Below, piece after piece: positions 1-42,208 of a stretch of 42,208 nt of DNA. Each line of letters opens with the position of its first letter. Positions within the stretch are counted from its first letter, which is position 1. The notes under the pieces were generated by a model. That model made no database searches. It had not been told where the DNA came from and was given only the letters and a program-made list of their open reading frames with translations. The translations under genes and the position numbers were made by a program. The stretch lies in the NCBI GenBank assembly GCA_018823135.1, contig JAHJJF010000094.1, forward strand, positions 1-42,208, in the 5' to 3' direction. Source of the stretch: Pseudomonadota bacterium (lineage in GTDB: Bacteria; Desulfobacterota; Desulfobulbia; Desulfobulbales; CALZHT01).

Positions 1-1703
1 AGAATAAGGCTGTCAATTGTTTTTTTCTGGATATTGATTGTGCCGGAGCCGCTTATGGAGTCGCGGTCTTTGTTGAGACTGAAGGACTCAAGATTGATCA
101 TGCCGGATGACGCCCGGGCCTGAAGATCAAGATTTCCCAGAGCAATCTGTTTATAGGCGAGGTTTTGGCCTTTTGCAGTAAGAGAGCCGGTGAAGTCTGT
201 CAGCAGGCCATTGATCGTCATCCGGCCTTCAGCCGATCCGTAAATGTCGGTTATGGCAAAGGGAGAAAGGAAGGCATGCAGGTCAGAGATCCGCACCGCA
301 AGAGAAGTATTAATCCGGATTGTGGAGGGTTCAATAGGGGTATGCGACAGGTTAATAACCGAATGCTGGACGATTACTGACCCGGTATCTGCAAGGATAT
401 TTCCCTCGGAGATATCAACAATACCCTGGTCGACATTACCAGAAAGGGCAATTGAATAAACATCGGAGGTTTTCAACGGGGCGGGAGGGGTGTAATCTAC
501 TGATTTCAGTAAAGCGGGGAGATCTTTGACTGAAACACTGAAACTGCCTTTGCTCTGTTGGGTCAGCGCCACCATGTCGGTATTCAGCAGAGCAGGGTAG
601 GGAATCGCCGCATTTTCAACAGACAGGTCATTGTTGCCGACAAACAGGTTCATTCTTCCAAGCTGGATCAGGTCATCTGTTTTTGTCGCGACAAGGGAGA
701 AGCGGTCAACGAAAAGATCTTGGAATCGGCCGTTATGGAGATTCATTGTCAGTTCCGTGCCGAATTCATCAGGTTTTGCAATATCAAGGCTCAAAGAGCC
801 GGAAATATCAAGAACACCTTCAACTTGTTTTAAGGAGGGGCTGATTCCGAGGGCGGCGATATTGTCCAGTTGGAGTTTCTGGCCATCAAACTGGAGATGC
901 AGCAGGTTTTTTTCAATGGAGCCGGTCATCGCCAGTGGGCCGTTTAAAAAATCCGAGGTTAATGTAAAGGAGATGTTGTCTTGGCCAACACCGGTAAGGT
1001 CGATTGTTGCTGTCTGAATAATGGATTTTTCTGCAAGAAAAAGATCGGAGACGAGGATGGACTCTCTGGAAAGAGCAAGCTGCCCTCGCAGTGAATCCAT
1101 ACTGAAACCGGTGTCTTTTTTGTTGGAACTGATTTGGTTAATTGACAGGGAAACATTTCTGCTTTTGTCAGTGGGGCCAGATTCAAGGGCCAGATTTATG
1201 CCATTGATAGCAATAATTTGCTGGTTGTGAACAAGGGAAACAGTACTGTCATGAACGGCTATTTGCGGGATAAGGGTTGGATACCAGTCATAAGTTGAGG
1301 GCTGTCTGGCTTGATTTTCTGCTGCGTTGTCTGCGGTTATGGCATCAAGATTAAGACTGCCCTCTGCCTGCCTGATATCAATGTCCAGCCCACTGATAAA
1401 TGGTTTCAATCCATGTATAAGGCCTTTGAGGTCGTAACGGAAAGATATCTGCTTGATTCTGATGGCCGATTGCGGGGCGGAATTGTCTGTTTTGATTGCC
1501 TCTATTTCTGAAAAGGTGAGATCGGAGAAATAATTACCCGTGGTTTTTTTTATTGTTAATGCGATACCTGCGGAAGAAGCGGTTTGTATAAGGAATTTTT
1601 CGAGCTGCGGCGCAATAACTACCCCCCTGAAAAGATAGACCGTGGCGAGGAGAACAAAGGCGCCAGAAGCTGCAGCCAGAAAAATTTTCAGATAACGGTT
1701 CAT
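1..1703 (-). CDS. TamB/AsmA-like translocation and assembly module protein, N-terminal part (runs off left edge)
   Basis: The frame is open without a stop from an ATG at 1701-1703 to the window edge, giving 567 residues of a longer protein whose C-terminus lies outside. Residues 7-26 form one hydrophobic signal anchor. The rest has short alternating beta-strand segments, with repeated phrases such as 'ISGSLSLDI' and 'SISGSGTINI', as in the periplasm-spanning beta-helical bridge proteins TamB/AsmA that handle outer-membrane protein or phospholipid transport. Residues 36-110 look like the usual TamB N-terminal region after the anchor. Assignment to TamB rather than another AsmA-clan protein is inference, because the diagnostic C-terminal DUF490 domain is not in view. 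The gene follows the M48 protease gene on the same strand after 308 bases. Existence of the gene is secure; the family name is moderately sure. Confidence 0.75.
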   Translation of the reverse strand, partial: MNRYLKIFLAAASGAFVLLATVYLFRGVVIAPQLEKFLIQTASSAGIALTIKKTTGNYFSDLTFSEIEAIKTDNSAPQSAIRIKQISFRYDLKGLIHGLKPFISGLDIDIRQAEGSLNLDAITADNAAENQARQPSTYDWYPTLIPQIAVHDSTVSLVHNQQIIAINGINLALESGPTDKSRNVSLSINQISSNKKDTGFSMDSLRGQLALSRESILVSDLFLAEKSIIQTATIDLTGVGQDNISFTLTSDFLNGPLAMTGSIEKNLLHLQFDGQKLQLDNIAALGISPSLKQVEGVLDISGSLSLDIAKPDEFGTELTMNLHNGRFQDLFVDRFSLVATKTDDLIQLGRMNLFVGNNDLSVENAAIPYPALLNTDMVALTQQSKGSFSVSVKDLPALLKSVDYTPPAPLKTSDVYSIALSGNVDQGIVDISEGNILADTGSVIVQHSVINLSHTPIEPSTIRINTSLAVRISDLHAFLSPFAITDIYGSAEGRMTINGLLTDFTGSLTAKGQNLAYKQIALGNLDLQARASSGMINLESFSLNKDRDSISGSGTINIQKKTIDSLI

Positions 1704-2011
1704 GGGTGTATTGGTTTTCTAATGGGTATCGGTTCAGAAAAAGGAATTGTACTACGCAGACTATTGCGCCAGAATTAATGGAGAAAATTATTTCAAGTTC
1801 TTTATAGTCAATTAAAGCTGATATGTACGGTTTATCTGTGTCAGTTTGTAAAGTGTCGACAAAAAACAGTGAAAAGTCAAGGGTCATGGGGGTAAGTCAA
1901 TCGTTGCGAAACGAGAAAAGGATATTTCCGATAACGGTTTTTGTCTCTCGTGAAAATGAAGTGGCGTTTCAAAAAAATCGCCACCTGTTGATTTTTATCC
2001 ACAAGCTGAAT
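1704..2011. other. intergenic spacer with a weak hairpin
   Basis: This stretch separates the M48 protease stop from the TamB-like start. It contains a hairpin with 6-bp arms GTGGCG/CGCCAC at 1961-1966 and 1979-1984 around an A/T-rich loop, about 30 bases downstream of the protease stop. It could slow transcription but lacks a clean U-tract. No convincing gene is seen, and no promoter for the TamB-like gene could be chosen with confidence. Confidence 0.4.
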
Positions 2012-4039
2012 TTACTGTATCTTCTGATCTCTTAGGGTCAACCATGGAGGAGCCGGGCAGTTGAGGGCATCGGCGATGACGCGGAAGATTTCGGCCTCGC
2101 GCACCGTAACCTGATCGTCATAGACAATACATTCCAGGCAGGCGTCCAGGACCTTGCGCTTGATGTCCATGCCGGCGCTTTCCAGTTTCCTGAGTGAGGC
2201 ATCAAAATATTTAAGCGAACAGAACTTGGTGGGCAGAAAGCTGATGTATTTCATTTCTTTTTCAAAGACCCGCGCAGCCCGCATCAGAGATTTCCTTGCT
2301 GTTTCTTCATCGGTACGATCAAGCCGCGCCAGCAGTGAAAGCACACAGGAAATATCATCCCGCAGCCTGGACAGAGAGGTAATGGGGACGATATTTTCCC
2401 GGGGTTTGCCGAAATGGGCATCAAGGTGCTTGATCAATACATGCTGCAGGGAATATTCAAACAAGTCGATTTTCTGGTCTGCATCCATCAAATGCTTTAT
2501 GACCTTGCGAAAGGAGGCATACTGATTTTTCGAAAGATTCTTGAGCGCCGGCATGGAAAGGTCGACAAGGGGCAGCCGGTGTTCGGGCAGCAGGCCGTCG
2601 ATTTTTGCCAGTAGCCGCTGCAACTCCGCATATACCTTGGGATCTGCATGTTGCTCCAGGGCGACAAACTGCTTCTGCCTGACCGTCGCCTTGTCATCCA
2701 GGAGCAGACCATAGATAATCGCCCTGGAGCCAAACCCGTTGCGGACTCCACGGCGTATTGAACCGGGCAGGCTTTCTATCAGTTCCCGGGCCATGCGCAT
2801 GTGCTCGGCTGAAGGACTGAGCAGGACCTCCCGCATATCCTGGCTGCCAACCATGGAATCGATAAAGATATGTCGGTTTATTGTCGCGGCGTCGGCCTCG
2901 GAAGAGGAAACCCCTTTGTGAGCAGGCGCGCCCCTTCCACCCGCAGAAGCATACATCATGGCCTCTTCCTCTGTAGCATCGATATATTTTACTTCCTGTG
3001 GAAAATTTCCCCTGAATTCCGGATCAAGACGGCGAATCCGTTCCAGCAGCGGCGGATGGGTGCTGAAGGCGCTGAGCCAGCTCTTCGACAATCCGTTACC
3101 GAAATACATGTGGCTGATCTCCGAGGCATGGGGATTCCTGATAAGCGAACCTTCCTGCAGCCCGCCAATTTTTTTGAGCGCCCCGGCAAGGCCTGAAGGA
3201 TTTCTGGTAAACTGCACGGCAGAAGCATCGGCCAGAAACTCCCGTTGTCGAGATAGAGCACTCTTGATGAGCTTGGCAACAAATACCCCGGTATACCCGC
3301 AGCACAGCATGATAAGACCGATTACCGCAAAATAGACGCCGCCGCTGTGACTGGCCTTGGAACGAATGGAAGAATCATCATAAAAAAGAGAGCTCTTGAG
3401 CATGAATTCGCCCAGGAGCCCCAGGACAAGAATTCCGTGCAGAATACCCTGAAGGCGGACATTGATCAGCATATCTCCATATAAGATATGCGAAAACTCA
3501 TGGGCGACAACCCCCTGAAGTTCTTCCCGGGTGAGATATTTGAGCGCACCCCTGGTGACGCCGAGTACCGCATCTTCCTGGGAAAAGCCAGCGGCAAAGG
3601 CATTTATCCCATGTTCCCTTTCCATGACATACACCGATGGCACCGTAACCCCGGAGGCTAATGCCATCTCCTCGACAATGTTCAGGATGCGTCTTTCATG
3701 AAATTCGTTGGAAGCAGGATAAATGATGCGACCGCCCAGCATTTCGGCAATCATGCTGCCGCCGCCTGATTGCAGGCGCAGATACTTGTAAACCGTGCCG
3801 CTGAGGATGAGCAGGGAAACCACCCCGGCGATCTGGGCCATGACCAGCGGATCCCACTGGCTCGGGGTCAGATTGAATGGTGTGGCGGCAGAATTCAGCC
3901 GCTGGATACTGAAAGAAAGGAGTACATAGCAGACGATAGTCACCATGGCCACGATAAGACCCACAGCCAGGAGGAAATACACCATGAGCTGCCAGGTTTT
4001 CCTCTGCGCTAGACGCTGCCGTTCAAAAAAATCTCTCAT
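2012..4039 (-). CDS. M48 family (HtpX-like) membrane metalloprotease with long C-terminal helical extension
   Basis: This is a 675-residue integral membrane zinc protease. Two N-terminal membrane helices lie at about 18-45 and 63-88. The M48 peptidase domain runs from about 105 to 345, with the zinc motif HEFSH at 180-184 (H180, E181, H184) and the third ligand Glu267 in REFLAD. Further hydrophobic segments at about 195-212 and 235-258 resemble HtpX. HtpX proteins are about 290 residues, so roughly 330 residues after 345 are extra. They are helical and end in a TerB-like stretch (about 635-670, 'VYDDQVTVREAEIF'). The lemA gene lies 13 bases upstream, and LemA-M48 pairs are common, which supports a joint role in membrane protein quality control. 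No clear Shine-Dalgarno precedes the ATG, so translation may be coupled to lemA. Function is inferred from the family. Confidence 0.9.
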   Translation of the reverse strand: MRDFFERQRLAQRKTWQLMVYFLLAVGLIVAMVTIVCYVLLSFSIQRLNSAATPFNLTPSQWDPLVMAQIAGVVSLLILSGTVYKYLRLQSGGGSMIAEMLGGRIIYPASNEFHERRILNIVEEMALASGVTVPSVYVMEREHGINAFAAGFSQEDAVLGVTRGALKYLTREELQGVVAHEFSHILYGDMLINVRLQGILHGILVLGLLGEFMLKSSLFYDDSSIRSKASHSGGVYFAVIGLIMLCCGYTGVFVAKLIKSALSRQREFLADASAVQFTRNPSGLAGALKKIGGLQEGSLIRNPHASEISHMYFGNGLSKSWLSAFSTHPPLLERIRRLDPEFRGNFPQEVKYIDATEEEAMMYASAGGRGAPAHKGVSSSEADAATINRHIFIDSMVGSQDMREVLLSPSAEHMRMARELIESLPGSIRRGVRNGFGSRAIIYGLLLDDKATVRQKQFVALEQHADPKVYAELQRLLAKIDGLLPEHRLPLVDLSMPALKNLSKNQYASFRKVIKHLMDADQKIDLFEYSLQHVLIKHLDAHFGKPRENIVPITSLSRLRDDISCVLSLLARLDRTDEETARKSLMRAARVFEKEMKYISFLPTKFCSLKYFDASLRKLESAGMDIKRKVLDACLECIVYDDQVTVREAEIFRVIADALNCPAPPWLTLRDQKIQ

Positions 4040-4052
4040 AACCGATCAACCG

Positions 4053-4652
4053 TTAAAATGAGACCTTGGGTGCCTGGCGTTCCTTTTCGTCTTCCAGTTC
4101 GAGAAACTGTGCCGGCATAAAACCGAACATCGCGGCGAACATTACTGCCGGGAACAGTTCCCTGGCGGTGTTGTAGACCATTATCGCATCGTTGAAAGCC
4201 TGCCTGGCAAAAGAAATGCGATTCTCGGTGTGGCTCATCTCTTCACTGAGCTGCATCATGTTTTCATTGGCCTTCAAGTCGGGATAGGATTCCACCAGGG
4301 CAAAGAGACGGCCCAAGGTGCCGGCAAGGGTGCCTTCGGCAGCCATCAGGCCTTGAATGGCAGACGCATCAGCGGGATTGCCCGCCGCCTGCTTAACCGC
4401 GCTTGCCGCCTGGTTGCGCGCCGCAATCACCGCTTCCAGTGTTTCACGTTCGTGTTTCATGTAGCCCTTGGCAATCTCCACCATATTAGGTATGAGATCG
4501 TAGCGCCGTTTGAGCTGCACATCGATCTGTGCAAAGGCGTTTTTAAAGCGGTTGCGAAGAGTAACCAGCCGGTTGTAGATAACGACAATCAAAAAGATCA
4601 CCGCAACAATGCTGCCGAGAAGCACAAGACCTGTTACTATTGAAGCGCTCAT
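4053..4652 (-). CDS. lemA: LemA family membrane protein
   Basis: This 199-residue protein has one N-terminal membrane helix (about 6-27) followed by a long helical cytosolic or periplasmic bundle. The typical LemA sequence is visible: 'YNRLVTLRNRFKNAFAQIDV' at 26-45, then 'RRYDLIPNMVEIAKGYMKHE' and 'FNDAIMVYN'. Length and motifs match the family (about 190 residues). An excellent Shine-Dalgarno (AAGGAGGGGG) lies just before the ATG. The gene is first in a two-gene unit with the M48 protease. The biochemical role of LemA is not settled; co-occurrence with M48 proteases suggests an adaptor or substrate-presenting partner. An imperfect inverted repeat lies 25-63 bases upstream. Confidence 0.93.
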   Translation of the reverse strand: MSASIVTGLVLLGSIVAVIFLIVVIYNRLVTLRNRFKNAFAQIDVQLKRRYDLIPNMVEIAKGYMKHERETLEAVIAARNQAASAVKQAAGNPADASAIQGLMAAEGTLAGTLGRLFALVESYPDLKANENMMQLSEEMSHTENRISFARQAFNDAIMVYNTARELFPAVMFAAMFGFMPAQFLELEDEKERQAPKVSF

Positions 4653-4676
4653 TCCCCCTCCTTACGTTACGTTTGT

Positions 4677-4715
4677 GATTATTATGATGCGATAATTTTC
4701 GGCATCGTAATAATC
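4677..4715. repeat. imperfect inverted repeat upstream of lemA
   Basis: The arms GATTATTATGATGC (4677-4690) and GCATCGTAATAATC (4702-4715) pair over 14 positions with one mismatch around an 11-base spacer. The octamer ATGATGCG also occurs twice, directly repeated, at 4685-4692 and 4716-4723. The position 25-63 bases before the lemA ATG fits an operator or a 5' leader hairpin of the lemA-M48 transcript. No regulator can be named. Confidence 0.6.
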
Positions 4716-5212
4716 ATGATGCGGACGCGTATTCCGTCTCTAACATAGCACCCGGCTTTTTGCGAGGCCATTAACAATTGCTATTATACTCATTCCAGCA
4801 AGCTGTTCATAGGGTTGATTTATAAACGTTTCCGGATGTTTTGACGAGCGATGCTATTGTCTTTATTCTTGCAGACTATTCCATGAAGTTGGCGATATCC
4901 GCCGGGAAGTGATTATTTAATTAGCATGGATTTATATCCCTTTCTCGCATTCATCTTTGGTTGATGAAAAGGACAAGGGAGTTATCAGACCAAAGGCGAA
5001 GTTATCGTTTATCTGCCACGGGGAGTGTTAATTATTGACTACTATCGATTTTTTTTGGCTTTGGGTGGTTCTTACTGCTTCAAAAGAAAGGGTGGTAAGG
5101 AATTCCAATGATATAAGGATTGAGCGGCAAGAAAAGAAGTGAACTGTGCAGAGAGGTTTTTGGAATTTGGTTTTTTCGTAGGTATTTGTTGGAGCTAACC
5201 ATGAAACTACAC

Positions 5213-5247
5213 AAAAAAAGGCCGCTCAAGTTGAGCGGCCTTTTTTT
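5213..5247 (-). terminator. Rho-independent terminator of the cytochrome gene
   Basis: A perfect 10-bp inverted repeat (5220-5229 with 5231-5240; stem core GGCCGCTC/GAGCGGCC) is flanked by seven A on one side and seven T on the other, so it can act in both directions. It lies about 33 bases after the cytochrome stop on the minus strand. No gene is seen that would use it from the plus strand. Confidence 0.88.
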
Positions 5248-5279
5248 ATCCACGAAGAATCAAATCTCAGCGACTGTGA

Positions 5280-5690
5280 CTATTCTTTGCCATCATCTTT
5301 AGTATGACAGGTGCCGCATTTTTTCAGACCGGGCTTATTCTGAGCGGTACTTTCAGCGGTGTGACAGTCTTTGCAGTTTTTATGTGCGGCTTTTTTGAAA
5401 TCATTGAGCTTGGCATTGGCCATTTTGTCATTGTGACAGGTAACACATGTTTGTATTGCCATGCCGTCGGTGTATGCGGTTTGTTTTCCATCAGCATCTT
5501 GACCATGATGGCAATCAGCACATTTGATTTTGTCCTGATGGGCTTTATGGGGGAAAGTCGCTGGTTTTTTACCTTTGTCGGTGGTCAGTTCCATCTCAGC
5601 CGGTCCGGCGTCAACTGCAAAGGAAACACCAAGTCCGAAGCTGAAAAGAAAGGCCAGGGCTGCTACACAAATCAGGGTTTTTTTCGTCAT
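5280..5690 (-). CDS. periplasmic tetrahaem cytochrome c3 family protein
   Basis: This 136-residue protein has a signal peptide (about 1-25, KK then a hydrophobic core, cleavage near FAVDA) and four haem-binding CxxCH motifs at 57-61 (CADCH), 82-86 (CVTCH), 106-110 (CKDCH) and 125-129 (CGTCH). Histidines 48, 51 and 103 are candidate distal haem ligands, as expected for bis-His cytochromes of class III. Classical Desulfovibrio type I c3 has two CX4CH sites; here all four are CX2CH. It is probably a periplasmic electron carrier, for example between hydrogenase or formate dehydrogenase and membrane redox complexes; this is inferred from the family. A good Shine-Dalgarno (AAGGAG) and a sigma70-like promoter precede it, and a strong terminator follows. 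The downstream resB-resC unit upstream on the same strand encodes cytochrome c maturation. Confidence 0.95.
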   Translation of the reverse strand: MTKKTLICVAALAFLFSFGLGVSFAVDAGPAEMELTTDKGKKPATFPHKAHQDKIKCADCHHGQDADGKQTAYTDGMAIQTCVTCHNDKMANAKLNDFKKAAHKNCKDCHTAESTAQNKPGLKKCGTCHTKDDGKE

Positions 5691-5750
5691 TTTTTTCTCC
5701 TTTTAAATTATTTTAGTGACTGAATGACTGTTCATTTTTAGAATCTGCAA

Positions 5751-5778
5751 TGTATACTTGGCATCATAGTGTTGTCAA
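5751..5778 (-). promoter_or_regulatory. sigma70-like promoter of the tetrahaem cytochrome gene
   Basis: On the minus strand a consensus -35 box TTGACA (5773-5778) is followed after 16 bases by TATACA (5751-5756). The -10 box is about 60 bases before the cytochrome ATG. The match is good but there is no start-site evidence. Confidence 0.6.
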
Positions 5779-5824
5779 GAAGGAAAAGCGCATTATATTA
5801 TTTTTTTCTCGGACCAAAGGGCTG

Positions 5825-6673
5825 TTAACTGCCGTAGCTATGAAGTCCTGAAAGCAGGTAGTTAACACCGTAATAGGTGAAAACCACTGAAATAAATCCT
5901 AATATGGCAAGCCATGCAATGCGTTTTCCGCCCCAGCCTTTAACAAATCGTGCATGGAGCGCCAGGGCATAAATAAACCAGGTAATAAGTGACCAGGTTT
6001 CCTTGGGGTCCCAACTCCAGTAAGTCCCCCAGGCGGAATTTGCCCAGATGGCGCCGGTGATGATTCCGGCACTGAGCCAGATAAAGCCGAACACCATGGT
6101 TTTATGGGTGATATCGTCAATGATTCTCGGTTCCGGCAGGGTATTAATCAGGCTGTTTTTATTGGACGTGTCACTGCCCTCGCGGATCAGATACATGATC
6201 CCAAGTCCGCAGGCCACCGCAAAGGCCGCATAGCCGACAAAGCAGGTGATTACGTGGGCGATGAGCCAGTTGCTTTGTAAGGCTGGAACCAGTGGTCGGA
6301 TTGCGTCGCTAGTGAGTGAAGCAAGCGCCATGCTCAAAAAAGCGAAAGGCACGGCAAAGGCTCCGATCAGGCGGTTTTTAAACTTCAGTTCAAGCCATAA
6401 ATAGAAGATGGCAATACACCAGGAAAAGAACACCAGTGATTCATACATATTAGATAAAGGGGCGTGGCCTGCCTCAGGGCCGTATCCCGGCAGGTTGTAG
6501 GATTCATACCACCTCAGGCCGATTGCGGTTGTCTGTATAAGAAAAGCGGCGACGGTGACCGATGTTGCGGCCAACCCCAGTTTTTTTGCACGAAAAACAA
6601 AGATGGCGATATAGAGCATTGAGGCCAATAAATATGCTAATGTCGTAATTCCAAAGAGCTGGGAACTGTTCAT
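5825..6673 (-). CDS. ccsA: cytochrome c biogenesis protein ResC/CcsA (system II haem handling subunit)
   Basis: This 282-residue polytopic membrane protein has about eight hydrophobic segments. The tryptophan-rich haem-handling WWD signature lies at 215-227 ('WGTYWSWDPKETW'). Conserved histidines H140, H240 and H277 lie in or near membrane segments and are candidate haem ligands. 'NMYES' at 75-79 is also typical. Together with ResB it carries haem across the membrane and ligates it to CxxCH motifs of apocytochromes (system II, Ccs). The start is 2 bases after the resB stop, so the pair is translated from one mRNA. Some databases name this protein CcsB. The adjacent tetrahaem cytochrome is an obvious client. 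Confidence 0.95.
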   Translation of the reverse strand: MNSSQLFGITTLAYLLASMLYIAIFVFRAKKLGLAATSVTVAAFLIQTTAIGLRWYESYNLPGYGPEAGHAPLSNMYESLVFFSWCIAIFYLWLELKFKNRLIGAFAVPFAFLSMALASLTSDAIRPLVPALQSNWLIAHVITCFVGYAAFAVACGLGIMYLIREGSDTSNKNSLINTLPEPRIIDDITHKTMVFGFIWLSAGIITGAIWANSAWGTYWSWDPKETWSLITWFIYALALHARFVKGWGGKRIAWLAILGFISVVFTYYGVNYLLSGLHSYGS

Positions 6674-6675
6674 GA

Positions 6676-8019
6676 TTATTCCTTGCTTGAAGTTGTGTTT
6701 TCTTTCTTATCCAGGGCTTCGACAATTGTTGTAAAGTCGTTTTCAAAGCCGATCTTGTTCTTATTGCTGAGACCTCCGAGGATCACGAGAGTCTTACTGT
6801 CTTCCTTTGTAATATACGCCCAAATTCTGCGATGTGAAAGAAAGAAAGCAACATAGAGTCCGAAGATCATCAGCATGCAGCCGATGTAAACGGGCCAGAC
6901 TCCAGGATCCCTCGCAACCTGCAATCCTGTTGCATAATGTTCTTTAGTGGTAAAGAGGTAATCTGTGTCCGAACGGGTTATAACCGCATCAGTTTCATTC
7001 TCAACCCAGAATATCGAAGGTTCGCCTTTATTGTCGGTAAACCAGATTTTAAAACGATAGGCACCAAGAGCATCAGGACCACTCAGGTTGATAATTCCGA
7101 AATTGATATTGGTGCCCGGCCAGCTGACTTGTTGGCCTGGATTGACTATGAAGGACCTGCCTGTATTGGTGGTGTTATTTTTAAGTTTTACCAGGAACCG
7201 GCGCTGGCTGTCATAGCTTGATTGATAAAAGGTAAAACCTTTATAATCCAGCGGGTCGTTTACTACAATTGATTTGGAGAGGACTTCTTTGCCGTTATCT
7301 ATTACTGTCAGATCAGAGCGGTACTCACTGGGAGAGCCGTCCTTGTATCGTGAAAGTCTGAAGTTGTCGCATCGTACTTCAAAGCCCAGAGGGATCGGTC
7401 TGTTGGTGCCGAATTCGTATATTTTATTAACAGAGGTAGTTTCCGGTATATAGACACTGCCTTTATAGCCGAAAAAAGAGCCGATAACCGCACCGATGAA
7501 GATGATCAGGATGCTGATGTGGACAATATAGGGTCCAAGTCTGGTCCATGCACCTTTCTGGGAAAACAGGATTTTGCCGCCGTCTTCAAGAGTAGCCTGC
7601 TCGGTTTTCCAGCCGTGGCCGGACATGGCCTCCTGGACGTTGAGGAGAGCGATCTCTTCTGGGCGGACTGTTTCGATTGTATGTCTCTGGGCCATTTTGG
7701 CAATGCGCTGCCGGTCGGTGTTCAGGTTGTCGGTGGTGATCAGGCGGATAACATTGGGGAGTCGATCAATGGTGCAGACAATCAAATTGATGCTGAAAAG
7801 AAGCAATAATCCGGTAAACCACCACGAACTGTACATGTCCGTGAAGTCGAGAATTTTAAACATCCGCGTGAGACTGTCGCCGTATTGCCGGATGTAATCG
7901 ATTTCCGGCTGGTTTTGGGGAATCAGAGTGCCGATGATGCTTGCCAGTGCAAGGCTGATCAGGACAAAAAGAGTGAGTTTAACAGAGGCCAGGGAATCCC
8001 AGATTTTTTTAATATTCAT
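6676..8019 (-). CDS. resB: cytochrome c biogenesis protein ResB (Ccs1)
   Basis: This 447-residue protein opens with the ResB signature ('WDSLASVKLTLFVLISLALA' at 7-26), followed by membrane helices at about 14-34, 65-85 and 155-175. A large periplasmic domain then runs to about 375, before a last helix at about 375-395 ('VYIGCMLMIFGLYVAFFLSH'). The length fits bacterial ResB. It forms the system II haem lyase with ResC, encoded 2 bases downstream. No strong Shine-Dalgarno precedes the ATG. A possible promoter lies 80-107 bases upstream. Confidence 0.95.
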   Translation of the reverse strand: MNIKKIWDSLASVKLTLFVLISLALASIIGTLIPQNQPEIDYIRQYGDSLTRMFKILDFTDMYSSWWFTGLLLLFSINLIVCTIDRLPNVIRLITTDNLNTDRQRIAKMAQRHTIETVRPEEIALLNVQEAMSGHGWKTEQATLEDGGKILFSQKGAWTRLGPYIVHISILIIFIGAVIGSFFGYKGSVYIPETTSVNKIYEFGTNRPIPLGFEVRCDNFRLSRYKDGSPSEYRSDLTVIDNGKEVLSKSIVVNDPLDYKGFTFYQSSYDSQRRFLVKLKNNTTNTGRSFIVNPGQQVSWPGTNINFGIINLSGPDALGAYRFKIWFTDNKGEPSIFWVENETDAVITRSDTDYLFTTKEHYATGLQVARDPGVWPVYIGCMLMIFGLYVAFFLSHRRIWAYITKEDSKTLVILGGLSNKNKIGFENDFTTIVEALDKKENTTSSKE

Positions 8020-8097
8020 TTGGTATGAGAAATTTTATTTGTTGGCTGAAGGATTGATAATAAAATCTTGTTTATATGGAAGAGATAAAGTTCGATC

Positions 8098-8126
8098 TTT
8101 TAATCATGAATGAGTCTATCCGTCAA
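8098..8126 (-). promoter_or_regulatory. possible sigma70-like promoter of resB-resC
   Basis: On the minus strand TTGACG (8121-8126) is followed after 17 bases by TTAAAA (8098-8103), about 80 bases before the resB ATG. The -10 box is poor, so this is only a candidate. Confidence 0.35.
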
Positions 8127-8477
8127 TAAAAAACGGGTTTTAAGGCAGTATCAGCGTCTGCTGGTTTGTGCTGAAACCGGCGTAACTCGGAACCGTTCAG
8201 GGTTCATTTCTGAATTGACATGACAGGATGGAATTTGTTCCCCGAAAATCGTAAATGATCAAACGTATCGTCTTGTCGGGTTAAATTGTTAATAAAAACG
8301 TATTTTACAGCGGCGATTTGATAAAGAAGCAGGATAAGAAAAATTCCCGTCATGGATTCAGGAAAAAGCTTGCAGTCCTCGGAAAGACGATGTATAAACT
8401 TTCTTCTTTATATTCGGTGGTTAGCAAAAATCATAAAAGACAACATCGGACACGATCAATTTACGACGTGGTGTGAA

Positions 8478-8502
8478 GCATCGCATATATATGTTGCGAT
8501 GC
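8478..8502 (+). repeat. perfect hairpin in the rpmB leader
   Basis: Arms GCATCGCA (8478-8485) and TGCGATGC (8495-8502) pair perfectly around a 9-base A/T loop. The hairpin ends about 10 bases before the AAGGAG ribosome site of rpmB. It could be an operator or an RNA structure that modulates L28 synthesis; neither is shown. Confidence 0.55.
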
Positions 8503-8528
8503 GGTTAATGATATCAAGGAGTTACGTC

Positions 8529-8723
8529 ATGGCTAAAGTATGTCAAATGTGTGGCAAAGGACCGTCCACAGGAAATAATGTCAGTCACGCACACAATAAA
8601 ACCCGCAGACGCTGGTTGCCCAATCTGCAACGAGTGCGGATGGCTACGGAAGGTGGAAACAGAAAGCAGATGCGCGTGTGCACAAGGTGCATCCGTTCCG
8701 GCGCTGTTGTAAAAGCGGCCTGA
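8529..8723 (+). CDS. rpmB: 50S ribosomal protein L28
   Basis: This 64-residue protein begins [10 protein letters not shown] and has the L28 features '[15 protein letters not shown]' (15-29) and a basic C-terminus. Cysteine pairs C5/C8 and C51/C54 make it the zinc-ribbon (C+) form of L28. It binds 23S rRNA in the large subunit. The start at 8529 is chosen because an ideal ribosome site (AAGGAG) lies 6 bases before it and homology begins there; the frame is open further upstream but that part is not L28. It is monocistronic here, facing the relA gene. Confidence 0.96.
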
Positions 8724-8738
8724 CCTGGATATTGCATG

Positions 8739-8761
8739 GATAATCTGAACGAGAGATTATC
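8739..8761. repeat. hairpin between convergent rpmB and relA
   Basis: Perfect 8-bp arms GATAATCT (8739-8746) and AGATTATC (8754-8761) surround a 7-base loop, 15 bases after the rpmB stop. The T-run expected of an intrinsic terminator is missing, so it is at best a weak terminator or mRNA 3' end stabiliser. Confidence 0.4.
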
Positions 8762-8827
8762 ATGTTTACTATATTGACCTTACGACATGTGCTCGTGAAA
8801 TAACCAGGACAAGGTTTTTCTCATTTT

Positions 8828-10978
8828 CTATTGCTGTCTCTTCGCTTTTATCACCCCATCCAATTGTTGAATATGCTGTAATAATTTCGTCAGATGACCC
8901 AGGTCCGAGACCTCCAGGACGAAATTAAACGTTGCCAGGTTTGAACTGGAGGTGCGAGCCTCCAGATTCAGGACATTGGCGTTGTCCGCGCTGATTGCCT
9001 GGCTGAGATCGGCAAGCAACCCTTTCTTGTCCTGGGCGATAACCATGATTTTTGCCCGGTGCGCGGCATTGGGCGAGGTTGCCCAGTTTACATTGATTTG
9101 CCGATCGGGATCCGAGGCCAGGATGTTCGGACAATTGGTTTTGTGTACTGATATACCGCGTCCTGCGGTTATGAACCCCATGATTTCATCACCAGGCACC
9201 GGCATGCAGCACTGGCTGATGTTGGTCAATACCCCTTCAGCCCCATCTATTTTTATCGCATCTTTTGGTTCCGGTTTATAAACGCTTTTCTTGCGAAGGG
9301 TTTCTTCGAGTTTTTCTTCTTTATTTATTTCTTTGGGTTGGAGTTGGCTGATTATTGTCTGGGTGGATATTTTCCCGGATCCGACTTTGCTTAAGAGATC
9401 ATCAAGGGAGTTGCACGCCAGGCTTTTGAGTATTTCCCTGAAGTGTCCGGTCTTGATAATCTTTTTGAAGCTGATATCATTTTTTCTGAGTTCGCGATCA
9501 CAGATTTCCCTGCCGATTTCAAGATGCTTCTGGTGGTTTTCCTGTTTGAGCCAGTGACGTATGTGGTTTTTGGCGCGGCTGGTCTTGACCAGCGAGAGCC
9601 AGCCGCGGTTGGGTTTTTGACCTGGGGAGGTGAGGATTTCCACCAGGTCGCCGTTTTGCAGCTGGTATTTCAAGGGGACCATGCGGCTGTTCACCTTGGC
9701 GCCGGCACAGTGATTACCGACCTCCGTATGGATGCTGTAAGCAAAATCCAGCGGCGTGCTGCCCTGGGGAAATTCTTTGACTTCGCCGTTCGGGGTCAGG
9801 GCATAGACTTCAATCTCATGGAGTTCTCCCTTGACTGCATCAAGGAATTCTTTCGGATCCTGTAATTCCTGCAGGTTATGAATGAGTTGCTTGAGCCATT
9901 GGAAGAGCTTGGCGTCTTTGGACGAGATGGCTTTTCCTTCCTTGTATGCCCAATGCGCGGCAATGCCTTCCTTGGCAATTTCGTCCATTTCCTCGGTACG
10001 GATCTGGATTTCCATGAATTCACCATGGGGACCGACAACCGATGTATGCAGCGACTGATACATGTTGCTCTTCGGGGTGCTGATGAAATCCTTGAACCGG
10101 CCACTGACCGGACGCCATTGTGAGTGCACGACGCCTAAAGCCTCATAGCATTCTTTTACAGTATTAAGGATTATCCTGAAGGCAATCTTGTCATAGATTT
10201 TTTCCAGGGGGATTTTCTGGGCGATAATTTTTTTATAGATACTGAAGAGATGCTTGGGCCTGCCGAGGATCCTGCAGTTGCTCAGGCCATATTCCCTGAG
10301 TTTTGCATACAGAATTTCTTTTACTTCTTCGACATATATCTGGCGGCCCTTGGTGGATGTTTCCATTCTTCCGGAAAGATCGGCGTATTCTTCCGGATAC
10401 AGGTAGGCAAAGGCCAGATCTTCAAGTTCCCTCTTCATCCAGTCAATACCCAGACGACTGGCTAAAGGAGCATAGAGATCCATGGTCTCCTGAGGGATGA
10501 ATTTTTGCCGATCTTCAGTGAAGACCAGGGTCTGCATGTCGTGGAGCCGGTCGGCCAGTTTTACCAGAAGGACTCGAATGTCAGAAGACATCGCAAGCAG
10601 CATTTTTCTGACGTTTTCAGCCTGATAAGCAAGTTTGCTGTTGAATTTGACGTCGGTTATGCGGGTGGCGCCACTCACAAGACTTGCAACGTCCTTGCCG
10701 AATTTTGCGGCAAGCTCCTTTTCCGTTGCCGGGTTTTTTTCTTCCTTGAGGACGCCGTGCAGGATTCCGGCCAGGACTGTATGGATGTCAAGACGCATGG
10801 AGGCAAGAATGTCGGCAACAGCAAGGGGATGCGTAATATACGGTTCACCTGAGTCTCGGAACCGGCCCTCGTGGATCTTTGCTGCAAAATCATATGCCTC
10901 GGCAAATTTCGAAAGGTTTTCCTCCGGAAGATAGCCTTGGACTTTCTCTATAACTGTATTGATTGTCAGATCGGACAT
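8828..10978 (-). CDS. relA: RelA/SpoT family (p)ppGpp synthetase with altered hydrolase site
   Basis: This 716-residue protein has the full long-RSH layout. An N-terminal HD-type domain spans about 25-190. The synthetase domain spans about 225-370, with IYDKIAFRI carrying the catalytic-type Asp, 'GRFKDFISTPKSNMYQSLHT', and EIQIRT with its Glu. A TGS domain lies at about 390-455, a helical and Cys-rich region with QCCMPVPGDE at about 590-625, and an ACT domain at about 635-716. In the hydrolase pocket H50, H74 and D143 are present, but the HD-pair aspartate is Gly75 (HGVLKEE) and the position two turns on is Lys78 instead of Glu. Hydrolysis is therefore probably lost, as in E. coli RelA, leaving synthesis. 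The gene is third in ispG-proS-relA, 32 bases after proS. Which other enzyme degrades ppGpp is not visible here. Confidence 0.93.
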   Translation of the reverse strand: MSDLTINTVIEKVQGYLPEENLSKFAEAYDFAAKIHEGRFRDSGEPYITHPLAVADILASMRLDIHTVLAGILHGVLKEEKNPATEKELAAKFGKDVASLVSGATRITDVKFNSKLAYQAENVRKMLLAMSSDIRVLLVKLADRLHDMQTLVFTEDRQKFIPQETMDLYAPLASRLGIDWMKRELEDLAFAYLYPEEYADLSGRMETSTKGRQIYVEEVKEILYAKLREYGLSNCRILGRPKHLFSIYKKIIAQKIPLEKIYDKIAFRIILNTVKECYEALGVVHSQWRPVSGRFKDFISTPKSNMYQSLHTSVVGPHGEFMEIQIRTEEMDEIAKEGIAAHWAYKEGKAISSKDAKLFQWLKQLIHNLQELQDPKEFLDAVKGELHEIEVYALTPNGEVKEFPQGSTPLDFAYSIHTEVGNHCAGAKVNSRMVPLKYQLQNGDLVEILTSPGQKPNRGWLSLVKTSRAKNHIRHWLKQENHQKHLEIGREICDRELRKNDISFKKIIKTGHFREILKSLACNSLDDLLSKVGSGKISTQTIISQLQPKEINKEEKLEETLRKKSVYKPEPKDAIKIDGAEGVLTNISQCCMPVPGDEIMGFITAGRGISVHKTNCPNILASDPDRQINVNWATSPNAAHRAKIMVIAQDKKGLLADLSQAISADNANVLNLEARTSSSNLATFNFVLEVSDLGHLTKLLQHIQQLDGVIKAKRQQ

Positions 10979-11010
10979 AATGGCTGTCTTGAATTAATGG
11001 AGCTTCCGGT

Positions 11011-12729
11011 TTATTTGCATGCAGCAAGTTCTTCTTGAATCTTGCTGATGATCATTGCCGCACTGGCTTCATGAGGCACCATCATGGTTTCGCCAGAGGC
11101 CCGTTTTCTGATTTCGATGGTGCCATCGGTTGAAAAGTTTTTTCCAACCGTGATTCTAAAGGGGATGCCGGTAAGGTCGGCATCCTTGAATTTAATTCCG
11201 GGCCTTTCATCTCGATCATCGATAAGCACTTCGATGCCGCTAGCCGTAAGCGTTGAATAGAGGGACTCCGCCGCTTCGGTGATTTGGAGATCTTTTGGGG
11301 AAAGGTTGAGGATTATTGCCTGCATGGGAGCAATGGGCAAGGGGAAGATGATTCCGTCCTTGTCGTGGTTCTGCTCGATTGCCGCGGCAACTGTCCTGCT
11401 GACTCCGATGCCGTAACATCCCATGATAAATGTTTGTTCTGTACCGTTGGTGTCGAGGAAAGTTGCCTGCATTGATTTGCTGTAGCTGGTGCCGAGCTTG
11501 AATATATGTCCTACTTCAATGCCCTTGGTGAGTTCGATGCCGCCGCCGCAGAGCGGACATTTGTCATCTTCGTTCACCATGCGCAGATCAACAATTTCAG
11601 GAAGTGCGAAATCCCGGCCGTGGTTTGCATTGATACAATGATGATTCTTTTCGTTGGCACCGATTGCGAAATTATACATATCAGCAACCGCGGGGTCGGC
11701 GACCACCGGAATAGTGAGACCCATGGGGCCAAGGTAGCCGTTGGGGGTGCCGGTTGCATCGAATATGGTCTTGTCATCGGCAAGCTCGACATCGATTGCC
11801 TTGAGGTGGTTCTGGAGTTTTACGGTCTGTACTTCATGATCACCGCGCAAGAGCACTGCCACAGGTTTCCCGTCAGCAAGATACACCAGGGTTTTTATGA
11901 GATTCCTGGGGGAGATATTCAGGAATTCGGTGACTGCGGCAACCTTTTTCTTGCCCGGTGTTTCAATTTTTTCAAGAGCCAGCAGCTCGGGCTTTTCGGT
12001 TTTCGGCTCCGGCATGGCCCGGGCCTTTTCCATATTGGCTGCATAGGAACATGCTTTGCAGATCACCAGGGTATCTTCACCGGTATCGGCAAGTACCATG
12101 AATTCATGGGAAAAGCTGCCGCCGATGGTTCCGGTGTCCGCTTCCACGGCCCGGAACGACAGGCCGCAGCGCCGGAAAATATTATGATACGCCTCATGCA
12201 TTTTTTTGTAGGTCGCTTCTGCGCCATTCTCATCGGCGTCAAAACTGTAGCCGTCCTTCATGATGAATTCCCTGCCGCGCATCAGTCCGAAGCGCGGGCG
12301 GATTTCATCCCTGAATTTGGTTTGAATCTGGTAGAGATTCAGGGGCAGGTTCCGGTAAGAGTGGACATTCTTTCTCACCAGGTCGGTGATAACCTCCTCA
12401 TGCGTCGGCCCAAGGCAGCTTTCCCGGTTATGCCGATCAGTAAAACGCAGCAATTCCGGACCGTATTTCTGCCAGCGGCCGGTTTCCATCCAGAGGTCAG
12501 CGGGCTGGACCATGGGAAGCAGAAGTTCCTGGGCGCCGGCGCGATTCATTTCTTCACGGACTATCTGTTCCACCTTCCTGATCGCCTTAAGGCCTAAGGG
12601 CAGGTAGGAGTAAATCCCGGAAGTGAGCTTGCGGATAAATCCCGCCCGCATCATCAGTCGGTGGCTGACAACGTCGGCTTCTGCAGGGTTTTCCTTGAGG
12701 GTCGGGAGGAGTATCTGGGTATAACGCAT
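11011..12729 (-). CDS. proS: prolyl-tRNA synthetase (bacterial type with editing insertion)
   Basis: This 572-residue class II synthetase charges tRNA-Pro with proline. The N-terminus 'MRYTQILLPTLKENPAEADV' is typical. Motif 2 lies at 139-163 with R140 (FRDEIRPRFGLMRGREF). Motif 3 lies at about 437-455 (GCYGIGVSRT). Between them, about 225-400, is the insertion domain that hydrolyses mischarged Ala-tRNA-Pro. The C-terminal anticodon-binding domain covers about 465-572. Length matches bacterial ProRS with the INS domain. A GAAGGAAAC ribosome site precedes the ATG. It sits between ispG and relA on one strand with short spacers, suggesting one transcript. Confidence 0.98.
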   Translation of the reverse strand: MRYTQILLPTLKENPAEADVVSHRLMMRAGFIRKLTSGIYSYLPLGLKAIRKVEQIVREEMNRAGAQELLLPMVQPADLWMETGRWQKYGPELLRFTDRHNRESCLGPTHEEVITDLVRKNVHSYRNLPLNLYQIQTKFRDEIRPRFGLMRGREFIMKDGYSFDADENGAEATYKKMHEAYHNIFRRCGLSFRAVEADTGTIGGSFSHEFMVLADTGEDTLVICKACSYAANMEKARAMPEPKTEKPELLALEKIETPGKKKVAAVTEFLNISPRNLIKTLVYLADGKPVAVLLRGDHEVQTVKLQNHLKAIDVELADDKTIFDATGTPNGYLGPMGLTIPVVADPAVADMYNFAIGANEKNHHCINANHGRDFALPEIVDLRMVNEDDKCPLCGGGIELTKGIEVGHIFKLGTSYSKSMQATFLDTNGTEQTFIMGCYGIGVSRTVAAAIEQNHDKDGIIFPLPIAPMQAIILNLSPKDLQITEAAESLYSTLTASGIEVLIDDRDERPGIKFKDADLTGIPFRITVGKNFSTDGTIEIRKRASGETMMVPHEASAAMIISKIQEELAACK

Positions 12730-12757
12730 TTTTTGTTTCCTTCTTTTTTAGTAAATT

Positions 12758-12831
12758 GTGACAAGTGAATAGTAAACAGTGAGGGGAAGCTTATTGTTTT
12801 TACTCGTCACTATTTACTTGTCACTATTTAC
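12758..12831. repeat. small tandem/inverted repeat block between proS and ispG
   Basis: The left arm GTGACAAGTGAATAGT (12758-12773) matches the right arm ACTATTTACTTGTCAC (12809-12824) in inverted orientation with one mismatch. The unit GTCACTATTTAC occurs twice in direct order, at about 12806-12817 and 12820-12831, and related GTAAACAGTGA lies at 12772-12782. The right copies lie inside the 3' end of ispG, where they encode its last residues (S-V-N-S-D-K) and stop. It resembles small mobile intergenic palindromes, but the family was not identified. Confidence 0.6.
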
Positions 12832-13890
12832 GGACTTTTCCATTTTATTCAGCTCAGCAAGAAAAACTTCGAGTAATTGTTTTTCCGGCACTTTTTTGAA
12901 TAATTTGCCTTTTTTGAAAATAATCCCCACGCCGTCGCCGCCCGCCAGGCCGATATCCGCCTCTTTTGCTTCGCCCGGGCCGTTGACCACGCATCCCATG
13001 ACCGCAACTTTCAAGGTGGAGGTCATGTTCTGCACGTGTTTTTCGATTTGTTCAGCAAGCCCGAAAAGATTGATCTGGCACCTGCCGCAGGTGGGGCAGG
13101 AGATGAGTTCCGGGCCGCGTTCTCGTATGTGCAGAGAGCGCAGAAGTTCATAGGCAACGCGGATTTCTTCCACCGGGTCTCGGGTCAGCGATATCCTGAA
13201 GGTGTCGCCGATACCCTCTGAAAGCAGGATTCCCAGAGCCACACTAGATTTTACGGTGCCGGCGATGAGCCCGCCTGCTTCGGTGACTCCGAGATGCAGG
13301 GGATAATCACAGCGTTGCGAAAGTTTCCGGTATGCAAGGACGGTGTTCATCGCATCAGAGGACTTAATGGATATTTTGATATCTTCAAAATCGAGTTTTT
13401 CAAGGAGGGCGATATTCCGCAAGGCGCTTTCAACTAAGGCCTCGGGAGTTGGGCTGCCGTATTTTTTGAGGATATCTTTTTCAACCGAGCCTGAGTTTAC
13501 GCCTACCCGGATCGGGATTTTATGGGTTTTTGCTGCAGCGACGACGTTGGCAAGCTTTTTGGCGCCACCGATATTTCCAGGATTGATGCGTATCCCTTGG
13601 GCGCCGTTTTCCATGGCGGCGATGGCCAGGCGGCTGTCAAAGTGGATATCGGCAATAAGCGGGATATGGATATTTTCTCTGATCGATTTAATCGCTTTTG
13701 CTGCTTCAAGATCAAGTACTGCGACACGAATAATCTCGCATCCTGCCTGTTCGAGCCGATGGGTCTGCTCACAGGTGGATTCAACATCACGGGTGTCGGT
13801 GTTGGTCATTGACTGAACCGCAATGGGCGCGTTGCCGCCGATGGGAACGTTCCCGACCCATATCTGTCTGGTTTTTATTCTTTCAATCAT
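12814..13890 (-). CDS. ispG: 4-hydroxy-3-methylbut-2-en-1-yl diphosphate synthase (IspG/GcpE)
   Basis: This 358-residue enzyme converts MEcPP to HMBPP in the non-mevalonate isoprenoid pathway. The N-terminal TIM-barrel part (about 1-250) begins 'MIERIKTRQIWVGNVPIGGN' and contains NPGNIG at about 102-107. The C-terminal iron-sulfur domain holds cluster ligands C265, C268 (SCPTCGRC), C300 and E307 (GCVVNGPGE), as in E. coli IspG. Length is normal for the compact bacterial form. The last six residues and the stop are encoded by a repeat unit. It heads the probable ispG-proS-relA operon, with proS starting 84 bases later. No clear Shine-Dalgarno precedes the ATG, and a perfect inverted repeat lies 125-159 bases upstream. 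Confidence 0.97.
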   Translation of the reverse strand: MIERIKTRQIWVGNVPIGGNAPIAVQSMTNTDTRDVESTCEQTHRLEQAGCEIIRVAVLDLEAAKAIKSIRENIHIPLIADIHFDSRLAIAAMENGAQGIRINPGNIGGAKKLANVVAAAKTHKIPIRVGVNSGSVEKDILKKYGSPTPEALVESALRNIALLEKLDFEDIKISIKSSDAMNTVLAYRKLSQRCDYPLHLGVTEAGGLIAGTVKSSVALGILLSEGIGDTFRISLTRDPVEEIRVAYELLRSLHIRERGPELISCPTCGRCQINLFGLAEQIEKHVQNMTSTLKVAVMGCVVNGPGEAKEADIGLAGGDGVGIIFKKGKLFKKVPEKQLLEVFLAELNKMEKSVNSDK

Positions 13891-14014
13891 TGTTTGTCAG
13901 GCTCGCAGATAATCGACAGTATCGAGGCTTCGAGGTAAGTGAGTTCTGCGAGACTCCGAAAGCTCTCGGCGGACGCCTATTCCGCCTTTAATTTATTGAA
14001 ATTATTGGAGGAGA

Positions 14015-14049
14015 TAAGTTAGTATCGGATTTTTCACGATACTAACTTA
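14015..14049. repeat. perfect 13-bp inverted repeat upstream of ispG
   Basis: Arms TAAGTTAGTATCG (14015-14027) and CGATACTAACTTA (14037-14049) match perfectly around a 9-base loop. A second small hairpin GAAC/GTTC followed by TTTTT lies just beyond. The block sits in the 281-base divergent region between ispG (minus) and the DUF2065 gene (plus). It may be an operator or a leader terminator; a partial echo (CAGTATCGAGG) occurs at about 13918-13928. Confidence 0.65.
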
Positions 14050-14171
14050 CTTCGAACCGGGTTCTTTTTATAGAGGCGGAATTATACTCTTTCACCCATG
14101 ATCTTGCATCCTTCTTTTTCTCCTGTGAAATCATGTTGTCAGTCGTCACGACTATTGTTATGCTGGTGAAC

Positions 14172-14372
14172 ATGAAAACACTCGTCTGTCTTTTGGGGCT
14201 CGTATTGATAGTTGAAGGCCTGCCTTATGTGGCATTTCCTGAGGCTATGCAGAATTGGCTTCAGCAACTGACCCGGATGAAACCGGGGAGATTACGGATC
14301 ATGGGGTTGATTGCCATGGCTATCGGGCTATTTCTTTGTTATGTGACGCAGAGGACAGGTTTTTTCAGTTGA
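14172..14372 (+). CDS. DUF2065 (YjeT-like) small membrane protein
   Basis: This 66-residue protein has two hydrophobic helices (about 3-20 and 41-60) joined by a short basic loop, matching the DUF2065/YjeT family in length and pattern (LVLIVEGLPYVAFPEAMQNW, then GLIAMAIGLFLCY). The function of the family is unknown. The start at 14172 is chosen because family homology begins there and the length fits; the frame is open to ATGs at 14160 and 14133, with no strong ribosome site at any of them. It lies upstream of queA by 146 bases on the same strand and may be cotranscribed. Confidence 0.78.
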   Translation: MKTLVCLLGLVLIVEGLPYVAFPEAMQNWLQQLTRMKPGRLRIMGLIAMAIGLFLCYVTQRTGFFS

Positions 14373-14518
14373 GTCGCATTGCTTTAAATCTTCGACCATC
14401 CCGGCCCCAGATACCTGCGGATTAAATTAAGAGGTTCCCTCCTGAACATTCGAGAGATTCCCCAATACAATTTTTCTTTTGATATTCATAAATAATTCCT
14501 TTTTGACGATAGAAATCA

Positions 14519-15601
14519 ATGAATCCTTTGTTTGACATTGAACAATATAATTATGACCTGCCTGAAGCGCTGATTGCCCAGAAACCTGCCGGTCGCCGGG
14601 ATGAATCCCGTCTTCTTGTTCTGGATGGAGTCGATGGCGGCATGGAAGACCGCAATTTCAGCGCATTGCCTGATTTGATAGGGTCTGGCGATCTCCTTGT
14701 TGTCAATAACACCAAAGTTTTTCCGGCAAGGTTGCTGGGCAGAAAAGAAACCGGCGGCAAGGTGGAACTCCTGATTCTCGACTATCCCCGGTTTGATGCC
14801 GAAGCAGGTGACAGCAAGGGGCAAGTACATGTGACCGGGCTTGTAAAAAGCTCTAAAAGACCCAAGAAAGGGAGCCGATTGCTTTTCGGTTCTGGTTTGG
14901 AGGGCATAGTCGATACATTGCATGAAGACGGCAAGGTGACGGTGGAGCTTCATTTCCAAGGGGATTTTGAAGAGGCGATTGCCGAATACGGTCAAATGCC
15001 GCTTCCTCCCTATATCAATCGTGATCAGGGTGAAGCGCCTTTTGACCGGGAGCGCTATCAGACGGTTTTTGCCAGGCAGACCGGAGCCGTTGCCGCACCA
15101 ACTGCCGGGCTTCATTTTACCGAGGAGTTGTTAAGTAAGGTAACAAGAAAGGGTGCTGCCGTTGCCAATATCACCTTGCATGTGGGATACGGGACATTTG
15201 CCCCGGTCCGGGTGAATGATATCAGGAATCATACAATACACTCGGAATATATTGAGATTTCACCAGAAACTGCGGATCAGGTAAATGAAGTTAAAATGGC
15301 TGGCGGCAAGGTCTGGGCGGTTGGCACAACCACGGTTCGCGCCCTTGAGTCTGCTGCAACCGCACAAGGAATGCTGAATGCCTTTCAGGGATTATGTAAT
15401 CTGTATATATACCCGGGATATCAATTTCGGATTGTGGATAATCTGGTCACCAATTTCCATCTGCCGCGCTCGTCATTGCTGTTCATGGTGAGTGCTCTTG
15501 CAGGAAGGAACTTTGTGATGCAGGCTTATAGTCATGCGGTGGGGAAAAAATATCGTTTTTACAGCTACGGCGATGCCATGGCAATTATCATGAAGAAGTG
15601 A
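14519..15601 (+). CDS. queA: S-adenosylmethionine:tRNA ribosyltransferase-isomerase
   Basis: This 360-residue enzyme transfers and isomerises the ribosyl part of SAM onto preQ1-modified tRNA to make epoxyqueuosine. Typical sequence is present throughout: 'YDLPEALIAQKPAGRRDESR' at 12-31, 'DLLVVNNTKVFPARLLGRK' at about 61-79, 'APTAGLHFTEELL' at about 198-210, HVGYGTFAPVR, and 'NFHLPRSSLLFMVSALAG' near 315-332. Length is normal. The stop is only 2 bases from the stop of the convergent small gene at 15604. No strong Shine-Dalgarno was found, but the start is supported by homology. Other queuosine genes are not in view. Confidence 0.97.
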   Translation: MNPLFDIEQYNYDLPEALIAQKPAGRRDESRLLVLDGVDGGMEDRNFSALPDLIGSGDLLVVNNTKVFPARLLGRKETGGKVELLILDYPRFDAEAGDSKGQVHVTGLVKSSKRPKKGSRLLFGSGLEGIVDTLHEDGKVTVELHFQGDFEEAIAEYGQMPLPPYINRDQGEAPFDRERYQTVFARQTGAVAAPTAGLHFTEELLSKVTRKGAAVANITLHVGYGTFAPVRVNDIRNHTIHSEYIEISPETADQVNEVKMAGGKVWAVGTTTVRALESAATAQGMLNAFQGLCNLYIYPGYQFRIVDNLVTNFHLPRSSLLFMVSALAGRNFVMQAYSHAVGKKYRFYSYGDAMAIIMKK

Positions 15602-15603
15602 AA

Positions 15604-15792
15604 TCAGCCTTCCTGGTAATCAGTGCATTTTGTGCAGACCGGCTTTGCGTTGTTTTCCAGCGTATCAACCTGACTCAACAATTCCGTCACCTCGTTATTG
15701 TTATTCAGCAGATCGTTTAACTGCTGGAGAGCTTGCTCATCTTTGTGGGTGCATGTGTCAAAAAACCTGCTGCATGTAAGCGGCGAATTCAT
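15604..15792 (-). CDS. small cysteine-containing protein of unknown function
   Basis: This 62-residue acidic protein is not recognised. It has four cysteines in two groups: C8 and C14 (TCSRFFDTC) near the N-terminus and C53/C56 (CTKC) near the C-terminus, with a Gln/Asn-rich helical stretch between (LNDLLNNNNEVTELLSQVD). The two groups could form one zinc or iron-sulfur site if the helix folds back. A ribosome site (AGAGAGG) lies 7 bases before the ATG, which supports real translation. It faces queA tail to tail with a 2-base gap. There is no membrane segment or signal. Reality of the gene is likely but not certain. Confidence 0.6.
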   Translation of the reverse strand: MNSPLTCSRFFDTCTHKDEQALQQLNDLLNNNNEVTELLSQVDTLENNAKPVCTKCTDYQEG

Positions 15793-16144
15793 TGTGCAAC
15801 CTCTCTGGGTTTTCCTTTTCTGTTTGGTATTATTGGGTGTTTATGTTTGTCGATTGTGTGGCCAGGCATAAAAATTATACACCACTGGAGACCTCGAATG
15901 CAAGCAGGCTCTGTGTGGATAATTTAAGGAATCCCTTGCCATGCAAACCTGTTGATACCGGTTTGCTTCAGAAAGATAAAAAAACTATAACCTGCATTTC
16001 GTCAGAATATGTATGCATGTCACAATGTGGTATCTGCTTTTTTTTGGGTGATTTTTTGTGGTTGCCTTTCAGTTTTTTTTGTCTTATACAACGTCACTTT
16101 TTTTAATTGAAAGCTGAAATAATAGATCCCAGGGATACGACGAC
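15793..16144. other. divergent intergenic region, A/T-rich
   Basis: These 352 bases lie between the starts of the small Cys protein (minus) and the two-CW protein (plus). A 7-bp inverted repeat GCAAACC/GGTTTGC lies at 15943-15949 and 15960-15966. Poly-T runs dominate 16038-16105. Open frames here have no family resemblance. No firm promoter was chosen. Confidence 0.4.
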
Positions 16145-16735
16145 ATGAAAGAAAATGACATCCAGAATAAAGCTCTGGACGGGTTGATAAATGAACTGCA
16201 GGTTTTTGTCGAATTGTCTTTCCAGGGAGATGAAAGTTCCTTAAGAGAATGGATTTCTGAAACCATAAACAAAATAGATGGAAGGTGCTGGGTCAAAAAG
16301 GGGTGTTTTGAGGTCAATTGCCCAGCGTATAAAAATGAATGCGGCCGTTGCTGGTTGATCGCCGGCACGATGTGCGGCGGTGCAGTACAAGGTAAATTTG
16401 CTGATAAATACGGTTTTTGCACTGAATGTGAGATCTATCAGGATAATATTGACGGAGATCGAATCAAAAGGTTGCGGGAGCTGATTATTGCATTAATTCA
16501 TAGTTTGCGTTTGCGCCAAATTGAGCTGACTGAGGTTGTCTCCGAACTGAAAGTTTTACGTGGTATTTTACCGATCTGTTCTTTTTGTAAAAAAATCCGT
16601 GATGATCAGGGGTATTGGGAGAAAGTTGATAAATATATAAGCGCCCATTCAGATGTTTTGTTCAGCCATGGCGTCTGCCCGGAATGTTTGCAGAAAGAAT
16701 ATCCTGAGTTTTACAGAAATAAAATCGAAAAATAA
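16145..16735 (+). CDS. two-CW domain protein with C-terminal CKKIRDD-type cysteine module
   Basis: This 196-residue protein carries two separate cysteine modules. Residues 48-95 form a 'two-CW' module: C48-W49, C54, C59, C66, C69-W70, C77-GG and C92xxC95. The same pattern occurs at the C-terminus of the chemoreceptor at 28969-31128. Residues 145-181 form a second module, ICSFCKKIRDDQGYW followed by FSHGVCPEC (C145, C148, C178, C181). That module is well known as a tail on PAS, response-regulator and histidine-kinase proteins, where it probably binds a metal. A helix (about 104-140) joins them. No kinase, DNA-binding or membrane segment is present. An AGGGAT ribosome site precedes the ATG. A role in redox or metal sensing is inference. 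Confidence 0.85.
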   Translation: MKENDIQNKALDGLINELQVFVELSFQGDESSLREWISETINKIDGRCWVKKGCFEVNCPAYKNECGRCWLIAGTMCGGAVQGKFADKYGFCTECEIYQDNIDGDRIKRLRELIIALIHSLRLRQIELTEVVSELKVLRGILPICSFCKKIRDDQGYWEKVDKYISAHSDVLFSHGVCPECLQKEYPEFYRNKIEK

Positions 16736-16848
16736 TCATTTTTAGTTACTAATTATTTTCTATGTCGTTTTTTTCTGTGTATGAAAAATTGTGCTTAGGA
16801 GAATGCGGCTGAACAAGATTTAAAAGAATCGGCTGAGTAAATAAAAAA

Positions 16849-16880
16849 GGCGAAAGGATATATATCCTTTCGCCTTTTTT
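16849..16880. terminator. bidirectional Rho-independent terminator
   Basis: A perfect 10-bp stem GGCGAAAGGA/TCCTTTCGCC (16849-16858, 16865-16874) with a 6-base loop is followed by TTTTTT and preceded by AAAAAA. It lies between the convergent two-CW gene and fmdB-like gene and can stop transcription from both. Confidence 0.92.
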
Positions 16881-16905
16881 ATTACAATTTTTGGAGTGTT
16901 TTATT

Positions 16906-17205
16906 TTAGCAGCCGCAGGTGGAGCCTGCCGCCTTGGGGCATACAGGCTTGGTGTCTTCTTTGCTGCTTGATGAATTTGTTGCACTGCAGGCTTTCTCCG
17001 CACAGGGTGTGCGGCCGTTTTTTGGAGCGCTGCTGTAGCCTTCGGAATACCATCCGCCACCTTTCAACTGAAATGAACTCATTGAAATAAGTTTTTTGAG
17101 GTCGCCTGAACAGTCGGGGCAGGTTGTTTCCGGTTCATCGGAAATGCTTTGCAAAATTTCAATAACATTTTCACAGGATTGGCATTGATACTCATATAAC
17201 GGCAT
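16906..17205 (-). CDS. FmdB family zinc ribbon protein
   Basis: This 99-residue protein begins MPLYEYQCQSCENVIEILQS, the hallmark of the FmdB/CxxC_CXXC_SSSS family. It holds a zinc ribbon with C8/C11 and C29/C32 (CPDCSGDLKKLIS). After a Gly-rich turn (GGGWYSEGY) the C-terminal third has five more cysteines (C68, C73, C89, C97 and C99 by position), ending in STCGC. The family was first suspected as a regulator of formamidase; its real role is unclear. A strong AAGGAGGAT ribosome site precedes the ATG. It is a single gene ending at the shared terminator. Confidence 0.92.
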   Translation of the reverse strand: MPLYEYQCQSCENVIEILQSISDEPETTCPDCSGDLKKLISMSSFQLKGGGWYSEGYSSAPKNGRTPCAEKACSATNSSSSKEDTKPVCPKAAGSTCGC

Positions 17206-17589
17206 TTTTCTTCATCCTCCTTACAGTGCTACAGTTCCATGCAAAAAAGCCCTTTTCGCATGATGGCGGAGTCTCTTAATAAGTGAAATTCGCCAGCTAC
17301 AAAAGAAAAGGACTTGAGTGGATCAATAGATTAATTATTCTGATAATATAGCAGGTTACGCCTTGAAATAATACTACCGGCAGGCCTGAATGTCAATGTC
17401 TCCCCCAAGATTGATTTGATTTTAAATGATGGAACGAAATTGTCGAAATTTGATTAAATCTGCTAATTTATTGAAAAAAAAATGACCTGTGAGTATAGCG
17501 ATACTATTATTGGTTTTATTGAGGGCGTATTTTTATTTATAATGACCGGACGGTTTGAGTAATTTGTTCATTGACAGGGAGGGCTGATC
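17206..17589. other. divergent intergenic region
   Basis: This stretch lies between the FmdB-like start (minus) and the signalling group start (plus). It contains the promoter listed below and a short palindromic AGTAT-AGCG-ATACT at 17492-17505 overlapping its -10 box. No gene or RNA was recognised. Confidence 0.4.
17471..17499 (+). promoter_or_regulatory. candidate sigma70-like promoter of the HDOD/GGDEF group
   Basis: TTGAAA (17471-17476) and TATAGC (17494-17499) are 17 bases apart, and the -10 box overlaps a short palindrome. The predicted start is about 85 bases before the TTG start codon at 17590. Confidence 0.4.
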
Positions 17590-17895
17590 TTGCAGGAAAT
17601 AATCACCGCTTTAGCTGCAGAAGGCATGACACTGGCACGTGATGTGTTGACTTCCGATGGGCGTATTCTTTGCGGTAAAGGGACGATATTAAATGAAAAT
17701 CTCATCGACCGTCTCAAGAAGATGGAGATTGCCCATATTGCTGTTGACGGGCATCCTGTGGAGATCGAAGGCGAGAAGACCCTTGAAGATGAGTTGAAAG
17801 ATATTGAAAAAAGATTCAGCAAGGTTGAAGATACACCGCCGCTGGTGTTCCTCAAGAAATGTATTATGGAAAAGGTTATAAAGGCCAGAAATTAG
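17590..17895 (+). CDS. small protein resembling the N-terminal region of HD-GYP proteins
   Basis: This 101-residue protein contains 'EGMTLARDVLTSDGRILCGK' (11-30) and 'GTILNENLIDRLKKMEIAHI' (31-50). That is the pattern that normally precedes the HD-GYP phosphodiesterase domain. Here it stands alone, followed by an acidic helical tail (about 62-101). Translation starts with TTG, supported by an AGGGAGGG ribosome site 7 bases upstream. The stop is 3 bases before the GTG of the HDOD gene, so the two are coupled. Function is unknown; a partner for the HDOD or GGDEF neighbours is inferred from the arrangement. Confidence 0.8.
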   Translation: MQEIITALAAEGMTLARDVLTSDGRILCGKGTILNENLIDRLKKMEIAHIAVDGHPVEIEGEKTLEDELKDIEKRFSKVEDTPPLVFLKKCIMEKVIKARN

Positions 17896-17898
17896 GGT

Positions 17899-18804
17899 GT
17901 GTCGGCCCCTGATAAATACGGATTAGACATGGATGAAGAAAAAAGAGATAAATTTAAAAAAACTCTGCGTCAGGTAAGAAATCTGCCAACATTGCCCGGC
18001 ATTGTTATCAAGCTTTCGCAGATGGCGGAAGACCCTGAGACCACAACCGAGCAGATGGGCAAGGTGATCAGTAAGGATCACATCATGGCGGCAAAACTTC
18101 TTAAGCTCGTAAATTCCGCTTTTTACGGCTTTCCCCAAAGAATAAGCTCGTTGAGCAGCGCCATCATCCTTCTGGGTTTCAACGTTATAAAGAGTTTGAT
18201 AATCAGCGCTTCAATTTTTGAGGTCATGGAAGCTCAGGATGTTGAACTCTGGGAGCATTCTCTGGGTTGCGCTGTGGTAAGCAGTGTACTTGCCAAGCGG
18301 TTGGGGGTGAGCGAGCCTGAAGAGATCAGCACCGCAGGACTTATCCACGATATCGGCAAAGTGGCCATAAAGATGGAATTGCCGAATGAATACAAACTTA
18401 TTAATAAGCTTGTTGAAGAAAATGGCTTAAGCATGATGGAGGCCGAAAGAGAAGTTCTGGGGCTTGAACATTCCGAGGTCGGAGGCTGGCTTGCAAAAAG
18501 CTGGAATCTTCCGAATAAGCTGGTGGAGCCGGTTTCATGTCATCATGATCCCAGGCTCGCAAAAGAAGAACAGCTTGCCAGCGCCATTGTCCATTTCAGC
18601 GATATCATGATCAGGGGGATGGGGTATGGGCATGGCCATGATATCTGGGTCCCCAGGTTGAGCAAAAGAGCCTGGCGACTTCTTGATTTGTCTCCTGAAG
18701 ATCTTGCTCAGATTGTTGAAGAGGTGGAAGAAAAATTATGGGATGTAAAGGGATTCAGCCTTGATGTCCAATCTGAGACTGAGGCTGATACGGCCAAGTC
18801 ATGA
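17899..18804 (+). CDS. HDOD domain signalling protein
   Basis: This 301-residue protein has an HDOD domain at about 23-220. It begins at 'RNLPTLPGIVIKLSQMAEDP', continues with 'LLKLVNSAFYGFPQRISSLS' (67-86), and reaches an HD-like motif H150-D151 (LIHDIGKV) with a later CHHDP near 214. HDOD domains are degenerate HD phosphohydrolase relatives and act mostly in signalling, often with c-di-GMP proteins; many lack enzymatic activity. The C-terminus is acidic and probably flexible. The GTG start at 17899 follows the previous stop by 3 bases; an ATG at 17929 is an alternative. The next gene on the strand is a GGDEF protein, 102 bases on. Confidence 0.9.
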   Translation: MSAPDKYGLDMDEEKRDKFKKTLRQVRNLPTLPGIVIKLSQMAEDPETTTEQMGKVISKDHIMAAKLLKLVNSAFYGFPQRISSLSSAIILLGFNVIKSLIISASIFEVMEAQDVELWEHSLGCAVVSSVLAKRLGVSEPEEISTAGLIHDIGKVAIKMELPNEYKLINKLVEENGLSMMEAEREVLGLEHSEVGGWLAKSWNLPNKLVEPVSCHHDPRLAKEEQLASAIVHFSDIMIRGMGYGHGHDIWVPRLSKRAWRLLDLSPEDLAQIVEEVEEKLWDVKGFSLDVQSETEADTAKS

Positions 18805-18906
18805 CACGCGGTAGAGGATTATTCTCCTCGGGCCGAGTTTATTCATCCTTGACGGGAATTTCTCTGCGAAAGCATCAATACATGTTCGGAAAATCTACTT
18901 GAACTA

Positions 18907-19833
18907 ATGCCAAGAATTCTGGTCGCGGGACAGGAGACCCTTTTAACGCTGCCTTTCAGGGAACTATTGCAGATTCATGGGTATGAAATTGTAGTATGTT
19001 CAAGGCTTACTGACGCTGTGGCGATAATCCTTGACGATCCCCCTGATTTTCTGATAATCGAAAAGGGCTTTGATCTTAACGGTGATGTTGGATTGATCAA
19101 AGCCTCAAAGGCATGCCTGCAGAAGGCGAATATGCCCATTCTTCTGATTCTTGACGAAGATCTCGTCTCGACCCTTGATTGGAATCTTTATCTCATCGAT
19201 GATATTATCATCCGTCCTTATTCTCCCGAACTGCTTCTCGCCCGCGTCCATCTTGCCGAATCACGCATGAATCGGGTTTTTGATAATAATCCCCTGACTC
19301 GTCTTCCTGGTAACACTTCAATTCTCAAAGCTATACAGAAAGTACTGGGGCGGGATTCCTGTTTTGCCGTCTGCTATGTGGATATTGATAATTTTAAACC
19401 GTATAATGATCGTTATGGATTTTCCCGGGGTGATGAGGTGATTATCATGACGGGTAGAATAATTGTCAATGTCATAGAAGAAATGTCCCGGGACGGCAGT
19501 TTTGTTGGTCATATCGGAGGGGATGATTTTGTCTTTATTCTCAGGGAAGAGCATGTCATCTCAGTTTGTGAGAAGATTCTTGTAAATTTTGAACTCGTGA
19601 AAAATATGTTTCTGAGTGCCGTTGATATCAAGGCTGGGAGTTTTGTGGGCAAGGATCGAAAAGGGAATGAAAACAATTTTGACCTCCTGAGTCTTTCGAT
19701 TGGAGTAATAATAACCGAGCCGGGAAAATATTCGCATTACGGCGAAGTAACCGAGGCTGCCTCGCAAATGAAAAGTTATGTGAAAAAGAGGTCCGGGAGT
19801 AATTTTTTTATCGACCGGCGGGAGATACTGTGA
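18907..19833 (+). CDS. pseudo-receiver GGDEF protein (GGDDF variant)
   Basis: This 308-residue protein has an N-terminal receiver-like fold (about 1-118). Where the phosphoacceptor Asp should be there is Glu52 (DFLIIEKG), and the conserved Lys is Arg103 (IIRPYSP), so phosphorylation in the usual way is unlikely. A GGDEF domain follows (about 128-305): 'NNPLTRLPGNTSI', VDIDNFKPYNDRYGF at 158-172 and the signature GGDDF at 204-208. No I-site RxxD is seen five residues before the signature. GGDDF variants occur in this subfamily; whether it makes c-di-GMP or only binds nucleotides cannot be read from sequence. There is no strong ribosome site. Confidence 0.88.
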   Translation: MPRILVAGQETLLTLPFRELLQIHGYEIVVCSRLTDAVAIILDDPPDFLIIEKGFDLNGDVGLIKASKACLQKANMPILLILDEDLVSTLDWNLYLIDDIIIRPYSPELLLARVHLAESRMNRVFDNNPLTRLPGNTSILKAIQKVLGRDSCFAVCYVDIDNFKPYNDRYGFSRGDEVIIMTGRIIVNVIEEMSRDGSFVGHIGGDDFVFILREEHVISVCEKILVNFELVKNMFLSAVDIKAGSFVGKDRKGNENNFDLLSLSIGVIITEPGKYSHYGEVTEAASQMKSYVKKRSGSNFFIDRREIL

Positions 19834-20156
19834 CTTGGAATGTGCAGTTAAATATAATAATATTGATAATTGCGGAAAAAGTCTGTGGTTAATTTTTTTG
19901 AAGGAGGGTATTGATGCAACATGGTTCCATTTATATGTTGTAGTAATTTTAATTGTACAAGTGCTGTGTCCTGCAGTTGATGATGATATATTTACTTTAA
20001 CTGGTTTGCTTCCGTCCTGTTCTGCTATGCCATCCTTATCAGTATAATCCTGTCGTTTCACTGCCGTAAGAATGGGCCACCGATAATTGGTCGTTATTTA
20101 TTGTTACTGCATAGGTATCATATATGAGTAAAATCTATTGTCTGGAGGATAAATCA

Positions 20157-20243
20157 ATGAATGACTTTAATGGATTGGTGGAAAGCAGGGCTATAAAATC
20201 AAAAGATTTTATAGCAGAAAAAACAAATAATTTTAACTTTTGA
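20157..20243 (+). CDS. possible 28-residue small protein or leader peptide
   Basis: An ATG at 20157 lies 7 bases after GGAGG and opens a 28-codon frame (MNDFNGLVES... ending NNFNF). The middle of the frame is a perfect stem-loop (20190-20215). It is too short to judge by composition and has no recognised relative. It could be a translated leader or chance. Confidence 0.3.
   Translation: MNDFNGLVESRAIKSKDFIAEKTNNFNF
20190..20215. repeat. perfect 11-bp inverted repeat
   Basis: Arms GCTATAAAATC (20190-20200) and GATTTTATAGC (20205-20215) surround a 4-base AAAA loop, inside the small ORF and about 260 bases before the mucR-like start. It is not followed by a T-run, so an intrinsic terminator is unlikely; an operator is possible. 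Confidence 0.6.
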
Positions 20244-20474
20244 TAATTTTATTAATTCTGCTTTAATATACAATATGTATGTACTTGAAATTTCCCGGCC
20301 TACAATATTTGCTATTTTCATGAAAAATTCTTGTGAGTCTCCTGCAATTTTTTGCTAATATACTGGAAGTAGTTATATTTTTTACTTGAAAAAAGATCTT
20401 GATATGTGAAAAGATTTAGGATAACACGAAAGAATCTAGAGATATCCAGTCTTTTATTAACAAGGAGGCAAAGT

Positions 20475-20939
20475 ATGAACAAATCACTGGTGGAGATGGC
20501 CGCCGAACTTGTCCAGTCTCAATGTGCATCAAAAGGGATGACTACTGAAGAAATCACCTTTGCATTACAAAACACCTTTAAAGCCCTTCAAGGTCTGCAG
20601 GCAAACGAAGTCGGGCAACAGGGCACAGAGGGCACAATTTCCATGGAGTCCGGTATTGGAACGACTCTGAGTCCTGAAAAATCAATTCAGAAGAATAAGA
20701 TAGTCTGTCTTGAATGCGGGCAGGAATTCAGGATGCTTTCACCAAAGCACCTCAAATCACATGGACTGAGCGGCAAAGAATATCGTGTGAAATGGGGTTT
20801 TTCTCTCAGGCAGCCATTATGCGCCAAAGCGCTCTCCGAACGCCGGAAAAAAGCCGGGAAGGCAAGAGGGCTTCCGGAGAATCTCAGAAAGGCAATTGCC
20901 AAGAGAACCAAAGGGAAAAAGACTTCTGCAAAGAAGTGA
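20475..20939 (+). CDS. MucR/Ros family zinc-finger transcriptional regulator
   Basis: This 154-residue regulator has an N-terminal helical part, where MucR proteins oligomerise, and a C2H2-type zinc finger C78-x2-C81-x10-H92-x3-H96. The signature 'CLECGQEFRMLSPKHLKSHG' follows, then 'YRVKWGFSLRQPLCAKALSE', as in Ros/MucR. The tail is very basic (RRKKAGKARG, then KRTKGKKTSAKK). These proteins bind A/T-rich DNA and often silence many genes. The start at 20475 is chosen because AAGGAGG lies 6 bases before it; a GTG at 20406 extends the frame but has no support. It stands alone between two long A/T-rich spacers, which may contain its own operators. Confidence 0.93.
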   Translation: MNKSLVEMAAELVQSQCASKGMTTEEITFALQNTFKALQGLQANEVGQQGTEGTISMESGIGTTLSPEKSIQKNKIVCLECGQEFRMLSPKHLKSHGLSGKEYRVKWGFSLRQPLCAKALSERRKKAGKARGLPENLRKAIAKRTKGKKTSAKK

Positions 20940-21556
20940 TAATGATTGAAGCTGAGTTTACATAATTGGGGAACTGTAATTATCACATCGTGCAACAAAA
21001 AATGCATTGTTGAAATGTTTAATCTCTTTGTCCGAACATGAAATTGTTACCCTTTATGCATGTTCTTTTCGAGTTGTGGGAGTTTTCAATTCCTTTCCAC
21101 ACCGTATAAGTGTATCCACCAGTTGCTGCGGCTCTGACATATCTCATGCATGATTACGACTGTGCTCTTGCGAATATCGCCTGACTTTGATACAAAGGTA
21201 TCCTGTACTGTTTCAGGGTGCCTTTTTTATTTTATTGTGAAAAAACTGGTCCTCTCCGAGTCTTGTTTCTCTCTACTTGGCCAAGTCATAGTCAGTTGGC
21301 TTTACCTTAAAGTAATGTAATGTGTAAGGCCATGGGTACAAACTAACTGAGTAACCCTAGGATAATTTTAAAATCGTTATAGGGTTTGAAGATTTTGTGA
21401 GGTTGTGGTTGTTCTTAAAAACTTCGATGTCGTCGCTTAACTGTGCCTTTGATACGAGTTGTGTGTTTACAAACCCCTGCAATGGGGAAATCAAAGCCGT
21501 ATCCTCTGAGCCCGGCTCTTTACTAAAAATTTAAATCGAATATTTGTTTATCCGCT
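20940..21556. other. long spacer between mucR-like gene and murI
   Basis: These 617 bases contain a terminator at 21197-21240 that lies about 260 bases after the preceding stop, so an untranslated RNA may end there. The half after the terminator (21240-21556) contains no convincing ORF. murI itself lacks a recognisable Shine-Dalgarno, so its leader starts somewhere here. Confidence 0.45.
21197..21240 (+). terminator. Rho-independent terminator (G-U containing stem)
   Basis: GGTATCCTG (21197-21205) pairs with CAGGGTGCC (21214-21222) through nine pairs including two G-U, around an 8-base loop, followed by TTTTTTATTTTATT. Orientation is plus. The closest upstream plus-strand gene is the mucR-like gene, 257 bases away. 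Confidence 0.65.
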
Positions 21557-22354
21557 ATGATTGGTGTGTTTGATTCGGGAGTCGGGGGCATGACAGTCTC
21601 CCGGGCCATTGAGAAAATTTTGCCGGCTTATCGGCAGATATATTTCGGTGATCTTGCCAGGTCACCTTATGGCTCTAAAAGTCCTGCAACGATTACCCGG
21701 TATGCTTTCGAAAATACCGAATTTCTCTTATCCAAGGGGGCAACACTCATTGTCGTTGCCTGCAATTCCGCCGCAAGCGCCGCAGCTGAGAGTTTGAGCA
21801 AGGCATTTGATGTGCCGATTTTTGAAGTAATTACTCCGGCGGTTGAAAGTTCTGTAGAATCCTCCGCTAGGGGCCGCATAGGAGTAATCGGCACCCGGGC
21901 GACAATTATGAGCGGGATCTACGAGAAAAAAATCAGGGAAATCGATCCGTCATTTCAGGTGTTTTCAACGGAATGCCCTCTACTCGTTCCTCTGGTCGAA
22001 GAAGGTTGGAGCAACAAAAAGGAAACAAAAACGATTCTCAAGAGTTATCTCAATCCTCTCAAGTATAAAGCCATAGATACTCTGGTTCTGGGCTGCACGC
22101 ATTATCCGCTGCTAAAGGATTTGATTCAGCCGCGGATAGGAAAGGGGGTCAGGATCATCGATTCATCAGAAACAGTGGCGGCGGGCCTTAAGACTTATCT
22201 TGAAAATAATCCGGAAATTGCCGCTTCGTTATGTAAATCCGGTGTAAATCAATATTATGTTTCAGATATTACCGAGGCCGCCAAGATAACAGCAAGACGA
22301 ATTTTCGGGCGTGAAATCCTCCTGGAGCCTGTTTCCAGTTATAAAACAGGCTAA
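21557..22354 (+). CDS. murI: glutamate racemase
   Basis: This 265-residue enzyme makes D-glutamate for peptidoglycan. The N-terminus MIGVFDSGVGGMTV carries the substrate-binding Asp6-Ser7. The two catalytic cysteines are C69 (VACNSAA) and C180 (GCTHYP), each in its usual motif. Length fits the family. It is first in a compact plus-strand unit with lolA (18 bases on) and a radical SAM gene. No Shine-Dalgarno is evident before the ATG, but the start matches homologues. Confidence 0.97.
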   Translation: MIGVFDSGVGGMTVSRAIEKILPAYRQIYFGDLARSPYGSKSPATITRYAFENTEFLLSKGATLIVVACNSAASAAAESLSKAFDVPIFEVITPAVESSVESSARGRIGVIGTRATIMSGIYEKKIREIDPSFQVFSTECPLLVPLVEEGWSNKKETKTILKSYLNPLKYKAIDTLVLGCTHYPLLKDLIQPRIGKGVRIIDSSETVAAGLKTYLENNPEIAASLCKSGVNQYYVSDITEAAKITARRIFGREILLEPVSSYKTG

Positions 22355-22372
22355 ATCCAAGCGTGAATACAA

Positions 22373-23080
22373 ATGAACCACTCATATAAAACAATATTTG
22401 TTTTAACATTTGCTGCAATTTTTTTCGGTTTTACTTTTACCATGGCTCAGATTCCAGGACCATTGGAAATCGCCGGTTCTTTGCAGAAAGCATATGAAAA
22501 AACCAGGAGCATCTCTGCGGATTTTGACCAGAAGACAACGGTTACCATGACCGGCAGGGACAGGCATGGTGCTGGGAAACTGGTAATTCTCAAGCCCGGA
22601 CAAATGCGTTGGGATTATCTTACGCCTGATAAACAGGTGATCATCTGTGACGGTGAGACGATTACCATGTATTTTGAAAAGAACCGGCAATTGATCGCAG
22701 GCTCTGCCCGTGAGTATATCAGTTCAGATGTGACCTACTCATTTTTTACAGGGACCGGGGACATAATCAGGGATTTCGAGGTTAGTGCACCGGATGAGGA
22801 TATACTGACCTTGGAGAGTTCCCACGGTATTGATCAGAAAATACTCCCTGCCGATGATACCTATGTCATCAAACTCATCCCCAGAAAGCCGCATCCTCAG
22901 GTAGACTATATTCATGCATGGGTGCAGAAAGATTCTTTTTTAATCAGCAGGTTACAGATTGTCGATCTTTTTGGCAGCATCACCGACCTCACCTTTACTC
23001 ATATCAAAACCAATATCCCAGTTGATGCCGGATATTTCAATTTCGCCCCGCCCCCGGATACGGAGATTATAGTAAATTAA
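22373..23080 (+). CDS. lolA: outer-membrane lipoprotein carrier protein LolA
   Basis: This 235-residue periplasmic protein has a signal peptide (about 1-25, cleavage probably after TMA). Typical LolA sequence follows: 'LQKAYEKTRSISADFDQKT' at about 37-55, a basic turn, then GKLVILKPGQMRWDY and 'KQVIICDGETITMYFEKNRQ'. LolA ferries lipoproteins from LolCDE in the inner membrane to the outer membrane. Length is slightly above E. coli LolA (203). It ends directly against the radical SAM start (TAA then ATG), so the two are translationally linked. Confidence 0.93.
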   Translation: MNHSYKTIFVLTFAAIFFGFTFTMAQIPGPLEIAGSLQKAYEKTRSISADFDQKTTVTMTGRDRHGAGKLVILKPGQMRWDYLTPDKQVIICDGETITMYFEKNRQLIAGSAREYISSDVTYSFFTGTGDIIRDFEVSAPDEDILTLESSHGIDQKILPADDTYVIKLIPRKPHPQVDYIHAWVQKDSFLISRLQIVDLFGSITDLTFTHIKTNIPVDAGYFNFAPPPDTEIIVN

Positions 23081-24907
23081 ATGACCCGACCCAGGAGGGA
23101 CCAGTTCAGGATAGCGCTGATTGCCATGCCCTGGCACCTTTTTAACCGGCCATCTTTGCAGCTCGGAACCCTTAAAGCGTATATCGAGAAGGAATGCCCC
23201 TGGGTGGAAGTTACGGTTTTTCATCCATACCTTGAAGTTGCGGCAGCAATCGGCACCTCCTTGTACCAAAAAATCTCACTGGATGTCTGGGCGTCTGAAG
23301 CCCTCTACGGATCGATCCTCTTCCCGGACCAATTTGATACAAACAAAAAGCTGTTTGATCAGACATTCAATACGGATAAAAAGTCAAAGTCTATTGATTT
23401 TAGAGGACTCCGCAGGATTCTGGAAAGACAGCTTGAGGATTTTATTCAGAATAATGACTGGAGCGGTTTTCATCTTGCCGGGTTTTCAGTATGTTTCAGT
23501 CAGCTCCTCTCGTCATTGTCCGCAACAGAAAAATTAAAGGAGGTTTGCCCGGATTTGCCCATTGTTTTCGGGGGATCAACCTGTGTCCCGCATGTGTCGG
23601 AATCTTTATTGCGGGTATTTCCCCAGGTGGATTATGTTATCAGCGGTGAGGGGGAAAAGCCCCTTGTGAATCTCTGCGGGCACCTTTCGGGCCGTGACCG
23701 GGAATTGATTCCTCAGGTTCTTTGCCGTGATAAAGTTTCAAAAGTTTCCCTTGATATTATTGTTGGATCGGGCCAGCTCAAGGATCTTTCATCATTACCG
23801 GTTCCTGATTACACCGGCTATTTCAAGGAGATGGCAGTCTGCTTTGCTCATGAACCCTTTATCCCTGAATTACCCGTTGAGTTCTCCAGGGGATGCTGGT
23901 GGGGTAAATGTTCGTTTTGCAACCTGAATCTGGAATGGCGAGGGTATAGATCAAAGAAGCCGGAACAGATGCTGCAGGAAGTTGAAATCCTTGCCGACAG
24001 ATTCAATTGTCTTGATTTTTGCTTTGCTGATAACGCCCTTCCGGTGCTGGATGCCGTTGTTTTTTTTAAAGAAACCGGTAAATCTCAACAGGATTTTCGT
24101 TTTTTTGCTGAAGTAAGGGTCAACCAGTGCGGGGAAAACCTTGCCTTTATGAAAAATGGCGGGCTTGCGGTTGTTCAGGTTGGGATTGAGGCATTAAGCG
24201 ACGGGTTGCTCAAGAAACTTACCAAGGGTGCCACGGTTATCGAAAATATCGCGGTGATGCGGGATGCTCTTTCTCTGGGGATAGAGCTTGAGGGCAATTT
24301 GATTGTCGAGTTTCCAGGAAGCACCGAAGATGAAGTGGATGAAACCCTCAAAAATCTCGATTATGTCCTGCCGTTTCGGCCGTTGTCCACAGCCGCTTTT
24401 TTTCTTGGGCATGGCAGCCCGGTAGCATGTGACCCGGAGAAATACGGTATCCGGGCAATTGTTCATCATTGGAAGAACAGGGCGATTTTTCCTGCTCATG
24501 TATTGAGTAATCTCAAGCTGCTTATCGATGATTATCACGGCGACCGTGTGAAGCAGAGAGCACGCTGGAGTCCGGTAGTCAAAAAGGTGTTGGCGTGGCG
24601 TAAATTTCATCAGGAACGCCAGAGTTCAATGTTGGAAAAGCCCATGCTCTCCTATCGTGACGGAGGAAGTTTCCTGATTATCAGGCAGGAAATTCCGGGA
24701 CAGTCCGTTCTTCATCATCGGCTGAAGGGAGTATCACGGAAGATATATCTGTTTTGCATGGAAATCTCTGATATTGACGCGATGGAAGCCCATTTCGGCA
24801 TAGACAGGATGAAACTTTCGGCTTTTCTCGGCGATCTTGTCGACAAAAAACTTATGTTTACTGACGGCAAGCGATTTCTGGCCCTGGCTGTCAGGAAGGG
24901 AAAATAG
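23081..24907 (+). CDS. cobalamin-binding-type radical SAM protein (RiPP-maturase-like)
   Basis: This 608-residue protein has an N-terminal B12-binding-like Rossmann domain (about 10-200; 'GFSVCFSQLLSSL', IVFGGS and the usual DYVISGEGEKPL at 184-195). A radical SAM domain (about 265-470) follows, with the cluster motif RGCWWGKCSFC giving C272, C277 and C280. A helical C-terminal domain (about 480-608) completes it. The 'RGCWWG' motif is typical of the radical SAM group named for RiPP maturation. The cysteine spacing is CX4CX2C rather than CX3CX2C, read directly from the DNA. The reaction is unknown: methylation or other radical chemistry on a peptide or cofactor is inferred. It abuts lolA, and cobalamin genes follow 264 bases later. 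No RiPP precursor is recognised nearby. Confidence 0.85.
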   Translation: MTRPRRDQFRIALIAMPWHLFNRPSLQLGTLKAYIEKECPWVEVTVFHPYLEVAAAIGTSLYQKISLDVWASEALYGSILFPDQFDTNKKLFDQTFNTDKKSKSIDFRGLRRILERQLEDFIQNNDWSGFHLAGFSVCFSQLLSSLSATEKLKEVCPDLPIVFGGSTCVPHVSESLLRVFPQVDYVISGEGEKPLVNLCGHLSGRDRELIPQVLCRDKVSKVSLDIIVGSGQLKDLSSLPVPDYTGYFKEMAVCFAHEPFIPELPVEFSRGCWWGKCSFCNLNLEWRGYRSKKPEQMLQEVEILADRFNCLDFCFADNALPVLDAVVFFKETGKSQQDFRFFAEVRVNQCGENLAFMKNGGLAVVQVGIEALSDGLLKKLTKGATVIENIAVMRDALSLGIELEGNLIVEFPGSTEDEVDETLKNLDYVLPFRPLSTAAFFLGHGSPVACDPEKYGIRAIVHHWKNRAIFPAHVLSNLKLLIDDYHGDRVKQRARWSPVVKKVLAWRKFHQERQSSMLEKPMLSYRDGGSFLIIRQEIPGQSVLHHRLKGVSRKIYLFCMEISDIDAMEAHFGIDRMKLSAFLGDLVDKKLMFTDGKRFLALAVRKGK

Positions 24908-24920
24908 CCCGCATTTCTTT

Positions 24921-24934
24921 ACCAAATATTTGGT
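24921..24934. repeat. perfect 14-bp palindrome after the radical SAM gene
   Basis: ACCAAATATTTGGT is a perfect palindrome 14 bases past the stop. It lies in the 263-base spacer before cobU, just ahead of a 28-codon ORF (24940-25026) lacking a strong ribosome site. It could bind a dimeric regulator; nothing identifies which. Confidence 0.4.
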
Positions 24935-25170
24935 GAAAAATGGATAATTCATTGAAACATGTGTTTTCTGGATTGATGCATATTTTGTTCGATAGAACAC
25001 AGTATTATAAGATAATAATTTCTTAAGCATGCCACTTATTGGCCAAGGGCGAGACGAACCAGCCACATCTCCTGTGTCGCAGGGAGTTCAGCATACCAGA
25101 AGTAGATCTAAACTCCCTGTTTCTTGTATCTGTAGCTGTCTCGACTCGTGAGAAATACGGGATAAAACTG

Positions 25171-25728
25171 ATGGTTGAAGAAAAGAAGCAATTGTTTGTT
25201 CTGGGCGGTTGCAGGAGCGGCAAGAGTCGTTTTGCCGAACAATGGGTGCGGGAGCATTTTGAACGAAGGATTTTTCTTGCCACTCTTGAAGTGCGCGATG
25301 AAGCTGAAATGGCGCATCGGGTCGCCCTGCACCGTCAGAGTAGACAGGGGGGCTGGACAACCCTGGAAGAGCCGGTGAACATTGTGGATTCTATTATAAA
25401 TAATGATACAAAAACCGATGTGTTTCTTGTAGATTGCCTCACGCTCTGGATTACAAATCTGATGCTTGGCGGGCTTACTGATAATGAAATTGAGGGTAAA
25501 GTTTCATCATTGGTTGCGGCAATGGGTTTGATAACCAGTTCAATTGTCCTGGTAGCCAATGAAGTCGGCCTGGGAATCGTGCCGGAGTCTCCCATGGGAA
25601 GGCGATTCCGTGATCTTGCCGGTTGGACGAATCAGCAGGTTGCGCAAGTCTGCTCACAGGTGATTTTCATGGCAGCAGGTCTCCCCCTGACTCTTAAGGG
25701 ACCGGATACAGGATTCAGACTCAAGTAG
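25171..25728 (+). CDS. cobU: bifunctional adenosylcobinamide kinase / adenosylcobinamide-phosphate guanylyltransferase
   Basis: This 185-residue enzyme phosphorylates adenosylcobinamide and then attaches GMP in cobalamin nucleotide-loop assembly. The P-loop LGGCRSGKSRFAE (11-23), the catalytic-region HRVALHR with 'GGWTTLEEP', and LVDCLTLWITNLML are the family signatures. The C-terminus 'GRRFRDLAGWTNQQVAQVC' is also typical. The start at 25171 is chosen because homology and the normal length (about 180) begin there; the frame is open back to a TTG at 25039 but that part is unlike CobU. No good ribosome site was found. cobD follows 75 bases on. Confidence 0.92.
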   Translation: MVEEKKQLFVLGGCRSGKSRFAEQWVREHFERRIFLATLEVRDEAEMAHRVALHRQSRQGGWTTLEEPVNIVDSIINNDTKTDVFLVDCLTLWITNLMLGGLTDNEIEGKVSSLVAAMGLITSSIVLVANEVGLGIVPESPMGRRFRDLAGWTNQQVAQVCSQVIFMAAGLPLTLKGPDTGFRLK

Positions 25729-25803
25729 TCAGAAGCTGATAAATTTTCATAAAACGTATATCATTTTTTAAAACCTTAAACTCGACACATATAAACATCT
25801 GAA

Positions 25804-26889
25804 ATGAATTCAGCGACTAAAACAATCACCTCCCATGGCGGGGACATAATTGCAACTGCACGGCAACTGGGTTGCAGAATTGATGAATTAATTGATATGA
25901 GCAGTAACCTCACACCGTTCGGAATGGCGCCTGGACTCAGAGAGGCGCTTATCGACAGGCTTGATGAAATCGCCTTTCTTCCGGAGATCGGCAGCGAAAC
26001 GCTGTGCAGGTTTTTTGACGAAAAATATGGACTTAATGGCTGCAGAGTCTTTGCCGGAAGCGGCACCACCGAGTTCATTTTTGCGATTCCCGCGGCATTT
26101 CAAAGCAAAAAAGCAGTGATTGTAAATCCTACCTATTCGGATTATCTGCTGGCCTGTAAATGGGCCGGAGTGCAAACAATCCGCTTTGATCTGAAACCGG
26201 AAGAGAATTTTGTCCTCGATCTTGGGCGTTTACGTAAAAGTCTTACCGGGGGAGAATTGGTATTTCTCTGCAACCCCAATAATCCCACCGGCGTACTCAC
26301 CGCCTCGGCACAACTTCATGAATGTATCAGCAGCCATCCCGACACAATGTTTGTGGTGGACGAGTCATATCTGCCCTTCACCAGTGAGCCGTCATTGTTG
26401 AAATTTTCAGTGCCGGATAATCTGTTACTGCTTCGTTCATTTTCTAAAATTTATGGAATGCCCGGACTGCGTCTGGGATTTCTCATAACTTCCGAGACCA
26501 ATGCCCCGGCGATGATGAACCGCCGAAAGCCTTGGGAAGTGAACAGGATGGCGCAGATTGCCGGGGAATTTCTTTTGCAGAAAGCCGATGAGTATATCCA
26601 GGATGTGCAGCGATTCATAGCCTCGGAGGTCAAGATTTTTGTTGAAGGGTTATCTGTCCTGCCGGATATTGAGGTGGTTCCCGGGGCGGCAAATTTTATT
26701 CTGAGCCGTTTGAACGGCCCGATTTCCGCATCTGTCCTGCGGGAAAGAATGCTGGATAAAAAGATAATGATCAGAAACTGCGATAATTTCACCGGACTTG
26801 ACCACAGGTATTTTCGCGTCTCGTTAAAAGATCAGGAGAACAATAAGGTCTGCAGGAACGCCCTGCAGGAAATACTGGGAAACAGATAA
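25804..26889 (+). CDS. cobD: CobD-like threonine-phosphate decarboxylase (PLP-dependent)
   Basis: This 361-residue fold-type I aminotransferase begins with 'SHGGDI' (10-15), which is typical of CobD, the enzyme that makes (R)-1-amino-2-propanol phosphate for cobalamin. PLP-binding features are NPNNPTG (157-163), D186 (FVVDES) and the Schiff-base Lys215 in SFSKIYGMPG. Histidinol-phosphate aminotransferase is a close relative and the main alternative; the HGG start and the cobU neighbour favour CobD. The ATG directly follows the spacer after cobU, with no strong ribosome site. Confidence 0.85.
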   Translation: MNSATKTITSHGGDIIATARQLGCRIDELIDMSSNLTPFGMAPGLREALIDRLDEIAFLPEIGSETLCRFFDEKYGLNGCRVFAGSGTTEFIFAIPAAFQSKKAVIVNPTYSDYLLACKWAGVQTIRFDLKPEENFVLDLGRLRKSLTGGELVFLCNPNNPTGVLTASAQLHECISSHPDTMFVVDESYLPFTSEPSLLKFSVPDNLLLLRSFSKIYGMPGLRLGFLITSETNAPAMMNRRKPWEVNRMAQIAGEFLLQKADEYIQDVQRFIASEVKIFVEGLSVLPDIEVVPGAANFILSRLNGPISASVLRERMLDKKIMIRNCDNFTGLDHRYFRVSLKDQENNKVCRNALQEILGNR

Positions 26890-26936
26890 CAGCTGTAACT
26901 CGTGAAGTTTGTCGAAAAATAATTAAGGAATTATTA

Positions 26937-27449
26937 ATGAAGATTGCAATACTATCAGACACCCATGATCATATATTGAACCTGCGGGCTGCGGTAACTT
27001 TTTGTAATTCATATGGGGTGCGGATGATCATTCACTGCGGAGATCTGATTTCGCCGTTCATGCTCGATGAGCTTGCCCGATTCGGTGGCGCGGTTCATTT
27101 GATATACGGTAATAATGCAGGGGATCAGCATCTGATTTCATCCTGGTGTGGAGTACGCTTCCCTTCAGTTACCCATCACGGCGTGCTTGGCGCCGTGGAA
27201 GCGGGCGGCAGAAAGATTGCATTTACTCATTATCCGGAAATGGCCAGGGGGCTTGCTTCACAGGGTATGTTTGATGCGGTCTGCTGCGGACATAATCATC
27301 GATATCATGTTGAAAAAATCGGCAAGACGCTATTGATCAACCCTGGCGAGCTGCTGGGCAAGGATGGGCAGCCGGGATTCGGAATTCTTGCCTGTTCCTC
27401 AATGGAAGTTGAGCGGGTTGATATCGGCTTGCAGATTGAAGGATGTTAA
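26937..27449 (+). CDS. YfcE/MJ0936 family metallophosphoesterase
   Basis: This 170-residue calcineurin-type phosphodiesterase has the full set of metal-binding motifs: D8 and H10 (ILSDTHDH), D37 (HCGDL), the GNN at about 59-61, 'THYPEM' near 97 and CGHNHR near 118-123. The family hydrolyses phosphodiesters in vitro and its physiological substrate is unknown. It is 47 bases after cobD, with ATTAAGGAATTATT before the ATG. Link to cobalamin genes is by position only. Confidence 0.9.
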   Translation: MKIAILSDTHDHILNLRAAVTFCNSYGVRMIIHCGDLISPFMLDELARFGGAVHLIYGNNAGDQHLISSWCGVRFPSVTHHGVLGAVEAGGRKIAFTHYPEMARGLASQGMFDAVCCGHNHRYHVEKIGKTLLINPGELLGKDGQPGFGILACSSMEVERVDIGLQIEGC

Positions 27450-27472
27450 GCGGATTGAATATTTTTTCCAGT

Positions 27473-27500
27473 TTGAGAAATCATTTTTTACGGGTATATC
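27473..27500 (+). promoter_or_regulatory. candidate promoter of the S1-like gene
   Basis: TTGAGA (27473-27478) and TATATC (27495-27500) are 16 bases apart, about 140 bases before the S1-like start. A 22-codon ORF with GGGAG before its ATG (27553-27621) lies in the resulting leader. Both are unproven. Confidence 0.35.
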
Positions 27501-27641
27501 ATGCAGAAAGAAATTGCTTTGGCTTAAAAGATATCTGACAGGGAGTTATTCGATGGGTGCTGAGTCTGTTGATATGACAAATTATCTGCAATTCCATCGG
27601 TGGTTGACTAAAGTTTATTGAATGATCAGAGGATTAAATTG

Positions 27642-28874
27642 ATGCAGGACAAAAAATTTGAAAATGGCGAAACATCTCCCACAGATTCCGATTCCGGCAT
27701 GGAAAGCTTTGCGGATCTGCTCGAAAAAAACCTGGGCGAGGAAAAACCCCTTGAGCCGGGGCAGAAGGTAGAAGCGGAAATTGTCAGGATTGCCAAGGAC
27801 TGGGTATTTATCGATGTCGGTGGCAAGAGCGAAGGCAGTCTGGCCGTGAGTGAACTTCTTGACAAAGATGGGAATATTTCGATCAAAGAAGGAGATGTAA
27901 TTGAGGCATATTTTTTATCATCCAGGAAGAATGAAATGCTTTTTACCTCCAAAATGGGCGGGCTTGCAGCCCAGGCCCATCTTGAGGATATATTTCACAA
28001 TAGAATTCCGGTTGAAGGCTATGTTGAAAAGGAAATCAAAGGTGGTTTTCAGGTGACCATCGCCGGCAGCACCAGAGCTTTTTGTCCATTTTCGCAAATG
28101 GATACAAGACGTGTTGAAAAAAGCGATGACTATATCGGCGAAAAGTTTCTGTTCCGGATAAGTGAGTATAAAGAAAAGGGCAGAAATATCATTGTTTCCC
28201 GCCGGGTGCTTCTCGAAGAAGAGCGTCGATTGAAAAAAGAAGAGTTGCGGAAGGTTATCAAGCCCGGTGATGTGGTCTCCGGAACTATTACCTCGGTGCG
28301 GGATTTCGGTGCTTTTGTGGATATCGGCGGCATAGAGGGGCTTATTCCGGTATCGGAAATCGGCTGGGGCAGGGTTGAGGATATTCATGGCGCGGTGCAT
28401 GCGGGCCAGGAGGTAAAGGTCACGGTGATGAATCTGGACTGGGAAAACGACAAGTTTTCGTTCAGCCTTAAGGAATCCTTGCCGGACCCCTTTGATGCGG
28501 CCTCAGGGAAATATCCTGAAGGGACAACCCATGCCGGTACTGTTGCACGGCTCACAAATTTCGGTGCCTTCGTGACCTTGGAGCCAGGGGTTGACGGGCT
28601 GGTGCATATTTCAAAGCTCGGTGGCGGCAGAAAAATCAATCATCCCCGTGAAGTGCTTGAAACCGGGCAGGTGATCGATGTCCGCGTCGAAAGTATTGAC
28701 CTTGAAAACAGAAGAATTTCCCTGGCGCTTGAAGGTGTGGCCCGGGAAGAAACTGACGAGAAAAAAGCAGAGAAGGAATACGGTAACTATATTAAGCAGT
28801 CCACCACAGAACCTCCCAAATCAATGGGAACCCTCGGGGACCTGTTGAAGGCCAAGCTCGACAGCAATAAATAA
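27642..28874 (+). CDS. 30S ribosomal protein S1-like protein with four S1 domains
   Basis: This 410-residue RNA-binding protein has an acidic N-terminal tail (1-37) and four S1 OB-fold repeats at about 38-105, 120-190, 207-277 and 292-364. The last two are the most canonical ('GTITSVRDFGAFVDIGGIEG' and 'GTVARLTNFGAFVTLEPGVD'). Proteobacterial S1 normally has six repeats (about 557 residues), so this is either a shortened S1 or a paralogue. The ATG at 27642 is preferred because AGAGG lies 9 bases upstream; a TTG at 27618 also opens the frame but has no ribosome site. It converges on the chemoreceptor gene across an inverted repeat. Confidence 0.88.
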   Translation: MQDKKFENGETSPTDSDSGMESFADLLEKNLGEEKPLEPGQKVEAEIVRIAKDWVFIDVGGKSEGSLAVSELLDKDGNISIKEGDVIEAYFLSSRKNEMLFTSKMGGLAAQAHLEDIFHNRIPVEGYVEKEIKGGFQVTIAGSTRAFCPFSQMDTRRVEKSDDYIGEKFLFRISEYKEKGRNIIVSRRVLLEEERRLKKEELRKVIKPGDVVSGTITSVRDFGAFVDIGGIEGLIPVSEIGWGRVEDIHGAVHAGQEVKVTVMNLDWENDKFSFSLKESLPDPFDAASGKYPEGTTHAGTVARLTNFGAFVTLEPGVDGLVHISKLGGGRKINHPREVLETGQVIDVRVESIDLENRRISLALEGVAREETDEKKAEKEYGNYIKQSTTEPPKSMGTLGDLLKAKLDSNK

Positions 28875-28898
28875 AGCGCCAGTATAGCTTGCCATAGG

Positions 28899-28950
28899 CG
28901 AACATTTCAGCCGTTTTTCCAGGTGAAACATTGTAATGCTGAAATGTTCG
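28899..28950. repeat. 13-bp inverted repeat between convergent genes
   Basis: CGAACATTTCAGC (28899-28911) and GCTGAAATGTTCG (28938-28950) match perfectly around a 26-base loop. It sits between the stops of the S1-like gene and the chemoreceptor gene. There is no T-run on either side, so it may serve as a symmetric mRNA end or a binding site rather than a standard terminator. Confidence 0.6.
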
Positions 28951-28968
28951 TGAGAAATGCGGGCTTAA

Positions 28969-31128
28969 TCAAAAATCTTCGAATATATCGTCGCTTTCTG
29001 CCAGAGGCATGGCTTTTTTGTTGGGAAGCCTGGCCTGAGGCGTATAGGTTTTTAATGAATAATTGTCGGGGTCCGTTGCGGTGATATACACATCGCATTT
29101 CCGGCAATTGTCCATTTTTTCTCGGTAGGAACCCTGTTTTTGTCCTCCACAGAAAGTCCCGGTAACCGTCCAGCAACTGTCGCCGTGACTGGGATGTGCC
29201 GGGCACTTGTTTCTTCTGTCATCCGGACAATTTTTCATTTCCCAGCAGATGACGCTATTGTCTTTAGTTGCCTGTTGCACCGATGCGTTTCCATAAACGG
29301 CTTTGCGAAGCTCAGCAACCATCAGATTCATGTCTTCGGTCTGGGCGGTTAATTCCGCCGCAGTGGCCGCCGATTCCTGGGCGGTTGAGGCGACCATCTG
29401 GGTTGCCTGGTCTGTTTCAACCGCGGCTGTTGAAATCTGCTCGATACCCTTGGTAATTTCCAGGCTTGCCTGGGTGATGGCTGCGGTTTTTTCTCCCATC
29501 TGGGTTGCCGATTCGACGATTCCATCGAAATCGCTGTTGATGCCCTTGAGGGATTCTGCGCTTTTCTTGACGCGACTGACTGTGCCGTCCAGGAGGTTCT
29601 GGGTATCTTTTGCCGCAGCTGAGGTGCGCTTGGCAAGATTTTTCACTTCGTCGGCAACCACGGCAAATCCTGCCCCGGCTTCCCCGGCCCGGGCCGCCTC
29701 AACTGCAGCGTTCAGAGCAAGCAGGTTTGTCTGGAAGGCAATGGCGTCGATGGTCTGGATAATTTTCTTTATCTGGTCGCTGTCCTTTTCGATCTGTGAC
29801 ATGGTTCTGGTTAATTCAACGAGTGCCAGCAGGGATTGTGCGGTTTTTTCGATGTTTTCATTCATGAGTTTTTCAGAGCCGAAGGTGAGATCGGAAGTCT
29901 GCTTGCTCATGGAAGTCATTTCCTCTAAAGAGGTTGATGTTTCTTCCATGTTAGCTGCCTGTTCCGAAGCCTTATCCGAAAGGGTGTTACTGGCAACGGA
30001 GATTTCTCTTGCCGCGAGCGCCACATGGGTTGCGCAATCTTCCAGGCCGTTGGTGATCATCCCGAGCAACTTGGTTATCCCACGAATGATGATAAAAGAC
30101 AGGAACGCCCCGACTATTACGGCAATTCCACCCATTATGGTGATGTTGATCTTTGTCTTCCTGGCTGAACTTAAGAGTTTCTCATCGGTCATGATCTTAC
30201 TTCGTGCTTCCGCGCGGATACCCTTGAGTTGCCCCTGAATTTCAGCAAGGGCGGGAATGGTCCGGGTGGAGTAAACGAGATTTGCTTCCTGCATCCCTTT
30301 GACTCGTTCCGCCTGCCAGTCAAGGGTCTGGTCGATGACGCTTAATACCCTTGCGGCAAAATTTCTGGTGTTTTTTGCAAAGTATTCCTGGGAACCGTTG
30401 CGGTCGTCCATCATGAGGAAATCTGAAATGACTACGGCGCTTTCATGGAGTTTTTGGTGTGGCTCTTCGATTTTACTAATTATATTGGAAAATTCAGGTT
30501 CGTGAGATTTCAGTTCGGCCACCTGGGGGGAATAGAGCCATTTGCCCAATCCGCACTTGGTATGGTCAGTTTGTACGGCAGAAAGCTTATCCATGAGTTC
30601 CAGCATGTCTGAAGACTGGTCAATGAGAACATCCTTGACACGATTGATCCATTCCAGGTGGTCAATTTTTTTCTCACGGAGAAAATCTCCCAGGGTAAGG
30701 TCGACCTGGCGAAATTTTTCGCCGACAGCAATTGCAGATTCATGAAGTTCGCGATGGGGTGTTTCTATTTGCTTGAGGGATCCGGCAAGGGACGGGACCA
30801 GGGTTTCTGCATCTTTGCGGCCTTGTCCGTAAAGCCATTTGCCAAAACCGCATTTATGATCATCTACTTCAACTTCAAGGGTGGTGACAGAATCATCGGT
30901 GAGCAGGGCATTTACTTTGTTTGCCCAATTGAGATGGTCGACCTCTTTCTGGGCCAGAACGCCATCAAGTTGGTTGCCGTCAATAACCTTGCGGGCATTA
31001 GTAATGAGAGAATCAACACCTTGAATGCTCACCAACCCGATCAGCGCCAGAAGAACGAGCACCGCAGTAAAGCCGCCGGCAATTTTTTTACCGATTGTAA
31101 CCTGATGCAGTTTGCTTAAGAGTTGCAT
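28969..31128 (-). CDS. methyl-accepting chemotaxis protein with tandem CZB domains and C-terminal two-CW module
   Basis: This 719-residue chemoreceptor has a first membrane helix at about 16-36. A periplasmic part then carries two zinc-binding CZB domains: CZB1 with H65, C93 (CGFGKWL), H125 and H129, and CZB2 with H157, C192 (CGLGKWL), H224 and H228. A second helix lies at about 328-348. The cytoplasmic signalling domain (about 400-600) has the hairpin tip '[20 protein letters not shown]'. A cysteine module follows at 628-678 (C628-W, C634, C642, C652-W, C660-GG, C675xxC678), then an acidic tail ending DDIFEDF. CZB domains bind zinc and are usually cytoplasmic. Ligand sensed: perhaps zinc or HOCl, inferred. 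A CAGGGGGA ribosome site precedes the ATG. It is 82 bases after the STAS gene on the same strand. Confidence 0.92.
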
Positions 31129-31210
31129 GACTTTCCCCCTGAGAATGTTACCAATTAAAGTCTTTCCCCGTATTTTAACGAAATGCCCAGATACTGAAAT
31201 CTCAGGCAGT

Positions 31211-31519
31211 TCAAACCCTCTGGATCGTCAGAATGGAATTCAATTTCAGTTCCTGGAACAGGCTATAAACCGTATCTTGTGTATTCACTATAGTGATGGA
31301 GCCGCCGTTAACTGCAATGTTCTTATAAAACAGCAGGAGTTTGCCGATGCCTGAACTGCCGATATAATGCACATTACTGAAGTCGATTATTACGTCCTTG
31401 ATGGTTGTCAGATTCAGTCTGCCGAATTGCGCTTTGAGCATTTCGGCACCGTTTTCGTCAATGTCGCCGTTTACTTTAATCGTTATTGTTTTACCTTCCT
31501 GGTTAACAGTTATATCCAT
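31211..31519 (-). CDS. STAS domain anti-sigma factor antagonist
   Basis: This 102-residue protein is a single STAS domain, with '[20 protein letters not shown]' at 42-61. Serine 55 or 56 in GSSG is the usual phosphorylation site that a RsbW/SpoIIAB-type kinase modifies and a PP2C phosphatase reverses. The start at 31519 is chosen because GGAG lies 9 bases before it; the frame extends to an ATG at 31564 without support. It follows the phosphatase-kinase gene by 183 bases and precedes the chemoreceptor by 82, all on one strand. Target (an anti-sigma factor or another effector) is not visible. Confidence 0.92.
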
Positions 31520-31702
31520 AATTATATCTCCGGTTTTTTGTGGATCTTTAAGCGGGGGGAGCATGATACGTTGAATACGCCCGAAGCTTTTTTGTTTTCT
31601 ATGAGGCGATAAACAATTACCGCCGTTTTTGTATATAAGTTGCCTTCAGTTTTATAGAAAAGACCCTGTTTGTTTATTTAAGTAATCCATCCCCTGTTTT
31701 TA

Positions 31703-34700
31703 TTAAAATGTCCAGAGGTTCATGAGTTTGTTGATAATTTCTCTTTGCTTCCGTTCTTCAGGGGAGACATGTTTTTTAAAGGACAAGAAAACATGCCTGC
31801 CATTATCTTTCCAACAGGCAAATGTGCTGTGATTGCGGATCATGTAAACCCCCCGTCCTGATTCTCTGGTGATATTTTTGTAGGATGTGGGGTCCGGAAT
31901 GGCATGATGGTCAAAACCTTGTCCCTCGTCAATAATTTCAATGACAAAGTGGTTGGCAAATCTCCAACGAACAGTAACGAGCTTGTCTGGATTTTTTTTA
32001 TTGCCGTGTTTCCAGGCATTCATTACAGCCTCGGTTAAAGAAATGCGGATATTTGCCAGTTGCTGTGAATCAAATCCCTGTTCGTTAAGGTTTTGTCGAA
32101 TATTATCGAGCAATGTACTGATATGTAGATCTATTTCCGATAAGTCCTTCGGGCGCCAAACTGCCACATTGTAGCATTTTTGATTTTCTACCTCAAGTCC
32201 AAGGATGGTAATATCGTCGTCCGAAGTGTTTTTTTTGTATGGAATCAGCTCCTCGTTGCTTTGCTCGGCGATTTTTGTAAGGGTTCGATCAATGATATCA
32301 GACACCCTATGCTGTTCATCCGGTGAAAGGTCTTCCGCGATAATCTGTGCAAGATCAGCAGGTTTCAAGGTTTTACGAGATTTTCTGTACGGCATGTCAA
32401 GAAGGCCGTCAGTATAGAAAATGAGCTTGTCTTCTTCCTCAAGCTGCAATTCACCCGCAGTGAACAACATACCGCTTTGCACTGCCACCGGCAGGTTTGT
32501 TCCTGATTCGCCGGAGGAGGCAATCAGCAGAACTTGATTCCGGCGGATCAGGATAAAAGGCGGATGCCCCGTGGAAACAAAGCGCAGCAGGAGTTTTTCA
32601 TGATCGATTTCTCCGGTGATGGACGTAAAAAAATCATCTTCGTTGAAACAATTGGAATTGCAGATTGAATCATTCAGCTCGGATACTATTTCCTCAAGGG
32701 GGCGTCCCTGGTTTTGTTGAATGAGAGCATTGTGAGTCAAATCGGAGATAATGCTTCGCAGAATACAGTTTACCGCATGTCCGGATTGATCTTTGACCGA
32801 CAGCATTGTCCTTCCCGCTTGATGATTTGTGGTCGGCGGCAGGTTTCGGACGAAATAATGATCGCCGCCCTCGGAATTGCAGGAAACGGATGTTGCTTCA
32901 ACATAAAGCGCCAGATCATCATTGATTTCAATAAGGCTGGGAGGCAGGCCATTCACCAGCCCAAGGATTTTTCTGGCAAGGATGATGTTGATTTCCTGCT
33001 GTTTGAGCAGACGCTTGATATCCGTTATGTTCAGCAGGCTCTGGACAAGGTATTGGTTTCCCTTGATATCGACGGACGCGACGGAGCGTCTGACATGAAT
33101 CGGCTTGCCTTTTTTGGGCCGCAGCATGCAGTCGTCCTGTGAAGTCTGATGGATTTTATCGATGCCGTCAAAGGGATTGTTTATGTCGAGATAAGAGTCG
33201 AAGCTGCTGCCGATGAGTTCTTCCAGAGGGTTGTCGATCATCTCCGAGGCGCAGGGGTTTGCATCGGTTATCACCCCGGTATTCGAGTCTGTCACCAGAA
33301 CACCGGTCTGGATGGTAGCCATAATCGCTCGCAGGTATTCTTCATTTTCTTTAAGGGCGTCATCGGCTTTTTTTCTTTCGGTAATATCCTTGAAATTTTC
33401 AATTATGCCGATGAACTCGCCATCAGGAGAAAGGAACGGTTTTGCAACCATGATGCAGGGGATGGTGCTGCCGTCAAGACGTTCCTTTACCACCTCGGCC
33501 TCAATGAACTTTTCACCATTTTTAATCCGCGTTACCGGGCATTCCGGCGTGCCGCACGCAGAACCCGGGAAGACCTCGTGGCATTTTTTTCCGATAAGAT
33601 CCTCATCCGAAAGGCCGGTCACCGTCAGAAAGGTGTTATTCCAGCGCATCATTTCGAAATCTCTGCTGATGATGCGCATACCGTCGGCCGCGGTATTGAA
33701 TATCTGGTCAAGTTCTGCATGGGAGGTCTGGATGGCTTTTTCCGCAAGTTCGCGCTCGAGAATTTCTTTTTCGAGTTTCAGTGAGGCCAACACCAGTTCA
33801 TCCGTCCTTTCTTCAACCCTAAGCTCGAGATTATGTCGTATCTCGCCCAGGGCATTCTCCGCCTTTTTCCGTTCGGCGATTTCAAGGGTGAGCTCTTCGT
33901 TTAACGCCGCGTAATCTTGTAATCTTTCTTCAAGGGAAGTGTAGTAATTCCGGAGCGTTGCGGAAAGAATATTAAAGCTTCCTGCCAGCTGGGTTATTTC
34001 ATCGTTGCCACGGATTTCAATTGGCATGATCTGGGAATAATCCGCCTGGCTTGCCATTCTGTCAATATGTCCGATTATTTTTGTCAGGCGGCCTGTAACC
34101 AGAAATTTGAAAACAAAGAAAATTGAAAGAAACAGCCCGGCTATCCCTGCACTGATGAGAGCGAAATTAATGTTCAAGTCCTTCCAGAGGCGGTTGTGGA
34201 TCTTACTTGTTGGCAGCGCTATGGTGTCAAGGCCCATGACCTGCCCCACCGGCAAATGGAAGGAAGCGTCAGGGCCGTAACGTTTTACCAATGAGTTCGG
34301 GGCGTCTGCCGGATCTCCATGGCATTGGAGACAGGAATCTTCCATTATCCGGGGGATGTAATGAGCAAGGTACTTCTGGTCGTTAAAGGTGATTCCGCCG
34401 GCCCAATGTTTCAAATCAGGATTTTTATTGAAATGATTTATCATCTGCTGTTCTTCAGGCCCGGCAATGTTAACGGGGTTGCGCGGATTATTGGATGAGA
34501 ATTTCAGGATGATTTCAGGGAAGTCCTTTCGGACATTATTGAATATCGAACGGGCGATATAAGAAGTTGACATGGTTTCCGGTTCAAAATCCTCGGAATC
34601 GAGCAGTTCTGTCATTCTGGGTCGGATGATATCTTCAACATATTCTCGGATGGCCACATCAAAAGTCAAAGCAAGATGGATTTCCTCGTTGATCAGATCC

Positions 34701-34804
34701 TCAACGTATTTATGGGAAAGAAACCAGGTGCGGTAGGCGAGAAAGGAGGAGAAAACAAAGATAACCGTTGCAATGAGGAGGAAAAATTTAGTGCCGAGCT
34801 TCAT
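31703..34804 (-). CDS. membrane haem-type sensor fused to PP2C/SpoIIE phosphatase and RsbW-like kinase
   Basis: This 1033-residue protein has a signal-anchor helix (about 7-25). A periplasmic DUF3365/Tll0287-like domain spans about 40-205 with the haem motif CLQCH at 158-162. A second helix (about 213-236), HAMP (about 234-290) and a coiled coil (about 290-365) follow. Two PAS regions come next, about 368-480 (with C-rich SACGTPEC) and about 485-600. The SpoIIE-type PP2C domain spans about 630-860 (GGDHY, DQSGHAV, STGHPPF, FYTDGLLD, DDDITILG). A GHKL ATPase spans about 890-1010 (EAVMNAWKHGNK, DEGQGFD, GRGVYMIRNH). It can thus plausibly both phosphorylate and dephosphorylate the STAS protein encoded next. 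A GGGG ribosome-like site precedes the ATG. Signal (redox or a small ligand at the haem) and net output are inferred. Confidence 0.93.
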   Translation of the reverse strand: MKLGTKFFLLIATVIFVFSSFLAYRTWFLSHKYVEDLINEEIHLALTFDVAIREYVEDIIRPRMTELLDSEDFEPETMSTSYIARSIFNNVRKDFPEIILKFSSNNPRNPVNIAGPEEQQMINHFNKNPDLKHWAGGITFNDQKYLAHYIPRIMEDSCLQCHGDPADAPNSLVKRYGPDASFHLPVGQVMGLDTIALPTSKIHNRLWKDLNINFALISAGIAGLFLSIFFVFKFLVTGRLTKIIGHIDRMASQADYSQIMPIEIRGNDEITQLAGSFNILSATLRNYYTSLEERLQDYAALNEELTLEIAERKKAENALGEIRHNLELRVEERTDELVLASLKLEKEILERELAEKAIQTSHAELDQIFNTAADGMRIISRDFEMMRWNNTFLTVTGLSDEDLIGKKCHEVFPGSACGTPECPVTRIKNGEKFIEAEVVKERLDGSTIPCIMVAKPFLSPDGEFIGIIENFKDITERKKADDALKENEEYLRAIMATIQTGVLVTDSNTGVITDANPCASEMIDNPLEELIGSSFDSYLDINNPFDGIDKIHQTSQDDCMLRPKKGKPIHVRRSVASVDIKGNQYLVQSLLNITDIKRLLKQQEINIILARKILGLVNGLPPSLIEINDDLALYVEATSVSCNSEGGDHYFVRNLPPTTNHQAGRTMLSVKDQSGHAVNCILRSIISDLTHNALIQQNQGRPLEEIVSELNDSICNSNCFNEDDFFTSITGEIDHEKLLLRFVSTGHPPFILIRRNQVLLIASSGESGTNLPVAVQSGMLFTAGELQLEEEDKLIFYTDGLLDMPYRKSRKTLKPADLAQIIAEDLSPDEQHRVSDIIDRTLTKIAEQSNEELIPYKKNTSDDDITILGLEVENQKCYNVAVWRPKDLSEIDLHISTLLDNIRQNLNEQGFDSQQLANIRISLTEAVMNAWKHGNKKNPDKLVTVRWRFANHFVIEIIDEGQGFDHHAIPDPTSYKNITRESGRGVYMIRNHSTFACWKDNGRHVFLSFKKHVSPEERKQREIINKLMNLWTF

Positions 34805-35195
34805 ATGCGCCCCGTTTCAGTCGATAGTTTGTCGGGATAATTTGATAATACTGTTTATATAGTAACGACAAGTGTTACTTATTGAAATAGCGTTTTTTTT
34901 CGGGCGGGCTGTGTAGATGATCAGTAAGTGTATTCAAGGGGTTAGGAGTCGAAGTTTATACCCCTTGTCGGTGCTTTCCTGCGATGCATGGCATCAATGT
35001 GGTTTTATTGCTATCTATTAAGGGTAAGGAGAATTTTGTTTGAAAGATTGCAAAAAAAAGGATGACCATCAGCTTTCAGCCGGAGCAGGTTATAGCGGGA
35101 AGGGCTATTTTTTTGAGGAGACTCGTGAAAGGTTTGAAATGCGAGGAGAACAGGCTCGTTTCCCTGGGATGCAACGAATCCGGATTACACAAAGT
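34805..35195. other. intergenic region between the phosphatase and rlmB genes
   Basis: These 391 bases contain the operator-like repeat below and a hairpin CAAGGGGT/ACCCCTTG (34935-34942, 34960-34967). They also contain a TTG-started frame (35040-35267) behind AAGGAG that overlaps rlmB. That frame has no recognised relative and is not accepted as a gene. No firm promoter was chosen. Confidence 0.4.
34861..34879. repeat. short inverted repeat upstream of the phosphatase operon
   Basis: AGTAAC (34861-34866) and GTTACT (34874-34879) flank GACAAGT, 57-75 bases before the phosphatase ATG. On the minus strand TTGTCG within it could serve as a -35 box for TATTAT 15 bases on. An operator role is suggested only by position. 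Confidence 0.35.
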
Positions 35196-36020
35196 TTATG
35201 CAATATGGGCGGATTTCTGCCGGATGATCTCAAAAAGAATTATTGCGGTGGCAACCGAGGCGTTTAATGATTCCACCGGGCCGGCCATGGGGATTGTAAT
35301 CAGAAAATCACACTGCTCTTTGACCAGCGGCCGGAGGCCTTTCTCCTCGCCGCCCATCACCAGACAGACCGGGCCGGAGAAATCGGTCTGATAAATCGAC
35401 TGCTGGTCGGACTTGTCAGCGCCGAAAATCCAGAAGCCCTGTTTTTTGAGAATCTGCAGGGTGCTGGGAAGATTGGTGACCTGGCAGATCTTGGAGTGAA
35501 CTATCGCCCCGGCGGAAACCTTTACAGTGGCGCCGGAAAGCGGTGCGGACCTGTCTTTTGGAATGATGATGCCGTCCACCCCGGCGGCAGTGGCCGAGCG
35601 GATGATGGCCCCGAGATTATGGGGGTCCTGGATGGAATCCAGGGCCAGCAGTATTTTTGACGCATGGGGCTTTGTGGTTTCGTGAATTATCGAATCAAGG
35701 GAAAGGGTTTCCATGGGCCAGATCCGGGCAATCACCCCCTGATGGTTCATTCGCTTGTTTTCGGTGAACAGCTCGGATTGCTCTTTGATGAGAACAGGAA
35801 TTTTCTGCTGGCCCGCAAGGCTGACTATTTGCTGGATTTTTTCCGAAGATGGCGGCGCATTAAGAATTATTTCCTTGACCGCCGAAGATTTCAGGCTGAT
35901 GAGTTCCATCACCGGATGGATTCCCCAGACCAAAGGATCATCGGCAGAGGTTTTTTTTGGGCCGGCAGCATTTCTGGATTGGTGTTTTCCTGGAACCGGT
36001 CGGTTGTTGGGTCTAGCCAT
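35196..36020 (-). CDS. rlmB: 23S rRNA (guanosine2251-2'-O)-methyltransferase RlmB-like (TrmH family)
   Basis: This 274-residue SPOUT methyltransferase has a basic low-complexity N-terminus (1-25), then 'LVWGIHPVMELISL' that begins the substrate-binding domain. The catalytic knot carries the three TrmH motifs: 'ALDSIQDPHNLGAIIRSATA', 'CLVMGGEEKGLRPLVKEQCD' and 'IPMAGPVESLNASVATAIIL'. It probably methylates G2251 of 23S rRNA; TrmH itself or a paralogue cannot be excluded. The start overlaps the gmk stop by 8 bases, so the two are coupled. Confidence 0.92.
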   Translation of the reverse strand: MARPNNRPVPGKHQSRNAAGPKKTSADDPLVWGIHPVMELISLKSSAVKEIILNAPPSSEKIQQIVSLAGQQKIPVLIKEQSELFTENKRMNHQGVIARIWPMETLSLDSIIHETTKPHASKILLALDSIQDPHNLGAIIRSATAAGVDGIIIPKDRSAPLSGATVKVSAGAIVHSKICQVTNLPSTLQILKKQGFWIFGADKSDQQSIYQTDFSGPVCLVMGGEEKGLRPLVKEQCDFLITIPMAGPVESLNASVATAIILFEIIRQKSAHIA

Positions 36021-36642
36021 TATTTTTGAGCTTCATGAGATCAAGGGGTTTTCCGTCTGCAGATCGTCTGTCTCTGCTCCGTTCGGCAATGATTATAAAA
36101 CGGAGCATGTCAGCGGCAGTGTCCAGGGAATCATTAACGATTACATGATCGAATTTATCCAGTTCGAGGATCTCACGTCGGGCATTGGCAAGCCTCAACG
36201 CAATGGTCTCGGGAGTATCGCTTGCCCGGTTTGTCAGCCGTTTTTCCAGCTCCTCCCAGGAAGGGGGAACGATAAAGATGCTAATGGTGTTTTTTTCAGA
36301 AGCGGTGATCTGGCTCGCGCCCTGGACATCAATATCCAGGACAATATCAATCCCGCGGGCCAGTTGCTCATGTACCTTCTGTCTGCTGGTACCGTAGAAA
36401 TTGCCATGTACCTCAGCCCATTCGAGAAATTCATTTTGCTCGCGCATGGCCAGAAAGGTTTCATGATCAATAAAAAAATAGTCTGTGCCGTTTTTTTCGC
36501 CTTTGCGCGCCAGCCTGGTTGTGTGAGACACCGAAAAGGCAATTTCCGGCAAAGAGGCAAAGGTTTTTTTAAGCAGGGTGGTCTTGCCGGTGCCGGAGGG
36601 TGCAGTTATGATGATCAGGTTGCCCTGGTTAGGCGTTTTCAT
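36013..36642 (-). CDS. gmk: guanylate kinase
   Basis: This 209-residue enzyme phosphorylates GMP to GDP. The P-loop [15 protein letters not shown] lies near the N-terminus (12-26). The GMP-binding region includes '[20 protein letters not shown]' and '[20 protein letters not shown]', followed by [10 protein letters not shown]. Length is normal. It overlaps remA by 14 bases and rlmB by 8, as part of a tightly packed run. The usual rpoZ gene, often next to gmk, is missing here and rlmB takes its place. Confidence 0.97.
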
Positions 36643-36898
36643 CGCTGCTTGAGTCGTGCAAGGGCATGAACCGCATGGTAATGGTTTCGGGTTGTACAGA
36701 GGAAAGAATCACATGATCGCTGTCCATGATCAAAATGGACCTGGTTCTTCTGCCTTCGGTAACATCAATGAGTTTTTTTTCCTGCTTTGCGCGGTCCCGC
36801 AACTTTTTCATGGGAGAGGATTTCGGGTTGACAACCGCGAGAACTCTGCTTGCTACCACCGCGTTTCCAAAGCCAATGTTGATGAGTCGGGTATTCAT
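36629..36898 (-). CDS. remA: RemA/DUF370 family regulator
   Basis: This 89-residue protein matches the RemA family, with '[20 protein letters not shown]' at 5-24 and '[20 protein letters not shown]' at 51-70. In Bacillus RemA binds DNA and activates matrix genes. Outside Firmicutes it is mostly found between yicC and gmk, as here, and its role is not settled. A CAAGGAAAAG ribosome site lies before the ATG. The C-terminal tail (HDSSSDENA) overlaps the gmk start. Confidence 0.94.
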
Positions 36899-36976
36899 AT
36901 CTTTTCCTTGAATGAGAACTGATTATCTTAACAATAATTGCAGTATTATTGTTATTACGGGCACCAAAAGCAAGGG

Positions 36977-37861
36977 TTATTCGATGTTCTGGACCTGTTC
37001 GCGTAATTTTTCAACATTATTTTTAAGATCAACCGTCTTGTGCGCCATTGGGGCATCGCTGATTTTCGAGGCGATGGTGTTGACCTCGCGGAGGAATTCC
37101 TGCAGCAGAAAATCAAGCCTTCTGCCCACCGGCTCATCCAGATCCATGAACAGGGTGAACTGTTGAATGTGGCTCCGGAGACGGGTTATCTCTTCAGTGA
37201 CATCGGTCTTGTCAATGAGAATGGCAATTTCCTGGGCCAGTCGCGCCGGATCAATGTTGATGCCGTTGAGCAAATTATCCAGCCGTTCCTTGAACAATAT
37301 TCCTTTCTTTTCGATCAGGGCGGGAACGGAAAGATTGATTTCTTCGACGGTTTCGGAGATGCTCCCAAGCAGGCCGAGAAGTTCGGCTTTCAGGGATTTT
37401 CCTTCTGCCTGACGCATTTTCATGCCTTCGTTCAAGGCATCGGTAAGCGCTTTACTGATGTTTTGCCAGACCTCGTCAAGGTTCTCCTCGACATCCCTTG
37501 GGGAGATAATGTCCTTGTATCCGAAAAGCATGTTCAGGTCCGGTTCTCCCGTCAGTTTCAGGGCATTCTTGATTGTTTTAAGGCAGTTGTAATATTCTCT
37601 GGCCAGCTGAATGTTCGGCTCAAGATGTACCGTGTCGGTCTGGACACCTGAAAAATTGACAGATACCTCGATCCTGCCCCTGGAGTAAAATTGCGAAATA
37701 AGTTTTTTGATACGCTCTTCAAGGCCTGAATATTTACGGGCAATTTTTATGATGATATCGCTGTAGCGATGATTCACCGAGCGGATCTCAATCGTCCATG
37801 TTCTGTCGTTTTCCGTGCATTCACCGCGGCCAAAGGAAGTCATGCTGAGGGGTTGGGTCAT
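36977..37861 (-). CDS. yicC: YicC/YloC family endoribonuclease
   Basis: This 294-residue protein starts with the family's typical 'MTSFGRGE' and 'EIRSVNHRYSDIIIKIAR' (YicC N-terminal domain, about 5-160). It ends with the DUF1732 domain (about 205-294, 'RRLDFLLQEFLREVNTIASK', then MAHKTVDLKNNVEKLREQVQN in pieces). YicC-like proteins cleave RNA in E. coli; the target here is unknown. The start overlaps the rfaE1 stop by 4 bases (ATGA), so the genes are translationally coupled. remA follows 78 bases later. Confidence 0.95.
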   Translation of the reverse strand: MTQPLSMTSFGRGECTENDRTWTIEIRSVNHRYSDIIIKIARKYSGLEERIKKLISQFYSRGRIEVSVNFSGVQTDTVHLEPNIQLAREYYNCLKTIKNALKLTGEPDLNMLFGYKDIISPRDVEENLDEVWQNISKALTDALNEGMKMRQAEGKSLKAELLGLLGSISETVEEINLSVPALIEKKGILFKERLDNLLNGINIDPARLAQEIAILIDKTDVTEEITRLRSHIQQFTLFMDLDEPVGRRLDFLLQEFLREVNTIASKISDAPMAHKTVDLKNNVEKLREQVQNIE

Positions 37862-38853
37862 TTTATGGTCTCCAGGAGTTCATCGGTGCTTGCGGTTGCC
37901 GTGCCGACCTTGCCGACCACTATTCCCGCGGCATAATTTGCCAGGGTTGCAGCATCGGCACAGGTCATGCCGGACGCCAGGCCCAACGCCAGGGTGGCGA
38001 TTACCGTATCCCCTGCACCGGTGACATCATAGACTTCTTTGGCAACCGTGGGGATTGAAAACAGTTCTTTGCCTTTTTCCATGAGCGCCATTCCCGCTTC
38101 ACCGCGGGTGATGAGCACGGCCTGGCAATTAAAGGTGTTGAGGAGATTATCGGCGGCGCGCATGAGGCTTTCATTGTCCTCAATGGCGACACCGGACATG
38201 AGTTCCGCTTCATGGTTGTTCGGGGTGATAATTGTTACATCCTTGAAAAGCTCGGGCCTTCCGGGTTTTGGATCGACAATCAGCGGAATGGGCTTTCGGC
38301 ATTTTTTTAACCGGGCCTGGAGTTGAGTCATGATTTCGTCGTTGATCATCCCCTTGTTGTAATCGGAGATAATTACCGCATCAAATTCCTCAAGATGGTC
38401 TTCAATGAATGCGCATAATTTCTGCGTGTCAGCGGCATTGGGCTTGCCGGTCTTTTCACGGTCGAAGCGGACCACCTGCTGGCTCTGGGCGATGATCCGC
38501 GTTTTCTTTGTCGTGGGGCGATCATCGGTTCTGATGATGCCGTTTATCGGCGAAGAAAGATCATCAAGAAGGCCTAATAGGTTATCGCCCATTATATCGG
38601 TGCCGATAATCCCGCAAAGGCTGCCTCTGCCGCCAAGTGCATAGAGATTATTTAGAACATTGGCCGAGCCGCCCAGCAGAAGATTTTCGCGGGTCACATT
38701 GACAACCGGCACCGGCGCCTCGGGAGATATTCTCGAAACCGATCCCCAGATGAAATGATCAATGATAATGTCACCTATGACAAGTATCCGCTGATTCTTG
38801 AAGGAAGAAATCCCCTCAAGAAGTTTTGTTCGTGTTTTTGAAGTCAACGACAT
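37858..38853 (-). CDS. rfaE1: D-glycero-beta-D-manno-heptose-7-phosphate kinase (HldE/RfaE1 kinase domain)
   Basis: This 331-residue PfkB/ribokinase-type enzyme phosphorylates heptose-7-phosphate for LPS core heptose. The N-terminal 'VIGDIIIDHFIWGSVSRISP' and 'EAPVPVV' match RfaE. GGSANVLNNLYALGG, DYNKGM and the C-terminal anion hole 'VYDVTGAGDTVIATLALGLA' are present. The cytidylyltransferase domain of fused HldE is missing, so this is the split kinase. The AGGAG site is only 1 base before the ATG at 38853 but 7 before a TTG at 38847, so translation may really begin at TTG, two codons later. Confidence 0.93.
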   Translation of the reverse strand: MSLTSKTRTKLLEGISSFKNQRILVIGDIIIDHFIWGSVSRISPEAPVPVVNVTRENLLLGGSANVLNNLYALGGRGSLCGIIGTDIMGDNLLGLLDDLSSPINGIIRTDDRPTTKKTRIIAQSQQVVRFDREKTGKPNAADTQKLCAFIEDHLEEFDAVIISDYNKGMINDEIMTQLQARLKKCRKPIPLIVDPKPGRPELFKDVTIITPNNHEAELMSGVAIEDNESLMRAADNLLNTFNCQAVLITRGEAGMALMEKGKELFSIPTVAKEVYDVTGAGDTVIATLALGLASGMTCADAATLANYAAGIVVGKVGTATASTDELLETIK

Positions 38854-38969
38854 GCTCCTGTGATTTTTATATGAAAAGTCTCCATTGTTCGAACTGTCTT
38901 CAGGGTATGGGGATGAGTCGACTCTTTATGACCGTTTTACAGAAATCATGCAATGGAATGAATTTTTTT

Positions 38970-40502
38970 TTAACCCTTTGCTTCGAGCCGGTATTTGTTA
39001 ATCGTTTCATGAAAAGTTATTGCTGTTTTTACTGCCAGAGCAGAGATTTGTTCCGGTGTCAGGGTTTCAGGCTTTAACACCGGGATGACGGTGGTTGCGG
39101 CATGCTCGCCCTCAGGATGCCAGCGGGCCATGAAACGTTCATTGGGTATGCCCGCAAAAGTGGTAACCGCCGGAATGCCGAGTGCTGCTGCAAGGTGCTG
39201 GCAGCAGGAATCATATCCGAAAAAACCGTCGGAGCCGCTGATCAGGGCGCCGATTGCGCCGACTGAGCCGCGAAAGCCGATTATTCCGTGGGTGAAAGGG
39301 ATAATTTTTTCTGCAAGTTCCGATTCAGTCATGAAAATCTGTGGGATTGATTGTTTCGCCGCCCTGGCGAGAAAGTTCGAGACCCGTTCCTTGCTCAGAG
39401 GACTGCTGCCGGAATCAAGTATTATGATCGTGTTATTTCTTTGCAGAAGGGAGAAGATCAGTTGTTCTTCAAAGCTGTCCGATATTCTTTTTCCTTCATT
39501 CCGGCCTACTCCGAAATTGATTGTAATTTTAAGAAGTTCCGGAGAGAATTGCTTGAAAAAAGTGGTGGTGTGGGTGATATGCTTTTCCTGAAAAGAGACA
39601 CTGGGAAAGCAATGCGCTTGGTCGCCGATCACCTTGTCCAGCCATAGGTTGGTCAAGGCTGCCAGTGAAGGATTTTCACCCTCACGGGGGGTGGCCCGTG
39701 AAGGGAAAAGGAAGGTATTTTCCTCTTTGACCAGCGGCAGCAGACCTAATTGTGATAAGCGGGAATCCGGGTCGAAAAGCAACGTGTCTCCGGTGTCGGC
39801 AAGAGGATGCAGGTCATTGATTTTCTTGTATACCTCAAACCAGGCAAAGGTTCTTTCCGCAAGAGAGCCGTAGCGTTTATATTCAGGCTCGGCAAAGCTT
39901 ACGTTGGGAAATCCTGAAAAAATTTCTCTGAGATGATCCGGCCCGACTAAAATTTTTTCCGCCTGCGGAAAAGTCTGGATAAGTCTTTTGAGAATAATGC
40001 TGGTTATGGCAATATCGGCGCCGATGGTGACTCTGGAAAGGATGAATATTCTTTTGGGTGATTTTGCCGAGGCACCAAGGATGGACTCGTTACGACGGAT
40101 TCGATTGTACCGGGCAATTATTTTTTCTCTGGAGTTCAGGTCAAGTTTTTCAAGAAGGGCATTGAGCTGGGAATACGCTTTTAACGAGGCGACAAAGAAA
40201 AGTATTCTTGCCAGGACTTCATTGCAGATCTTGATTCCCCGATCACTGAAGTCATCGCAAAGGCCTTCGATAATCCTGCCGTAGATGGCGGTGTTGGCGG
40301 CTTCGGCAACATCCTGGTTTTCTGCAGTTGCCATTTCACAGAGAAGGTCGATAAAACGCAGATCGAATTTTTCTGCTGAAGAAATATCCGCGATAAATGT
40401 ATCGGCAATATCCCTGCACAGCAGCCTGGGGGCGAGCGTTGCCGGAATGTTTTGTTTCTGCATGAGCGCCAGCCGGTTTTGTTGAGCGGTAATGAAATCC
40501 AT
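38970..40502 (-). CDS. GT9-like (heptosyltransferase-type) glycosyltransferase
   Basis: This 510-residue protein has an N-terminal helical region of about 145 residues without a clear relative. A GT-B type glycosyltransferase part follows, beginning near 'RIFILSRVTIGADIAITSII' (about 149-168). The C-terminal motif 'GYDSCCQHLAAALGIP' (429-444) corresponds to the DSG..H.A.ALG motif of family 9 heptosyltransferases. Usual GT9 length is about 350, so the N-terminal part is extra. A role in LPS core or O-antigen assembly is inferred from the family and from rfaE1, whose start lies 116 bases downstream. Substrate is unknown. No Shine-Dalgarno is evident. Confidence 0.78.
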   Translation of the reverse strand: MDFITAQQNRLALMQKQNIPATLAPRLLCRDIADTFIADISSAEKFDLRFIDLLCEMATAENQDVAEAANTAIYGRIIEGLCDDFSDRGIKICNEVLARILFFVASLKAYSQLNALLEKLDLNSREKIIARYNRIRRNESILGASAKSPKRIFILSRVTIGADIAITSIILKRLIQTFPQAEKILVGPDHLREIFSGFPNVSFAEPEYKRYGSLAERTFAWFEVYKKINDLHPLADTGDTLLFDPDSRLSQLGLLPLVKEENTFLFPSRATPREGENPSLAALTNLWLDKVIGDQAHCFPSVSFQEKHITHTTTFFKQFSPELLKITINFGVGRNEGKRISDSFEEQLIFSLLQRNNTIIILDSGSSPLSKERVSNFLARAAKQSIPQIFMTESELAEKIIPFTHGIIGFRGSVGAIGALISGSDGFFGYDSCCQHLAAALGIPAVTTFAGIPNERFMARWHPEGEHAATTVIPVLKPETLTPEQISALAVKTAITFHETINKYRLEAKG

Positions 40503-40865
40503 CGTATCCAGAAAAATAATCAGCGAGAGGGTTTGCAGTTCTACGATCTACTATGGGAGGAGTCGTTGTTGATGGCGTTTTCGGGTTGTATTTCCATAAA
40601 GAAATCTGACAATTGGTGAGAATTTTTAAGAGTATACCTTTTTGATTCAAGCCCGGCAAGGGAATGGATGCCTACTCCACAAAAAAAATTACTGAATAAT
40701 TTCTCGTTCCTGTAGTATGATTTGTGTGGTGTGAAGTTTTTCTGAAAGGGTGAAGAATCTGCCGTTTAATCAGCGTTTACAGACCGGCTGCAATGTTGCT
40801 ACCGATGAATTTTTCATTCCATGAAAGGTTGATGTATTCAACAGGATCAGGTTTGAAGGGGCTTT
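40503..40865. other. divergent intergenic region before the HD-GYP gene
   Basis: These 363 bases separate the glycosyltransferase start (minus) from the response regulator (plus). The region contains a weak candidate -10 (TAGTATGAT near 40713) and an AAGGGG ribosome site just before 40866. Nothing else is recognised. Confidence 0.4.
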
Positions 40866-41846
40866 ATGAATAAAAAAGTTCTGTTCGTCGATGATGATCC
40901 CTCGATTCTAAAAGCAATCGATCGCCTGTTCCTTGATGCAGATATTGAAATCCTCAAGGCGGAAGACGCCAAAAAAGCTCTGAAGATTATTCAGGATCAA
41001 ATTGTCGCAGTAATCTTTTCAGACAATATCATGCCGGGCATGCATGGTATTCATCTTTTATCCATGGTCAGAGATATTTCGCCTGATACGGTGCGGATAC
41101 TGATGACCGGTTATGTGGATCTGCAGACCGCCATATCAGCGGTTAATGACGGAGAGATTTTCAAGTTCATTGTCAAGCCGTGGAATAACGATTCCTTTGT
41201 CCAGACCGCGGTAGAAGCTCTTGAACGGTATAAGCTTACCCAATCCTTGAAACGCGCCGATGTCCCGGCGCTTCGCTCCCTTGCCCAGACTATCGAGCTC
41301 AAAGACAATTATACCAGCGGTCATTGCGACCGGGTGGCAGCCTTTGCGCAGCTCATCTCCGAGGCCTTGGGTTTATCCGAGGAGCTTCAGGAATATATCA
41401 AACATGGCGCCTGGTTGCATGATTGTGGTAAAATCGGGGTCCAGGAGGCGATACTGAACAGCAATTCCAAGCTGGAAGACCGCGAATGGGAGGTGGTCCG
41501 CAAGCATCCCATCTGGGGCGCCGACGTTGTAACTCTTGCCGAGCTTAATCCGGTGATTGTCAATATTGTTCATTATCATCATGAGCGGTATGACGGCAAA
41601 GGGTACCCGGCCGGACTCAAGGGCAAAGATATTCCTCTGGAGGCAAGGATTGTTGCGGTGGCGGATGTGTTTGACGCGATAACCACCAACAGGTCTTACC
41701 GGAATCAGCGACCGGTGGAGAAAGCCGTGGACATTCTGCTGGCTGAAAAGGGCACGCAGTTTGATGCAGAACTTGTTGATATCTTTATTAAAAATCTTGA
41801 CAAGGTGCGTAATCTCATAGGGAAAGAAGCGGTTTCACTGAAATAA
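40866..41846 (+). CDS. RpfG-like response regulator with HD-GYP phosphodiesterase domain
   Basis: This 326-residue protein has a canonical receiver domain (about 3-120: acidic D9-D11, phosphoacceptor D53, T81, K104-P105). An HD-GYP domain follows (about 135-315) with H185-D186 (LHDCGKIG), H214, and [13 protein letters not shown] at 238-250 including the GYP triplet. All catalytic motifs are intact, so it should hydrolyse c-di-GMP or a related dinucleotide upon phosphorylation. An AAGGGG ribosome site precedes the ATG. The downstream kinase-like frame begins 1 base after its stop and would be the natural partner. Confidence 0.96.
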
Positions 41847-41847
41847 A

Positions 41848-42208
41848 ATGAAGAAGACCCCTCAAGCGAATCTTGAAACAATTGTAAACAGCATCCAGGA
41901 TCCGGTGATTGTCATCAGGCCTGATCTTTCTATTTCTTATATGAATGATGTGACCGCGACCATCAATGTGAAAAAACTTCGGGAAGAGCGAGAACAACTA
42001 GTCGCGGCCCGGAAGGAACTTGCCGGCAAGCATGAGGAGTTGACCCGGATTTTCAAGCACGTTGAGAGAGCCACAAAGGAAGCGGGCAAGGGCACCGGCC
42101 TGGGTTTGAGCATTGTTTACGATATCGTCAAAAAGAATCATAACGGCGAGATTATCGTCCAGAGTGAGCTTGGCAAGGGAACTGTTTTTACCATATCAAT
42201 ACCGGTTG
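41848..42208 (+). CDS. histidine kinase remnant with in-frame internal deletions (runs off right edge)
   Basis: The frame is open for 120 codons to the window end. It starts like a PAS domain (residues 9-34, '[14 protein letters not shown]' then SYMND) but then jumps to what is normally the PAS end and linker ([14 protein letters not shown], '[14 protein letters not shown]', to about 75). It jumps again directly to the ATPase G2 box ([12 protein letters not shown] at 77-88) and the kinase C-terminus. The PAS core, the His-containing dimerisation domain, and the N and G1 boxes are absent, so kinase activity is not expected. No stop codon disrupts it. It may be a decayed gene kept in frame or an assembly artefact. 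The 1-base gap to the HD-GYP gene suggests it was the cognate kinase. Confidence 0.7.

Follow-up and report, generated by a model that had tools for sequence, protein, structure and literature searches.

What does a small protein built around two cysteine modules do in the cell? The question is raised by the open reading frame at 16145-16735 on the forward strand of the window (the whole stretch of DNA analysed here, 42,208 nucleotides), whose product we name P0001.

The gene and its product

The features of the gene are as follows.

16145-16735, forward strand: whole gene, ATG to TAA, encoding the predicted soluble 196-aa P0001 (two-CW domain, helix, CKKIRDD module)
16151-16267, forward strand: N-terminal helical region of two helices, residues 3-41, from conservation and the AlphaFold2 model
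16286-16444, forward strand: module 1, two-CW domain, residues 48-100, with the family cysteines C48, C54, C59, C69, C77, C92 and C95, plus C66
16460-16567, forward strand: putative signalling helix, residues 106-141, in which His119 of the HSLR motif is invariant; junction of the GGDEF/CKKIRDD swap
16556-16714, forward strand: module 2, CKKIRDD module, residues 138-190, with invariant C145, C148, R152, W158, H175, C178 and C181

P0001 contains 12 cysteines, eight in module 1 (48, 54, 59, 66, 69, 77, 92, 95) and four in module 2 (145, 148, 178, 181). Hydropathy over 19 residues reaches a maximum of 1.15, with no stretch long enough for a membrane helix, and P0001 is thus predicted to be soluble, as an earlier note on this DNA had stated. 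That note also described two distinct cysteine modules joined by a helix, a description that a profile match and the AlphaFold2 model bear out: residues 106-141 form a continuous long helix that links both modules. Its view that the protein is almost only these parts needs correcting, as it overlooks residues 3-41, which form two helices that belong to the architecture. They are conserved in CKKIRDD-type and GGDEF-type homologues (F21, S25, W36 and I37 are invariant in A1).

The frame is kept end to end in orthologues with 69% (L026) and 63% (L030) identity, and a paralogue in the same genome has the same architecture at 51% identity. Across comparisons with P0001, pS is about 0.8 (synonymous sites are saturated) and pN is 0.21-0.32. 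Because orthologues and paralogue retain frame and architecture, with saturated synonymous sites and little non-synonymous change, we judge from these comparisons that 16145-16735 is a genuine gene and that purifying selection acts on it. P0001 is not alone in its arrangement, which is found in seven full-length proteins from five genomes; its orthologues occur in about five other genomes of the order. Further proteins of this type are one truncated at a contig end and another into which a PAS domain is inserted.

A phage search gave no match and a plasmid search a single weak partial match, in Dongshaea marina. Sequence matches in the PDB to 8v34 and to a glutamate dehydrogenase were set aside as chance, as the cysteine pattern is not preserved. 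Fold searches with the full-length model and with the CKKIRDD model returned no usable match, which counts neither for nor against any fold.

Module 1 is a two-CW domain

Residues 48-100 match the NCBIfam family NF045718 (two_CW_domain) at 29.7 bits (E about 6e-7 to 7e-7). P0001 carries all seven family cysteines and W49, W70, G74, T75 and K88, and shares with the family the two CW motifs, GT-C and K-x3-C-x2-C. It differs in falling just under the curated cut-off (29.7 bits, or 31.6 bits in a genome search in which the paralogue reached 39.6, vs 35 bits) and in its extra Cys66, which is specific to the subfamily. Conservation was counted over 41 family members chosen by profile, since a count over members picked by cysteine pattern would be circular. 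C48, C54, C59, C69, C92 and C95 are present in all of them and C77 in 98%, and W49, G74, T75 and K88 are almost as fixed as the cysteines. The genome encodes 14 two-CW copies, including free proteins of about 100 aa and a chemoreceptor tail; in P0001 the C59-C69 loop is much shorter than in the long free form.

The chemoreceptor tail, which the earlier note had correctly equated with module 1, lies in the window:

29080-29247, reverse strand: two-CW domain as C-terminal tail (residues 628-683) of the chemoreceptor at 28969-31128, 50.4 bits

Module 1 of P0001 thus appears from sequence to belong with this chemoreceptor-tail family, a named domain without described function; literature searches on the two-CW domain yielded no relevant paper. 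The chemoreceptor at 28969-31128 (reverse strand) also has two CZB zinc-binding matches and an MCP signalling domain, placing two unlike cysteine/metal modules on one receptor.

The partners of two-CW domains are mostly outputs: MCPsignal, HisKA/HATPase, GGDEF, HTH_3, and cyclic-nucleotide-binding with Ser/Thr kinase domains. In the last group the two-CW domain is N-terminal to the cyclic-nucleotide-binding domain and the Ser/Thr protein kinase (L182, L189). Also present is a family of small proteins that combine an XRE-type helix-turn-helix with a two-CW domain (L170 on G000:C82, and L196-L204), among which L201 and L202 stand out in length, L201 also carrying PAS domains. These are candidate transcription regulators under two-CW control.

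In five membrane histidine kinases (L058, L059, L061, L062, L068) the two-CW domain sits inside the HAMP connector. The HAMP profile (PF00672) halts at the insertion, at about position 26-31 of 53; with the two-CW domain excised in silico, HAMP aligns over 1-48 or 1/2-52 of 53, three of the kinases giving E values of 5e-7 to 2e-9 and the other two weaker ones. The HAMP connector would be a place where a change in two-CW packing acts directly on the signalling helix. Whereas in these relatives the two-CW domain is inserted in the HAMP connector and feeds AS2, P0001 treated in the same way gave no HAMP profile match. P0001 shares the logic of the HAMP/two-CW kinases, but as its own flanking helices have no HAMP match it is not a HAMP protein.

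Module 2 is the C-terminal CKKIRDD module

Module 2 had no credible match in Pfam, NCBIfam or the PDB, the Pfam matches being limited to weak ones to zinc ribbons, and literature searches on its motifs found no relevant paper. CKKIRDD is thus unnamed in Pfam and NCBIfam. The earlier note named an already characterised enzyme family, or cysteines that vary, as evidence against its reading; we found no known enzyme family, and the cysteines are conserved in homologues. CKKIRDD proteins occur in 67 of the 148 sampled genomes of the phylum, with ten copies in this genome, and also in a Verrucomicrobial genome (L028).

Seven residues (C145, C148, R152, W158, H175, C178 and C181 in P0001 numbering) are invariant in 101 copies, in part by construction, given that the collecting pattern included the cysteines and the His, though not the Trp. 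The same seven do not vary either in an initial set of 23 copies gathered by similarity. The module always directly follows a conserved helix, in which L128, L138, G140, P143 and I144 are nearly invariant. Its model (pLDDT 88.4) has the order CxxC, short strands, helix, and a CxxC that opens a helix. The arrangement is suggestive of a treble-clef or ribbon zinc finger with C145, C148, C178 and C181 as a Cys4 site, a fold and metal binding predicted from cysteine pattern and secondary structure. The genome also encodes short free proteins (L023, L024 and L025; 57-86 aa) with CxxC and SHGYCPEC/SHGYCPDC, which are probable free relatives of the module.

The nearest described kind are HalOD2 and TackOD1, CxxC-type predicted zinc fingers of archaeal REC-HalOD2 and REC-TackOD1 proteins that have been treated as response regulator outputs (Galperin et al., 2018; PMC5847659). 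The CxxC pairs are 29 residues apart in CKKIRDD vs 20-25 in HalOD2, and PF18547 (HalOD2) was absent among the matches of P0001 at E up to 1. HalOD2 and TackOD1 are found on archaeal response regulators, whereas CKKIRDD is bacterial and occurs also on PAS, membrane and two-CW inputs.

CKKIRDD is at the extreme C-terminus in every one of 105 proteins, with 6-41 residues beyond the last cysteine (median 17.5, n = 104 with an intact end). Pfam partners in 93 of these proteins are sensing or receiving domains only: PAS, receiver (26), MASE1, MASE3, MASE6, Tll0287, VUPS, HAMP, GAF, CBS, Cache, solute-binding and SnoaL-like domains. Among the 105, which come mostly from the top of the ranking and may favour typical architectures, there was no kinase, cyclase, HTH or chemotaxis partner, and histidine kinase and GGDEF profiles matched none (0/105) and recovered their controls. 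The domain survey proposed in the earlier note separates the modules, with mainly outputs beside two-CW and input domains only beside CKKIRDD. It also amends the note's list of proteins on which module 2 is a tail, in that PAS and receiver proteins stay and kinases, for this sample, drop out.

A receiver is attached in about a quarter of the CKKIRDD proteins examined (27 counted by profile; a strict pattern recovered only nine). The phospho-Asp is kept in 25 of the 27 and 22 are no longer than 300 aa, so that in those short proteins CKKIRDD would be the only candidate effector to carry the response. A histidine kinase is encoded nearby at 9 of 26 receiver CKKIRDD loci vs 8 of 77 others (Fisher p 0.011). 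Domains associated with REC may also be inputs and are not necessarily outputs (Galperin et al., 2018; PMC5847659).

GGDEF and CKKIRDD follow the same N-terminal part

Within the taxonomic order of this genome, eleven proteins about 300 aa long share the N-terminal helices, two-CW domain and HSLR helix of P0001 and continue with GGDEF, and eight proteins have the same N-terminal part followed by CKKIRDD. In this set GGDEF was assigned by a Pfam match for L084 and by the GGDEF motif and its flanks for the others. The two-CW/GGDEF proteins (e.g., L033-L041; PF00990, diguanylate cyclase family) are about 40-50% identical to P0001 over the shared part. They end in a GGDEF output that P0001 lacks: it has no Pfam match to GGDEF, and a local profile was negative with positive controls. 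One more protein (L032) carries PAS after the helix and ahead of CKKIRDD.

When a tree is built from the shared part, the GGDEF/CKKIRDD label needs 2 changes, against a mean of 6.3 when shuffled. The two types separate on the tree, which neither shows nor excludes a single origin of each. As the same N-terminal part precedes either GGDEF or CKKIRDD, it appears that one input drives alternative outputs, a c-di-GMP enzyme or CKKIRDD. No other observation says as much about the nature of the module.

A possible one-component switch

We favour, at slightly better than even odds, a reading of P0001 as a minimal cytosolic one-component switch with a two-CW input, a helix and a CKKIRDD output, because two-CW has mainly output partners and CKKIRDD input partners only. 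The direction of signalling is read from where the domains sit and what accompanies them, metal or redox sensing from the cysteines, and output by partner binding from the invariant non-cysteine residues and the absence of enzyme resemblance. The seven conserved cysteines of the two-CW domain would probably hold a metal or iron-sulphur cluster or shift redox state, and the change would alter the packing of the flanking helices. Helix 106-141 would then relay it onward to CKKIRDD; helices transmit signals this way in HAMP, PAS and GGDEF proteins. As output, CKKIRDD would act as a Cys4 zinc-finger-like unit (C145, C148, C178, C181) in which the invariant Arg152, Trp158 and His175 could form a contact surface for a partner protein or nucleic acid.

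More tentatively, and at somewhat short of even chances, CKKIRDD may be an undescribed, widespread bacterial signalling output that is interchangeable with GGDEF and, in many response regulators that can be phosphorylated as well as in PAS and membrane sensors, is the sole candidate effector. P0001 would be its simplest form, driven by the two-CW domain as an undescribed input that can also be built into HAMP.

The main rival, which we consider unlikely yet worth weighing, is that CKKIRDD is a zinc-stabilised cap, or a dimerisation or localisation tail, of a coiled coil and not an effector. The output would then consist in the whole protein dimerising or changing conformation, to be read by a partner, as has been proposed for REC-PAS proteins (PMC5847659). 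The position of the module directly after the conserved helix and its very short C-terminal tail suit such a role, and a tail for dimerisation or docking would be consistent with C-terminal placement and input-only partners too. However, invariant Arg152, Trp158 and His175 beside the cysteines exceed the needs of a cap, and CKKIRDD takes the place of an enzymatic output (GGDEF) after a shared input.

It is improbable that both modules are inputs or metal sites, with P0001 as a dual sensor or adaptor passing its signal to a separate kinase or cyclase. Both are cysteine-based and in L032 a PAS domain lies between them, but CKKIRDD is upstream of an output in none of the 105 proteins. About 50 bp separate the paralogue gene from an upstream gene for a CBS-GAF-PAS-HD-GYP protein, and an orthologue gene (L157) follows a PilZ gene. 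These neighbours hint at c-di-GMP signalling, no more, and gene neighbours compared among P0001 orthologues were not conserved.

The earlier note's proposal of a diffusible carrier, taking redox equivalents or metal from one protein to another, finds some encouragement in the solubility of P0001, its two cysteine modules, and the existence of two-CW proteins (about 100 aa) and short CKKIRDD-like proteins (L023, L025) that occur free, but we regard it as very improbable, as the modules flank a signalling helix, one at either end, one exchanged with GGDEF, are mostly attached to signalling proteins, and match no redox carrier family. With that placement, and with module 1 joined to five or more kinds of output and module 2 to inputs only, a one-component switch fits better than a carrier.

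If CKKIRDD is an output, one could be assigned to a whole class of response regulators and sensors that at present seem to have none. P0001 would then be the smallest construct that holds input, helix and output together, and through the GGDEF swap the signal sensed by the two-CW module could readily be assayed.

Genomic surroundings

The P0001 gene stands alone. An Rfam search gave no match. The gene about 540 bp upstream is one we take to be queA, and the convergent neighbour encodes an FmdB-type zinc-ribbon protein. Between the P0001 gene and the latter is one further feature:

16840-16883, forward strand: terminator-like hairpin, by consensus match only

Elsewhere in the window, three consecutive genes at 17590-19833 (forward strand) encode a protein weakly similar to the C-terminus of a NosR-type c-di-GMP phosphodiesterase, an HDOD protein and a GGDEF protein (motif GGDDF). 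At 31211-34804 (reverse strand), a STAS protein adjoins a Tll0287-HAMP-PAS-PAS-SpoIIE-HATPase protein; the two are a partner-switching pair and neighbour the chemoreceptor.

Follow-up and report, generated by a model that had tools for sequence, protein, structure and literature searches.

Cobalamin (B12)-dependent radical SAM methyltransferases are best compared here through systems that act on polypeptides. PoyB/PoyC and the bottromycin C-methyltransferases, for example, are enzymes of this type that modify ribosomal peptides and, like the enzyme described here, carry an unconventional cluster motif; the motif is given as Cx7Cx2C in the portions of the reviews available to us, as against CX4CX2C here, the comparison being one of published descriptions. 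Others modify a native enzyme and no natural product. Mmp10 is presented in the accessible text as catalysing a B12-dependent radical SAM C-methylation of methyl-coenzyme M reductase, and MgmA, by the title of structure 9ccb a B12-dependent radical SAM methylase of the same reductase, is a fold match to our enzyme, although likeness in sequence to the glutamine methylase model for this reductase (TIGR04014) is weak, at 42.6 bits with a cut-off of 360. The curated family to which our enzyme belongs is TIGR03975 (rSAM_ocin_1, "RiPP maturation radical SAM C-methyltransferase"), within which it falls in a clade of its own, called the orphan clade below. Nothing recognisable as this clade appeared in the portions of the open-licence literature available to us.

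The gene lies in a window of 42,208 nucleotides, by which we mean the whole stretch of DNA that was analysed (Table 1). Its ATG abuts the TAA of lolA (23078-23080; spacing 0), its reading frame is intact, and a gap of 266 bp lies between it and cobU. An earlier, sequence-only reading had described a radical SAM gene touching the lolA stop codon, followed by cobU and cobD and carrying a CX4CX2C motif, all of which is borne out by coordinates and motif (RGCWWGKCSFC). The same reading called the enzyme "fused" into the murI-lolA unit, a wording that we do not retain, as the enzyme is a separate 608-aa open reading frame and not a fusion protein. It is a real gene, as judged from its TIGR03975 score, the wide occurrence of matches in the host order, and the low dN/dS in relatives. 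For the cobD-like gene downstream, TIGR01140 was the best model despite a score below its cut-off.

Table 1. Positions of the orphan radical SAM gene, its domains and its neighbours in the window.
Feature	Position	Strand	Remarks
Orphan cobalamin-type radical SAM gene, 608 aa	23081..24907	+	TIGR03975 family; clade consensus CxFCNLNLQW
N-terminal cobalamin-binding-domain-like Rossmann region (putative), ~residues 1-230	23081..23770	+	suggested by full-length TIGR03975 match and OxsB/TokK/CysS/MgmA fold matches
Radical SAM domain PF04055, residues 266-424	23876..24352	+	Pfam
Cluster motif RGCWWGKCSFCNLNLEW, residues 270-286; C272, C277, C280 in CX4CX2C	23888..23938	+	
C-terminal beta3-alpha3 winged-helix region	24644..24892	+	predicted, moderate confidence
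lolA	22373..23080	+	usual direct 5' neighbour of enzyme gene across host order
murI, glutamate racemase	21557..22354	+	upstream neighbour kept with or without enzyme
cobU	25174..25728	+	3' neighbour in part of host order
cobD-like aminotransferase	25804..26889	+	TIGR01140 256.8 bits, cut-off 290.55

The enzyme scored 350.6 bits against TIGR03975 (NCBIfam cut-off 281.85), residues 11-604 aligning with positions 1-606 of the 606-position model, so that the RiPP-type radical SAM family proposed from sequence is upheld by a curated model over its full length. Pfam recognised the radical SAM domain alone and found no B12-binding domain in the enzyme; the three cysteines of the cluster motif within PF04055 are invariant in 66/66 full-length orthologs. 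The family nevertheless divides. All 17 classical proteins scored 570.9-662.4 bits and exceeded the cut-off, as against 320.8-358.1 bits for four members of the orphan clade scored singly (own enzyme included). Matches to TIGR03975 at E<=1e-10 were obtained in 35/35 orphan-clade members submitted, scores against the cut-off being known for the four scored singly. In a tree of 83 proteins, built by a quick method with SH-aLRT support and no bootstrap, a branch with a support of 100 split the 66 full-length orthologs from the 17 classical rows, and the 29 rows of the host order grouped together, again at 100. The cysteine motif and most invariant residues are common to the enzyme and three classical sequences, yet the orphan clade has the consensus CNLNLQW where the classical proteins have C[GS]LN, and clade invariants such as Q27, W286, T422, G443 and W496 are absent from the three classical sequences compared. 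Thus, the clade differs from classical members in its separate place in the tree, in its far lower model scores, and in that no adjoining leader-peptide gene was found.

The spacing of the cysteines, by contrast, does not distinguish the clade. Four residues follow the first cysteine in 48 of 68 orthologs and 8-17 in the other 20, while the 17 classical proteins have spacings of 4, 7 or 9; the value of 4 occurs in four of these (two each in genomes G071 and G143), at 3.4-9.5 kb from a Nif11-leader gene. Since the spacing is labile and is shared by classical proteins near a Nif11 leader, CX4CX2C, which the sequence-only reading had singled out as a special feature, was rejected as a diagnostic character and is no mark of a role outside RiPP maturation. 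The clusters in these two genomes (L239 4893-14376 in G071; L240 4466-13959 in G143) each hold four TIGR03975 genes, in which the first cysteine spacing is 4, 7 or 9, with a Nif11 leader encoded some 2 kb 5' of the first of them.

Matches to the enzyme (E<=1e-60) were present in 30 of 58 genomes of the host order and, in a larger sample, in 114 of 193 genomes, spread over 39 of 62 genera; our own genome counts in both samples. The 58-genome scoring counts among the enzyme-less genomes one (G033) that carries a truncated copy and one (G008) whose contig stops after lolA. A single match was found in 110 of the 114 genomes; G476, G529 and G551 give two each, which represent parts of it on two contigs, while G519 has one full and one partial match. 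Across the phylum, 66 of 395 genomes gave a match at E<=1e-35. An ortholog is present in 56 of these, with 38-54% identity when our own genome is set aside, and the other 10 have more distant, classical members alone (25-31%); as the query was the orphan protein and three candidates were scored per genome, distant and classical members are undercounted here. The dN/dS was 0.165-0.201 in 5/5 close ortholog pairs, a set that excludes the window's own copy, and these pairs are under purifying selection. The orphan clade split early and has apparently been inherited vertically, usually in single copy and outside any recognisable RiPP gene cluster.

Structure prediction adds qualified support for the domain layout. 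The full-length model (mean pLDDT 68.9; 22 sequences, three of them covering the ends) has as its nearest solved structures OxsB, TokK, MgmA and CysS (E<=2.6e-6), all cobalamin-dependent radical SAM enzymes, and its N-terminal Rossmann domain may accordingly be regarded as a putative cobalamin-binding domain. The best of these matches, OxsB, catalyses a ring contraction rather than a methylation, by the available text of PMC13331322. The C-terminus was predicted, with moderate confidence, as a beta3-alpha3 winged helix both in this model and in a separate model of the domain (mean pLDDT 69.4, built from three sequences). The accessible part of PMC12710340 gives beta3-alpha3 as the strict topology of the RiPP recognition element (RRE). 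VIA-align matched the domain to the RRE TbiB1 (5v1v) with a Z of 6.1 over 74 residues, a score equalled by MarR, ArsR, Zalpha and other DNA-binding winged helices, and Foldseek returned no match for the domain at E<=0.001. The predicted topology is thus RRE-like, and perhaps the domain binds a peptide.

Family membership, the predicted RRE-like C-terminus and the gene order around some classical relatives would all be in keeping with a role in maturing one dedicated short RiPP, from a precursor gene elsewhere in the genome with a leader of a type other than Nif11 or NHLP; on balance we think this unlikely. The sequence-only reading had seen no precursor gene, and that observation now extends from the window to orthologous loci, where two leader families and small-ORF clustering revealed none that is conserved. 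Indeed, clustering of 1174 small ORFs (18-130 aa), all lying no more than 4 kb from the enzyme, over 31 loci in the order and 37 outside it gave no conserved precursor-like ORF; those recurring in at least three loci were RemA-like and FmdB-like genes (named by reading), antisense shadows, and matches among close relatives, and the clusters also gave a gene of ~105 aa from two close relatives. Our own genome has no Nif11 leader (TIGR03798) at E<=0.01, and none adjoins an ortholog in 80 genomes (30 in the order, 50 outside). Leaders over the cut-off occur in 2 of the 58 genomes of the order, both scored as lacking an ortholog, and in 2 of the 50 ortholog genomes outside it, ~39 kb away in G376 and on a different contig in G235. 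Among the enzyme-bearing 30, weaker matches are ~2 Mb off in G040 and otherwise on different contigs, and the presence of Nif11-like matches (E<=0.01) does not follow that of the enzyme, being seen in 11/30 genomes with it versus 12/28 without. In 3 of 10 classical genomes (G071, G143, G156), however, the closest classical gene is 1.7-2.0 kb from a Nif11 leader over the cut-off; the other seven have none either at the threshold used, so leader tests of this kind miss many. NHLP leaders (TIGR03793) were found in none of 70 ortholog genomes, own included and 10 of the 50 outside genomes left aside; this is a weak control because, in the 2 of 10 classical genomes with an NHLP leader over the cut-off, it is ~20 kb or more from the radical SAM genes or on another contig. 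For the distant peptide suggested by the sequence-only reading, two leader types were sought in our own genome, with neither found; such a peptide may yet be the target. The cohesion of the host order in the tree and the constraint on the gene are also, in our judgement, unlike a typical natural-product cluster.

The genomic neighbourhood invites other explanations. The sequence-only reading took the lolA linkage as a hint of a substrate in the cell envelope, and an enzyme that works with LolA on an envelope lipid or lipoprotein would be consistent with lolA lying directly 5' on the same strand in 93 of the 99 genomes that could be evaluated in the order (those of the 114 with lolA among the matches listed, the remaining 15 being dropped), with a median gap between matches of 36 bases. 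The linkage is thus not peculiar to our genome, and the stop of lolA lies -4 to 0 bases from the enzyme start in 13 of 29 loci measured (L082 by its ATG), the distance being wider elsewhere. Weak likeness to HpnJ, HpnR and ladderane-type B12 radical SAM models, all far under cut-off, points the same way. However, murI also adjoins lolA in 25 of the 26 lolA loci that represent enzyme-less genomes by our scoring, where the next tested gene is cobU, cobD, a yfcE-like gene, S1 or none (one of these loci, L127, has part of the enzyme gene at a contig end, and another, L126, stops just past lolA). LolA and the enzyme are not adjacent in six of the 99 genomes (G480, G540, G474, G523, G534, G549), unrelated genes sit between them in four genomes, and among the loci read L094 lacks lolA beside the enzyme. 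Outside the order the neighbours are different. By Pfam, one group has an HtpX-type M48 protease, an EamA transporter and a TPR-like protein, and at other loci there are purine, SecD-like and further genes, named by sequence reading; in L222 lolA is three genes upstream. The murI-lolA block is conserved in general, and since it persists without the enzyme and gives way to other neighbours outside the order, linkage by itself does not make LolA a partner. Nor does LolA have any residue specific to enzyme-bearing genomes (29 versus 23 sequences), and we consider an envelope substrate improbable and the inference from linkage unsupported. A role in cobalamin synthesis or salvage appears more improbable still. 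It would suit the cobU and/or cobD genes 3' of the enzyme in part of the order and a weak match to the lower-ligand enzyme BzaD (46.5 bits, cut-off 450), yet families f4 and f12 of the order mostly have the enzyme with no cobU-cobD at the locus, L139, L141 and L144 have cobU-cobD with no enzyme, and over its full length the enzyme matches the peptide family TIGR03975. No Rfam cobalamin riboswitch was matched in the window at gathering score, and a relaxed search of 20900-27700 gave one match (E 0.76), within the cobD-like gene.

We return to a polypeptide substrate, and propose that the enzyme is probably a cobalamin-dependent radical SAM C-methyltransferase of the TIGR03975 family that modifies a polypeptide encoded elsewhere, outside a recognisable RiPP cluster. 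In such a scheme the three cysteines would hold a 4Fe-4S cluster at which SAM is cleaved to the 5'-deoxyadenosyl radical, methylcobalamin bound in the N-terminal Rossmann domain would provide the methyl group, and the RRE-like winged helix would dock a polypeptide encoded elsewhere on the chromosome, an unactivated carbon of one of its residues becoming methylated. The cofactors, the methyl transfer, the polypeptide substrate and the action in trans are what we infer from family, motif and predicted fold. The single copy of the gene, its mostly fixed place and the finding of no peptide gene nearby suggest as its target either a protein native to the cell or a peptide encoded at a distance. It is tempting to speculate further, by analogy with Mmp10 and MgmA, that early in the clade a RiPP-type B12 radical SAM methylase, equipped with an RRE-like domain, was co-opted for housekeeping C-methylation of a conserved native protein, in many families of the phylum; we regard this as plausible, if somewhat short of probable.

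Annotation by TIGR03975 labels genes of this kind as RiPP maturation. Given the scores of the orphan clade, far below the classical ones, and the finding of no leader gene beside it, that annotation may point to RiPP pathways that are absent from these loci, and behind the label a probable polypeptide-modifying enzyme may be overlooked. Few B12 radical SAM methylations are known outside natural products and methyl-coenzyme M reductase. If the substrate proves to be a native protein, the orphan clade would add one more.

Several candidates for a substrate or partner were considered and rejected. S1, like LolA, has no residues specific to enzyme-bearing genomes; MurI has four and MucR six, which we take as shared ancestry, and neither is retained as a substrate. 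The TPR-like protein belongs to a family whose members, of ~280 aa, match TPR models weakly and share a conserved DWMVGxxFHEAMKLKEN stretch; their genes lie directly 3' of the enzyme in a number of families beyond the host order (L212 8222-9055, L219 594-1439 and seven other loci). In the host order, 11 of 58 genomes have it, our own not among them, and its presence is out of step with that of the enzyme (6/30 genomes with the enzyme and 5/28 without, one of the five being G033 with its truncated copy); it was rejected there as a partner.

Some further observations concern individual genomes. With the enzyme turned to the + strand, the insertion between lolA and the enzyme in G480 (L247 2484-10676) resembles, by sequence reading, a defence or restriction-type island, and that in G523 (L246 2807-3365) is a small gene pair, possibly a toxin-antitoxin system. 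Our own genome also encodes, on another contig (C84; L002 1111-3105), a further radical SAM protein of the B12 type (665 aa), whose motif RGCYWNKCSFC again shows CX4CX2C spacing; it scores 127.4 bits against TIGR03975, below the cut-off, and has as its runner-up model a PhpK-type P-methyltransferase.
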